Shown here: in pieces, positions 1 to 64,000 of the stretch
Layout of the letters: every line of letters begins with the position of its first letter
Numbering within the stretch: position 1 is the first letter of the stretch
Source of the DNA: Diplocarpon mali
Taxonomy: Eukaryota > Ascomycota > Leotiomycetes > Helotiales > Drepanopezizaceae
Direction of reading: 5' to 3'
Assembly: GCA_024741835.1 (NCBI GenBank)
Contig: JAENRP010000169.1
Span: 31,166 to 95,165 of the forward strand
DNA: 64,000 nt
The notes under the pieces: generated by a model
The model's input: only the letters and a program-made list of their open reading frames with translations
Databases searched by the model: none
What the model was told of the DNA's origin: nothing
Translations under genes and position numbers: made by a program

Positions 1-376
1 TCTTACGATGCAATGGACGTAGGGTTCATCTCTACGGTTTTCTATAGCCTCTCACATATTCACGAACTGCCCAGACCAATAGGCCTTTTTAATCCTGCCG
101 AATGCTCGAGTTTTTACTCTCTCAATCGGCGGGTTCGCTTAGTGCGGACAGTACTTTTGTTTAGTGGTGTTTGATCTGAGATTCAGATTGTATTGAAGGG
201 ACGAAGGGGTGTGGTCCAGGTCCAGCCAGTGGATGTCGCCGTACTATGCGAGATGACGCTTCTAAATAGGTTCTTGTTGCAGGTGTCTTTCAGAAGTATA
301 GCTTGACATGTTTTCATTGTTTCCCAAAGTCATTTTATTTCGCCATAACATGCGCTTCATTGCCTCCTCAAAGTTG
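1..376. other. Gene-free edge
   Basis: I see no supported gene. The sequence flanks the 3' end of the catalase-like pseudogene, and short open frames here overlap it in other frames. Confidence 0.5.
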
Positions 377-1560
377 CTAAGCTCCGGTGTACCTCCCACC
401 TGGAATCTGGTCATTGCTTGCAAGATGAATTTCCTTCCTCCCGTTCCTCTGCAGGTGAAGTGCGCTGCTGACCGGATACACACCTCTTCAGAGTCTGTTC
501 GGGGATCCAAGAGGCTTCAGCAAATGCCAAGAATCCAATGTTATATGGTCTTCCAAAAATGCTTTGCGAATAGGAATGAAACTATCCTGCTTAGGAACAA
601 CCACCTTGGCAACTGTTTGCCAGGGATACTTCTCTTCTTCCCATGGAGTCACAGTATATTCAACGGCTGTTCCTCGAGGTTCTCCAAGAATTACACCTGA
701 AACTGGTATTCTGCGTGATGCTTGGTATCAAAGTCTTTCAGCCAGTCACTGAGAATGTGGTCAGAGTGAGAATCAGGCTTGACCGTTTCCTTCGTCTCTT
801 GCTCCTCCTGGGTGTCGCTCGACGGAACAAGTGAAAACTTTTTAGCATAATCGCCGAATCGGTAGACTGTCTGGGAACACTGCTGGGTTGACTGGACTTA
901 ATACCAGCTTAGACCGTCCAGGACAAGACTGAAACATAATTCCAGATGCTTGTCTGGAACCTGATTACGGGCTTTCTGTAGATCGGCATTTTTGCGAGCT
1001 TCGAGATCTTATAAAGTTCCTCTTTGTCGCCTCCATACTTGATCTAGAGCTCGATGATCTCCTTGGTAATTTCGGCGTCCGTAAGATCGATTGCTACCGT
1101 GATAATGAAATCGATATCAGTTGTGGAGCCCTTTTCAATGTCGAACATTGAAGAAGTTCATGCCGAATCCCCTTGGTTGAGGTATACGATCGTCAAGAGA
1201 TTGATCGCCAGGTTTAAGCTGTATCGCATAGCCACGGGGTACTCGAATGGCTTCGAGAACAATCATTGGGTGCAATGGAGTGGAAGCTCTTCAACAAACA
1301 GTTTGCCTTTCACAACTCACTTAGTTCTCGCGTGCGTGCCTAGATCTGATGTAAGAGTATCTCTGAATTCCTTACTCCCTGTCATACTCAACACCATAAT
1401 TGTGTCCATGGAAATTTGACTGTGCCTTCTGCATGGCTTTGATCATATCTGCAACAGCTTGAATGTCATCTACCTCTCCATGAGGGATGCTCTCGACTCC
1501 TCGAGCATTCCACATAAGATACTTGCTAGGATCAATGCGGCTTACACTGATGGTTTTAGA
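377..1560 (-). pseudogene. Decayed catalase-family gene
   Basis: Read on the minus strand, this stretch gives successive blocks that together resemble a fungal catalase-like heme protein, but they lie in different frames and carry stop codons. In order from the 5' end (about 1560) they are: a block with MWNARGVESIPHGEVDD; VVKGKLFVEELPLHC; PVAMRY followed by LDDRIPQPRGFGMNFF; IDLTDAEITKEII with a TAG right after; YGGDKEELYK; ARKNADLQKARNQVPDKH; YRFGDYAKKFSLVPSS followed by DSHSDHILSDWLKDF; EEEKYPWQTVAKVVVPKQD; and a tail with VYPVSSAL ending at TAG (377-379). At least three frameshifts and several internal stops are visible. The family call rests on the LDDRIPQPRG and DDxEEEKYPW-like blocks typical of the catalase fold; the protein would have been a peroxide-acting or catalase-like enzyme. 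No intact copy is present in the window. Confidence 0.72.
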
Positions 1561-2056
1561 ACCAGCGAGAGATAATTGAATTTTTAAGAAAGGATAGAAC
1601 CGGGATCAGATTTAAATAGGAGTAATTTTCTCGAACATAGCAATTTGAAGGCGTGAGGAAAGAATCAGATATGTAATCCAAGTGCACTACCCCGCCCCAA
1701 TCCCCTCTCTTCTCGCCTGGGAGAGGCAAAGCTATGATATCAGCATTGGTTTAGCAGAGCCACGGCATATTCTAAGCCCGGGCTTCGAGCGCTGGTTATC
1801 GACACAGAAGGCTGTGATCTGGAGTCGCTACACCGGTGCGAATCACAGAATACAAATCTTGAAGCTACCATATTCAGGTGATATTAACATTTCAGGTGAA
1901 GGGCAGGATGTAAAGCGAAATCTGGCAGAAAGCAAAGGCGCAGAAGCTCGGCGCTAAGGGCAGGGGTGCGCTCATTGCGAGGTCACTCACCAATATCGAG
2001 GACAAGGAATGAGGCACTAATTCACATAACGCCATCATCCCACTCGAGTCAACAGT
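1561..2056. other. Intergenic, between catalase-like relic and RUD3
   Basis: No gene is supported. It should hold the promoter and 5' leader of the golgin gene that starts at 2057. Confidence 0.5.
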
Positions 2057-4031
2057 ATGTCTGCTGTGGCCCCTCCAGATACCTCGCAGACCTCTTCTTC
2101 AGGTTCGTCTATTTCCGCGGTCCTTGTCTCCGGGTACCGCATTTCCGTTGGTACTGACATATTCCGACAGCGCTCAAGAAGAAGAACAACAAAAGGAAAA
2201 AGGGCGCGAAGGGAAAGACTACCGGAGATGCTGTCAAGGAATCAGAAATTGATAAGGATGACGTTACAGAAAACGGAGATGTTGAGGACGACGAGAATCC
2301 AGAGAATTCTGCGGTGGTACGAAACACCTGTTCAATTGCCAACGATACCAAGAGACAGCCACAAGCCCTGACCACATGAATAGAACACGCCTCGGGATGC
2401 CGCGATGCCGGAAAGTACCATATCTCAGACAAACGGTCACGGTCACGATTCGACAAGAAATGGCCATGCTGTCGAAGCACTGGTACTACCAGCTAGTCAA
2501 ACGGACATTGCTAAGTTAAATGATACTCAATTGGTATCCGGGGATGCCAGCGCTAGATTTGAAGCAATGTCTCAAGAGCGAGAGGCTCTGCGTGTCGAGG
2601 TAGAAAAATTGCGTAGGTCGCTGGAAAACATTCAAGGAAAGCATACCGAAGAAACATTCGCAATCAAAGGACAGCATGCCGAAAATCTATCAAACATCGA
2701 GACAAAGCACAAGTATGAATTATCCTCTATCAAAGCTCAGCACGAGGAGGAGGTTTCTACAATTCGAGCCGAGCTCCTGGAGACCGAGTCTGCGAAGGAC
2801 CATGCCGAGACGCAGTATCAATCTCTTCTCGGTCGCATCAATACAATCAAATCGAGCTTGGGCGAAAGGTTAAAGGCCGATAAACAAGAGCTCGCTGAAG
2901 CAAAAGAGCAAATCGAAGCACTGGAAGCTCACAATGAATCCCTCCGAAACAAGGTTACGACTCTCGAGAACGATGTCAAACGGTTAGAACAAGAAGCTCA
3001 TGACGCATCGAAGGAACTTTCTAGCCTGCGGAATCGACACAATCTATCCCAGCAGAACTGGGTTAATGAGCGTGAAGACTTCGTGCAGCACACTAAACAG
3101 CTGAAAGATGAAGCTGAAGCCGCCAAAGGGGCAATGGGAGACTGGGAGGTTCTTGCGATGGAAGAGAGGTCAATGAGAGAAGTTTTAGCTGAGAAAATCA
3201 AGGATTTAGAAGAGCAATTCTCTGTACAGAAAGAATCCTACGAGGAAGCTGTATCCGAAAGGAATATCCTGTCGCAAAGTCTAGAAGGCTTGCAGAGGGC
3301 CTTGCAAGAAGTCCAGGAATCCCGGAAGAGAGAATTACGAGAAATGGTGGAGTCCTACGAAGAACAGCTACAAGGCCTGAAAGAGACTCTTCAAAACTCT
3401 GATTCTCGAGCCATCGATGCCGAAGCAACCAAGGGCGCTCTACAGGCCGAGGTTGATCGATTGGTACCTTTCGAGAAGGAGATCAAGGAGAAGAATCTTT
3501 TAGTGGGAAAATTAAGACACGAAGCTATCATTTTGAACGATCATCTCACAAAAGCTTTGAGATATCTCAAAAAGGCCAAGCCAGAGGAGAACATCGACAG
3601 GTATGTGCACACGGTTCCAGTCATTGGGCTTTGCTAACTACTCCAGGCAAATTGTCACCAACCATTTTTTACACTTCCTAGCTCTTGACCGCTCGGACCC
3701 CAAAAAGTTTCAGATCTTGCAGCTAATTGCGTCTCTTTTGAACTGGACAGACGAACAGAAAGAGCAAGCAGGTCTTGCAAGGCCAGGTGCGTCGAGCAGT
3801 AGCTTACGCTTACCCGTTTCACCGTTTCACCGCACTCCGAGCACCCCTTCACTCTCCTCGGAATACTTTACTGAGCCTCTGGGCAACAAGGAGTCTCTAG
3901 CGGATCTCTGGACGGGCTTCCTCGAGAGAAGCGCTGAGGAAGGCTCTGTCGGTGGGAATACGAGTGATAGTGCTGGCAGTTCAACGGTGCGCCCCGACAC
4001 GAGAAGTGTTGAGGGGTCCTCGAGAGGGTAG
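2057..4031 (+). CDS. RUD3: RUD3-type golgin with GRAB domain
   Basis: Golgi coiled-coil tethering protein. Proposed exons are 2057-2102, 2171-2316, 2429-3600 and 3647-4031, 582 aa in total; the frame closes. Intron 1 has a GTTCGT donor and a TACTGAC branch point; intron 3 (46 nt) joins IDR to QIVTNHF. The N-terminus is Ser/Thr-rich, then lysine-rich (LKKKNNKRKKG) and acidic. Residues about 115-400 are a long heptad-rich coiled coil. Residues about 410-500 match the GRIP-related Arf-binding (GRAB) region of Rud3: KLRHEAIILNDHL, ALRYLKKAKPEENIDR, then VTNHFLHFLALDRSDPKKFQ and LLNWTDEQ. A Ser/Pro-rich tail follows. Rud3 is recruited to the cis-Golgi by Arf1 and works in ER-Golgi traffic. SLY1, which acts at the same step, lies 23 kb away, but no operon-like link is implied. 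The exact ends of exons 1 and 2 are the least certain part. Confidence 0.87.
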
Positions 4032-6628
4032 GCTGGCTGTTACGGTAATAGATCTGCTTCTTGTAACATATAACATCGCGAAGGGCGTTGGGTGTAATAG
4101 GCGATCGGCTGGCTGCCCTCGCAGGTCGAATCTTCGCAATTTCTCGTTTTTTTTATTTTTCATAAAGGAATATGATTTGTCGTGATTACAGTCGATTTCT
4201 GCTTTGCTTATCATGGTTTTGATCGCGGGCTTCGGGTACGGTGCGCTAGTCTCGTGTCATCTCGAGCAGTTACCAGAAAGCCTGTCATTCATGTTTTGAA
4301 AGACAGCTAGTTGCTTGCTCTGCTTGGGCGACAATGCTTGGCGATAGGGTGTATCTATTGTGACAGTATCAAATTTTTGGGTGCTTGTAAAGTCCATCGT
4401 TCCCCCGAACGGTGTGAACTTGATGAGCACACGACTTGCAAATCTTCAGTCAGTCGCTAAAGTTGTGTATTCATCATTAGCGAATGTTGTTATCTCAGCT
4501 CAGGTTCCAAAAAATCGTAATTCGAAGGCTGATGGAAACGGATAATGTATACTATGGCATGTACAGTAATAAATTATTAGAAGAGCATTATCGGTAGAAT
4601 TCTTAATTTGAAAAGCTCCCCTCCACCATGGTGAATTCAGCCAGATCCAAAGAATTTGAAAGACTGCATCCTCGGTTCTCTCGCTTGGTAGCCCGAGTAG
4701 CAATGACTTGGATATAGTACCAAAGATCATCACCGGAAAGGTTGAAGCACTAGAAAGAGAAAGTCACAATTTGCAATGATTACAGCGGCTACGCAATCCA
4801 GGCAATCAAAACAAAGAACACGAATAAAAACAAACAATATTATTACTTGGAAAAAAACAAATTTAAATCCCAGCACGTCTTCCATAAAGCAGTTCCTCGG
4901 AGCTGCTTCGGAGCTCTGTTTCTGTTTTGCGCGGATATTTTGGCATTTTGGTATCTTGAAACCCGCGGTCAACGAATGAGCGAAAGCCGCGAGAATGAAT
5001 CCCCTGCACTTGACGGTATCAAAATCTTGCTCCATCGTACCAAGCTACACATCGGATGGAGGAGGAAAGTACATTGTACTACTTTAAGACATTTATTTCA
5101 AAAGCTATAATGTTACAATAGGATTATCAAGCTTGCGAACATGTTATCTCTCGATCGGGACTATTTCAGCTAGTATTTCCTAATATTAAATTCCTTGGAC
5201 TACCCCTTTGCTAATCCCATCGCCTCATCCTCCGTCTCTTTCTGAAACTCTACTCTTTCAAAGCCCAACTGCTGTGCCATGAACTGTACTTTAGGCTTCC
5301 AGCAATCTGAATCTCACTAAAGCCTGTCGCCGTCTTTCTTACCCATGCATATATATTGAAACCCTTTAGGCTTGGGACACATTGAGTTCATACATCCCGA
5401 GATATTCGTTACTGGAATGTTTTAGGCTGATGTATTTGCCCCCAAATATCCAAGTGTTTAGCTCCCTTGTCTCCCTGCCTGAGTGAAACTCCTCTTTGGC
5501 TGTCGAGACACGTTGGGTGTCTTTCGTAGAACCAAACCTAATTGCTTCGACCTGTTCTTCTTCGTGGATTTGGTCTGGTGAAGTGAACTGTGCAAATAGA
5601 AGCCGGCATTGCAATGTTTATGAACGAGCTTGATGGATTCACAGACGGACCCTGGGCTGCATGGAGGACTTGTGTCGGAAACGCTGATTACCTGTACTTT
5701 AGTACATCAACTTCGGTGCGATCTGCAAGAAATTCGTTGGCCTCCAAACATCAACGATGTCCGTCGGCATCATACTTCAGCGGGGAAGTCCTGAATATAG
5801 ACAGAGTTTCAGATTGCAAGGCCTCTTCTCTGCCGGTATACTTACTCCCAAAAACTCAGCCCTGAGCTTTACCATTAAATCCATAAAGGACTTTAAGTTT
5901 TTCAATTATCATGGCCGTCTCATTGCCTTCCTCCTCTATTGCGAAGGTAGCGGGCCAGGGCCCGTCAGCATCCTAGACATCTTACATCGAAGACAACTCA
6001 AACACCACAAAAGTTTTCCAGATAATGGCAATCAGCCCAACGTCCAAGTATCGATATACTCCCAGTTCTGCAAAGAATAAAGATATAAAGTCCATCAGGC
6101 CCCTAAGGCTAGCAAGCACTCGATGCGCGCTTAGCGCCGCCAGTACCTATTATACCTTCAGACTCACTAATGTTCTGCTAATGAGACATGGAGATGAGGA
6201 CAAAGGAGAAGAGTATGCTGTCATATGCAAGGCCTCATGCAGGACAAACTGATCATCACACGTAGAGGTAAGAAGGGATCCCTTCTACTAGTTTTCAAGC
6301 ACTGCTAGGGAATTCCATCGCGTATTAACCTCACCCCTCGTGCGTATTCGTTTGGCAGACATCAAAGCATCTTCATCCGACGCTAATATGCTAGGGGTTC
6401 CAAGTAGATATTTGAACGCTTTGCACTTCGCAGTTTTTGTGATAGCAGTTTTTGGCTTAGCTGCTGCCAACGGCGTCGAAGATGAGAGGAGAGCGGCTGA
6501 GCTGCAGCAGGGTGCTGTTACGGGTTATTTCAAGCATTCCGGCACTATGAATATGATGAAGACAAATTTGCACTTCTTATATGGTTTAATTAGATAGCAT
6601 GGCTATCATCCTTGATATTCATACAGAC
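4032..6628. other. Gene-poor stretch with coding relic
   Basis: No intact gene is supported. It holds the RUD3 3' flank, AT-rich sequence around 4.3-5.1 kb, a decayed minus-strand coding relic (5190-5900, listed separately) and the 3' flank of the SPF45-like gene. An 85-codon frame near 6340-6597 has no recognisable domain and was not called. Confidence 0.5.
5190..5900 (-). pseudogene. Unidentified decayed coding relic
   Basis: On the minus strand, an 80-codon stretch (5366-5614) has protein-like composition, including TWIFGGKYISLKHSS and NEYLGMYEL. Another frame just downstream gives KGFNIYAWVRKTATGFSE, and a third gives FMAQQLGFERVEFQKETEDE ending at a stop near 5205. Neighbouring codons upstream are broken by stops. 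The pattern is that of a gene broken by frameshifts. I do not recognise the family. It could instead be several exons of a live gene, but I could not find splice sites that join the blocks in frame. Confidence 0.35.
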
Positions 6629-8334
6629 CTAGTCATACAAACCCTGCTCAAATCTCTCTGTTTCGTAAAACAATGCGGAGATGGTGTTCCCATTGAATAT
6701 TCGACCTTCGAGGGCATTTACCGCCTAAGATGATTAGTTTGATGAGGCAATCAATGAATATGATGAGAAGTTTACCCTCAAACCTGATAGTTGACTCGTG
6801 AACTTGACGAAGACCTTCGGCACAGCACCATGACGGTCTATATAGACTCGTTCCACACGGCCATACTATTCGCAGTCAGCTCAACCCATGCTGTTATCGA
6901 CACTACATACCTTCTCCGCACACTCGTCCCCAATCTCCTGCATCAGACCGCCGTCACCAGAGCCCTCAACTTCTTCGTCCAGATCCATACCATCCACCAT
7001 GCCCCTGAGAACGATGACTTCAGACATGGGGCCAAATTTCCCCACGTCCTCGTCCTTGACAGGAACATTTTTCTTTCCCCCAACGATCTTTCCCCGTCCA
7101 CCCGGGTCCCGGAATCCACCGCCCTCAGCATCAGACTTCTTCTTGCGCTTCTCAATCTGTACGCGCAGCGGATTGACGATCCCGGACTCCTCGGCCCCCA
7201 GGCCCTTACCTTTGCTCCACCCATACTTAGACATGAGACGTTCTGCAAAGCCCTTTTGGCCCGGTCGCAATGACCTAGGACCTTCTTCCGTGTCTTCGTC
7301 TTTATCTGATTCATCAGCTAACGCCTTTGCTAGTTCGGCTTCTGAGCTAGGGATGTCGCTTGGTGCGGGTGGAAGATTGTAGCGGACTGGAGCTCTAGAT
7401 ATAGCGCCTGCTGGTAGGGCCTCGGGCGGAGCTGCTGAAGCTGGGATGTCTTCAGGTGGCGGTGGAGGGGGTACGGGGCTGTACATATTAGTATCGACCT
7501 TGCTTTCTGTACCGTCAATGGATTTCTTGGGAGAATCGATCGGTGGTGGCGCAAAAGAGTAGTTTGATGGAGGAGCAAATTGTCCTGAGCACGTCAGTAA
7601 GAAGCGACCTAAACACGAATACCAAGGTTAACTTACTGCCCATTTGTGGACGGTGTTCCTCTTCATCACTATCTTTCTCGCTAGACACCTTCCTGGCCAT
7701 TCTATGCGTATAAAGTCTGTCCTTCCACTCCCTGACCTCCCGAATCTTCTCATCACTGTGCTTATACTCCTCATAACTATTTGGCCGTGATGGATCGTAG
7801 ATATCATCCCAATCTTGAACAGCGATGTGCTCTTCCCTTGGCTTGTTCTTCTTCCGTCTCTTCCCACCCCTCTGTCTCTTCTCCCCCCCGTAAAACCCAT
7901 TTACATCGTCGTCATCTACGCCAGTCCAATCAGCCAGCGTTATCTTCGCTGATGAGCGCTGGGAGCTAGGAGCCGCTGCAAGTTGCGCGGGGGAATTGCG
8001 AGCATTCGCCGCGTCTAAGGGTGCAGATTTTGAAAGCGCAGATTTTGGCTTTGGCTTTTGCGATAACTGCGGTCTCTTCGTAGGCTGGAATCGCAAAGCT
8101 GCTATACATGAAAGTAAGTATTTAGTAAGATGTAGTGTATTTGAGTAGTAGATCGTCTATACCAGAATCCAGGGGCCTCTTAGCTGGAGCTTCCTCTGCT
8201 GCGTCTGCTGGCTTGAAGACAACTGGACCCTTCGAAATAGTTCCTGGCGCCGTAGAACCGGGGTCCAGTAAGTTGGCATACAACGACAGGCCACCAGGCC
8301 GCGGTGCAGGCGCTTGGTTTGGAGAATTTGGCAT
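6629..8334 (-). CDS. SPF45/RBM17-type splicing factor (G-patch + RRM)
   Basis: Nuclear splicing factor of the SPF45/RBM17/DRT111 family. Five exons on the minus strand: 8163-8334, 7637-8101, 6911-7584, 6776-6865 and 6629-6724, giving 498 aa; every junction is GT-AG and in phase. The N-terminus LSLYANLLDP is the conserved start of the family. A basic and acidic linker follows, then a proline-rich run (VPPPPPPED, about residue 245). The G-patch lies at about 320-365 (FAERLMSKYGWSKGKGLG). A C-terminal RRM of the UHM type spans about 405-495 (MVDGMDLD, LMQEIGDECAEKYG, VFVKFTSQLSGLRAVNALEGRIFNG). In the family the UHM binds ULM motifs of U2AF and SF1 and affects 3' splice-site choice. The ATG at 8334 was chosen because it opens directly onto the conserved N-terminus; an upstream in-frame TTG is not credible. 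It is divergent from the PCS60-type gene, with 327 bp between starts. Confidence 0.9.
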
Positions 8335-8661
8335 TTTGATTAGCAAACAATATCACAGTGCTAGGTGGTTGCTGTCGAACACATCAGCCTCACCGGTAAG
8401 GCTAACGAGCTACTCCTCGGCTGCTGAATCGGCGAGATGCGGATCGGCTAGAGGACGCCGTACAGACTCCGGAGTACATTCCAGCGATTGAGAATCTGGA
8501 CGGCAATTAATGCTGCTACACAAAAGAACAGGCAAATTCCTTTCTCATCCTAAGACGAATTCTGAAAACTGTCGCTGCGCTAGAAACCTCCATTCCTTAT
8601 CTATTCGTATCTTTGGTCACCTTCGTCAATATTTACTTAATCCTCCGTACGCCGTTCCACG
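8335..8661. promoter_or_regulatory. Shared divergent promoter region
   Basis: These 327 bp separate the start codons of the SPF45-like gene (minus) and the PCS60-like gene (plus), so they must carry both 5' leaders and core promoters. I see no specific factor site I would defend. Confidence 0.5.
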
Positions 8662-10325
8662 ATGGCTACCACCTTGTCCAACTGCTTCTCAGCCGGTGAC
8701 AACGCCACTGCCATCATAATACCGTCTAAACCAAACCCTCTCACCATATCCTACAGGCAGCTTTCAACCGAAATCTTCTCATTTCAAAAGAAGCTCGCAA
8801 AGCTAGGCGTCACTCCCCGATCCGCCGTCTCGATAGCCCTCCCCAACACCTATGAATTCATCGTTGCCTTCCTAGCCAGCGCGTGGCAGAGAGGCATCGC
8901 TGCTCCTCTGAACTCAGCATATAAGCAAGAAGAATTTGAATTCTACATCGACGACCTGAAATCGTCTGTTGCGCTTGTACCCAAGGGTTCCTACGCCCAA
9001 GATGGGGCTGCGGTGCGAGCAGCGAGGAAATACAATGTCGCTGTTGCGGAATGTTACTGGAATGGCTCAGGCGTAGTCTTGGATATTAAGGAAGAGGGGA
9101 AGCTAAAGGGAAATGGAAACCAGAAAGTCGAGACCGCACAGCCGGACGATATCGCTCTCGTTTTGCACACCAGCGGCACCACAGGGCGGCCAAAAGCCGT
9201 ACCATTGACGCACAAGAATCTCACGTGCACGATGAAGAACATTAAAGCCACCTACGAGCTGGGTCCCGCGGACAGAACCATGCTCGTTATGCCACTCTTC
9301 CATGTTCACGGGTTGCTGGCCGGATTCCTAAGCCCTCTGTATAGTGGCGGCTCTGTGATAGTGCCTCCCAAGTTCTCGGCCTCGGAATTCTGGGGAGATT
9401 TCATTACCCACGGTGCAAACTGGTACACAGCCGTGCCAACCATCCACCAAATCCTGCTGAAGAACCCGCCTCCGCAGACCAAACCTAAGATCCGGTTCAT
9501 CCGCTCCTGCTCCTCCCCGCTGTCCCCAACGGTGTTCCACCAGCTGGAAGAGGCCTACTCCGCGCCCGTCCTAGAAGCATACGCGATGACCGAAGCCGCG
9601 CACCAAATGACCTCTAATCCGCTGCCTCCAGCAAAAAGGCAGCCCGGTTCTGTGGGCATCGGGCAAGGCGTCGAGATCCGCATCTTGGATCAAGCAGGTA
9701 AGGAGGTGCCCCAGGGCTCCGAGGCCGAGATCTGCATTCGTGGCGAGAACGTGACAAAGGGGTATCTTAATAATTCCCAAGCCAACAAATCCTCTTTCAC
9801 TGCCGACGGGTTCTTCAGAAGCGGAGACCAGGGCAAGAAGGATAAGGACGGGTATGTGATCATCACAGGCCGCATCAAGGAGTTAATTAACAAGGGGGGG
9901 GAGAAGATTTCGCCGATTGAACTGGACAATGTGTTGGCGAGGCACCCGAAGGTTGGGGAGGCGGTTAGTTTTGCCATCCCGGACGAGATGTATGGACAGG
10001 AGGTCGCGGTAGCGATCGTGGCGAAGAGTGGGGAGAACGTTTCAGAGGAGGAACTGAAGAGTTGGGTGGAGGAGAAGCTGGCGAAGTTCAAAGTGCCGAA
10101 GAAGGTATACCTACCCCTCCTCTCCTTCCTTACACGATACCGACGCCATGTTCAATTCTTCCACGTTAAAGCCACAGATTATATCAGATATTCCATCTCG
10201 AGCCAGCTAACATAAACTAGGTATACTTCACAGACATCATGCCGAAGACGGCAACAGGCAAAGTACAGCGCCGCATCGTAGCCGAGATCATGACGAAGCA
10301 AGAAAAGCCGAAGTCGAAGCTGTAA
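8662..10325 (+). CDS. PCS60: Peroxisomal PCS60-type acyl-CoA/oxalate-CoA ligase
   Basis: AMP-forming ligase of the ANL superfamily, closest in layout to yeast Pcs60/Fat2 (oxalyl-CoA synthetase). Exons are 8662-10104 and 10221-10325 (intron 116 nt), 515 aa. Visible core motifs: TSGTTGRPKAVPLTH at about 169 (ATP-binding loop), YAMTEAAHQM (adenylate site), FFRSGDQG (ribose-binding Asp), GRIKELINKGGEKISP (hinge) and, in exon 2, PKTATGKVQRR with the catalytic lysine. The protein ends in SKL, a canonical PTS1, so it should act in the peroxisome. The reaction is carboxylate + ATP + CoA to acyl-CoA + AMP + PPi; oxalate is the inferred substrate from family membership. If the intron were retained the protein would lose the catalytic lysine and PTS1, ending in an unrelated tail at about 10215. 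Confidence 0.92.
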
Positions 10326-13300
10326 ACCAGTAATTTCAGCACCTTGGATATACATTCGACAGATACCCGGTATCAGCGTGAAACATTAACAAGGAGTTTT
10401 ACACTGTGCGGGTTCACATTACCAGTAGAGGAAACAAGACATGACTACATACGTATAGAGGTTCACAGCAGGAACAACGATAGATGATTACAAGAGTGCC
10501 TGTTAATCCTACGGTATGTATCATTCCCTCTTTGCCTACCCTGCGACAAGCAACATTCTCCCACTCATTCTAGCCAGTGACTATCACACTATCCAGCTAT
10601 ATGTAGAAGCAGCCATACATATAAGTAAATATCGACCTCAACATCACAATGCACTGTTTCCATCGCTCATTCTGAATACCTTAGCCCGTGGAGTCTTGCT
10701 GAAGAATGCCTCGGCGCTGTTTACATCATATCTTGACGCAGATGTATATAAACATCGAGTATGACAAGCCACGCAGCCATCCGCGCATGCTGAGTAGTCG
10801 CCCACTGAGCCACTGAGCCAGCCTCCTTTGACAAAAACAGCCCCGATAGCAAAAATAGTCCGGTGAAGAAGAAACGGAAAAGATGCGGCTCCTCCATCAT
10901 AGAGAAAGAATATAGAAAATAGAATAACCGACCTTGTTAAGTCAACAAGCAAGCTCTTCCCAGCCCGCTAACCAATACAGCCTTAATAGGCTAATGAATT
11001 ACTTGCGCGGCTTAGTAAACTACAACTAGAGCTCAAGACGTTAGACTTACATTTCACATTAAGACATTATCCGATCTTTGGTGAAGGAGCTATCGTGATA
11101 AATTAAGCCTTATAATACCTTAGAGACCAACGTTGTCTCTACTTTCCTTAATCTAGAAGCGGTGAGTTTCGCAGTGAATCTCCACAATCGTAGTAGATCC
11201 TATGTCGATCTAACATTCTTTTGAGAAAGGGGATCAGATTTAGCAGACACTACTACAACTCCTACCCCCCCCTCCCTTAAATAAATGCCCATGCTGTACA
11301 CAACCTACTAGAACTACATGTTTCTGCTTGGAGTATGGAAGTCCCCTATCGAACCCACCGCTTCTGAACGAAGCAGATGCCAAGCACATCAGCTCCTCAG
11401 TAGCCATTTTACAAGGCCTCTTCGTGCACCAAGTACAGCTCAGTATCTCCCTTGCCGACACCCGCTCCGACTCTCGTCATAATCAATCACTAGTACTATT
11501 TCTCAGGCTTTGTCACCTTGTCCCTCTATGATCAATCTACTAGTAAGCCATGGAGAAGATGCGGTACGCCGCTTGTTTACTCGCACGCGGAAGCGCCTCT
11601 TTCCCCGCCGGCTGCAACGATGCGAGGGGTCATACGCGTCTACACAGCTGGCCCGAATCCTATATACCAAGAGTGCCTCGGGGAGGCACGGCGGTTATCT
11701 TAACCCATGTCAATGGAAGGTGCCTGGGGATTCGAAGCTTGATATCTTACAACTCAAATACCAGTCCGTAAAACCAGGAGCGAGATACCTGTCGAACACA
11801 TTCTGGTCCCGCGGCGAACTTCTCCTCGGAATTCTTCTCATCTTGTGGTTAGGCCAAGAAAAAGATAAGAAAGAAAAGTAGATAAAGGCAGGCGAGAGAT
11901 AACCACTGTACCCCAAAGTACCCATTTCCCGTACCGAGGCCGGTACCAGGCAAGACGGACCAGCACAGCGAAGAGCCGCCACTCGAGGATTTCAATGAAA
12001 GACAGGTTTGTGCAAGAGCCCCGCTCGCTCGTCTCATAACTGTGTTGCAAGGGGTAGAGGGGGCGGAGATGGTTCAAATACGGGGTCAGAACCCACTGAT
12101 CAGCACCCCACTACCAATAAACTCGAGAGATTACATACCACCCACCCAAAAGAAGAGAGCGAGGACAAAGCCGAGTCTCCAGACCTTGTCATCACTACAG
12201 ACATCGAGTTTGGGCGGACTATTCTTGGACGCTGTCTCTCTCTGTCCTTTGGTTTCGAAGACGCTTCTTCCAAGACGTATTTATGCCCCTTCTCCACCCA
12301 GCTCCGGGCGGGAACAGAGGTTGGTTAACTCGCACACAGTGTAAATGCTGGACCGAGGTCCCACGGTGCTCTCTTGAGTGGTGGGATGGTCCTGAGCTCC
12401 GAAACGCGCATCCGAACCAGTCTGTTGTACGCTGTAAGCTGCGTCAAGGCCGACAGCAGTTGTTCTCTGCCGAAACCTCGAGAAGGGTAGCAAGGGCTCG
12501 GAGCGGTTGCTATCGTGAATCGAACCCCCCTTGGAGGCTACTGACACCGGCTCCAGCTCGGGTCCAGTTCTGGTCCAGGACCTGTACGCTTTTACTGTGC
12601 ACAGTACATCAGTTCTTGGAGAGAAGGGGAGTGCAGGGGGGAGGGGGGGGCAAAATAATGGTCATCCGTCAATTAGCTTTGAGCTTTCGAGAATTGAACT
12701 CTGAACAGACTACGTTGAAAAAGTCAATTGAGTGGCTGGCTAGAATACGATGCTCTACTCCCTGTGGCGGTTCTCCCTGATCGTGGAATTCGAGCCGTGG
12801 CGTCTGGGAGAAGAAAAAGGAACAAAGTTACCTCGCACCTCACAAGTCAAAATATAAAGCAAACCCAATCCTGCCCGCGCGAGGCATGAGAAAAATCACG
12901 AAAGTGTGCGATCCGGAGTCAAGTTAAGGATCGTGACCGGTACTTGGCTGGTGAAGCCAAGTGTTCAGGCTCGCGAAGCATCGGAGATTTGTGGTTGCGC
13001 CTGACGTCGTACAGTTCAGCACTGACGGGAATTGTGTTGGAAGGTCTTACCAGGAAGCGGAGTTGGAAACTAGGGTGGAAGAATTTGAGCCGAGGTTTGG
13101 GGTCACAGTGCAGTCAAATTAATCCAGACAAAGTGGATATATGTATGGAGTTTCATTGTCCTATAGCCCTCTGAACTTCACGTCCCAAGCACGGCGCAAG
13201 TTTCGAAACCCCCACACTGACAACCTACCCCATATCATCTACTGCTGAGGCCGGAAAGCAAGCAACCATTTTGCGCACCTTCCAGTCAGCAGTCGTCGGC

Positions 13301-13508
13301 ACACGAGTATTATGCAAAGCCGTGACAGACAAACCACCGCGTTTCCCGCCATCCCTCGCAGCGAGAGTGTTCCAAGGATGGCCGCTCAAGACGCTTAGTG
13401 ATGAAGTGCTTCGATTTTCTGAGTAGCAATGAAAAAAAGACAATGAGAACGTGGCGTATTAAGTCTAAGGTATTTGGAAGCTCAAGAAAACGCAGACATC
13501 CAGATGCC
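10326..13508. other. Gene-poor stretch
   Basis: No gene is supported. About 10960-11240 is AT-rich, with the TpA-heavy look of RIP-mutated repeat DNA. A mixed-composition stretch at 11.5-12.8 kb has several overlapping open frames of 100-165 codons on both strands, none with a recognisable domain or splice structure. 13.2-13.5 kb is the 3' flank of ECM33. Confidence 0.5.
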
Positions 13509-14919
13509 CTACAACAACATCTGCAGCAGACCACCGATAACGGACAGGCCGGCAACGGCCTCGCCTACACCGTATGATGCAGCTGCATTCTTAGTTTTGG
13601 TGCTGCTGGAGCCTGAAGATGTAGAACTATCTGATCCGTCAAGGGTTGAAGTCGTAGCGGTAGTCTTGCAGATGAAGGTGCCTTGGATGACGCTACCCTT
13701 GCCGCCAGAGAGTGACTCGAAACCGTCACAATCGATAGCTTGTTGACTCTGGATGTTGAAGCCACCCTTGACATTCTCCAGCTTCGGGAATTCAGGCCTG
13801 TGTTGCGTTAGTGATTTGAGTTTGGTTTACAGGATTTCGGGGGCAACATACGTGGTGAAGTTTCCGGAGCAGTCAATAGCCCCTCCGACGGATGTCAAGC
13901 TAGGGAAGCTGATGGCATTCAGAGCAGTGTTGTTGGCAATCTGGTTAGCACCTCCGACAGTCTTAAGTACGGGGAATGTGATGTTGGCGAGCTTGCCGTT
14001 GGCGACGATGGCCAAGCTTCCAGATCCAGTAGCAAAGTTACCGATAGATGTCAAGTTGGGGGCCGAGATGTTTTGCATGTAGTTTCCGTAGAGGCCGAGA
14101 GAGCCGTTGACGGTGGCCAGAGACGGGAACTTAACGCTCGACACGTTTCTGAAAGTTAGGTTTGCTGCCCAGATCAAGTTAGGGAAAGTCACAGCGAGCT
14201 GGTTGCCATTGGCGTTGATGTCCAAGTGATCGGTGATATTGGCGATCTGGGTGTCGAATTGCTTCAAGTTGTTGTTATTATCTATCTGCAGCACTCCGAC
14301 AGTGTTCAAGTTGATACCGCTGAGAGTGCTCAGGAAGGTGTTACTGATGGTAACGCTATCGGCCTCGGACACCGGACCACCAAAGGTGAGTGCGGGAAGG
14401 GCTGGGAGGGCGATCCAGGAAATAGTCTTGACGGAGGTCAACTTGTTGAATTGGAGGGTGGATAGCAGGGTCAAGTTGAACAGGTTGAATTGACCACCGA
14501 TCGAGGTGAGGGAGGAACTGGACAGGCTAACTAGGTTGCCGGCGTTCTCGCTGGACAGGTTACCCTTGATCTCTTCAATGCCGCTGATATCGATGGTTCC
14601 CGAAGCGGCCGAACTGATGACCAGACTGCCAGACAAGGTCGAGCAATCCGTGTATTGGGCAACATCGGCTTGAGAGTTGACTGTGACCGTTGGCTCAGAG
14701 CAGGCCGAGGGAGTCTGGGCTGGAGAAAAACAAGTCAGCAGGATTCATCTGATATGCTCTTGATGGCCCGAGTCGCACACTCTCTTCGACCTTGTATCCA
14801 GATGATATGTGATGGCTTTCTTCCAGCCCCCGGGGTGGCCATTAAGGGATGAAAATGGATAACTTACCAGTAGCGACGCTCAGAACCGCCAGGGCGGGAA
14901 AGAGAACTTGAGCGAACAT
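13509..14919 (-). CDS. ECM33: ECM33-type GPI-anchored cell wall protein
   Basis: Cell-wall organisation protein of the Ecm33/Sps2 family. Three exons (14868-14919, 13852-14719, 13509-13797) give 402 aa. Exon 1 encodes most of a signal peptide (MFAQVLFPALAVLSVAT), cleaved probably after TAQ. The body, about residues 40-310, consists of receptor-L-domain-like repeats: many short units of the type LTSIGG, FPSLATVNGSLGLYGN and NITFPVLKTVGG, with numerous NxS/T glycosylation sites. A CxxxxxC pair (AIDCDGFESL, GTFICKT) follows. A Ser/Thr-rich stalk (TSTLDGSDSSTSSGSSS) leads into a hydrophobic C-terminus (GLSVIGGLLQMLL), fitting GPI addition. The long region upstream of the start is noncoding, so a long leader or complex promoter is possible. 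The family contributes to wall integrity and hyphal growth; its biochemical activity is not established. Confidence 0.93.
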
Positions 14920-16238
14920 CGCGATTGGATTGAATTATGCTGTGAGGGTGTCTTCTTTTTTTCTATGTCAGCGTAGCCCAATCGTACGGTCTGATGCCAG
15001 CAGAATAGCAACGATGATTTAAATCGAGAAGTCGTAGCGGGTACTCGAAGAATGGATGGAAAGGCCGCGTTGATGGTCCGGCAGCGAAGGTAGCAATCTG
15101 CGAAAACGGGCGGGTTTTCTGGATGGGATGGAACGACTTGGAAGTGTGCAGAAGAGGCAGGTAGGAAGGAAGATGAGGTTCCGACGTGCAGGATGGCTCT
15201 TGCTGTGTTTCTGATGCTTCGCCCGTGGTGGTGATGATGGGTGGATCGAGGTAACGAGGGGAGGGAGGGAAGGGGAAGGGGGACAAGACGAAACACGTAA
15301 CGTACCTTGGAAATTTTTTCTGGGCTCGTACCTACTGATTGGCCGAGATGAGCAGAACCGGCAATTGCTTTGATTACTGGGTTTGAACGAGACCTTAACG
15401 AAAGTGGTGGAATGGGAACGCTGGACGCACAACTTATCAAGAAGAGTATGGGAGAAAAGGAGGGATAGTGAAGGTGGCGGCTGGCGGGAGGCGACCGAGA
15501 GGAGAAATAATAGGAGGACCGGGCGGACGAGGGAGTTGGCAGCTTGATCAATAAAGCGGATGGGAGCTTCTGAGCCAGGGGGCAGCCGCGTAAGGTGGGG
15601 CGGAGGATGCCGGGCCTGCTACCATTGGGTAGACGGGGGACGCTAGCGAAGGGGCGTGACATTAATACTTCCATGTACAACGTATACGAGTAGCGTAGTC
15701 AGCGTTCTGGGGGCTGCCAGACAAGCATGCAAGGTTTTGATTTGTTTTTGGGGCAGCGGGGGGGATTTGTTTTTTTTTTTAAGATGAAGGCCCTGCCAAG
15801 TTGGAAATTGGAGCTTCCGAAATGAGGTCGCTGGAGTGAGTATCAGTGGGGGAATTTTCTTGACGGCGACGGCGACGGCGGCCTTGCAGACACTCTACCC
15901 GTGGATAATCACGCAGGCACATTCCCACCCAGAGATCACTCCCGTGTCGACGGCATGTCCTCTATTCTCTCCCTCAGCACATTCATGGTGCAGGTGAGGT
16001 ATCCGACCTTGACCGAACCCAGACACCAAGACTTCGCCCGCCGATAGAGCAGAAGAGGCCCGAGTACATGTACACACCTACAGATCAGCTCGGCCAGCAT
16101 CGTCTACACCTACTCGCAACGACAGTATGCACGAGCGTCGACCGGAGATACTTCACTGTATATACCAAGTAGGACATAGTACCGTTCATGGGACCAGCCG
16201 AGAGTAGCAGCCATTCCCAGTCGCTCGATGCCAGGGTC

Positions 16239-16270
16239 AGAGCCAGAGCCAGAGCCAGAGCCAGAGCCCA
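16239..16270. repeat. (AGAGCC)n microsatellite
   Basis: About five tandem copies of AGAGCC, running into degenerate CCCACG and CCAATG units up to about 16300. It lies in noncoding DNA. Confidence 0.9.
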
Positions 16271-17213
16271 TGCCCACGCCCACGCCAATGCCAATGCAAT
16301 GCCAGCACGACCAAGGCATGCGACGCGGCCCCTTTGGTGGTGCACAAACCACACCCCTATGCACCTAATGCAATGCATCTTGTGCATCGCTCGCGGATTT
16401 GGTCCTCGTAACACGGGCAAAAATAGGAAATAGGAAATACTCAACCACAGAGATCCTCATGCCTCTCATACTCGTACTCACAATAGCTACTCTACACCCG
16501 CGATCTCCAGCAGTCCTCCCCGTCACGAGTGCACACGTTGTGGAGGGTAGCATCCGGTCACGGGTCAAGCGGGCCGGTAACTCAGCCAAGCATCTCGATG
16601 CGTTTGTGGTCGATTGGCATTCGGCGTTAAGAATGTTGTGAGCGTAACTCCGACCAGTTATGGAAAACTAAACCCCTCATGCATTATTTATTTTCTTTAC
16701 CCGCCACCCTCGCCCCCCACCATCTTCCAGGTTTTGGTGAATTTCGAATACAACACCACATGTCAAGATATTTGCGCACGCCCGCCAACACGCGCCGGAA
16801 CCAAGATTCCTCGCGATCCCACTGAGAGACGAAACCGATTCGCGTTCTTGGGGTGCGTCCGGAAATAGAGAAGCTTCGAAATGGATCCATCCTATTTGCC
16901 GTGCTTACAGAACTCCAACTCTTTGCCTACAAATACAGAGGCTTACATGTGTGCCAATTCCTACCAAAAGTCTCGGGAGACCGTGCAGCTCTCTTCTGGC
17001 GCTATTTTTCGCTTTCCTAATAATACTGCCGCTGTATTGTGAGGGTAGGCTAGCATCATGGAGATACCTTGCCAAGCTTTACGCGCAGCATCTCTGTCTA
17101 TAGATTCCGCGTTGGCTACATTTTTTCCATCCATTCCCCGCATCTTGACTGTGAGCTAGCGATGTCTCGGGGCCACCCCTGGTCTCTTATGAAAGAGACT
17201 CCGATATGAAAAG

Positions 17214-17252
17214 NNNNNNNNNNNNNNNNNNNNNNNNNNNNNNNNNNNNNNN
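17214..17252. other. Assembly gap (39 N)
   Basis: A run of N interrupts the sequence, so this is a scaffold join. The true distance and any sequence inside are unknown. The two sides could in principle be misjoined. Confidence 0.99.
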
Positions 17253-17614
17253 CCTTTCCCCAGACGTTGTTGGTGACGAGCCGCGGTGTCTACCTATCAG
17301 GTTTACTTCAGCCTTTGTTCCTCGCCTCCACAGTCGACAATACACATTTGTGAACCTAGTCCAGCCACTTCTTTCAAGACTGTATGACTATGGCAGAGTG
17401 GAGATCTCGAATTTGCTTCTTATTGTCATGAACCCATGGCCTGATGGGCTTCTGTGAAGGCGGGAGCGAGGTCAGAGGATAACTATATCATCTTGACCAA
17501 CACGCTCCCGCATGATCTTCTGATATGACGCAGTGTTGTCGACGCGTGGCACCAGAAGATAAGCCAAAAATCTGGGACATCCAGCACTTTTTGTAATCCT
17601 TCCTACTACTCGGT

Positions 17615-18646
17615 TCATGAGTTCTGTTGGTTCTTAAAACACCACTCCTTGGCGGCTTGGAGTATCAGCTGGCCATCTTTCTGCGTTGAGAGATCCTCGA
17701 TAACCTGAAAGAACGTGGCTCGTACAGCTCTGGTGACATATCCGGAAGCAGCTGCCGTCCGAAGAAAGACCCAGACAGACTCGTGTGTCCATTTGAAGGA
17801 AACCGCAAACTGGAGAACCTCAAGACAAACAGATGAGCATACATCGATCCGGGCGAGAGACGCATCAGGCAATAGATTGAATAGGCAAAATAACAAAAAT
17901 GAGAAACCAGAAATATCACTAGGGTTTTTGAGACACCAATCCTTGATAATAAAAGTTATACCAGAGTGGTCAGAAACTGGCGTCGGCATCGGGTTTTGCA
18001 CTGTGGGCGCAACATTGAAGACCTGAACAAGCCATCGCATATGAGACCAGGCATAGTAATTCCGAGGGTGTCTTTCTGCAGCGACCAGAACCACTTCTCC
18101 CAGATCCAGACGAACATCGTAATCCAGCTCCATTCCCTTCCATACTTCAAGAAGCCAACGTCGATGGCCCCAAAGCGTAGGCGACTTGGTATGGCGATGC
18201 AGGCGTGAAGTCAAATACCCATCCAACCATCTCATTTCCGATTTCAACGACACCTCGAGCTGTTTCCTTGATCCGGACTGGCGTTTCTGAATAAGTCTCT
18301 TCCGTGCATTAGCTGCAGTAAGGTGTTCTGGGTCCAGCAATAGCATAACAGCCGAAGCATTCCTCAGATCCTGCTCCTTCTCCTGGGGACAATCCCTCGC
18401 ATACTGGAAAAATACCTGCCGCGCCACCACGGATGCCTGCACCAGTTTGAATTTGGTCGTTGCCATGCTGTTCCCGTCGAGGAGAACATTGCAGTCGGCT
18501 GGCAATGGGTGGCTTTTACCGAGGATTTCTATCTCAAGGAGCCCTTTTGAGGAATGGGACAAGGCCGAAACTACGTCATTGTAAATAGTTATGAGATCAT
18601 CCTTCTGGAGTGAGGCGGCTGTTTCTTGATCGAGTGATCTTGACAT
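17615..18646 (-). CDS. Prenyltransferase alpha-repeat protein (PTAR1-like)
   Basis: Single-exon gene of 343 aa with protein prenyltransferase alpha-subunit repeats. The clearest blocks are RLHRHTKSPTLWGHRRWLLEVW and ERHPRNYYAWSHMRWLVQ, each with the diagnostic W-x-H-R/M-R-W pattern, plus a weaker third near KWTHESVWVFLRTA. Length and spacing fit the PTAR1/Ecm9-like group rather than a farnesyl- or geranylgeranyl-transferase alpha subunit, which would carry five or more clear repeats. Animal PTAR1 partners RabGGTB to prenylate the SNARE Ykt6; a like role here is inference. The frame is open back to about 18886. I chose the ATG at 18646 because MSRSLDQETAASLQ begins the conserved part; an upstream ATG at 18841 is possible and would overlap the GET1 promoter more. 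It is divergent from GET1. Confidence 0.8.
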   Translation of the reverse strand: MSRSLDQETAASLQKDDLITIYNDVVSALSHSSKGLLEIEILGKSHPLPADCNVLLDGNSMATTKFKLVQASVVARQVFFQYARDCPQEKEQDLRNASAVMLLLDPEHLTAANARKRLIQKRQSGSRKQLEVSLKSEMRWLDGYLTSRLHRHTKSPTLWGHRRWLLEVWKGMELDYDVRLDLGEVVLVAAERHPRNYYAWSHMRWLVQVFNVAPTVQNPMPTPVSDHSGITFIIKDWCLKNPSDISGFSFLLFCLFNLLPDASLARIDVCSSVCLEVLQFAVSFKWTHESVWVFLRTAAASGYVTRAVRATFFQVIEDLSTQKDGQLILQAAKEWCFKNQQNS

Positions 18647-18904
18647 CCTGAGGTACGTTATACGATGTTTCACTAGTATAAACTTGTGAAGTGAGTCTGG
18701 AGAAGAGGTCGAATTATGGCATTTGGAAGCCTTGTCGCTAGCCTTGCCGGCCCGTGCCACTTCAAAGTCACAGAGGCTGACTTGTGCATCATTTACCTCA
18801 AGCACTTGAGGCAGTTCACCCCCAGCAGATGAGGTAAACATTCTTTGAAAGACCTGTAAACCATGATCACATGCTAAGTGCAACACCTGCAGCAGATCGC
18901 CGAG

Positions 18905-19675
18905 ATGCCGTCCATCCTGCTCCTAGTCTTCATCCTCCAGCTCGCCATCCACCTGGTCAATACCTTCGGAGCCGCGACGATCAACAGTCTGGTGCGTTAC
19001 TCCGTCCTCACATCCGCAAATGGTCTTCTGCTGATGTATCTAACAGCTATGGAACCTCTTCATCCGCTTCCCGACACCAACCGCCAAATCTGCGGCTGAG
19101 CAGAAGGATCTGAAAGCGCAGTATTTCAAAATCAAGCAGCAGATGAACGCAACCAGCAGTCAGGACGAATTTGCAAAGTGGGCAAAGCTTCGCCGGCAAC
19201 ACGATAAAGTCGTCGAGCAGCTCGAGAAGAGCAGTACATCTCTCCCTGCCCATCTCCCCCAAAGCATCCTGCTAACCATATACCCACGAAAACAGAATCC
19301 TCAACCGACAGCACCAAAACGCAGTTCGACCGCTCCGTCACGGCCCTCCGCTGGCTCGGCACCAACGGGCTCCGCATGTTCCTTCAGTTCTGGTTCTCGC
19401 GACAAGCCATGTTCTGGGTGCCCAAGGGCTGGGTGCCGTATGCTGCCGAGTGGGCGCTGTCGTTCCCGCGCGCGCCGCTGGGCAGCGTGAGTATCCAGGC
19501 GTGGGCACTGGCATGCGGCGCGGTCATCTTGCTTGTCAGTGATGCGTGCGTGGCTGCTCCTGCTTTGGTGAGGGGTTACAGAGCTGGTGTAGAGAAGACA
19601 GGGAAGAAACATAAGGAGGCTGTCAAGGCACCTAGCAATCAGGAGGCGTCGCGGGAGGAAAAGAAGGAACTGTAG
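18905..19675 (+). CDS. GET1: GET1, tail-anchored protein insertion receptor
   Basis: ER membrane subunit of the GET complex (WRB/Get1), which with Get2 receives tail-anchored proteins from Get3. Exons are 18905-18991, 19047-19233 and 19296-19675, giving 217 aa, normal for the family. Exon 1 is a hydrophobic helix (LLLVFILQLAIHLVN) followed by FGAATINSL. Exon 2 continues with LWNLFIRFPTPTAKSAAEQK and a charged coiled coil (residues about 45-95) that contacts Get3. Exon 3 has RTVTALRWLG-like sequence (FDRSVTALRWLGTNGLRMF), then a membrane-proximal WFSRQAMFWVPKGWVPYAAEWALSFP and a final helix AWALACGAVILLVSDA. The tail is lysine- and glutamate-rich. Both introns are 55-62 nt, with a GCTAACC branch point in the second. 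It is transcribed away from the PTAR1-like gene across about 260 bp. Confidence 0.93.
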
Positions 19676-21464
19676 ATGGATCACGTCATATGGATTTATG
19701 ACGAATTATACTGTCACTTGTACAAACTACAATCCTACGTATAATCCTGCATCATAATCCAAGGCGTCAAGGAGTAAAATGTCTCTCATCAAAAAGACGC
19801 AGCGATCCCCACGGGGGCTCCGAAAAGCCAGCGGGATCTTGCAACACGAGTGAGATGACTCTTGGCAGAGTAAACTTGGGCTTCTTCTGGGCATTCTTTT
19901 TGACTCTGGGTGATCATGGGGAGAAAGATCGCTAAAGCTTCGAAAGTGCCACTGTAGAGAGGGGAGAAGGAAAAGGGAGTAGGAAACAACGAGAGATGGA
20001 CATTCATTCCCACCAGGACTTGCGAAGAAGAAGATGTCATGTCAAACAGACCAAGAAACCAAGTGCTATGAAGCTCCAAACCGTGGTAGCAAATTATCAA
20101 AGTTGTGAGAAAATTTGGGTGAGGTGAATGGGTGTACGGAATGATCGCGAAATTTTGTAGCCAGAACCGACGCTAAGAGGTGTGGAACTAGGCTCATCTA
20201 AAATGAGGCGGTGAGGAGGGGTGGAGTTCTGCCATTTCACTTCTCGAGATCTACTTATTCGGATATCAACACCCCCTTTTGTTTTATTTTTCAAAAAAAG
20301 ACTATTAATCAACTTGCCTCTCTGTGATGTACTCAGCTACGCCGGGGTCAGCTACCGGCTACTAGGTCCAGGAGTTGGCGCGGCTTATGTGGAGGGAAAA
20401 AATAGGGGAGGGGGGGGCGAAGGATATTGAAATGATGCAAATTGACAGGCCGTGTATGAATGACAAGACCGCATCGAGTTCCAATATACTCACCAGGGTA
20501 CGGTGTAACTTCCGACGTGCTGTCGCTACGTTGCTTAGGACTTTGCAGGGGATGAGTAAGAGGTACAACAGGACAGGACTACTCTAATTTACTAACCGCG
20601 GCCCTTGGTCTCAGTCAAGAACCAACCAAGCCCTCTGCCCCGGGAGAGAAGGCTGGAATGCTGCGTGGTTTCTCGGCTCCGAGCTGGTTCCCTGGTGCGA
20701 GCGTCACCGAGTGGCGTGAAGCATAGATACGCATCACCGTGGGTAGAAACGTTGGCAGGCTTCTAGATACCACTTGAATCTGCGCGTGAAACCTTTGGCA
20801 GCTCTCTCCGGCAGAGAACATAGGAATATGTCTTCATCTGGTTTGACCAACGCCGTCAGATGGAGGGGGTGAAAGGAAGGACAAAGAGAATCACTACCAC
20901 CGAGTTAGAGACCATGTAAATATATGCACACTAATCTTGACACATGGATACAGATCATTCACCACGTCCGGTCGGGTATTCGCTCTGTTCATTCTTTAGA
21001 ATCAGCGATTTGTAACTAGTCTCTAGGTATACATCAGCATCAGCTTTTGCCGCCATGCCCCTCAACGCCCTTCGGAGCTCGGCACTATCCAGCCCCCAGA
21101 ATATAAGCGTTCTTAGAGCGCTGTCCCTCAAATACGATTATATTGTACATAAAGAAAATGTCTCGTGCCATGATTCTCCCACCCTCTCTACCCATCAGAT
21201 GAGATCACAACTGCTACCGGGGATTGTTGTAACGTACTAGAGGCCCCCATGCAAACGTGCCGATTGAGGTGGTAGAATACAGAGAGGAAGGCAACTACGA
21301 TGCTAAGTTTTGAAAGCGGATGTCGAGGTTCTGGGTATCTCTTCCACCTCTACCCTGATTTGCCGAACGCCCATGATGCCGTGAGAAAAAGAAATTAGCG
21401 GCGTGCTTTCGTTGAACCTGAAAACCCAAACCACTCCGAGTCCATGTGGTTTCTAGTCGTGTTG
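19676..21464. other. Intergenic, GET1 to PNUTS-like gene
   Basis: Both neighbours end here (convergent), so their 3' flanks are inside. No further gene is supported; small open frames up to 105 codons lack recognisable features. Confidence 0.5.
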
Positions 21465-24400
21465 CTAGGTGCACTTTGGGCCCTTGACACCCTTTGCATC
21501 GCGGTAGAATCTACCTGGCTTCTTCTTGCCCATGTACTCGCCGTCCTCACCGAATGGTGAATCCACCATCGTCATATCGAAGCCACGCTTGGATTTGTTG
21601 CCTAATGACTTGTCTTGGGAATGGTTCTTCGAGTCCTCGTTGCCCCAGGACGGATCCCATCGTTGCTGCTCTGCGTGGCCACTCTGCTCTTGCCCTGTGC
21701 TGTTGAGTGCCCAGCTGTTGTAGTCGAATTGCTGGGGCTGCAGAGCATTGTTGTCGCCATTTTGATAGGCGGCAAGATAGCTTTGTACTTGTTGCGCGAT
21801 GTCATCCCTGGGGTTTTGACCCGCGGAGTTTGCCGGGTGCATGTACGACACCGGAGGAGCTGGGACTTGTTGCGAGTATTGTGCGGTCATCATATGCGCT
21901 TGGGGTTGTTGATAAAAAGCGGCTTGCAACTTTGCAGCTTCAGCCTGTGCTCTTGCTTGCTTGGCAGCGTTGTCCCTGGCAAGACCTCTGACCCATTCAT
22001 CTCTCTTGTTTAGGTCGGTCAACCACTGTGGTGGCTCGACAGCAGGGTACGGTAAGCCTTTCAAGTATGCAACGATGCCTGAAAGTTGAGCATAGATTTC
22101 ATCGGCCGCGTTCTGATCTACTATGCTTGGTACTTGGATCGCCTGTTGAGCTTGCGCGACAGGTCGTTGAACTGGCCCGACAAGTTGGTGAAGAGCAGAA
22201 GAAACATTGTTCAGAGGATGAGTAGCAGGAACTGGTGGACGGGTTCTATCGCGGGCTTTCCATTGTTGTTCTGACTGACGGCTCAGGGCAATCTGAGAAG
22301 CCTGCTCGGGACCATACTGGTAGATCTCGTTCAGACGCTGGACCATCCAGGGCTCCGTCGGAAGTTTAATATCACGTTCGGGTTCGTAATCTATAGTTCC
22401 ATCCGTACCATGATTATTCTGGTGAGGCTCCTTTGCTGTGGGTGGAATGTCGCTGGGATCGGTGTAGATGACCATCAGCTCGAGTCCTTCTCGTCGCTGT
22501 TGAGTCTTCTGCTCGGCCGTCACGACGGGGACACTGCCACCTCGAGTAGTATATGTGGGTCCAAATGGAGATGATTTCACCAGCTGGCTGAAGTTGATCT
22601 CGATTGGCTCGGGGTACGGAAGGTCTGCTTCGCTCGGCTGGTACTCCTCATCTTCATCCATGGTTTCCGACACACGCTGTTTATGCATCATACCCTCCAG
22701 ACGATCGTCGTGTGCGTCTCTAAGCATTTCATCCTGCCGACCTTCGTCTTCTGCCTGCTCGTGCTTGAAGAGTCTGATCTCTTCTAGCTCTGAGCCGACC
22801 TTGAATTTAACACGCAAATGACGCCTGCTTTCCTTTCTCTCTCGTTTGGCCTTCTCCTCTGGTGTCTCGGGAGCTCGAGGGGGTGCGATGGGAGCCTTGG
22901 GTAGTTCAGGAGGCTTGGCAATACTTGCAAGAATCGCACCTAATTTCGATTCGGTTGGGGAAGATGGTTCGCGCTTCTTTGGGATCGCTTTTGCGATGGG
23001 TCTCGAAGCAATGCCAAGGAGGTTGACACCACTCCGCTTTATAGGGATTGGCTTGGCAGAAGGATTCACAGTCGAGGCGGTATCCAGAGCAAACTTCTTA
23101 TTCGCCTTGCCATTGGAACTGTCGCCTTCATGTGCTCTTTTCGTCGGAGGCAGCGCTATTTCAGCGTTCCGGGTTTTGGGTGGATCGGATTTCTCACGCA
23201 TCTTCTTCGGGTATTCAGCCTGCTCAGGTTCCTTTTTCGCCTTGGTCGCCTTCTCCTTCGCGTCAATAGTGTTTGCAAGTATTGTTACAATGTCCTTCTT
23301 GGTCTCCTCGTCACCCTTCTTGACCCAGCGCTTCTGAATGCCGTCAAACTTCAGTCGTTTCAACAGATCATCCGTCATGTTCTGGAATTTAGCGAGTAGA
23401 CTAAAAATAGCTTTTGGAAGCTTCGACTGGTGGTCATTCTCCTTATTGCACTCGATCAGAGTCGTGGTCAAACCGTTCACAAGCTTATGATTACCACCCA
23501 GATTGTCTACGATTGGACCATAGCCATAAACATTAGCAGCATCAATTGCTTGATACAACGAGTCGGACAGAATCACGCGCTCTCGCTTCAACCTCTGAAC
23601 CTCAGCTGGACGCGCCGCGGCTTCCTCGGTCTTTGTCGAGTTTGCCTTGATCTGTACTCGCAACGCGCTTATGAAATTACCGTACGCTAAAACGGCATCT
23701 GTGATGGCTTCTTTGCTTGGGCTTGAATTAGGATCCTTCCAGATGATACCGATCGCATCCCATCTTGTACCTTCGGGAATACTGGACGGGCGGATGTTGC
23801 CACGAATCTGAGCGCATTAGCCAGACCACAAATAGAGGTTGGAAGACGCGTCTGGTCCGCGCGTAGCCCGACCAAGATCGACACGACCATGCTAATACCG
23901 AGACGTCCGCGGTTGCTATGCTAGAGAGAACGTGTGGTGCTTACCTCGGAGATATCTTGCGAAGGTATTTCTTCGTCCTCTTCATATTCCGACTCCTCTG
24001 AACTACTTTCCTCCTCCGAAGAGCTTGTCTCCGTGACCGTCGAGGGAGAATTAGCACCTGAATTACCATCGTCACGGAGTTTGTTGACTATCACAGGTTT
24101 AGGACCACCGCTAGTACCCTGATAGCCACTTGTTGATGCCTTGATCTTTGGAGGTCGGCTTCTTCTCTTTGGAATTCCGGCGGGTATCAATACTGTAGCG
24201 AGAACGTTAGCGCCACTCCAAAAGCGGTGAAGAAACATTCGTAGAGCACGAGAATCGTAAACATACCCGACAGATCCAAACCTGGAACCAGATTCTTGCC
24301 GCTCTTTGATCTTCGCGGGTGGTATTTCGGGAGGGTAGCTATCCCGAGTCAGCGCACCACCCTTTCGGGAAGGGGAAAACGTTACTTACTCTTCAGGCCG

Positions 24401-25209
24401 GACGGGACAACTAATGCTGTGTCTTCCCAGGCGAGGAAAGGAGCATATTCAAACCGGTTCTTGATTACGGCAGACTCAGAATGCATCTCAGGATGGGTTA
24501 TCCTCAAGGTGTTCGGTGCCACCCTAGTTTGCTGAGCACGGGGTGTAATTAGTTGCACACTCTGCACAGGATCATCTACAGCTTTCTCCACGTCCTGCTT
24601 GGCCCCCCCACCTATATTGTTTGGCGGATTTTGGCACTGGACATTACTATCAACGAGCTGAGCGGGCTGAAAGCTATCATTTGGAGCAGAATTATAGTAC
24701 GCCAAAGCTGGGGACTGCGTTCGTTGGTTGTAGAAATTCCCCAATCCATTTTGCTGCCGTTGGGGATTCGAGGCCGACACGCTACGGCTCATGGTCTGGG
24801 ACTGGGGCACGGAGTACTGAAGAGACTGCGGCGAGATTGTGGCGGATTCCAGGGTGTGGCTGTGCGGATCAAAAGAAAAGGAGCTTTCATGGCTGTGGTA
24901 AGAAGGTGCACCCGAGAGGGAGGAGTCAACATCGAACGAATTCGGGCCAAAGACATCCGAGGGTCTCGCATGTTGTTGGTATTGAGAGGTGTATGGAGAG
25001 TTAGAATACGTAGCTTGCGGATATTGAGGCTGCTGAGACAAGGTGAACTGGTCGTAGGACTGATGGGTGGCCGAGTATCGACCATACGCATCTGGCGCCT
25101 CTTGCTGCGGGTAGGAGTACTGCTGGTCGGTGGGAGCTGGCCAGCCAGAATTGGCCATCAAGTCGTCGTAGACCAAGTCGTCCGGGAGGTAGGAATTCGG
25201 CCCCTCCAT
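21465..25209 (-). CDS. PNUTS/Ref2/Ppn1-like PP1-binding mRNA 3'-end factor
   Basis: Large nuclear protein, 1160 aa, from four minus-strand exons: 24390-25209, 24267-24338, 23945-24192 and 21465-23807; all introns are GT-AG and in phase. The first 270 residues are a Gln/Tyr/Ser/Pro-rich disordered region. A basic PKRRSRPPKIK stretch and an acidic Ser-Glu run (about 340-375) follow. Residues about 440-560 look like a TFIIS N-terminal (LW-type) helical bundle: ALAYGNF, YGYGPIVDNLGGN, LTTTLIECNKEND, LLKRLKFDGIQKRWVKKGD. Near residue 711, LRVKFKVGSELEEIRLF fits an RVxF-type PP1 docking motif with the following L-x-x-I-R-x-F seen in PNUTS-class regulators. This domain order is what fission yeast Ppn1 and yeast Ref2, subunits of the cleavage/polyadenylation phosphatase module, share. 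The C-terminal third is Gln/Pro/Ala-rich and ends GRFYRDAKGVKGP. The family call is inference from motif order. Confidence 0.7.
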
Positions 25210-25497
25210 TTGGTGTGGTGTGATGTTTTTATATTGCCTTGTTCCCTGTCGAGTAGATTGAAGGCTTGAATGTAAATATCACGTGGGGTCGAGTCGACCT
25301 GTTGGATCCAATTGGGGTGGAAAGAGCGGAGACGCGGGCACTTGCTCTGATTGGCGAGAGCTGCAGGGAGTGGGGCGTGATTGGCTGGCTAAACGGACGA
25401 ATCAGCATGGAGTTCTTTGGTCAAGTTAACCCGCATCTGGCCGCATCGGCCTGCTTTGCCACGGCTGCGACTCGGCCGCAAACAGGTCTGACGCGAG

Positions 25498-25540
25498 AGT
25501 GAAGTGAAGTGAAGCGAAGCAAAATGAAGCGGAGCGAAAC
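25498..25540. repeat. GAAGT/GAAGC pentamer repeat
   Basis: Tandem degenerate pentamers GAAGT, GAAGC, AAAAT and GGAGC lie in the PNUTS-like/SLY1 promoter gap. Confidence 0.7.
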
Positions 25541-25701
25541 GAGATGCGGTGATATGCTGTATGTGATGGTGTTTTGCGACCAAAGAAATCAGAAGATGGA
25601 ATATCTGCGCCGTAGCAGTCAGGCTTGACAATTGTCGTTCGTCACTGCAAGCTGAGGTGAGGGAGTCGGTAAGCAGAAACACAGAGCCCGCACATGGGCA
25701 C

Positions 25702-25925
25702 AGTCCCAGTCCCCGTCCCAGTCCCAGCAGAAGCCCCGTCGGCTGCCAACACCCACACCCACACCCAACATCACCCACGTCCGTCTCCGTCAAGATCCCC
25801 CGTTTCACCTGTTCCACACCGCAGGAACGCGATCGGTTCAGATCAATTCTGGCATTCAGTGTCCAGGAAAGGTACAGGTACTGACACTGGTACTGATGAT
25901 ATTCATACTGATACGGATACTGGTG
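25702..25925. repeat. Three short tandem repeats
   Basis: In order: GTCCCA units (about 25702-25732), CACCCA units (about 25749-25770) and a degenerate TACTGA/TACTGG array (about 25876-25925). They are separated by 20-100 bp of nonrepetitive sequence. Confidence 0.75.
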
Positions 25926-26732
25926 CTCTGTGCCTGGCGAAGATCGCGCACCTCTCTTATCGTAGGGGCGAATGGTTCTGTATCCCGTCTTGTTCCCGTA
26001 GTGTACTGCATTGGTATCCTGTCTGTGGTCCTTGACCAACCGAGGGTCAACAGGAACAGCACCCGCGACGGCGCAAGCTCGTGTCTAGGCGATTGAGGAG
26101 CAGAGGAAGGGGATTCTGCGGGAGCAACATACAGCACTTGCAAGCACTGTTGAGTTAAAAGGACCATGGTATTCTCGTAGGCCCCGCGCCTCGTAGATAC
26201 GTGGTATGTAGGTGGGTTTGAAAGCGATGCAGTAATGTCAAGACCGTACCGTACCTACCCTTGGTTTTGTCTTTCTCTTCCCTTCTCTCCGCTGTCTAAT
26301 TTTGCGCCTCTCCACAAGACCGAAGCGCAACTCTTGCAATCGGTCACTTTGTGCAGTTCAGTAGTATGATCATGTATATCTGTTATATATCGTGGCCAGG
26401 ACGGCTGGGAAGAAGTGCTCGTGGTTGTAAATGAGACGTGAATCGATTTGGATGAGTCGTGGGAAGTGAGGTGTAGAGGAAATGATCAAGGAGAGTTGAC
26501 CGTGAAAGGGTGAGCATATTCTCGGCGTTTGGCGCTAGCGGTAGCCCCGCTAGTGCGTCCGGACACAGCTCCAAATCCAGGTCTCCAGCCTTTAAGGTCT
26601 CGTCGCCAAAAGCTGATCTGTTCAAATTTGAATTCCCAGCTCTGATACTGCGACCTTATTCGAGCTGTACTGGGCTTACATGTCACGGCTCCAAATCCTG
26701 GCTGATTTGCAGCCGGCAGACCCCTCGCAGCC

Positions 26733-29077
26733 ATGGCCGCAAGTCATAACACGCTGCGGGAGCGCCAAATCAGTAAGTGAACACCCAGATCGGGTTGGAT
26801 GGTTGTCATTGATGATTGAGTCTAGGGGCAATAGAGCGCATGTTGAATTTGAATCGCGATGCCGATGACGCCTCCGCCGACCACGATCAGGCTGGCAATG
26901 GCGCAACGGTGTCTGCGCCTATTCTTAACTCGGATGGAGATCCCATTTGGAAAGTTCTTGTCTTTGACGACTTGGGCCGAGATGTCATCAGCAGTGTTCT
27001 ACGGGTCAGTGATCTGCGAGCATGGGGGGTCACGATGCACATGTACGTTGGACGCGAGGCTGGATGGTATGCGAATGAAATTCTGACAAACTTAGGCACA
27101 TCGCATCTTCACGGCATCCAATCCCAGATGTACCTGTTCTATACGTTGTCGAACCTACCGCCTCAAACCTAACTTCGATCACATCCGACCTCTCGCGCGG
27201 ACTGTATTCCCCGGCGTACATCAACTTCCTATCTTCGATACCACGACCCCTCCTCGAAGACTTTGCGAAACAGACGACCGAGGCTGGAACTTCTGAAAGC
27301 ATAGCCCAGTTTTATGATCAGTATCTGAACTTCATCGTTGGGGAGCCAGATTTATTCAGCTTGGGAATGCGAAAAGATAATACGTACTGGGCCTTGAATA
27401 GTGCTCTGACAAAGGACGAAGAGTTAGACAACGTGGTTGACAGGATTGTCAGTGGGCTTTTTAGTGTGATGGCTACCATGGGTATGCGGAAATCTCCGGG
27501 TATATCTTACATAAAGGCTGACCGAATTCAGGTGTTATGCCAATCATTCGCTGTCCGAAAGGTGCAGCTGCAGAGATGATTTCAGCAAAGCTCGACCGTA
27601 AGCTGCGGGACCATATTCTGAACTCAAAAGACAACCTATTTTCCTCACAGGGTAGCCGAACGTCAATAGCCAGCGGTGCCTCTTCACGACCAGTACTCAT
27701 AATCCTCGATCGAAATGTAGACCTGATACCTATGCTCTCGCATTCCTGGACATATCAATCCTTGGTACATGATGTACTTAAAATGAAGCTCAACAGAATT
27801 ACAGTCGAAACACCTGTAGACGAGACGAACCTGGCTAAAGGATCTACGAAGAAAGCGTACGACTTGACATCGACAGACTTCTTCTGGAGCAAGAATGCTA
27901 GCCTGCCTTTTCCTCAGGTCGCAGAAGACATTGATGCGGAGCTGAGTAGATACAAGGATGATGCGAATGAAATCACCAAGAAGACGGGAGCTTCTTCCAT
28001 AGAAGATCTACAAAACGACACCAACGCATCTGCACAACATCTCAAGGCTGCTATCACTCTCCTTCCCGAGTTACGAGAGCGCAAAGCGATCCTCGACATG
28101 CACATGAATATTCTGGCTGCATTATTGACAGGCATCAAAAATCGGCAGTTGGACAATTATTTCCAGATGGAAGAAAGCGTTACAAAGCTCAATAAGCAAC
28201 AGATTCAAGATGTGTTGGAGGGCGAAGATAAAGGCACTGAGCCGATGGACAAATTGCGCCTATTCATTATATGGTTCCTTAGCACGGAACAAGATGTCTC
28301 AAGAGCAGAAATGGAGAAGTATGAAGAGTTATTGAAGACAGCGGGGGCAGAGACCTCTTCCCTAGCCTATGTCAAACAGCGAGTTCCCCCAAACCTCCTA
28401 CAAGAGTAAAAAAGAAATAACCTTTTGTTAGAGTTCGCGCCACAACTCGCATGACAATGATGACCTCTGCTCCCTCTCAGGCCAGCCCTTCCGCCTCCAA
28501 CACCGGCAGCCTCTTCGGCACCTTCCAAAGCCGTCTCGGAGGGCTCTCCACCATCACCTCTAAAATTCAAGAGTCTGGCATCGGCGGTAACCTGGGTGCC
28601 AACGTCGAGAACTTCATCTCGGGCGTCAAGAACTTGATGCCCGTTAACCGCGACCTGACAGTCACCAAGATCACCGAGTCGATTATGGATCCTGCGGGCG
28701 CCAACAGCAGCGCCATTGCCAAGACGGAGAACTACTTGTACTTCGATCCCCGGAGTGCCAACGCTAGAGGCACAATGCCGCCACCTAGCGCAGCGAGGAA
28801 GGGGGAGCAGATGCCTGGCGGTATGGGGCCGGGCATGAGCGCTACGTTTGGGCAGCGGAGGCAGGGCTTTAGCGAGGCAATCGTGTTCACCGTCGGCGGA
28901 GGCAGTATGGACGAGTATGGCAACTTGCAAGAGTGGGCGATGCGGACCGGGGCGGGCGGTAGTGGTGCTTCGCAAGGGGCGGGCAAGAGAAGAGTGGTGT
29001 ATGGAAGCACGGAACTGGCTAATGCGGAGGAGTTCCTGAAGCTGGAGTTGGAGAGGTTGGGGACAGAGGCTGCCTAG
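26733..29077 (+). CDS. SLY1: SLY1, Sec1/Munc18-family protein
   Basis: SM protein that binds the syntaxin Sed5 and promotes SNARE assembly in ER-Golgi traffic. Proposed exons are 26733-26772, 26826-27042, 27096-27481, 27532-28378 and 28432-29077, giving 711 aa. The N-terminus MAASHNTLRERQIRAIERMLNLN leads into PIWKVLVFDDLGRDVISSVLRVSDLR, typical of domain 1 of Sly1. Later blocks include YVVEPTASNLTSITSDL, PRPLLEDFA, PVLIILDRNVDLIPMLSHSWTYQSLVHDVL (the SM signature) and, at the C-terminus, AIVFTVGGGSMDEYGNLQEW. The last intron is best read as GC-AG (28379-28431, 53 nt): this joins YVKQ to VRATTRMTMMTS, as expected of the family. The only GT alternative is a 26-nt intron, too short to be likely. 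Intron 1 sits just 40 nt after the start codon. The gene is divergent from the PNUTS-like gene. Confidence 0.93.
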
Positions 29078-31548
29078 GTGGCGACGCTTGTATAGTGTCC
29101 AGCCCGGAATATACGCACTGACTGTACTCGATACCTCAAGCCGGTGTGTATATGGCCATTACATTTGGTGATCCGCAGTAGTCTCATCATCATCTCTCCA
29201 TCTTAACCTCGATTTATCGGCGAAATGACGTTAGCAGTTACCATAAAAGATCCACAAGAAACATAGTGGGATGTAGCGAGAACCACACGCGTAAGATTGG
29301 AAGAATGTTTGCAAAATATGAATTTCTGACTGGGTTTCTAAACATTTCATGCTGCAGTCCTGCGACAACAGTTTTAGTTCCGGGAACAGACGTGAAGGGC
29401 ACAGATTATCAAGGACAAGACAAGATGTGAACGCGTGCATGGTTGGCGTATCACCCGCGAGCCAATAAGCCTGTTCTTGTTCTGCAAAGGCGTCAAGGTA
29501 GTGCATAGTAAGTAATACTAGCAGAAGTAGATGGGGCGCCTCTCAGAGAGGCACGATAAAGTAGAGTTATTGTGATGCCACTGATCTGTTCTTAACAGAA
29601 GTGTCATTTGGGAGAGGACCTTGGCATCGCTGCGAGAAATGCGTGGGTTTCGATTATGGCTTGCTATAGCGATGTGATATCCCTCACCCGCTTTTTGACA
29701 TGCTTTATTAGTCAGAAGCTATATAGCATGAGCGAGTAACGCTAAAGTTTTATTGATATATATAAAGAGAATACTATCATAAACTTCTTCCTGCGATCGT
29801 TGGTTAATAAAACTGAACTCGAAACAACAAACCTTCAATTTTCGCGAAACTAAGAAGATGGATTTGTAAATGCTCGAATATAAAACTAGTAGATTCCTGA
29901 AAAATGGGAAGCGTTAGTACGGAGTTTCTCCAGCTACGATACTCCTTGTAGTTTAATATTTCGAAAATGTCTCACTAAACTAAGTATCTACGATATTGTA
30001 AGATATATGAATACATATTTCCAGGCAGACAACAACCCACCACCTGTAAGTGGTGTCTTCAGACTCTTTAAGAGTCTGCAAAGCCGAGATTGAGTCCTTT
30101 CGACTACGAAATAATTAATCCCTAAGTCAAATGAAGCCGGAACTTTCAAAAATGTCAGTATGAAAAATTGATATCTTTACTATACTACCTCTTCTATAAA
30201 TACCCTCTACTTTCGACCTCTACTCGCGTTATCTAGGATTGTTCAAATATATGTCTATATTAAAAGGAAAGGCTTAATAAAGGATTCGAAGGGGAAAAAG
30301 GCAGGTTATAGAACTTGGTGGAAGAGGAGGACGGGGTGAAGGAAAAGGATATATTTTGATAATTTTATATAGAGTCGATAAGAAGTGTTGTGATCAAGAG
30401 CCGTTGCCGATTAGCAATACGCTTCTTATGATCAAATAAATAGTCGCTATTAGCGTAATGGGGTTGTCTTAGAATAGAGAACCTAACGCGATTATGTTTA
30501 TTAAAGCACCTTCCAAGAACGTACTCGCCCGAGACTTAAAGGGAATAACTATCGACTGAGGTATAGGTTGGACTCTTATCTAAGTAATTGGGAATCATAG
30601 GCGTAATAGGCTAAATAGTGAAGATATAAGGAGTTTTCAGACTAGTGTATCCTTGGATGTAAATCCGACCATAGCATTTCTCGCTCGTGCTACATAACTT
30701 AGAACTAATGTAGAATATTAAAAGGGAAAAGAACATATTTTTACGCTCTGTGATATATGGCAAAATATTCCAAAGACGAAATTCAAAAATAGACCTTAAT
30801 GTAAAGTACAATATACACTTATAGCTCTTTTACAGTTCTCGGCTCTTTGAGTTACTAATGTTACAAGGCCTACCCTAGTCGCAAAGGAGCTACTAGCGGG
30901 GGTTCAGTTTTCGGAATACGGAAAGGACCTCTACTGTGGTAGACCAGGTTTCGGAAATCACTCAAATGTATATTTAGGGTGGCGAAGGTGATCCAGGATT
31001 ACTGAATTTTACATACAATTACGTTTTTGGACTAAATACCTCCTTATCGCAAAATCATATTCGAAAATATCATTTTTCCCAGTTTCAGCTACCGACCAAA
31101 CGCACCCTGATATCACGCTGCATGTGACTGTTGGCAACGCTGATCTACAATGTATCGCCGAGCAAAAGCTAGCGAAGATGGCACAAGCATGATCATCATG
31201 CGAAGACATGATAGTGATCAGCCTTTGCTCGTTCCCCGATTTTTCCACGGATCCTCATTTATTTAGCGTAGAGCTGTGACAGTTTCAGCCGATATCCAGG
31301 GGCCAACCTAGTAGCTCCGGTCTTGAGAGGTTGCAGGATCTGCCTCGATTTTGGAATATTAATAGCTCAGATGAAATTTGAGCTATGGAGAAGTAAATAC
31401 CACCCTCGAGTAATATGCGTTTCAGGGTTCTGCACCTTCCCGAAGATCATCAGAACAATCAGGCAAAACGCTCACTTGAACGGTCCGAATCGACATTAGG
31501 ATTTTCGTTTTGTCCCACGCGCAAAGATAAATATACCTAACATCCATC
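29078..31548. other. AT-rich desert
   Basis: No gene is supported. 29.1-29.6 kb is the SLY1 3' flank. From about 29.7 to 31.1 kb the base composition drops to strongly AT-rich, rich in TpA and stop codons in all frames, which suggests old repeat DNA mutated by RIP. I could not recognise a transposon protein or terminal repeats in it. Confidence 0.6.
29700..31050. repeat. RIP-like AT-rich block, origin unknown
   Basis: A visible change in composition, with frequent ATATA and TTAATA strings and stops in every frame, contrasts with the flanking gene-rich DNA. Decayed repeat or transposon DNA is the likely source, but this is inference: no element boundary or coding remnant is readable. Confidence 0.5.
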
Positions 31549-32123
31549 ATGGCTGCCACCCCCGAGCCAATCTCGGTGCTGTTTGTCTGCCTGGGGAACA
31601 TCTGTCGCTCGACCATGGCAGAGGGAATCTTCAGATCGATCGTTTCGAAGCCTCCTTACCAGCCTTTGATATCCGTCGTCGACAGCTGTGGAACAGGAGC
31701 GTATCACACTGGCAGCAGTCCAGATTCCCGAACCATATCAACACTGGAAGATAACGGTATCACCGATTACGAGCATGCGGCTCGCAAGGCACGTTCTCGG
31801 CGACCCCGCATCCAAACAAACACACATGGCCCTGGCTGAGTGACTTCTGACAATTCTGCTAGATCCACGCATCGGACTTCTCGAAGTTCGACTTCATCTT
31901 TGCCATGGACCGGCAGAATCTCCGCGATCTCCAGCAGGTTCGGCCGCGCGGCGGTGATAAAGCAAGGGTCATGCTCTTCGGAGAGTTTTCCGGGAAGAAG
32001 GGGGCGGAGGAGGTGGATGACCCGTACTACGGGGCGAGGGATGGGTTTGAAGTTGCGTACGAGCAGTGCTCGAGGTTTTCGAAAAACTTCTTGAAGGAGA
32101 CTTTCCCAGATGTGGAGGCTTGA
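31549..32123 (+). CDS. Low-molecular-weight phosphotyrosine phosphatase
   Basis: Small cytosolic protein tyrosine phosphatase, 166 aa, the normal size. The P-loop C-x5-R-S lies at the N-terminus: VCLGNICRS, nucleophile Cys14, Arg20, Ser21. The general-acid loop is DPYYG with Asp133. Other family blocks are SCGTGAYHTGSSPDSRT, HAARK and FIFAMDRQNL. Two exons, 31549-31788 and 31863-32123, join AARK to IHASDF. The only donor that keeps this conserved join is GC (AAG|GCACGT), so the 74-nt intron appears to be GC-AG; it has a CTGAC branch site near the TAG acceptor. Reading through without splicing ends the protein at about residue 96, before the Asp loop. The gene is isolated, between an AT-rich desert and the chitin synthase upstream region. 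Confidence 0.94.
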
Positions 32124-33473
32124 GAAGGATACGTTGGGCTGGGTCGCAGGCACTCAATTTACGATACTCTGATATCCAACCGGTGTCTGTCCTCTGGGTA
32201 CTTCCTCTGGGCATATGCGCTTGACCCTCTGAATACCTATTGTCTACCTACATCCACCACCAAGAGAACCGGCCAAGAAAAGAACCTGGCAGACATGATA
32301 AGTTTGGGAAGAGGAACCCGATTGCGGCGGCTTCGCATCCACGGCTGCGGTCAAACCTTACTTACCTCAGTAAATCTCAGGAGAGGGGGAGAAGGATGAG
32401 CGATGAGTCAGCAGATATGCCACATACAGGATCTGCCGTTTCCGAAGGGAAGGCGCGGCATATATATATCCAGCAAAAACCGATATCTTCATCTTCGCTA
32501 TAGCACGACCATGAGGCGAGATGGTAGTCCTGTCCGTTGTTCTTCCATTCTTGCGGTTCTTTTTACGATGATGTCTCGCAAGCACATAAGCGCACAGGCG
32601 CTCATGGGGGCTGATGATTGCGTGGAAGAATGGATTCACACCTCCTCTGCTTTCCTCTATTGGCCCGAGCCTGTGGCTTTTGGCTTCTGGCATTTGACTT
32701 TTTGGCCTTTGGACTGTGGCTAATAATGAATATCTTGCGGGTGCGGGGAATTGATGGGCAGCCCGATTGTACCCGTTTCTCCCCAGCAGCCCATTCCAGC
32801 CAGCCCGCCAGAAGCTTAGTTCGTATACGTTGCGGTAACGAAGCCATAAGGAGCAAATATATACCAGTAGGCACGTACTCGAGTATCGGTTCCCGTAACA
32901 CCTGGCTATCTATGTAACTGTCCTGTTCAAGAATCTCCCGTCGTGAGGCCTTGTCCATTATCTCTCTTCAACCTCATGTGCAGGATCGCGCACATACGCC
33001 CATCCCCATCCTACGCGGCTCATTCATAGGTATGCCGTTTTTTCGTAGGTATTTGTACTCGTCACTCGTTCATTCATTTTCCTCCAGCATCGTCTAACGT
33101 CATTTCGCAGCTTATTTGGTCCCCTCGCATCTGAAACTCACCGGGGCTCGCCCGCCTTGGCCAGATACCCAAACAAACCAAAAACCCAAACCCCAAACCC
33201 TGCGCACTCTCTCTACGACCTCCTGAAACTCGACTTCCCAGGATACGTCTCCGAATACCACTGCAAATCCCAAATCGCATATCGCTTCTCTTCGCTTCAG
33301 AGCTTACGCTGACAAGCCTCGAGAGATAGGGCGGGCTTCTTCTGCTCTCCTGGATTCGACTTGACGGTTCTGTGCAGGCTGCACCCATTGAGCCTGGCAA
33401 TATTATCGCCCCAGAGCTTTTGGGCCTCGATTATACCTCGCCGCCAGAGACTTGTGAATTTAGTCGGTGAACC
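32124..33473. other. Chitin synthase upstream region
   Basis: No gene is supported. It is pyrimidine-rich towards 33.1-33.3 kb, with CCAAAC/CCCAAA strings, consistent with a promoter and long 5' leader of the chitin synthase gene. Confidence 0.5.
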
Positions 33474-36400
33474 ATGTCATATAACCGCCTAGGTATGATC
33501 CTTATTCAATTCCCCAGCAAATTCACTGCATTTTACCGAGGGTGCGACGTCGTGAGTACGAGTAAAGCCCCGGCTCAACTACCTCCGTCTATTCACCCTT
33601 CTCGTGAACACCTCCTTCACGCGTCTTCAGATCCGCGCACAAAGTCTTGAACTACCTTCCTTCGCAACCGCCCCGATCATAGCCCTCCTGCAAAGTACAG
33701 CCCTTGCAGTCCCCCTCACTTCCCGAATGCGTGCCTTGATCTGGAGACAGAGCCAACCATCCTGACATTCCCCAAACCTGCAGAACACCCTGGCCAAGGC
33801 CAGCAAGACGACTACTACAATATGAATCAGCATCCTGGACGAACGCCTTCGCCCGGCCATCCATTGCGGCAGGGCTATCAATTAGAGGATGCGAATCCGT
33901 ATGGCAGAGGGTCTCCTGCGCCTAGTCGACATAATATGGAAATCCCTATGGGACCTGGACGTCAGACACCTAGTGATCGATTGCAGGCCCAACCTACGGT
34001 ACGTCTATGAAGATTGTGGCTCAATTGTGTGCGCGCGCTTATTGGAAGTTGTAGTACTCTGTCGAGAACATCGACAACTCGTATGGCCATAATGAGGAAT
34101 TCGAGCAAAGATACCCCCTCGACCCAAACCACAACTATCGACAAGACTACGCCTTAAATCCTCAACAGCACCACGATGCATACTACCAATCACCGTACCA
34201 GCCCTCTCAGCATGAAGAGCATCCTCTCACAAACTACCCTACAAATCCCGACCGGTACTTCGACGATAATGATGACCATCAACCAATCTTGCAGGCGCAC
34301 GACACGGCTTATGGCCCAGACCCCCATTCCGCTCCAGCTTACGATAACTACGATGGCCCACCTATATCGCCGGTCGCAACTCCTCAGCCAACCACGCTCA
34401 AGCGATATAAGACCGTCAAGGAAGTACAGCTGTTCAATGGAAATCTCGTTCTCGACTGTCCCATACCACCGAGGCTTCTAAACCAAGTCCCCCATGCCCA
34501 GCCCCCGGAGCGCGATGAGTTCACGCATATGAGATATACCGCAGCGACATGCGACCCCGCAGATTTCTTCGAAGAGCGGTTCACTTTGAGGCAGAGGTTA
34601 TTTGCCAAGCCCCGACATACGGAGTTGTTCATTGTGGTGACCATGTACAATGAAGACGATGTCTTATTCGCCCGGACATTGAGCGGTGTTTTCAAGAATA
34701 TTGAGTACATGTGCTCGCGCAAGGAAAGCAAGACTTGGGGAAAGGACGCGTGGAAGAAGATCGTGGTTTGTGTCGTAAGCGATGGACGTGCGAAGATCAA
34801 CCCCCGAACCAGGGCCGTGTTGGCTGGTATGGGAGTCTATCAAGATGGAATTGCCAAGCAACAAGTTAACGGAAAGGATGTGACGGCGCATATCTACGAA
34901 TATACCACGCAAGTCAGTATTTCGGTAAAGAAGGACTTGGTTGAGCTCCGCCCAAAGCAACAGCCGGTGCAGATGCTTTTCTGTCTAAAGGAGAAGAATC
35001 AGAAGAAGATCAACTCGCACAGATGGTTCTTCCAAGCTTTTGGCCGAGTTCTGGATCCTAATATCTGTGTTCTTCTCGATGCCGGTACCAAACCAGGAAA
35101 GGACTCGATTTACCAACTCTGGAAAGCTTTCGATTTAGAGCCAATGTGCGGAGGTGCCTGTGGAGAGATCAAGGCTATGTTAGGACCTGGTGGCAAGAAC
35201 CTATTCAATCCTCTAGTCGCAACACAGAATTTCGAGTACAAGATGAGCAATATCCTGGATAAGCCGCTTGAATCAGCGTTCGGATTCATTTCCGTGCTGC
35301 CTGGTGCGTTCTCAGCTTACCGTTATGTGGCCCTGCAAAATGACAAAGCAGGAGATGGACCCCTGGAGAAGTATTTTGCTGGAGAAAAGATGCACGGCGC
35401 TAATGCAGGTATTTTCACGGCCAATATGTATCTTGCCGAGGACCGTATCCTTTGCTTCGAGCTGGTTTCGAAACGAAACTGTCACTGGATCCTCCAGTAT
35501 GTTAAATCCGCCACAGGGGAAACAGACGTTCCGGATCAGATGGCCGAGTTTATCCTGCAGAGACGAAGATGGCTCAACGGAAGTTTTTTCGCTGCTGTAT
35601 ACTCCCTGGTACACTTTTACCAGTTGTTCCGAAGCGATCACAGTTTCCTGCGCAAAATAATGTTGCTGGTTGAGTTCATCTACACGACTATCAGCATGTT
35701 GTTTGCGTGGTTTGCCATTGGCAATTTCTATCTGGTCTTTCACATCCTCACCACATCTCTCGGCGACGATACTCTTCTTGGAAGCGTAGGAAAGATTTTA
35801 AGTGTCGTTTTCGAGTGGCTCTACCTCTTCACACTCCTCACCTGTTTCATTCTGGCGTTGGGTAACCGTCCTCAAGGATCAAATAAGGCATACATGTCCA
35901 TGGTTATCTTTTGGGTGTTCATCATGGCGTTAGTCGCACGAAAGGTTTCTCTAACATTGTACGCTAACAATTCATAGGTATCTAATGTTCGCTTCCGTCT
36001 TCATCACTGTAAAGTCCATCCAGTTGGAACTCAAGGATGGCAATTTTTCCATTGCCGACATCTTCAAGAACCAGATCTTCTACACTCTAATCGTTTCGCT
36101 CGCCTCAACCTACGTTCTCTGGTTCGTGGTGTCGTTCCTCTTCTTCGACCCCTGGCATATGTTCACCTCATTTATCCAATATCTCCTGCTCACTCCGACA
36201 TATATCAATATCCTCAATGTTTATGCCTTCTGCAATACTCACGACATCACTTGGGGAACCAAAGGCGATGACAAAGCCGAGAAGCTGCCCTCGGCAACCC
36301 TTAAGCCTGGCGGAAAAGTTGACGTTAACATCCCGACTGATGACGGCGATCTCAACGACCAATACGAGAAAGAGCTCAGGTCGTTTTCGTCGAAAGCCCC

Positions 36401-36677
36401 CGAAGAGAAGCGCGAGATGTCCGCAAGCGAAGTTCAGGAGGACTACTACAAAGGTTTTCGGTCGCAGGTCGTGCTCTTCTGGCTTATGTGTAATTTTGGC
36501 CTGGTAGCAGTCGTGCTCAGCACTGCTGGTCTTGACCGCCTCGACACGGCCACAACTTCCGAGAAAAAGAGCGCCATCTACCTAGCCGTCGTGCTGTGGT
36601 CTGTCGCGGGTCTCTCGGCATTTAAGTTCATTGGTGCGATGTGGTTCTTGATCGTCCGTATGTTTAGGGGAGTGTGA
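33474..36677 (+). CDS. Class III chitin synthase
   Basis: Plasma-membrane glycosyltransferase (GT2) that makes chitin from UDP-GlcNAc. Exons are 33474-33492, 33808-33998, 34055-35928 and 35978-36677, giving 927 aa. A tiny 19-nt first exon encodes MSYNRL and joins across a 315-nt intron to [20 protein letters not shown]; this N-terminus is typical of class III enzymes. After about 190 disordered residues come the catalytic blocks: [77 protein letters not shown] (about 532) and [11 protein letters not shown] (Q572-W576, the chitin synthase signature). The C-terminal half carries about seven hydrophobic helices, interrupted by a charged cytosolic loop (residues about 790-850). If the first exon is missed, an internal ATG at 33822 gives a protein lacking only the first residues. 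Class III enzymes are usually required for polarised hyphal growth. Confidence 0.94.
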
Positions 36678-37691
36678 GAGAATATGGCTCGGGATTCTTA
36701 CTAGGTGTTTGGTGGTGTTTGGACACTGTTCGATTATATGGCACCATGTGAGCGTTGATTTTAACCTCTTGCGCGACGGAAATCCAGACGAGTCGAGGCC
36801 ATCTACGATTTCTCTATGTGCGTATATGACAACGACGCGAAGCCTTCTCTTTGTCTTTTGACGTTTGTCTCTCCCGTCGGTGGTGAGGCGTGGAGGGTGG
36901 AATCCGATTCGATTTGCGCGACGTCTATAGGTATGTGAGTCGATGCACTTCGTAGCTACTAGGTTAGAGACAAGAATGCAGTATACCCCTCATAATCATG
37001 AGAACTACCATCAATCGTCTTGTTCTTCAGCATTGTCAATTTCCCTCATGCAGGTTGCCAGCTCTTTGCATAAAATACCCATACTCTCACAGTACATCTG
37101 ACTGATCGTTGCGAGTACATTGGCTTGGCTCATGCATCATCACCTTAGGGCGGCCCGCCTTCGTTGGCCATGTTGCAGATTTACCCCTATTCTAAGCGAG
37201 CCCCACTCCTGACTTTCCCTCTCCCAATAGCGACCTCCGCCCTGTCGATCAGACGAGGTAGTCTCGGGCGCCTCTCCAGCCGCAGACATAGAAAATATGG
37301 GTTACTAGCGTAGAACAGTCGGCAGATGCCTCAGGCAGACGACACGACATGTTTATATTACTTTCTATAACACTTGTTCCCCGAGAGAATATAACCTTGC
37401 TAGATACTACCAAACACTCCCTTGTTCTCCCACAATACTCTGACATCGTTGCTGCTGCTTTGTGGGCAGCGGGGAAACAGAGAGGGCATAGCCGAGCTCT
37501 CGGGTCGCTTGTGGGACTCTGTGCATGCTCCAGGTGCCAAGTAACGAAGGTCTGTTTATTGCTTCCATAGCTTGGATTGCACATCTCCAGAAGGACATCA
37601 GAGTGAATTCTATCGTTACTGTATGCGTGTACGCAATACTCCAATCGAAGCCTAGCAGCACCAAGGCCATCTCGTAAATCTACCTTCCTCT
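36678..37691. other. Intergenic, convergent 3' ends
   Basis: It holds the 3' flanks of the chitin synthase (plus) and the alpha/beta hydrolase (minus). A 148-codon minus-strand frame at 37249-37695 has no recognisable domain and was not called. Confidence 0.5.
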
Positions 37692-39023
37692 TCACAACTT
37701 CGGAGGAAGATCATGCGCATTACCGTCCATCAACGCATCCCTGACAAACCTCACCGTATCCCTCGCCATCTCCTCGCTGTACGCATGGCCCACGCCCTCG
37801 TACACGTTATCCTCCACGCTCACATTCCCATCTCTATACCACCCCTCCTCCCCCGTAGCATCTTTCAAGAAGTCCAGAAAGGGCTTCGAGCAGTGGTATG
37901 GCACAAGCTTATCTGCGCCACCGGAGCACACGAGAATCTTCTTATTTTTGATCTTAGAATCCAGGATAGGGCGGAGACGTGCCTGCTCTGTTTCCGAGGG
38001 GTGTGAAGGGATGGGTGAGGTGGCGAAGAGGATGCCGGCCGGGTCGGATTTGGCGATACTGCTTAGGAGGGCGCGGGGGAAGTCAACGCTCCCGAGGAAG
38101 GAGGAGGGGTTGGTGGCAGTGTATGTTGAGAGCTTGGACAGGCGGGCGCGGTCGGTCATAATTCCTTTTGGCGTGTTAGCAAGTTGGCTGTGAATGTGCT
38201 GTTGAAACTGTTTGAGCGAAAAAAAGCCTGCGGCTTCAATTGCCACCGCCCTCCAAAAAATTCCCAGTAGCGGAGGATATAATTTTTTTACTGTTAGTTG
38301 TTGACATGGTATTTTTTCATAGGATCATGGTACGGACTTGAGACTTGTTGATATAGAGCAATTGGGTACACATTGCTGCATCTGGCTCGATGAACGTGAA
38401 ATGAAGCGACTCACTCGTGTAATCAGGACAACCAATGATGATAACTCCGGCAGTCACTCGCGGATCATTGAACAATACCTGCCATGCAGCATGTCCCCCT
38501 AACGAAATTCCTGCGACCAAATGTTGGTTGATAGATGGGGCTTCTGGCCCGTGGAAAATGTACGATCCCAAGTGGTCTATCAGAAGACTTGTATCAACAG
38601 CCGTACCATGGAAGATGCTGTGGTCGGTTAACAACCAAAAGTACCGCCACCGCAGGCACTTGGCGTCTACCTGAACATATCTTGGGCGTGCGTCACGTTT
38701 CCTTCTCTCCATGCCTGGTTCGAGGAAGCCATTTGTTCCCGACTTCCATGGTTTCTTTGGTCAAAAGCTACGGCAATGAGTCCGAGTTTTCTGTTCGTTG
38801 ATGGCTGGGAGTTCCAATCGTGAATACAGCTCGACGCTACATTAACCATGATGTCCTTGGTTTGAAGTCGAGGGTGGAGAAGCCAAAGACATGATATTGA
38901 TTGGCAGTAAGCTGGTAATTCTTCAATTCCGTATACGACGGTAACAATACCGGCTATGTATAACGTTTTGGAGGAAACTGGTTTCTGCGAGTGGGCATCT
39001 GCGAGGGGATTCGGAGTTCCCAT
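37692..39023 (-). CDS. Alpha/beta hydrolase, function unknown
   Basis: Fungal alpha/beta-hydrolase-fold protein of 342 aa. Exons are 38671-39023, 38415-38617 and 37692-38164. The nucleophile elbow is GISLGGHAAW (Ser of GxSxG), preceded by an oxyanion-type block VAFDQRNHGSRE. The acid is likely the Asp of SGGADKLVPYHCSKPFLDF, and the histidine lies in YEGVGHAYSEEM, so the catalytic triad is complete. The layout resembles uncharacterised fungal hydrolases annotated only by fold; substrate unknown, with an ester the simplest guess. The second intron (38165-38414, about 250 nt) is long for this genome and contains a poly-A/T stretch. Its acceptor (CAAAAG) was chosen to keep the conserved IMTDRARLSKL in frame. 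No signal peptide is evident, so it is probably intracellular. Confidence 0.8.
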
Positions 39024-39581
39024 GTTGGTGGGTGATGGTGAGTGGTCGATAATGTTGTCCGCGAGTCAAGCTGTATTTATCGGAGATCTCGGGAGGCTGC
39101 ATTGGACGATAGTTTCATAGGTGATCAACCGTGAAGTCAACAAAGTTTTGTTGATTGTGGATAAAGGTAGCGAGTCCATATCGGAGTCATTCCGAGATTC
39201 CAAATCACTGGAGCTAACCCCACCCGGTTAAATACCACGAGCGATAGTCACAGCTTCAGGGAAAGCTCCTTCGATCCCCCGAGCAGACGTCAGGACACAG
39301 GACACCTCGCCTCTGTCAATAAAGACCAGGGCCCAGGTCCTCCGTGTTTTAGTGTGCCCCAGGTTTGCTATGTGTTGCGGAAATCCCGCCTCAGCCAAGC
39401 TTGCAATCAGTCCCTTGATCCAAGCTCATCAGCAGGAGGTCTTGATCGCATGCTTTGGTCTGCCATGAGCGCGACACACGAGCAATAGGAAATAAATTGA
39501 AGTCCACCCGGAGGGTCTTTGCTCTTAAGTTTTGCAAACCCGGAATATAGTCGATTTCGAAATCCAATCCCGAATCAAGGC
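39024..39581. promoter_or_regulatory. Divergent promoter, hydrolase and PLD1
   Basis: These 558 bp separate the starts of the hydrolase (minus) and the phospholipase D gene (plus). No specific site is defended. Confidence 0.5.
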
Positions 39582-42500
39582 ATGGCTCAACGCGATGATG
39601 GAGCTCACTCTCCAACGACCAGAAGTCCACTCTCGAAATCCCCTGGACATTTGAATGGGTTTGTTACGAATGAATCAGCTGCTGTACAACAACCGGGTCT
39701 GCAAAGCGTGCTGAGCTCCGAAGATCCATCGGAGAGGTCTCTTGAACGCCCTCACAATTCTGCGGATTCGAATGGAAACGGAAGCATAACTAAACTTGCT
39801 GCACTAGCTACGGACTACCTGAATGGAGGGATTCCACACGATGAAGCTTCGTCACCGTCTTTCAACCTCGAAGCCACGCCCGGCCCCCCATATGTACAAC
39901 CCGCTCCGAGGTATGCGCCTGGATCATCCACGCAGGACCAGACTGCCACTGGTGCCGGGACGTCTACGCCTCCGGGTAGAAAGAGTGTACAATTCAAAAG
40001 ACTGGCCCCTACTGCGGATCATACGGGACATCTCAAACAAGAGTCGTGGTTCGATGGCGATGGACCAAACAAGGACAAGCGTGGACAGTCTCTCATGTCA
40101 AAACTTAGAGCCCTGGCGCCTTCAAGTAATGTGCAGACACATGGCCGTAGCCATAGCAATACCGCGAATTCTTTCGAAGAAGGAACTGCATCGGCGCCCC
40201 TTTCCCCGGCCTTCGACAGATCCTCGAGATTCCCGATTACCTTGCAAGAAGAGGGCAGCGATGCGGACGCCGATGCAGAGGAGACGGCTGACGAGGGAAA
40301 TCTCATGGAGTCATTACGTGCTAAGCGGAAGAGGAGAGTTCGGCGACATAAAGGCAAAGCCGGGGTTAGTCAGACTGCGCCGAATACTCCGAATACTCCA
40401 AGGACACGTTTTTTGGGCCAGACAGATTCCCCTCTCGGTAGCAGTCGTGGAATACCCTTTCTCAGTCGGAGGGCAACGGATGGGTCATTAGAACAAAGGG
40501 GGCATGTCTCTGAAGGCGAGGGTCAAGATCGTCTGAACGGCCAAAGCGCTTGGCGACGAGGAAGTTCTTGGATCGCAGGCAGTCGTGGCTTGAGCTACGG
40601 AGGACAGCAGACAGATACAGGTCTGGATGGCACTCCTGGTCATGCTCGACGGCCTAGCAATTTCATGCGTAGGACAGGCCTGACGGGTGGCCAGAGTGAA
40701 GGAGAAGGGCAGACTCCAAAGAGACCGTTTCTAGGGGCGGAGCGGGCGACAACATTCGGAACCCAGAGATGGCGGATGCTGAAGCATGGGCTGAAGCTAC
40801 TCGGTGCGAAAAAGGAAGAGCAAAAAGTCGACTACCTGAAGTCTGCCGAGTTGATGGCAGAGTTGCGAGCTGGTGCCCCCGCTGCACTTATGTTGGCTAG
40901 CATGATTCAGCGTGACGAGCATGGCAACAAAAGGATACCGGTTCTTCTTGAACAGCTGAAGCTTCAGATCACCGATAGTAGGCCAGGTATTGAAGATCCC
41001 ACAGAAACTGAACGCCATCTTGTGTTTCGAATTGAGCTTGAATACGGAAGTGGTTTAAATCGCATGAAATGGATCATTCACAGGTCTCTAAGGGATTTTG
41101 CAAACCTGCATTTACGTTACAAACTCCAGGGAAGCAGTGACAAATACATTCAACTGCGAAGTGATGTTGACTCGCGGCCGAAGCAACCGAGATTTCCAAA
41201 ATCCGCTTTTCCGTATTTCAGAGGTGTTCGAGGCCTTGGTGACAGCAGTGAAGAAGAGCCCGATAATGTTCGTGCGGACGAGACTGTTGGAGAGGCGACA
41301 AATAGTGAGACAGAGCGGAGAAAAAAGAAGCGAAGGCCTTCTTTTAGCCATCGAAAAACGAGCCTTGCGACACAAGATCTTGGAGTGAGTGCCGCTGAAG
41401 GGGGCATTTCTGCAACCCAACAAGCAAAATTATACAATGATAGACAGCGAAGAAGATTGGAACAATATCTCCAAGAGATGATTCGGTGGCTCATCTTCAG
41501 AGCCGATAGCAACCGTCTTTGCCGATTCCTGGAACTGTCGGCCTTGGGAGTTCGGTTAGCTGCCGAAGGAAGTTACCATGGCAAGGAAGGCTATCTTGTA
41601 ATTCAGTCCGCGAAGGGTCTTGATGTCAGGAGACTGCTTACGCCGCAGAACATCTTCGCCCGTCATTCTCCAAAGTGGTTCCTGGTAAGGCATAGCTATA
41701 TCATCTGCGTCAACTCTCCCGAGAACATGCACGTTTACGACGTGTATCTTGTTGATGAGAAGTTCGAAATCTTGAAAAAACGTGGCAAGCTATCAGAGAT
41801 TCGTGGAAAGGAAGTAGTAGCTAAAGCGGAGGCAAAGACAAAGCATCCCCAGCACCACAGTCTAAAGCTGCAAAACTCCGAGCGAAAGATCAAACTTTTG
41901 GCCAAGAATGAGAGGCAACTGAGGCAATTCGAAGATTCTATCAAATACATGCTGAGCACTACACAGTGGGCTAAGCCGAATCGATTTGGGAGTTTTGCCC
42001 CTGTCCGGACTGGTACTTACGCCCAATGGCTTGTAGATGGTCGTGACTACATGTGGAATGTATCTCGAGCTATTAACCAAGCTAAAGATGTGATCTACAT
42101 TCATGACTGGTGGCTTAGCCCTCAGTTGTACATGCGAAGACCAGCTGCGATAAGTCAGAAATGGCGTTTGGATCGACTCATCCAGAGAAAGGCTCGAGAA
42201 GGTGTGAAAATTTTCATAATTGTCTATAGGAACGTGGAAGCTGCCATACCCATCGATTCTGAGTTTACCAAATTCTCGATGCTGGATCTTCATGAGAACG
42301 TTTTCGTTCAAAGATCCCCCAATCAGTTCAAGAAGAACCAATTCTTTTTCGCTCATCACGAGAAGATTTGCATTGTGGATCACTCGGTTGCTTTTGTGGG
42401 CGGCATTGACCTCTGCTTTGGTCGTTGGGATACACCTCAGCATTCTGTCGTGGATGACAAGCCCACTGGGTTTGAGCAGTCCGACCTTCCCAAGGATGCC

Positions 42501-45130
42501 GATCACTGTCAACTCTGGCCTGGAAAGGACTACTCCAATCCTCGAGTACAAGACTTCTACCATCTGAACGAACCCTACTCGGAAATGTACGACAGGACCA
42601 AGGTACCCAGGATGCCTTGGCACGACATTTCTATGCAAGTGGTCGGCCAACCCGCAAGAGATCTGACGCGCCATTTCGTTCAACGATGGAACTACGTCCT
42701 TCGTGGAAGAAAGCCAACAAGACCCACTCCGTTCCTTCTCCCACCACCCGATTACACCACTGCACAACTTGAGGCCTCAGGACTCACTGGTACTTGCGAG
42801 GTCCAAATTCTGCGATCTGCTGCCGATTGGTCACTTGGGCTCACACATGTTGAGCATAGCATTATGACTGCTTACTGCAAGATGATCGAGGAATCGGAGC
42901 ATTTTGTGTATATGGAGAACCAGTTCTTCATCACCAGCACCGAGACAATGAATGTCAAGATCATCAACAAGATTGGCGACGCTATTGTTGAGCGCGCAGT
43001 CCGCGCATTCCGGAACAACGAGAGCTGGCGTGCTGTCATTCTCATCCCGCTAATGCCGGGTTTTCAGAATACTGTGGATGAACCCGAAGGTACGAGTGTG
43101 CGGCTGATTATGCAATGTCAATTCCGCAGTATTTGCCGTGGCGAAACATCAATCTTCGGACGTTTGCGGGCCCAGGGTATAGATCCTGAAGAATATGTCC
43201 AATTCTACAGCCTCAGATCCTGGGGTCGAATTGGACCCAAGAAGATGCTTGTAACAGAACAGTTATACATCCATGCGAAAGTCATCATCGTGGATGATCG
43301 CGTGGCATTGATTGGATCAGCAAACATAAACGAGCGGTCTATGCTTGGAATCAGAGATTCCGAGTGTGCAGCTGTTGTCAGAGACACGGATATGCTGTGG
43401 TCGACCATGGATGGTGAACCTTATCTCGTTGGCCGATTTGCCCATACCCTGCGAATGCGGTTGATGAGAGAACATCTAGGTCTCGATGTAGATGCTGTCT
43501 TGGAGGAAGAACGTCAGGCCGAGCTGGACAGGGAAGAGGCAGATTATGAGAGACGGATGAATGGCATCTACGACGAACCTGATGGCAGTGACGCCGGTAA
43601 GTCGCCGCTCCCAACTGTAGAGCACGCTGTCGATACGATCAATGCCGAAGAGCTGCACAGTTTCAATCACGATATCGACTGGGAGCAGAGAGACAACCCG
43701 AATCTGAAAGCCGAAGCCTTCAAACCCGTGACGTGCGACGATCGAGTCACTGGAAACTCGTGCCATGCCGCCGAAAGAACTGAGGGCGATGGTACGGATC
43801 ATTGGAACGTTGCCAAGGAAACCGGCCAAGATCTTGGCAGAGATTCGATCTTGCTGAATGGGGGCCGCGAGGTTCTTATCGCTGACATCGCTCCTGAGGG
43901 TAGAGGAACCGTGGAACGTCCAGCGAAACCGCACCTACGCCGAAGCCACGAACACCATGCCGGGAACATGGAAAGCGCTCAAGCTGGTCAAGATGGCCTT
44001 CCGCAAATATCTCGCCTGCCAAGAAGAACAACGGAACAGTTGGGGCTTGCTCATTTGTCCCAGCTTCCTGCTCTTCCTGCTCTTCCAGCGATGGATGATA
44101 ATGATATTGGTGGGCCTCCAGTCCATGTCGACGCCGCTGGACATGCAGTTCCCAAGCCATTTAACCCGGTTACCGCCGATATTAAACCTGCAATAGTGGA
44201 CAAGGATTGCATGCGAGATCCCCTGAACGACTCTTTTTTCTTCGATACCTGGCGCCAGATTGCGGAAAATAATACCATAATCTTCCGACGTGTCTTCCGA
44301 TGTAATCCAGACAACGAAGTCACGAGTTGGCATGAATATACCGATTATGTCGCATATGCCGAGCGTTTTGCCCAAGCCCAAGGCGGTGCCAAAAGTACTG
44401 AACGCGAGGAACAAGAAGCTACTGGCAAGAGTGGCCCTCCAGGAGCAAATCTCCCAGGCACAGGTGCGGTGTCGCAAGCAATGAATAATGTCTACGAAAA
44501 AGTCCATCATGGCCAGGACAACCGCCCGCTAGGTACTGTTGCTGAAATAGCCCAATCGGCCGAGGAGCGGAATGCGAGCCAACATAATACATCGGCGGTC
44601 CGAGAAGCAGAGACGAGTAGCCAACTAGACGGCACAAACGAGAAGATTGCAAATGGTAGAGCATCAGACGAAGCGCTCTCGGCAAATCAGCAGGCTGGAG
44701 ATGAGATCTTCCCATCATTAGATAGCACATTACGGAGCCCTCCCGGAACAGAGCATGAGAAGGCGCAACAGTCCCGAAAGGCCACATTCTCATCAACAGT
44801 ATCAACAGAGAAAGAGAAAGAGAAAGAGAAAGCTACCGCGAACGGAAATGGCAGTGGAACAGGGAACCAAGGCTCTTTCAAGAAGCGTCGCCGCGGCAGA
44901 AGTCGACGTGGTTTTTCTGGCAGTGACGATCTACTGGACCACGTGGATGTTGAGGAGCTTCTCAGTCTGGTCCAGGGGCATCTTGTATTGTTCCCCTACG
45001 ACTGGCTCGTTAAGGAAGAACTCAATTCCAACTGGCTCTACCAGGTAGATCAGGTGGCGCCTCTACAAATTTAGTAAGTTCATGTGGTCACTTATGGGGG
45101 AGTTCTCGCTGACAAAGTTGCAGCGACTAA
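39582..45130 (+). CDS. PLD1: Phospholipase D (PLD1/SPO14 type)
   Basis: Phosphatidylcholine-hydrolysing PLD of 1832 aa, making phosphatidic acid and choline. The long N-terminus is Ser/Thr/Pro-rich and disordered. A PX domain spans about 480-670 (LVFRIELEYGSGLNRMKW, LRDFANLHLRYKLQG), with a low-complexity insertion inside it. A PH domain spans about 663-790 (YHGKEGYLVIQ, RHSYIICVNSPENMHVYDVY). HKD motif 1 is HHEKICIVD (His926, Lys928, Asp933) and HKD motif 2 is IHAKVIIVDDR (His1231, Lys1233, Asp1238), so the catalytic pair is intact. The C-terminal part has a Lys-Glu run coded by GAGAAA repeats. The main exon (39582-45073) ends within TA; a 50-nt intron (45074-45123, GTAAGT...GCAG) and a 7-nt last exon (45124-45130) complete Tyr-Asp-stop. 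The start ATG at 39582 is the first ATG in a frame open further upstream. In yeasts Spo14 acts in sporulation and secretion. Confidence 0.94.
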
Positions 45131-45272
45131 ACTTTTAACTGCATCATAAGATTTGGATTTTGGTTTAACGGGTATAGCAGAGCGGGTTGCATAGCAAGTG
45201 GAAAGGGTATTTGTACATTATGCATGCGTCTGAAGCGATGCTTATTGAATATTACATTGGGTTCAGCCTGTT

Positions 45273-46131
45273 TCATATCCTCTCACTTACACGAATCGCC
45301 GCTCTGCACCCTGCTCGGATGACGCCCGTCAACAGCTCATGAGGAACAGCTTTCTGGGCATCATTCTCTAAGGCATGATCCAAATGCTCCAACTCTTCAT
45401 CCCTAATCTTCTTAATATTCGCAATCAACTGCTTCAGATCCTCGCCAATTGTCTCCCCACTCTTTTCCATCCGTTCAGCCATCTCCAATAGTACCCCCAC
45501 TTGCTCATTATAATGACCCCCAATCTCAGTCTCTACAGCTTCCGTGCACGCCATCGCAGCCTCTCTACCCATCACCGCAGTCCCCCAACCGAGTGCAGAC
45601 GCCGCGATTTTCCAGAACGGGTACATTGCTGTAGGCCGTACACGGTGCTTGGCGATCAGTGCATTGAATGTCTTGAAGTGCCCATGTTCTTGGTCGTACA
45701 TGTGCTTCATCAAAGGCCGGAGTTTAGGGTGCGAAGCGACGACGATGGGGGTCTGCGCGTTATATATTCGACAGGCGGCTAGTTCGCCTGCTTGATTTAC
45801 ACGGAGCTGGAGAGGTTAGTGTTGAAAATCGGAATGAGGGGTCTGAGGAACGAACTGCGCTTGAGAGGAAATCACGCTGTGCTTGGGTCAGAGGTTTTGC
45901 TCGCGGAGCAGGGTGAGAGGCTGCTTCTGCTCCGGGTTTGATTGTAGTTTCGTCAGCTGCGGGAGTTAGAGAATCACAGCTCTGTGATATTGTGCGACAT
46001 TTTTGGGTCGCAGAGAGACATCGAATTTGGCGGGATGCTCCAAGTCGTTGATGGAGGCGGGGAACAAGAAATTCGCAGACGGATTTCTGGGCTGCAACAA
46101 TGGCAGAGCTTTTGGAGCACGTATCGAGCAT
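45273..46131 (-). CDS. COQ7: COQ7, demethoxyubiquinone hydroxylase
   Basis: Mitochondrial di-iron monooxygenase that hydroxylates 5-demethoxyubiquinone in ubiquinone synthesis. Exons are 45856-46131 and 45273-45806 (49-nt intron, GTTCGT donor), giving 269 aa. Residues 1-80 form a basic, Ser-rich, acid-poor extension fitting a mitochondrial presequence. The catalytic domain starts at RDFLSSALRVNQAGELAACRIY. Iron ligands are visible as the Glu of AGELAA, the EHGH of YDQEHGHFKTF, and the later Glu residues and ELEH of RDEELEHLDHA (E-x-x-H twice). The end is close to other Coq7 proteins (AGCRAAIRVSERI). The mature fold matches two ferritin-like helix pairs. Its start codon is about 450 bp from that of RTF1, on the opposite strand. 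Confidence 0.93.
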
Positions 46132-46579
46132 TATTTGGAGGCGCGGATTGTAATATCTTCAAGGGAAATGATTACAAATAGTTATGGCCCCAAGTCTGCA
46201 CGTTCGCGATGCCCACGAGCATCGATGAGGGCATCATGGAGTACTGTGGACATAAGCTTTCGGATAAACCTTACGCCTAGTTCCGGCCCCCTTTCTCTGT
46301 CGTCAGCCTCAAGAGGTGATTGGAACTTGCCATCAATAACTGGGTTAAGTGACAATACCATCACCCCTCTTATTGTGCCCGGGTCGGTGCCCAAGCCCCA
46401 ATTCTACTGTCCCTTTAAACCACGACCCTCAGCACAACATTGTACAATCATACAGCATATTCACGATTATTGGAGGTCAAACTGCTCAAACAACCATCTG
46501 ATTGTGCACTTTCTCATAACCTATTATCTCTCGCAATTCACTGTCCTAGAAGGCTTGATTAAATCTCGATCGCTTAATC
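46132..46579. promoter_or_regulatory. Divergent promoter, COQ7 and RTF1
   Basis: About 450 bp between the two start codons; both 5' leaders lie here. No specific factor site is defended. Confidence 0.5.
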
Positions 46580-48586
46580 ATGGCGTCCTCCGATATCGAT
46601 GATTTCGAAGATGAACTCCTCGCGCTCGCAGGCGACGGCTCTTCTGGCGAGGAAGACAATGGCCCCGCCAATAAATCAAAGTCGAACTCGGGTTCTCCAG
46701 CACAACGGGGATCTGGAAAATCAACATCAAAGAAAGGAAAAAAGACGAGCAGAACACAGAACGACTCCGAAGAGGAGGGCGAAGCGTAAGTACAAGGCCT
46801 CCGCAATCTTTTCTTGTGCGATCTCCATACTCACTATGCATAGCTCGTCACGACACTCCTCCCCAGACTCCCTCCAATCTGCACCTATGGACGAATCCGA
46901 TTCAGAGTCAGATTCCGGTCCTACCTTTCACGACGATGGCGACAGATACCCCCTCGAGGGCAAGTTCATGAACTCCTCGGACAAGGCGGCCATCATGGCT
47001 ATGAGCGAGATTGAGCGCGAGCAGAAACTTGCTGAGCGAGCTCAAGAAGTGGAGCGCGATCGTCAGAACAGAGCCCTCCGACAGCTCCTCAAGTCTCGCG
47101 AAAATGAGACCAAGAAGCAGGACAAGAAGCGCAAGGCTGGAGCTGCCGATTTGCAAGACGATCAACGCAAGACGGCGCGTCAACGGACAAAACTTGGTGG
47201 TGGCAAGGTCGGAGAAGCAAGTACTGGTATTGACAGCCTCAAACGCGCCAGAGCTGAAAAGAACGATCGCCAACGTCGCCGTGAAGAAGACAAGGAGCGC
47301 AACAAGGGTCACAGCACCGCCCGTGATAGCTATTCTGATGTTGACGCCGATGGAGATAGCGAGGTCGAGTGGGATGACAAGCCGAAGAACAAGAAGTCTA
47401 AATCACCAGATGTCCGCGACGCCCAACCCGCTGAGCTCGTTGATGTTCAACGAGTCAGAGTTGGCCGCTCAAGCTTTGCGCAAGTTTGCTTCTACCCAGG
47501 GTTTGATGAAGCCATTACTGGGACCTATGTTCGTATCAGTGTTGGATTAGATGAGAAGACTGGAAGTAATATCTATCGGATGGGACTTATCAAGGGTTAT
47601 TTTACCTCCATTCTTCCAAATTCGTGCTAATATCGCTCAAGGCTTCGTTGAAGATCGTCCATATGCTGTTGAAAATGCGAATGGCAAGCTCTTTAAGACT
47701 ACTCAATACGTCCGCGCTGCTCATGGGAAGTCCGAGCGCAATTGGCCCTTCATCAGCTGTTCCGATTCCCCATTTACCGAGGTTCGTGGCGTGGTGCCTA
47801 TGTACTATGAACCTTAGTGCTAATAAAATGTAGGCTGAGTGGAACCGTTACCAGCAGACCTGCAAAGTTGAGGGTGTTCGTCTCCCAACCAAGCCAGAGC
47901 TTATACAAAAAATCCAAGACATCAACGGCTTGATTCACAGATCGTGGACTGAAGCTGAGCTACAAGAGAAATTGACCAAGTCTGGTGCACTTCTTCAGAA
48001 ATTCCTTCCAATAGAGCGCAATCGTCTTAACGGGTTGATCAAAGAGGCCAGAGCCAATGGAAATCAAGTTAAAGAGGACCAATACCAGAAGGAACTCGAG
48101 GCTCTTGAAGGACCAAAGTTGGCATATAGCACATCCCTCAAACCATCTCCCAGAAAGTCGGCGACCGCTCCAGGACAGAGTCAACAAGAGCGTTTAGCCA
48201 TCCTCAATCGCCAAAATCGCGCGAAGAATGCTGAGGAAGTACGCCAGGCACAAATCAACGAGCGCCGTGCTGCGAGAAGGATTGAGGCTGCTGTTGCTCG
48301 TGGTGAAGAGGTCGTCGAGGATCACTCAAGACGTCTCAAGACCCGCGCCAAGTTCAAGCATGACGTCGCGGATGCCTATGGAGCCAACACCGAGGAACGA
48401 AGCGGTACCAACACTCCTGCTATCAACACACCAAATATCGCCGCCAAGACACCTATCACTTCAATCCCTTCCCTTGTCAAACTGCAATCCGAAAGAAAGG
48501 GTATTCCCACTCTCCGCAGACCTTTGATGGATGACGAGATAATTGGCTCAATTGACCTGGGCATTGATCTTGATCTCGAGATCTAG
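46580..48586 (+). CDS. RTF1: RTF1, Paf1 complex subunit
   Basis: Nuclear transcription elongation factor; as part of the Paf1 complex it supports H2B ubiquitylation and Pol II elongation. Exons are 46580-46785, 46844-47595, 47642-47781 and 47834-48586, giving 616 aa. The N-terminus MASSDIDDFEDELLALAGD and an acidic Ser-rich stretch are typical. A long basic/acidic charged region (about 110-255) includes EREQKLAERAQEVERDRQ, the likely histone-modification domain region. The Plus3 domain lies at about 264-375 (VDVQRVRVGRSSFAQVCFYPGFDEAITGTYVRI, YRMGLIKGFVEDRPYAV, KTTQYVRAAHGKSERNWPF, SDSPFTEAEWNRY). A coiled, Arg-rich tail ends in an acidic IGSIDLGIDLDLEI. Intron 3 has a GTTCGT donor; all introns are 46-58 nt. 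Confidence 0.95.
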
Positions 48587-51498
48587 ATTTTGCTTTTGTA
48601 AAAGATTTCTTGTTGGCTTTCAGGTCTCTCAGGATACACGCCCACCAACTTGGGCTTGGAGATTCTCATGCTTCCCATATGACGAAGGAGGGATCAGGCA
48701 TTCCAACTCTGGTGAAGCGAAACTCCCTGGGGTTGACTACTACTAAAAGTGGCGTTGTTGCGACTTGTAACTCGAGTCGGTTGAAAGGGCTCTTCATTAT
48801 AGAGATTGCACTGCGGCTTGATTTGCCTGGCAGGGAACGGCCGAGCTCGCTGCTTCATGACGCATTGCATGATATGATGAGGCGTCCTGGTTTTGCATAT
48901 CTGATTTCTAAGGAGACGATCAGATGGTGGCTTCGCAATGCTGTAGCTTGTAGGCTTTTACAATAAATTTGAATCAGAACTGACACTGATTCATGATTTT
49001 ATCTTGGTGAGGTTTGAATCTAATTTTCATTCTTGCTAGAGCGTGATGGGTGTAGTGCTCGTTCAGTCGGGTCAGGTGTAAGTGGTGATAGTAGTTGGCT
49101 CCTTTATGAGTGAAAATACTGTGTCGGGTCCAAAATCGAAAATCGAAATGTGGGTTACCTGACAGCTGACTCACGTTCCGAAATACCAAATGAACTAGTA
49201 AGTAGTTGGAATTCAAGACCAGGCATGATTTCCGCTAAAACTACAACTTTCGTCCTCGTCCTAGGCATCTTATCCTGTAAAAGCGACAAAGAAATTTCAA
49301 TGAGCTGGGAGAGAACCACTATTCTTCACCAGCTCGAAGTCGCCGATTCGAGCCTTCCGCTACCTCGATCCATCAAAATCACTGAAGAAAGTTTGCCGAG
49401 AGATTCAGATAAGTCTTCTGCATAATGCCAAGGGAGACACTGCTATATCTGCAGGCTGAACCCCGCCTGCGATAGTCGGAATATTTGTGACTTCGATTGC
49501 GACTAAGATGTGCCCTTAAAGTAGAGCTAGAGCTTGCCTTGTGCATGAAATCCCCCACGACCCCCCCCTCACCCCCAAGTCCTCTTGATATGCTTTTACG
49601 GCTCATGATTCACTGGGGAATCGCCAGAAGTTTAGTGATTCTGGCCACCATATGTACCACTGGAGGTCCGATTAGACTCCGCGAAGCTTTAGATGCCTGG
49701 GTATATCATGCCATGATGACGTCTACGACGATCACCCTATTGAGATACCTTATACATTTCGCCGAAAATCAAAGCTACTAACAGGCAAACATCTGGGTTT
49801 TGTTGGTCTCTCAACGGGCTGTAGTTGCAGGCTACCCAAAGCCGATCTAGTGAATGCACTCCACAAATCATTCTCCAGAGAAGGTAAAAATTAGCACCTT
49901 GACTTCCGGTCAGTCCACTGCTGCGCTCGTTCCAACAATCCGAAGGTAAGCAGTAAGCCCAAGCACCAATTGTGGTCGACTGCAGGCTACAGATCATGCT
50001 CGTATCAAGGTACAGTCGTGGTAGATCAGACAAGCTGCTTCCTCACCTGGCCTCCTCGAAATAAACAAGACGCTTGTTGGGCTGACTTTGCTCTTGGAAC
50101 GCGGAGTTCGTGATGAGATCAATTTCAAACAACCCTTCCCCCCCAAGTCACACTTGCGAAAAGGCGCCCTTGGACGTATCAGGCTGTGGTAAGAAGCAGC
50201 GATCGTTCTGGACAAATGATTGGCGACTGCACACAGTGCGTTCTCCTGACGAAGATACGGCAATGCTGATTTATCTGTTTGGTCCGAGTAAGACTAGTGT
50301 GTGGCTAAGGATACGCTTTGTACTCTATCCGAATCTTCGGGGCGGCTTTGGGAATGTACGAGGAGAGACAAGACTGTTCATCCCGTCGGATATGCCTGGG
50401 ACCTGCAGCATTGTACCGTGGTCTGGACTTCGAGCAGAGTAGTTAGCTCGCAAGCACAGATCTTTGGGGATCGTCCCTTGACAGCTCGAGTAACTACCAG
50501 CAGACAGGTCTGATGCAGAGTATGGCATTAAACTCTAATCAAACAAACAATGCGGAGAGACCCGTATTATCGAGAGTCCAGGGCAGCACTTGTGAGTATT
50601 GGGACAAGTGTGTGCTTGGGAGAGATGTGCGATGGTGCGGTTTTCAGTTCAGGGAAGCTGATAAGTAGGTAGTGGTGGTGGCTGTGTGGTTTCGGCGAGG
50701 AGTTCTTTTTCGATGAGGAATGATCCAGAGTGTTTCTTCAGGAGGCTCTTTGTTCATTTTTCTGAGAATCCGTAGGGAGAGTAGGACAAGGGTTGGGGGG
50801 AGCCTGTCTTCTCGCTCAAGTGAAGAAGACCTGCGTGTTGATACATGTACGTGGACATATGTCGATACCTCTAACGTATATTCTGCAGTCTCCAACAATG
50901 CTCCTACTCGTCACGTAGGATCCGAAAGACCCTTTTTCCAGAGAGCGATGACACATGGCGACAACGCTTTGAGGCTGGAGATGTGTTACGGGTCCAGGAG
51001 CAGACAGACGGACTTCTTTTCTAACCTCCGTTGATGCATGAAAGTCGGACATGACAATCCTGTCGTCTTATTTCCACTTCTCGCTTACGGTAGATCATCC
51101 TTCGGCTCTGACCTTCTTGCCAAGACAGCCCCCTGAGCTTCTTGTACAGATGACTCACGTGTGAAATAAGCGACTCTTACTATACCCGTATGGGCTAGAC
51201 TCTAAACCATGGGACGAAATGGAAATATGACAAGAGTAGCTTCTCTCTTTCTCGCATTGACATCTCTTGACGAAACCTCACCAAAGACTCTGCCGTGACC
51301 ATGGCGCAAAAAACACAGCTCACGTCAGAGTGAGACCAGAGAGCCCTCCTGTTACATGTTCGTTGTCAGCTTCAGCTTCATCTTCTTCCTCGTCTTCATC
51401 TTCATCCTTACTTTTTATCAGCTCACCATGCATACAGTCTTGGTAATGCCTGTGCAGCCAGCCCGCGCTGCCAAGTATGATCTTCATGCTCGCATCGT

Positions 51499-51520
51499 TG
51501 CACTGCACTGCACTGCACTG
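51499..51520. repeat. (CACTG)n pentamer repeat
   Basis: Four tandem copies of CACTG followed by TACTG lie in the gene-poor stretch upstream of the ORP1-like gene. Confidence 0.85.
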
Positions 51521-52218
51521 TACTGCGCCTTCTCGAACTCGTGCCAAAAGATGGGCTGAAACGTGGGCATATTCACTTCCATTCGCGGTCCACAGTCGGG
51601 AGATCGATTACTGGTTGAACTTTCTTATTTACAGCACAGTATAGTACACTACAGGTCAGAAATGCACTGTCTCTGCGTGCTAGCGTCTCTTTGTCTGGCG
51701 TTGCACCTCGCACACCCGACACCTCCCCCAGCGACTGGCCGCAGGACTTGACTTGAAACGCGAACAAAACACAAGGCCCGCACTGTCGGGCCAATCGCGG
51801 ACCTTCGGACACTTCTGCGTCGGCCTGCCGTTTCTCTCCCTCTCCCTACTACTGGCTTGCTGTTACATACCACGCCGATAGTAATGTGAGAGAACACTGC
51901 TACGGTATTGGAAGATCCTAGTCGAGCGCGGGCTGCTCTGCTCTGCTCTGCACGAGAGGGGTGAGATGACTGCTGCTGCTGCTGTTGCGAAGACGGGGCA
52001 AAGGCAAGCAAGTGCTGACCAGCGCCGCGTCGTTCAGAGGCTATACATCTGCTGTTCAAGAGAGCAGGGCAAGTCTACCTGTAATTCAACTAAATCCCAG
52101 GTACCTCAGCAGACGACGATTGAAGTCTCAGTTGCACTGCAGCGTCACGATGTCAAGAACGCAGCCTCATGCGCCTGCGGGCTCAGTGCATACGAGGCTC
52201 CTCTAGCTTGATTTCGCA

Positions 52219-52318
52219 TGGCTGCATGCTTCGAAGACAACACAACGCGGTTGCAGCAACTCTGAGCTCGCCTGGCTGCATGCTCCGAAGACAGCACAGC
52301 TCGGCTGCAGCAACTCAA
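52219..52318. repeat. 54-bp tandem duplication
   Basis: Two adjacent copies start at 52219 and 52273, both beginning TGGCTGCATGCT. They differ at a handful of sites that are mostly transitions. The second copy is slightly shorter or fades out near 52318. Noncoding as far as can be seen. Confidence 0.85.
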
Positions 52319-53979
52319 CTCGAAAGATATTTCGCCGGCGTTCGCTACTAGCCTTCCAACTACCGAGTTCTTGCTGTGGAAGTCCGTGTGTCGGCGGTCA
52401 GACATTCTGAGGGTGTAACAGGTGACCGGATTCGCTCGTCACTCTTTGAAATCAAACATTCCCGCCCCACAACAAGAAGTTTGAACCTTGCGGGGAAACC
52501 GAATTATGGGGACTGTCGAAGGGGATGCCTGTCGAGACCCGAAAGTTCCGAAGTTGGCCTTTCGCTGCCATACAGTAAGAGCCAGAGGAGTGTCAGATTG
52601 ATGCAAGTGTCTCAACGCTGGCTCACAGTAACTATTTCCCCTGAGCAGATCCTGCGGAGCTCCAGTTCAGACGAGAGTCTTGACGTTGGGCGATCTCCGT
52701 AAGGATGCTCTCCAGACACAGTGACCACCCGCCCACTTGCAGGGGTCTTGCCGAACTCAACACCATGAATGGTTCATCGATGGCTTGACCCAGAGACCTT
52801 GACCACTGCCCGACGAAGCTCTGGACTTCTGAAGTTGGATCCAGTAAGCATGGGTCATGCTAGCAGATAGTATGGGGATTTTCAACATCAAACACTAGTC
52901 GAGTCCTGTTTAGCATCATCAATGCACTCACTGGCTAAGGTATGCACCACATCAAGCTCTTGTGACATCGAAACAAAAATCTGCTTCTTTTCCACCCCTC
53001 CCCCCCCCCTCCCCACACCTGGTAGGAGTGCATCACGCTCGTGCTCATGTCGGTCGCCGGTTGTCTCTTCTCTGCTGTCTCTCTTCAACTAGCCGTCAAC
53101 AAACGTGCAGGTTTCTCGTGTACACCCGAGCCAGCCTTACATCCAGCTAGCTTCAAGTGGTCCAGACCCTTGCCTTCATCCTATCTATTGGTCTTTTGTG
53201 TTTTGCCTGACCACTTGGCTGCCTCCTCAGTCATCATCATGATTTCTGCTGAATCATCCAAGCGTTGATTCCAAAGCTCACACTTAAGAGAATAGTGACT
53301 AGGGCATATTTTTGCCTTCCAATTTGATTGATTAGAGTCTGCTGGAATTCTGCCCTATAGTAGCATTGCCTCGGCCGAATACAATCTATCGGGAAATCCT
53401 GTCGTTGCCAATGCCTCGAAAGCCATAACGTTTCGAGACAAAGATCTCGTCCATGGTTATGTTTTTCAGACCGTGCTAGCTTCGTTCCATTTGATAAACT
53501 GAATGTTTGGACGATAGGTACGATACACTCAGGCTCCCAGAAAGTTTTCCGCCTGTTTCCGATGAGGTCAATGCATTGTCGGACGTTGATCTCATCACAA
53601 GCTTCTAACTGCTCGCAAGACATTCGAAGAACCGAATCCTAAATTGCTGTCAAAGCCACCCTGAAGGTTATCTGACTAGAGACCTGATACCCTCAAGCAG
53701 ATCTTCTAATTAATCAGATATCTGAAACACCTTACTCCCTCTGCCCATTGATGAAGAGTACATATACTCGACACTCCTCTTCAGAACCGGGCGGTTCGCG
53801 AAGGGATATTGAAAGGTTGACATATCGAATCAGACGGACATCATCCCTCTCAACCACCGCTATTGTATACGGCCACGCCCAGTCTCGAATACATAGTCCT
53901 CGTGTAAAGAAAATCTCATGAAGAGAAAGCATTGGTGAGAGCAATCATCAGAGGGACAGTCTGATATAAAGAAGACAAG

Positions 53980-56900
53980 ATGGATGTCACATCGCTACTA
54001 AACGCCAATTCTCTTGCTGTTGAACAGCAGAGAGAGAATGATGGAGAGGAGAGGAAAGTGGGGGCCGCTACAAAGACCCCCAGTCGGAATCGAACGCCTT
54101 GGGACGCTGGAGGATATTCACTCCCAATCAACACCGTATCGAGCCCATCAACACCGCCCAAGAACGAGGAACTTGGACGTTGTGATTCTGAAAGCACGCC
54201 AACCTCCCCACGCCACAAATTTTCCGACAGTCGCTCCAGTCTATCCTCCTTCGCCTCGTCCCTACAATCGGCTTCCCATTCGAGATTCTCATCGCTCTCG
54301 ACAGTTAGCAGTGCGACCCCTTCGTCTACATTTACTGAAGCTCTCTTGTCGACCCTGGGCCCCCAACCTTCGCTCTTAGATTTCGGCCACCCCTCGGGAA
54401 CTGACGAAACTCAAACAACCCCTGGATATCCACGACTGGGCGGTAGTATCTCTCCCACAGGCTCGCTTGACGCACTGGCTCTTGTAGCTGAGAATGAAAT
54501 GGCTGGTCAACAGGCTAACCGCAACGCCGAAACCGCCAAGGCCTCCTTGATGAAAGGGAAAGAGGAGGTCTCTAAGGGAGAAGATCGACCAAGCTCGCCC
54601 AGTGATGCAATACTGATCAAGCGAACCACGGTTCCAAGTCTACGGCTCGACACGGGAGAGCAAGATTTCAATGGATTTATTGGGTTGCAGGGTTTGGAAC
54701 AGGCTCAACCGTAAGCACGCTTCTTTTTTATTCCTTAAGGTGTTCACATCTCTGCCTAATTTTGTATACATTTAATTGCTTTAAATTCTCCCCAATCTTT
54801 TGTTTCGCTTTCTATACTGCATTCATGATTGCTGCTGTAGAGTACATCCGGACAAACTTGGGTCACAGTGGTTCATACTCCTCGCTTATGTGCTTTGGTC
54901 CTGGTTCATCATTCCGCCGCTTGATAGTCTGGTCTGTTCTGGGTGTCTAGTTGACTCTTCAGTCTTGCATTGTTTGATCAGACCCGCCAAACTTGTTGTT
55001 GTTTGGGAGAAATTTTCCCCACATGGGCTGTCGACTCTAGCATTTGCTTCCAGATTCACATGTTAGATTCACTGTCCAATTCCAAATTTTAGATTCTTGC
55101 TCTCTTTTGGCCTGTTGGATTGAATGGCTCATGCACGTTTTCTTCGGCTCCTGCTATTGTGTTACGTGGAGATGGGCCCCGGGTGGTATCCTGTGTTTCA
55201 ACATTTCTGGAACAGGCCAACCAGCCCTTTCAAAAGTTTTTGAATCATACGCGAACATCACACGTCCATTCATACTCAGAGAGGTCTTTGACAGCGTTCA
55301 ACTGGGCTAGAAAGCCCGGCGCGAAGCGCTAGTTTGCCCTCTTCTTTCCAACGCAACAAATTCAGACTAACTAAACTTGAGTCTCGTTTAAAACATCAGC
55401 CAATCCTCTCACTTGAAATTGCCATCTGTACTATTGATCTCAAATTCTTTCTTATGGATACAGGCGCTATTTTAATTTGATTTGCTCTATTGTATGCATT
55501 TATAGCTAGTCTAGGTTCGCGTTTAATTGGCTGTCAAGTACACAATCACGAGGTCACTCCCGGAGTCATGGTTATTTGCAGTTTCAATTTCATCGCTTTT
55601 CTGGAATTATTTTATTCAAATTACTGTTCTAATCAAACACAGGGGTAATCACTTCCTAAGCACGCACCTGGAGAGCCATTACAAACCGATGTCTCATGCG
55701 AGATCGCACAAGAGAGCTCTTTCCGCACCAGATGTTCCGGCTCTCGTCAACGGCTTTATGACTGGTTTCACGATGTCGGATAACAAGTCTTCTATGGGCC
55801 CACGAGCCGAACCAACTCCCCCCTCATCCTATCACCCTGATCGCACCTCACCTACGAATATCCCGGCTTACGTTTCTCCCGATACGCCACCACCTATCAC
55901 ACACGGCGAGATTCTTGCTACTCAAACCATCTTATGTATGTACATACCTAATTGTGACACCGGTTCGCAATTACGAAAAGCTATCTCGCACATTTTCGGT
56001 CGCAACAAGATGTGCACTCGCTTGATTCCTGCAGAGGTTTGGGTTCATTACTGCCGCAAGCATTATCAACGCAGCCGCTATCGTAATCCCAAGGAGTACG
56101 CAAAGCTACAGTGTGATCTTGTTCAACAGCAGATCCGTCGGGTCCATGAATGGAGTGCTGAGAATTCGAGCAAAGGCCTTCCTGGCGTTGTGAAGGACTG
56201 GGGACTTGCGGTTCGGAAGCGCGAGCAAAAGCGTCTGGATGATCTCAATGGCGCAAAGAAGCGCAACGCTCATGCGGCCTTTGATGAAAATATCAACAGC
56301 GACGAAGAAGTCAATGGTCGGGCGAACATTGCTCTCCCAGCAACTGCGGTCCCGGACTGGCTCTTGCAAGAATGCGGCAATGGTTATTCTACACAAAAGA
56401 TCTTGGAGATCTTCAATCGACTCCATAACGAGATTTTGGCTGATAATATGCCATGTTTCCCGGACATTGAGATTCTTCCAAATATCGCCGTTGACGGTGA
56501 GGAGCCTAAATCTCCCAAGGGATATACCCGAAGAAACTCGGCTGTTAGAGGACATACTCGTTCACAATCCTTGAGCGTCGCTGCTATGAAGCCCAGCTCC
56601 TATTCACAATCATTGGGTGTCACTGCTATGAAACTCGGCTCCTATTCACATGATCGGCGCATGAGTCAGCCAGTCACATGGAGTCAGGGAGGCGGCTACA
56701 ATTTTCAGGCCCAGAAGAAGCGCCGACCCAACGGAATGAGCGAGACAGATTCTTCTGACTCCTCATTCTCTCCATACTCACGGCCCCGTCTCGTTGAGCG
56801 ACAGCAGGCTGGGCACGTTGCACACCTCTCACATCGCTCTATGTTCCCTAACATCAAAGAGAATTGTGAAGAAGAGAGATATAGCTATGGTAACAGGCAC

Positions 56901-57395
56901 TCCCATGCCACTGTTCCCCTTCCAGCCCCTACTCCTCAACGATCAGGTGGCCAATCTATGGCTGCGCATCTTGAGATGGGCAATGCTCCCAGCGGCAGAC
57001 GCTCCAACCATCAACGGTCCCAGTCGGACATGAGCGCCTTCACCCAGGGAACCCGTGGCTACTCTCAATCTCCATCCATGTCTTCGGGGTACATGATCGA
57101 CCCCAGCCACTATGCCCACAACAATTATGACCAGGGCTTTGCCGCTCATCGAGCAGAGCTCCGCCAAGACTCTCGTTTTCACGAGACACAAGCTCAGCAA
57201 TTCTCTCACAACCAATCGATGCATCACGGCAGACACCAGAGTATGTCCATGGTCCCTTCTTCAGCCATGTACTCCGCCCAGATGTCCTCCGCATACCACC
57301 CTCAGGCTACTCAATACCAAGCATCTGTCCCAATCTCACGGACTCGCGTCATGGAGACTCAACAGGCCCATAACCTGTACGCTGATAGGCATTAG
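53980..57395 (+). CDS. ORP1-like conserved fungal protein
   Basis: Two exons, 53980-54710 and 55643-57395, give 827 aa; the phases fit (2 nt + 1 nt) and the frame closes. The N-terminus MDVTSLLNANSLAVEQQRE with RNRTPWDAGGYSLPIN, and the central block CMYIPNCDTGSQLRKAISH / FGRNKMCTRLIPAEVWVHYC / KHYQRSRYRNPKEYAKLQ, recall the fungal proteins annotated as ORP1-like; I am fairly sure of this from memory of the family but not of its biochemical role. The central block (residues about 375-500) has spaced Cys and His residues that could bind metal. Two imperfect copies of an SQSL-S/G-V-T/A-AMK block occur near residue 560. The C-terminal half is Gln/His/Ser-rich and disordered. The intron is 932 nt, far longer than any other here, and could hide an alternative exon or start. 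Confidence 0.75.
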
Positions 57396-60300
57396 TTTAC
57401 ATGGCAGTGTTTCTCACGACTGATCTGTTTTCTCTTCCCTGTAAAATTTTAGCGAAGGCTTTGGGAATGTTCGACAATCTTGCTAACATACTCTCTTGCT
57501 ACCTCCATGATCCTCTTACAGAACTTTTATTCCTTCAGGTCCTGATCTGTCGGCTCATCTCGTGTTAATTACGGACAGGCGTGTTTTCTTTTTCGTTACG
57601 GCTGACGCACTACTACAATATGGTTGGTTGGCACATCTGATGTACTGAACGAGACACAAGAATCTTTGACTTTTCAGGTTGGCTATGGAAAGATTGGGGG
57701 GTTACCTCTGGCGGCCTTGTTTTGCAGAGCAGGACTGCACTTCCATGCGGTCCCTGGAGGATTTGACGATTGATTCAAGAGCGAAGTAACGGATGTTTTA
57801 GATGGATTATCATTTGACGCTACAATTCTTGCATTGAATGGCCGGAAGGAAAATGAGCCGCATTGCTTTTGAAACTTACAAGTGGGGCCTATACAGATTT
57901 AATAAGAATTTATCCATGATTTGGGTTTCTAGCCTTCAAAAAAAAATCACGTCTTTACCTCTGAACACAGTACCACGCGGCTTGCTATCCCGAAATATCT
58001 TCATTCCCCTTTTCATTCAAAGAGAGCCTTGACGAGTACAATATTTTTCCAAAACCTTCGCTCGCTCCCTCGTCGTCTAACCATGGTTCGAATCGCATCG
58101 AAACACATGTCTACTCATATGTTCTTGACAGATGGCGGTCGGTATTAAGAGCAAGCCTGAAGTGGCACAATAACGGGCTAGCTGCACATTCTCATGGATC
58201 TAACTTCAGCATCTATTTGCGACGGAAACGCGCATCGCAGCAATCGGACCGACGGCGAGAAGTCACAGCAAAGAATCGAAGCGACAGCACGGAGATTTAA
58301 GGTACGAATCGGTGCATCAAAACGGCTGCCTACCGTGTCAAAGGTGACGAGATGAAGCTGTCTCCTTGGCTGGTCGTTTCAACACTTTCCAACCCAAGTA
58401 CGAATCCCAACGACTGGAGGTGATCCAATCTAGTCGGGTCCATACCGGTATTATACCACAAGTATTTTTATCTTTCAGGGATATCAAATCCTTGAGATAC
58501 CGTACTGATTGGGTTCAGCATGGTGCCTTTGCCGTTGGTTCCTGAATTTATCTCTTTCATATCTACAAAAATCCAGCCGCCAACTCTGGTAGCACTCAGG
58601 GCGTGAAATTGACGTGGGAAATTACAGTGTGCTGGAGTAGACAAACGACAAGAAGAACTGGGTCAAATCCCGAGACCACGGCTGCCGTTGTCTCTGGCAA
58701 AACCTGGTTCCATTTCAGCATGATGAAATCGACCACTAACGCTCCTAGCACCTACTACGAAAACCAGCTCGATTTTCGAATCACATTTGACGGAGATAAC
58801 GCCCAGGTGGATTTCTGACGGGGGGGGGACTTGAACCCGGCCTTGCTGTGGTTTTTGGGCGGCATATCAAAATAGAGCCCCGATTTGGATGCTGGTTTTT
58901 GGTACAATGTTACTTATGAGATTGTACGTCAATATCCCACAACTTTCCCAAGGAAAGCACAAGTACTAGCAGTTGTACATGACTCTAGCAACATCACGGT
59001 AGCCTTCTGGAAATTGATAGGCTCTATTCCACTGGTCTTCACCGTCGCAGCCGTGAACACAGCAAGATTACGCGGACTTGGGCTTGTTATTATTTTCTTC
59101 GTCATGGCTGCTAGTTTGAAAAAAATCGGAGTTAATGCGCAAAGAGTCATGCAGGATAATCACCACTTGTAAATATTCGGATCTTGTGCAAGACCCAGTG
59201 AGGAGTAGCATCATCATCGAAGGGTGGTACGACAGGTTCCGGCTCAAATTTCACACGGTCAAGCTGGAGATGAAGATATATTGAACAACGGGCATCCAAG
59301 AGGCCAGATCAGGTTGGGAGCAGCTCGCACCTTTCAATGCTCCGAAAAATGCAACTCCCAAACCACGAAACCATAAGTTAAGAGCAAAAATACACGTGAA
59401 GTCTTCGATGCAGCTTTTTACTCCTACTTCCCCTTTTCTTCATGCAGCTTCCCTTTTTGTCTCGCATCTCATTGCCGTCACTGGTCATTGACGTACTGGT
59501 ATGTAAGCACATCTGTGTTCAACCTCTACTGTCCTGCAGCCCGGACGATATTCGGCTCTATCAAACCTTCGATAAAGTCCTCGTACCATCTATGCATGTT
59601 TACATTCTTTACCAACAAGCAGAGCCCTGTCGCTCTAGGTATGCGGCGTACAGACGGCCAAGCCGTGGTCTATGGATAGACCTAATCAGGCAACCACCAG
59701 GCCGCACAAGCACCTTGTTCCTGCCTCGGCCGTTGGATCCAAGAAAGGAGGTACGTAGCGAATGCGTGGGTAGCAAGCGTTTAGCCATTCCACGTTGAGC
59801 TGACTCGTTAAGATACTCGTTGGGATACCACAAGATAGACGTAGTGTCCAATGATGACAGTGTTAGACGGGTGGATTGCCCTACAATCAGACTTTTGTAA
59901 AAGCTCGAGATGTCAGACATAAGCGCCACTGGGTATAGCACTTCACCAGCGCATTGAATTCTTTGTTCGCGGAGATGCTGGCCATCTGTGAGATCTGAGA
60001 TCTTTGTTCTCGAACTTGTTCCTATGATGTATACTGTCCTCTGTCCGACTACGATTTCATAACCATGTTGGAATCGCGGGTACCAGACCTCGAGAGGAAC
60101 TGAATATCGGGAAAGAAGAAACCGTGCGAGGATGCGGGGCTACCTGCCGATGAAAATCTTGAGGGGTCGGAAGTTTCTGGCTTCGAGGAGAGCAGGGACT
60201 TGATGTGTGGTTTCTTCACCAGCGAACACGCTCGGATGACTGCTTTGGCGGGAATGATCAACAAAATGGGAAGAAAATTGAAAGCGGAACAATGCGTCTA

Positions 60301-62128
60301 GACTCACATCTCCAGGGTCTTCTCCTTGGTCATGGTAGAGCGGTTGCTGGAGGAGAACTGTCAGGGGCGTTATAGGTCAAACAAGCCCATCCTTCTAATT
60401 TTGATTTCACGAGAGTAGTACAGGATACAAATATTTTTGTATCTTGGTGTTAGGCATTTTTCTCTGCATCGCCGAGTTGAAGTATGACTGAAAAAAATAT
60501 ATCCTTTCAGCAACACCTGATGTGCATGTAGCGTCTTGGCTCCTACGAGTGGTGCCATCATTCGTCCGGCCGTAACTCTCGCCGACCAAGCACTGAGTTT
60601 CATTGGTCGAGTACTCTGATTCTAACGATACGTTCGTGCTCCCCATTTACCAAGTTCCAGGGACATCAAATGTCAGAATGCCGAATAAGCGAGACAGAAA
60701 AGGGGCATAAGCGAGCTGTAGACACTGTTGACTGGCTGAATATGAAGACCCGCTGTATTCAAAAGCAAGCTGATCTTCCATTCAACTAGATACTGATTCC
60801 TTTTACCCCAAGACCTCAATACGTTCTCGAAACGGTAATAACCAACAAGATACCGAAGCTTGTCCATATATTCTTGTCGCAGTGGAAACAAATAGCAAGC
60901 GGAAACTTGATACACGCAAGAAAGGTCGCCTGTCAAATCATCAAGCCGTGTTTATTCACGTTGGCGTTCGCAGTTTTGCGTGGCCTGAGAACCAGGATGG
61001 TCAGAAGCGAAGACAGGAGGAAGTGATTCGTGCTTCGGCGATCGCAATCCACCTGATCCGATGCGGATGAGTAGTAGTACACACATAATGCAATGTGCAC
61101 CAACCCTGGAAGTTTGGAATTCAAACACCAAGCTCGTAAAGGTACGTACTTGCAGGAGAGAGATGGAAAAGCTCGTAGACCCCGACAACAGTCGAAACCC
61201 AGGGTGCTTGAGGCTGCCTCGTGAATTGGCAGGAAATCTGCCTGGAGATTCGTGCGTAGCTAGAAGGCGCCACTCACGATGGCACTGTTATCTTCCGCTA
61301 CGAGATGCCCCGTTGAGCTGGGAAGGCAGCTTTAGAGGCATCGCCCTGTCAGGACAACGGAGAAGTGATCAGTGCGAATAGTCTCGGCCCCTCAGGATTC
61401 GCATTATCATCGCAGAGGCGCGAACGCGTGAGCGACTGGATTCCTTATGCCTAATCTACGGTTTACCTTATCCGAATATCTCTGCCGCCGTCTACCTACT
61501 GAGCAGTTAAGATTACAGGGGTAGCAGCTAGTTCCTCGGCTATGATCGAAGAGATGTGACTTTCAAATTTTGATTGGAAGCAGCAGCCGAAACGATGGTG
61601 ACGGTAATACTCGAGTAAAATCGTAGGAAAAGAGGTAACAGGAGCGCTAGTAATAGTTTTCGGGTAAGTGATATTGGTTGATTAAATAGGCAAAATATTG
61701 GAATTATTGGCTGGAGACGCATCATTTCTTTGCATTTCGAAAGATTTCACTTAACTAAAGAATGTTGTACCGACATCTTACGCAACTGGATGATGTATGT
61801 TTTGCTCTTCGAGCCGACTAATAGTCTCGTCTCTCTCCCGCAAAAGACATGAAGCTTACGGCTCTATCCGAATAAAAGGATTATTTCCGTGTGATCAGGC
61901 GTAGAGAGAAACAGTGATTGGCACACGGAGTGCAACATGAAGAAATATGAACAAAAGTACATTCGACTAACTGTAATTTTGAAACGCCGCACATGTAGTA
62001 GAGCTCCTAAAGTTGATGAAAACGCACCACGAACCCAGGCTAAGTGTGCTTTTGCTGACCATGTTCGCGAGACCCAGGGTTCATCTTGGAAAACCAGACG
62101 CCGTTGCTCGCGCCTCCATTTCGCGTAT
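57396..62128. other. 4.7-kb gene-poor stretch
   Basis: No gene is supported. Open frames reach only about 118 codons. A hydrophobic 95-codon frame at 58885-59172 and a possible short two-exon start near 60330 (minus) were considered but have no recognisable family. It includes the ORP1-like 3' flank and, at the right end, the antizyme 3' flank. Confidence 0.5.
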
Positions 62129-63082
62129 TTACACCTCCATGCCCAAATATAGCCACTTATCACTAGTTACGTCGAAGTTACTCGTCCACATCTCCAAGGA
62201 AATCAATTCGAAACCAACCCAGCGAAGACATTTGAGAAATGCTTTACGGTCGAGTTCGGGAACGGATCGGTCGAAGCAGATAACAATCTGGGAGACAGCG
62301 AATACAGTCTCAGCGAGTTCAATCAGTGCCATGAGACTAATCTAGTCAGTACCGGACCAGCTTCTGAGAATTGAACTGACCCTTGTTTCAGATCCCTCCC
62401 AACGACCGCAGAATCAAAGAATGCAAACAAGGACTTCTTGTCACCATCTCCTCCTACAAAGCCGCGGAGGCTGCAACCCCCAGCGTAGTCCCAAATCTCG
62501 ACCCAAGCATCAATTCTTTGTTTGTAGTGTTGCCTCACAAAATAATCGGTATGCGTATCCACATCATTAGGAGGTAAATACGTGTTCGCATCCATCACGA
62601 TAGAGCCATTATTCGCCGTCAGTCCTCCTTCACCGAAGAAGACGTCTTTCATGGTCTCACAGAAGAGCCTCTCACACTCTTCCCGGATGTAATGCGCTGC
62701 CCCCTCTTTACGGTTTCGCCTCGTGCTATTCGTGTCGCGCTTACGGTTAGGATTGGTCTTCGAGATGAGCGCGAACTCGTTAGCGGAGGTTACTGCCGCA
62801 AGAGGGGGGCTTGACGGGGGGGATGGAAGGCCTTCAAGGCCGACCTCAGGGATACCACTTTGCCCCTACAGAGATGTCAGTATTCTGCCAGCTTCCTAGG
62901 AGGGTTAAAAGTTATGAGAATGACGGAAACTCACCAGCGTCGCCGGTAGTGAAGTAATGGAAACCGCTTAGGCGGGCAAAAGAGTCTACGCAGTATGCGG
63001 AGGCGAGAATGCTGGCCTGTCGGCCAACAAACTCGCCATGGCGATTACTCGTGCTATGGCTTTCATTCTTACTGGGAGACAT
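62129..63082 (-). CDS. OAZ: Ornithine decarboxylase antizyme (+1 frameshift)
   Basis: Polyamine-homeostasis protein that binds ornithine decarboxylase and targets it to the proteasome. Exons on the minus strand are 62935-63082, 62381-62865 and 62129-62336. Exon 1 encodes 49 aa (starting MSPSKNESHS, ending FHYFTTGDA); exon 2 adds GAKWYP and then reads UGA at 62846-62848. The conserved protein resumes only in the +1 frame: EVGLEGLPSPPSSPP, HYIREECERLFCETMKDVFFGEG, WVEIWDYAGGCSLRGFVGG, KKSLFAFFDSAVVGRDLKQ, then in exon 3 GLMALIELAETVFAVSQIVI and CFDRSVPELDRKAFLKCL, ending SDKWLYLGMEV. Skipping one base gives exactly 280 codons (279 aa). An in-frame TAA 12 nt upstream of the ATG supports the start. 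In known antizymes polyamines raise frameshifting, closing a feedback loop; the same control here is inference. Without the shift only a 55-aa peptide is made. Confidence 0.92.
62846..62851 (-). promoter_or_regulatory. OAZ: Antizyme +1 recoding site CCC-UGA
   Basis: Minus-strand codons CCC (62849-62851) and UGA (62846-62848) end the zero frame of antizyme; moving one base forward reads GAG GUC GGC, the start of the conserved body. A GC-rich GGCC-UUGAA-GGCC inverted repeat begins 4 nt after the UGA (62829-62841) and could form a small hairpin. Whether it stimulates shifting is unknown. The codon before UGA is CCC here, where other antizymes often use UCC. Confidence 0.88.
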
Positions 63083-64000
63083 TGTTATCGATTATTACCA
63101 CGATTGCGATATAGAGTTTCGGCGGAGTCTCTGTCCTGCGAGGCTACGAGATTGTCGAGATCGTCGAGGGTATGCTGGCTACGGAAGCAGGTGAGGCTGC
63201 TGATGGAGACTTTTGGAGTACAGGACTTGATGATTTGTTGTGTCAAGAGGTGGATGGGAGGGTGGGGGCGATCTCTTTCATGAACATATCCCCGCTCGCC
63301 AGACCACGCGGCACTAGTCTCCTTCCAATTAGCCATCAGCACGTATTCACGCTTGCAAAAAGCGAATACGAGAGGCTGTGGCTCGCTGGTTATTCCCTTT
63401 GACATGGGCTCACTCCATATATGTGGTACTTGTGGTAATTATCCCATATACATAGTCTGTGCGCAGCTCTAAAGGTTTCTATTGACAGGGGCTTTGACAA
63501 TAGGATACTACCAATGATATAACTGTAGGAATAAGTGGCATGGAGGTGGTCAGGTGACTAGGGAATCGATTGGCACGTGACTTAGCGCGCAGGCTAGCGC
63601 GTAGGGATATACCTCGAGTCTCGCTCTCTTTCTGTATTCTAGATCATCGACAAAATACAATACAAGAATCAGAAGAATCAATTCAGTGCGCACACTTGTG
63701 AAACCAACACTGATCAGTGGTTGAATACACAACCACAGATAGTTAGGTGATCAAAAGAGATGAATTAGCAGAAAGCTCTTGTTGCGATCTGCTAGTACAT
63801 GCTAACGAGTTCCTTCAATTTTTTTCTCTCTTGTTGAGAAGCTTCGAAGAGTATTCGAGAGATTACTGAGATTTTCCTCTCTTGTTAAGGAGAATTAAAG
63901 TGATTTGCGTCATTTCACGCTGCTGTTAGCGCGTCTTTCCCTTTGGGTTAGAGAGACCAGACGGTATATTACTACAAATACATCTCCCCCTGCTACTAAC
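63083..64000. other. Antizyme upstream region and window edge
   Basis: It holds the antizyme promoter and leader. Near the edge (about 63815-63900) a motif of the type TCTCTCTTGTTGAGAA / CCTCTCTTGTTAAGGAGAA occurs twice, and the edge sequence could be the start of a repetitive element, but no terminal repeat or coding sequence can be read before the window ends. Confidence 0.45.

Follow-up and report, generated by a model that had tools for sequence, protein, structure and literature searches.

Gene structure and reading frames

The window analyzed here is a 64,000-nucleotide stretch of Diplocarpon mali DNA. Its reverse strand contains a three-exon gene for a predicted ornithine decarboxylase (ODC) antizyme. 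Exon 1 (148 nt, 62935..63082) provides an AUG with an A at position -3 (ACAATG) and most of the first reading frame, ORF1. Exon 2 (485 nt, 62381..62865) encodes the final ORF1 codons (AKWYP), the shift site, and the initial part of ORF2, whereas exon 3 (208 nt, 62129..62336) completes the ODC_AZ domain with its C-terminal half and ends in the stop codon TAA (62131-62129). Intron 1 (69 nt, 62866..62934) has the form GTGAGT...TGTAG and intron 2 (44 nt, 62337..62380) the form GTCAGT...TTAG; each contains a CTGAC motif, at distances of 15 nt and 13 nt, respectively, from the 3' end of the intron.

The spliced exons add up to 841 nt. Frame 0 comprises 55 codons (MSPSKN...GDAGAKWYP), and codon 56 is TGA (62848-62846), preceded by TGG TAT CCC. 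The shift site CCC_UGA thus occupies positions 62846..62851 of the reverse strand, with UGG UAU directly 5' of it. Dropping one base at CCC-UGA leaves 840 nt, a 279-aa open frame plus stop. The GT-AG introns, the exon sum, and the length of the joined frame had all been given in the original prediction, and every number was reproduced. The +1 frame is closed by a TAA inside exon 1 (62968..62970, reverse strand), which limits the overlap of the ORF1 and ORF2 frames to the final ~50 nt of ORF1. Because there is also no AUG in the +1 frame between this TAA (62970-62968) and the shift site, any shift must fall within these ~50 nt, where CCC-UGA is the last codon plus stop.

The exon 1 protein is kept as frame 0 among the aligned homologs (MSPSKN...LASAYCVDS...GFHYFTTGDAG), and the intron 1 junction is also implied by two Drepanopeziza brunnea models, P0005 and P0008. 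At the intron 2 junction, RDLKQG-LMALIELAE or a close variant is unbroken in most of the 24 aligned homologs; additional residues stand at this point in P0003 and P0012, and the segment is missing from P0072.

An upstream ORF of ~106 codons (63085..63402, reverse strand) ends with a stop 2 nt ahead of the antizyme AUG. A protein search with this ORF yields nothing at E <= 1, and Pfam gives no match; the ORF is possibly part of the antizyme 5' leader.

Domain assignment and homologs

The 279-aa product matches the ODC_AZ domain (Pfam ID PF02100) with an E value of 2.8e-42 and 143.6 bits (cutoff, 24.2), residues 167 to 279 covering positions 1 to 114 of the 114-position profile. On the reverse strand, the domain (62129..62514) spans exons 2 and 3. 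In the 49.4-Mb, 676-contig assembly, ODC_AZ gives two matches, both of them exons of the locus described here. The same assembly has one ODC-type locus (PF02784, contig C180), assigned from its domain only. A protein search with a cutoff of E <= 0.001 reported 400 homologs; those that rank highest among the named ones come from Leotiomycetes, and many carry the name antizyme. A search against structure chains finds the solved antizymes 1zo0, 4zgz, 4zgy, and 5bwa as weak matches (E values of 0.08 to 0.27). Of the 47 chains listed, the majority belong to WDR5 or related WD-repeat proteins and were presumably matched by chance.

All homolog comparisons below use the best 120 of the 400 reported proteins (P0001 to P0120), and the alignment took in 24 of these 120. 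This alignment with fungal antizymes, suggested as a check in the original prediction, shows both the ORF1 and the ORF2 motifs conserved among the 24 proteins. Homology had been claimed in two frames flanking the UGA, and it is found there: ORF1 in frame 0 and ORF2, with the full ODC_AZ domain, in the +1 frame, with the same offset in related fungi.

Conservation of the frame offset

None of the 120 listed homologs (of 400 reported) contains a plain fusion of ORF1 to ORF2 (W-x-x-E-V/A). The ORF1 motif is present in 86 of the 120, which reach ORF2 via varied bridges or with segments omitted; it is absent from the other 34, among which a start farther downstream or in the +1 frame is common. The ways of bridging found among these models include longer introns, micro-introns, retained intron pieces, and internal Met starts. 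Just after the UGA, the +1 frame encodes a segment, PEV...GLPSPPSSPPLAA, whose conservation extends from Helotiales to Xylariales and Hypocreales.

Two annotated proteins from two forms of D. brunnea provide a direct comparison of the frames: exon 1 is translated in frame 0 in P0005 and in the +1 frame in P0008. Both can be encoded by one DNA with zero conflicts over 36 + 36 residues, a result obtained with none of 2,000 shuffled versions. The same two-frame test was applied to 13 of the 34 motif-less models, namely, those with at least 10 residues before a match to xSGxPE. Of these, 11 fit as an out-of-frame ORF1, with 0 to 3 conflicts against the ORF1 of some relative: ten models show 0 to 2 conflicts in 40 to 50 residues, and P0052 shows 3 in 24. 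Shuffles against the same partner averaged 8 to 17 conflicts, a control that is somewhat generous, as the partner had been chosen as the best among 62 frame-0 peptides (in most cases from another species) and the 20 shuffles were scored on that partner only, with no new optimization; the D. brunnea pair is free of that choice. The fitting models include those from Drepanopeziza, Monilinia, Rutstroemia, and Xylariales. The fit failed for P0031 (14 conflicts in 50 residues), whose upstream sequence looks unrelated, and for P0117 (15 in 46), which begins at the frame-0 start of ORF1 and skips the rest of it. A two-frame fit can arise whether the splice junction is shared or an intron is absent at that place. 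Judged from these protein sequences, the frame offset is old and conserved.

Alternatives to frameshifting

The original prediction held that the frame mismatch proves the frameshift, which was too strong a claim. A scan of the 5' part of the gene for GT/GC-AG pairs (introns of 35 to 200 nt) finds 33 pairs that put the AUG and ORF2 in one open frame without slippage, so that frame arithmetic alone is no proof; the two-frame comparison is the stronger evidence. Two of the 33 pairs use the strong GTGAGT donor itself, with acceptors at 62832 and 62793. The second of these appears in the public model P0001 (hypothetical protein PZA11_003696 of Diplocarpon coronariae), all 255 residues of which agree with the predicted product; it is without the 24 residues around the shift site, owing to a longer intron from GTGAGT to 62793. 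This agreement assigns the locus to D. coronariae, an apple-blotch-type fungus, or to a very near relative. Automatic models had been expected to fail at this gene, and they do so in several ways: P0001 splices the shift site away, and the models of relatives resort to other introns or begin in the +1 frame at an internal Met. Alternative splicing could thus join the frames, from the GTGAGT at 62934 to acceptor 62793 or 62832, with CCC-UGA removed. The splice to 62793 is in frame and is annotated in P0001, a protein identical elsewhere; P0029 is modeled similarly, and other relatives have models with different bridging introns. However, the nearest branch-like motif lies 88 nt from acceptor 62793 and 49 nt from acceptor 62832, compared to 15 nt for intron 1. 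Moreover, PEV..PSPPSSPPLAA in the +1 frame, a segment with conservation across orders that 46 of the 120 listed homologs retain alongside the ORF1 motif, would be lost entirely (62793) or at its start (62832). The bridging device also varies from model to model, as expected when gene finders must repair a frame. A splicing explanation is, on this evidence, unlikely.

Two other explanations are still less probable. A single-base indel at CCC could create the mismatch, and P0001 gives no check on this base, as it skips the segment. Yet the same offset is independently implied in the models from Drepanopeziza, Monilinia, Rutstroemia, and Xylariales, and the UGA sits where the stop codons of antizyme ORF1s are expected. 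An old and conserved offset excludes a local error in the sequence, and the chance that a sequencing or assembly error near 62848 underlies the mismatch appears negligible. Alternatively, translation of a functional antizyme might begin at an AUG within ORF2 (the first corresponds to residue 121 of the joined 279-aa product), with ORF1 serving as a leader only. The metagenomic gene calls P0098 and P0113 start at this AUG, and the ODC_AZ domain (residues 167 to 279) would stay complete. Nevertheless, both ORF1 and the part of ORF2 from the shift site to residue 121 are conserved as protein, which internal initiation would not require, making it a highly improbable source of the antizyme.

The conserved frame offset, the lack of a plain fusion, and the branch motif of intron 1 all point to an antizyme gene of the classical +1 frameshift type, whose target is presumably ODC, and this reading of the sequence is very likely correct. 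The product is an ornithine decarboxylase antizyme, as originally predicted, and a +1 shift at CCC-UGA remains the best explanation.

Shift site and proposed mechanism

Among the homologs, the residue before PE[V/A] can be read in 66 matches: 54 have I, 6 have F, 3 have M, and V, A, and G occur once each, the G probably being a chance match in P0031. Because I, F, and M call for different third bases in the genetic code, the P-site codon before the UGA probably varies (NCC) among these fungi. A stimulatory RNA structure 3' of the shift site occurs in some antizyme lineages but not in all. Folding of the 93 nt of RNA from the UGA onward gives a z score of -0.44, which is unremarkable, and an Rfam search of positions 62100-63500 finds no match up to an E value of 5.

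In the proposed mechanism, most ribosomes would terminate at the UGA when polyamines are low. When polyamines are high, a ribosome with peptidyl-tRNA-Pro on CCC would advance by one base and make the 279-aa antizyme. tRNA-Pro(AGG) pairs with both CCC and CCU, so that the same tRNA-Pro could re-pair with CCU after the +1 move. The antizyme would then bind ODC and direct it to the proteasome, which would complete a negative feedback loop. For this particular antizyme, we infer both the polyamine response and the binding of ODC.

Inserts in nuclear tRNA genes

Inserts of the GT-AG type, with motifs resembling branch sites, interrupt six nuclear tRNA genes of this genome: four genes for tRNA-Pro and two that resemble elongator tRNA-Met genes. 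The tRNA-Pro genes found have the anticodons AGG (three genes) and TGG (one gene), with no GGG anticodon in a pattern search that was restricted to this sequence family. They are located at about bases 1475-1620 (L003 on contig C34, L004 on C84, L005 on C190, and L006 on C210). All four contain an intron near the anticodon and a second insert of 53 to 56 nt in the T-loop (59/60 by count). These T-loop inserts start with GTA(A/C)G, end with (C/T)AG, and have CTGAC, CTAAC, or CTGAT 15 to 17 nt from the end. Joining of the exons produces an identical 72-nt tRNA, apart from one anticodon base, and runs of at least 4 T residues are found within 60 nt after all four genes. A search with the joined sequence finds no uninterrupted tRNA-Pro copy, all four matches ending at position 58, and neither the intron-free tRNA-Pro pattern nor that of an uninterrupted 3' half has a match. 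ARAGORN and Rfam do not recognize the four loci, presumably because of the second insert.

Of the two elongator-tRNA-Met-like genes, L092 (C234:14179-14330) has a 49-nt GTAAG...TAG insert in the variable loop, with CTGAC at -16, and L097 (C27, near 112119-112208) has a GTAAG...TAG insert of ~50 nt in the T-loop, as read by eye. A further locus, L093 (C202:68405-68506), labeled Pyl by ARAGORN, combines an intact T-loop with a long intron close to the anticodon and is probably a tRNA-Pro(CGG) gene without the T-loop insert. The signals of the tRNA inserts match those of the antizyme introns of the same genome. These inserts are likely to be introns that are removed; that the spliceosome removes them is a somewhat favored but less secure proposition.

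This tRNA set is incomplete, as the RF00005 search scored 63 of 2,443 candidates and listed 45. A broader T-arm pattern gave 56 matches, compared to 25 in a reversed control. Among the 29 matches that were inspected, a single repeat family accounts for 13 and tRNA-Pro genes for 2; given this family and the control counts, the pattern was rejected as evidence for further tRNA inserts. Another candidate, L009/L031 on contig C72, matched a tRNA-Pro pattern but is no tRNA. The 13 copies of the dispersed repeat family (L015, L019, L020, L022, L026, L027, L030, L032, L033, L036, L037, L039, and L042) share GTAACT...GGTTCRAGGTACGTT and show, by eye, many C/T or G/A differences, as in repeat-induced mutation.

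For non-canonical tRNA introns of eukaryotes, a 2014 review names nucleomorphs and a red alga (PMC4090602), and the tRNAscan-SE 2.0 paper describes eukaryotic tRNA genes as limited to one intron (PMC8450103). Two tRNA-Pro genes of Aspergillus niger are described as having a 19-nt intron and a length of 91 nt in all (PMC6108506). Judging by titles or the starts of abstracts, the literature search returned no paper on spliceosomal introns in nuclear tRNA genes, and the tRNA insert observation may be worth more than the antizyme finding.

A T-loop intron of spliceosomal appearance in every AGG or TGG tRNA-Pro gene found suggests a further, quite speculative reading of the shift site. If tRNA-Pro(AGG) re-pairs from CCC to CCU, the efficiency of the shift could conceivably report the supply of matured tRNA-Pro in addition to polyamines, although we consider this very unlikely.

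Comparison with known antizymes

Antizyme frameshifting has long been described, in fungal antizymes as well, and the gene analyzed here would add one more CCC_UGA case to the family. Public models in several Leotiomycetes and Sordariomycetes appear to be built around an unrecognized frameshift, and their annotated antizyme proteins are probably wrong near the junction. The frame-offset test, which uses annotated proteins alone, offers a cheap way of finding such genes without the DNA of the relatives.

Vertebrate antizyme 1 uses UCC_UGA with a 3' pseudoknot (PMC4505036). The D. mali gene shares with it the ODC_AZ domain, a UGG codon just upstream, and the predicted +1 shift at the last codon of ORF1 before the UGA, but has no recognizable pseudoknot or Rfam element, and a Pro codon replaces the Ser codon in the P site.

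Antizymes of filamentous ascomycetes, including those of Botryotinia and Emericella, are already in print (PMC3432380, PMC4505036). Compared with such antizymes (e.g., PMC3432380), the D. mali gene has the same domain, ORF1 and ORF2 motifs that recur among its homologs, and, where testable, the same offset. It differs in its shift codon, CCC, as UCC_UGA accounts for the majority of antizymes, and CCC_UGA for a tiny minority, according to a 2016 review (PMC5009743). That review relays a survey of close to 300 antizymes with two CCC_UGA cases and states that CCC_UGA shifts less than UCC_UGA in one mammalian cassette (PMC5009743). Titles and abstracts in the open full-text literature on antizyme with CCC_UGA or Pezizomycotina suggest no further CCC_UGA case.

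The Agaricomycete antizyme is likewise fungal and uses a +1 frameshift. However, it shifts at UUU_U with a conserved 3' RNA structure and stimulation by the nascent peptide (PMC4505036), whereas no 3' structure was detected here. Saccharomyces cerevisiae OAZ1 resembles the D. mali gene in its +1 frameshift at an NNN_UGA site, which in yeast is GCG_UGA_C (PMC5009743, PMC4505036). It differs from the D. mali gene in the shift codon and, by the account in these sources, in its inverse logic, in which recoding signals damp a highly shift-prone site.
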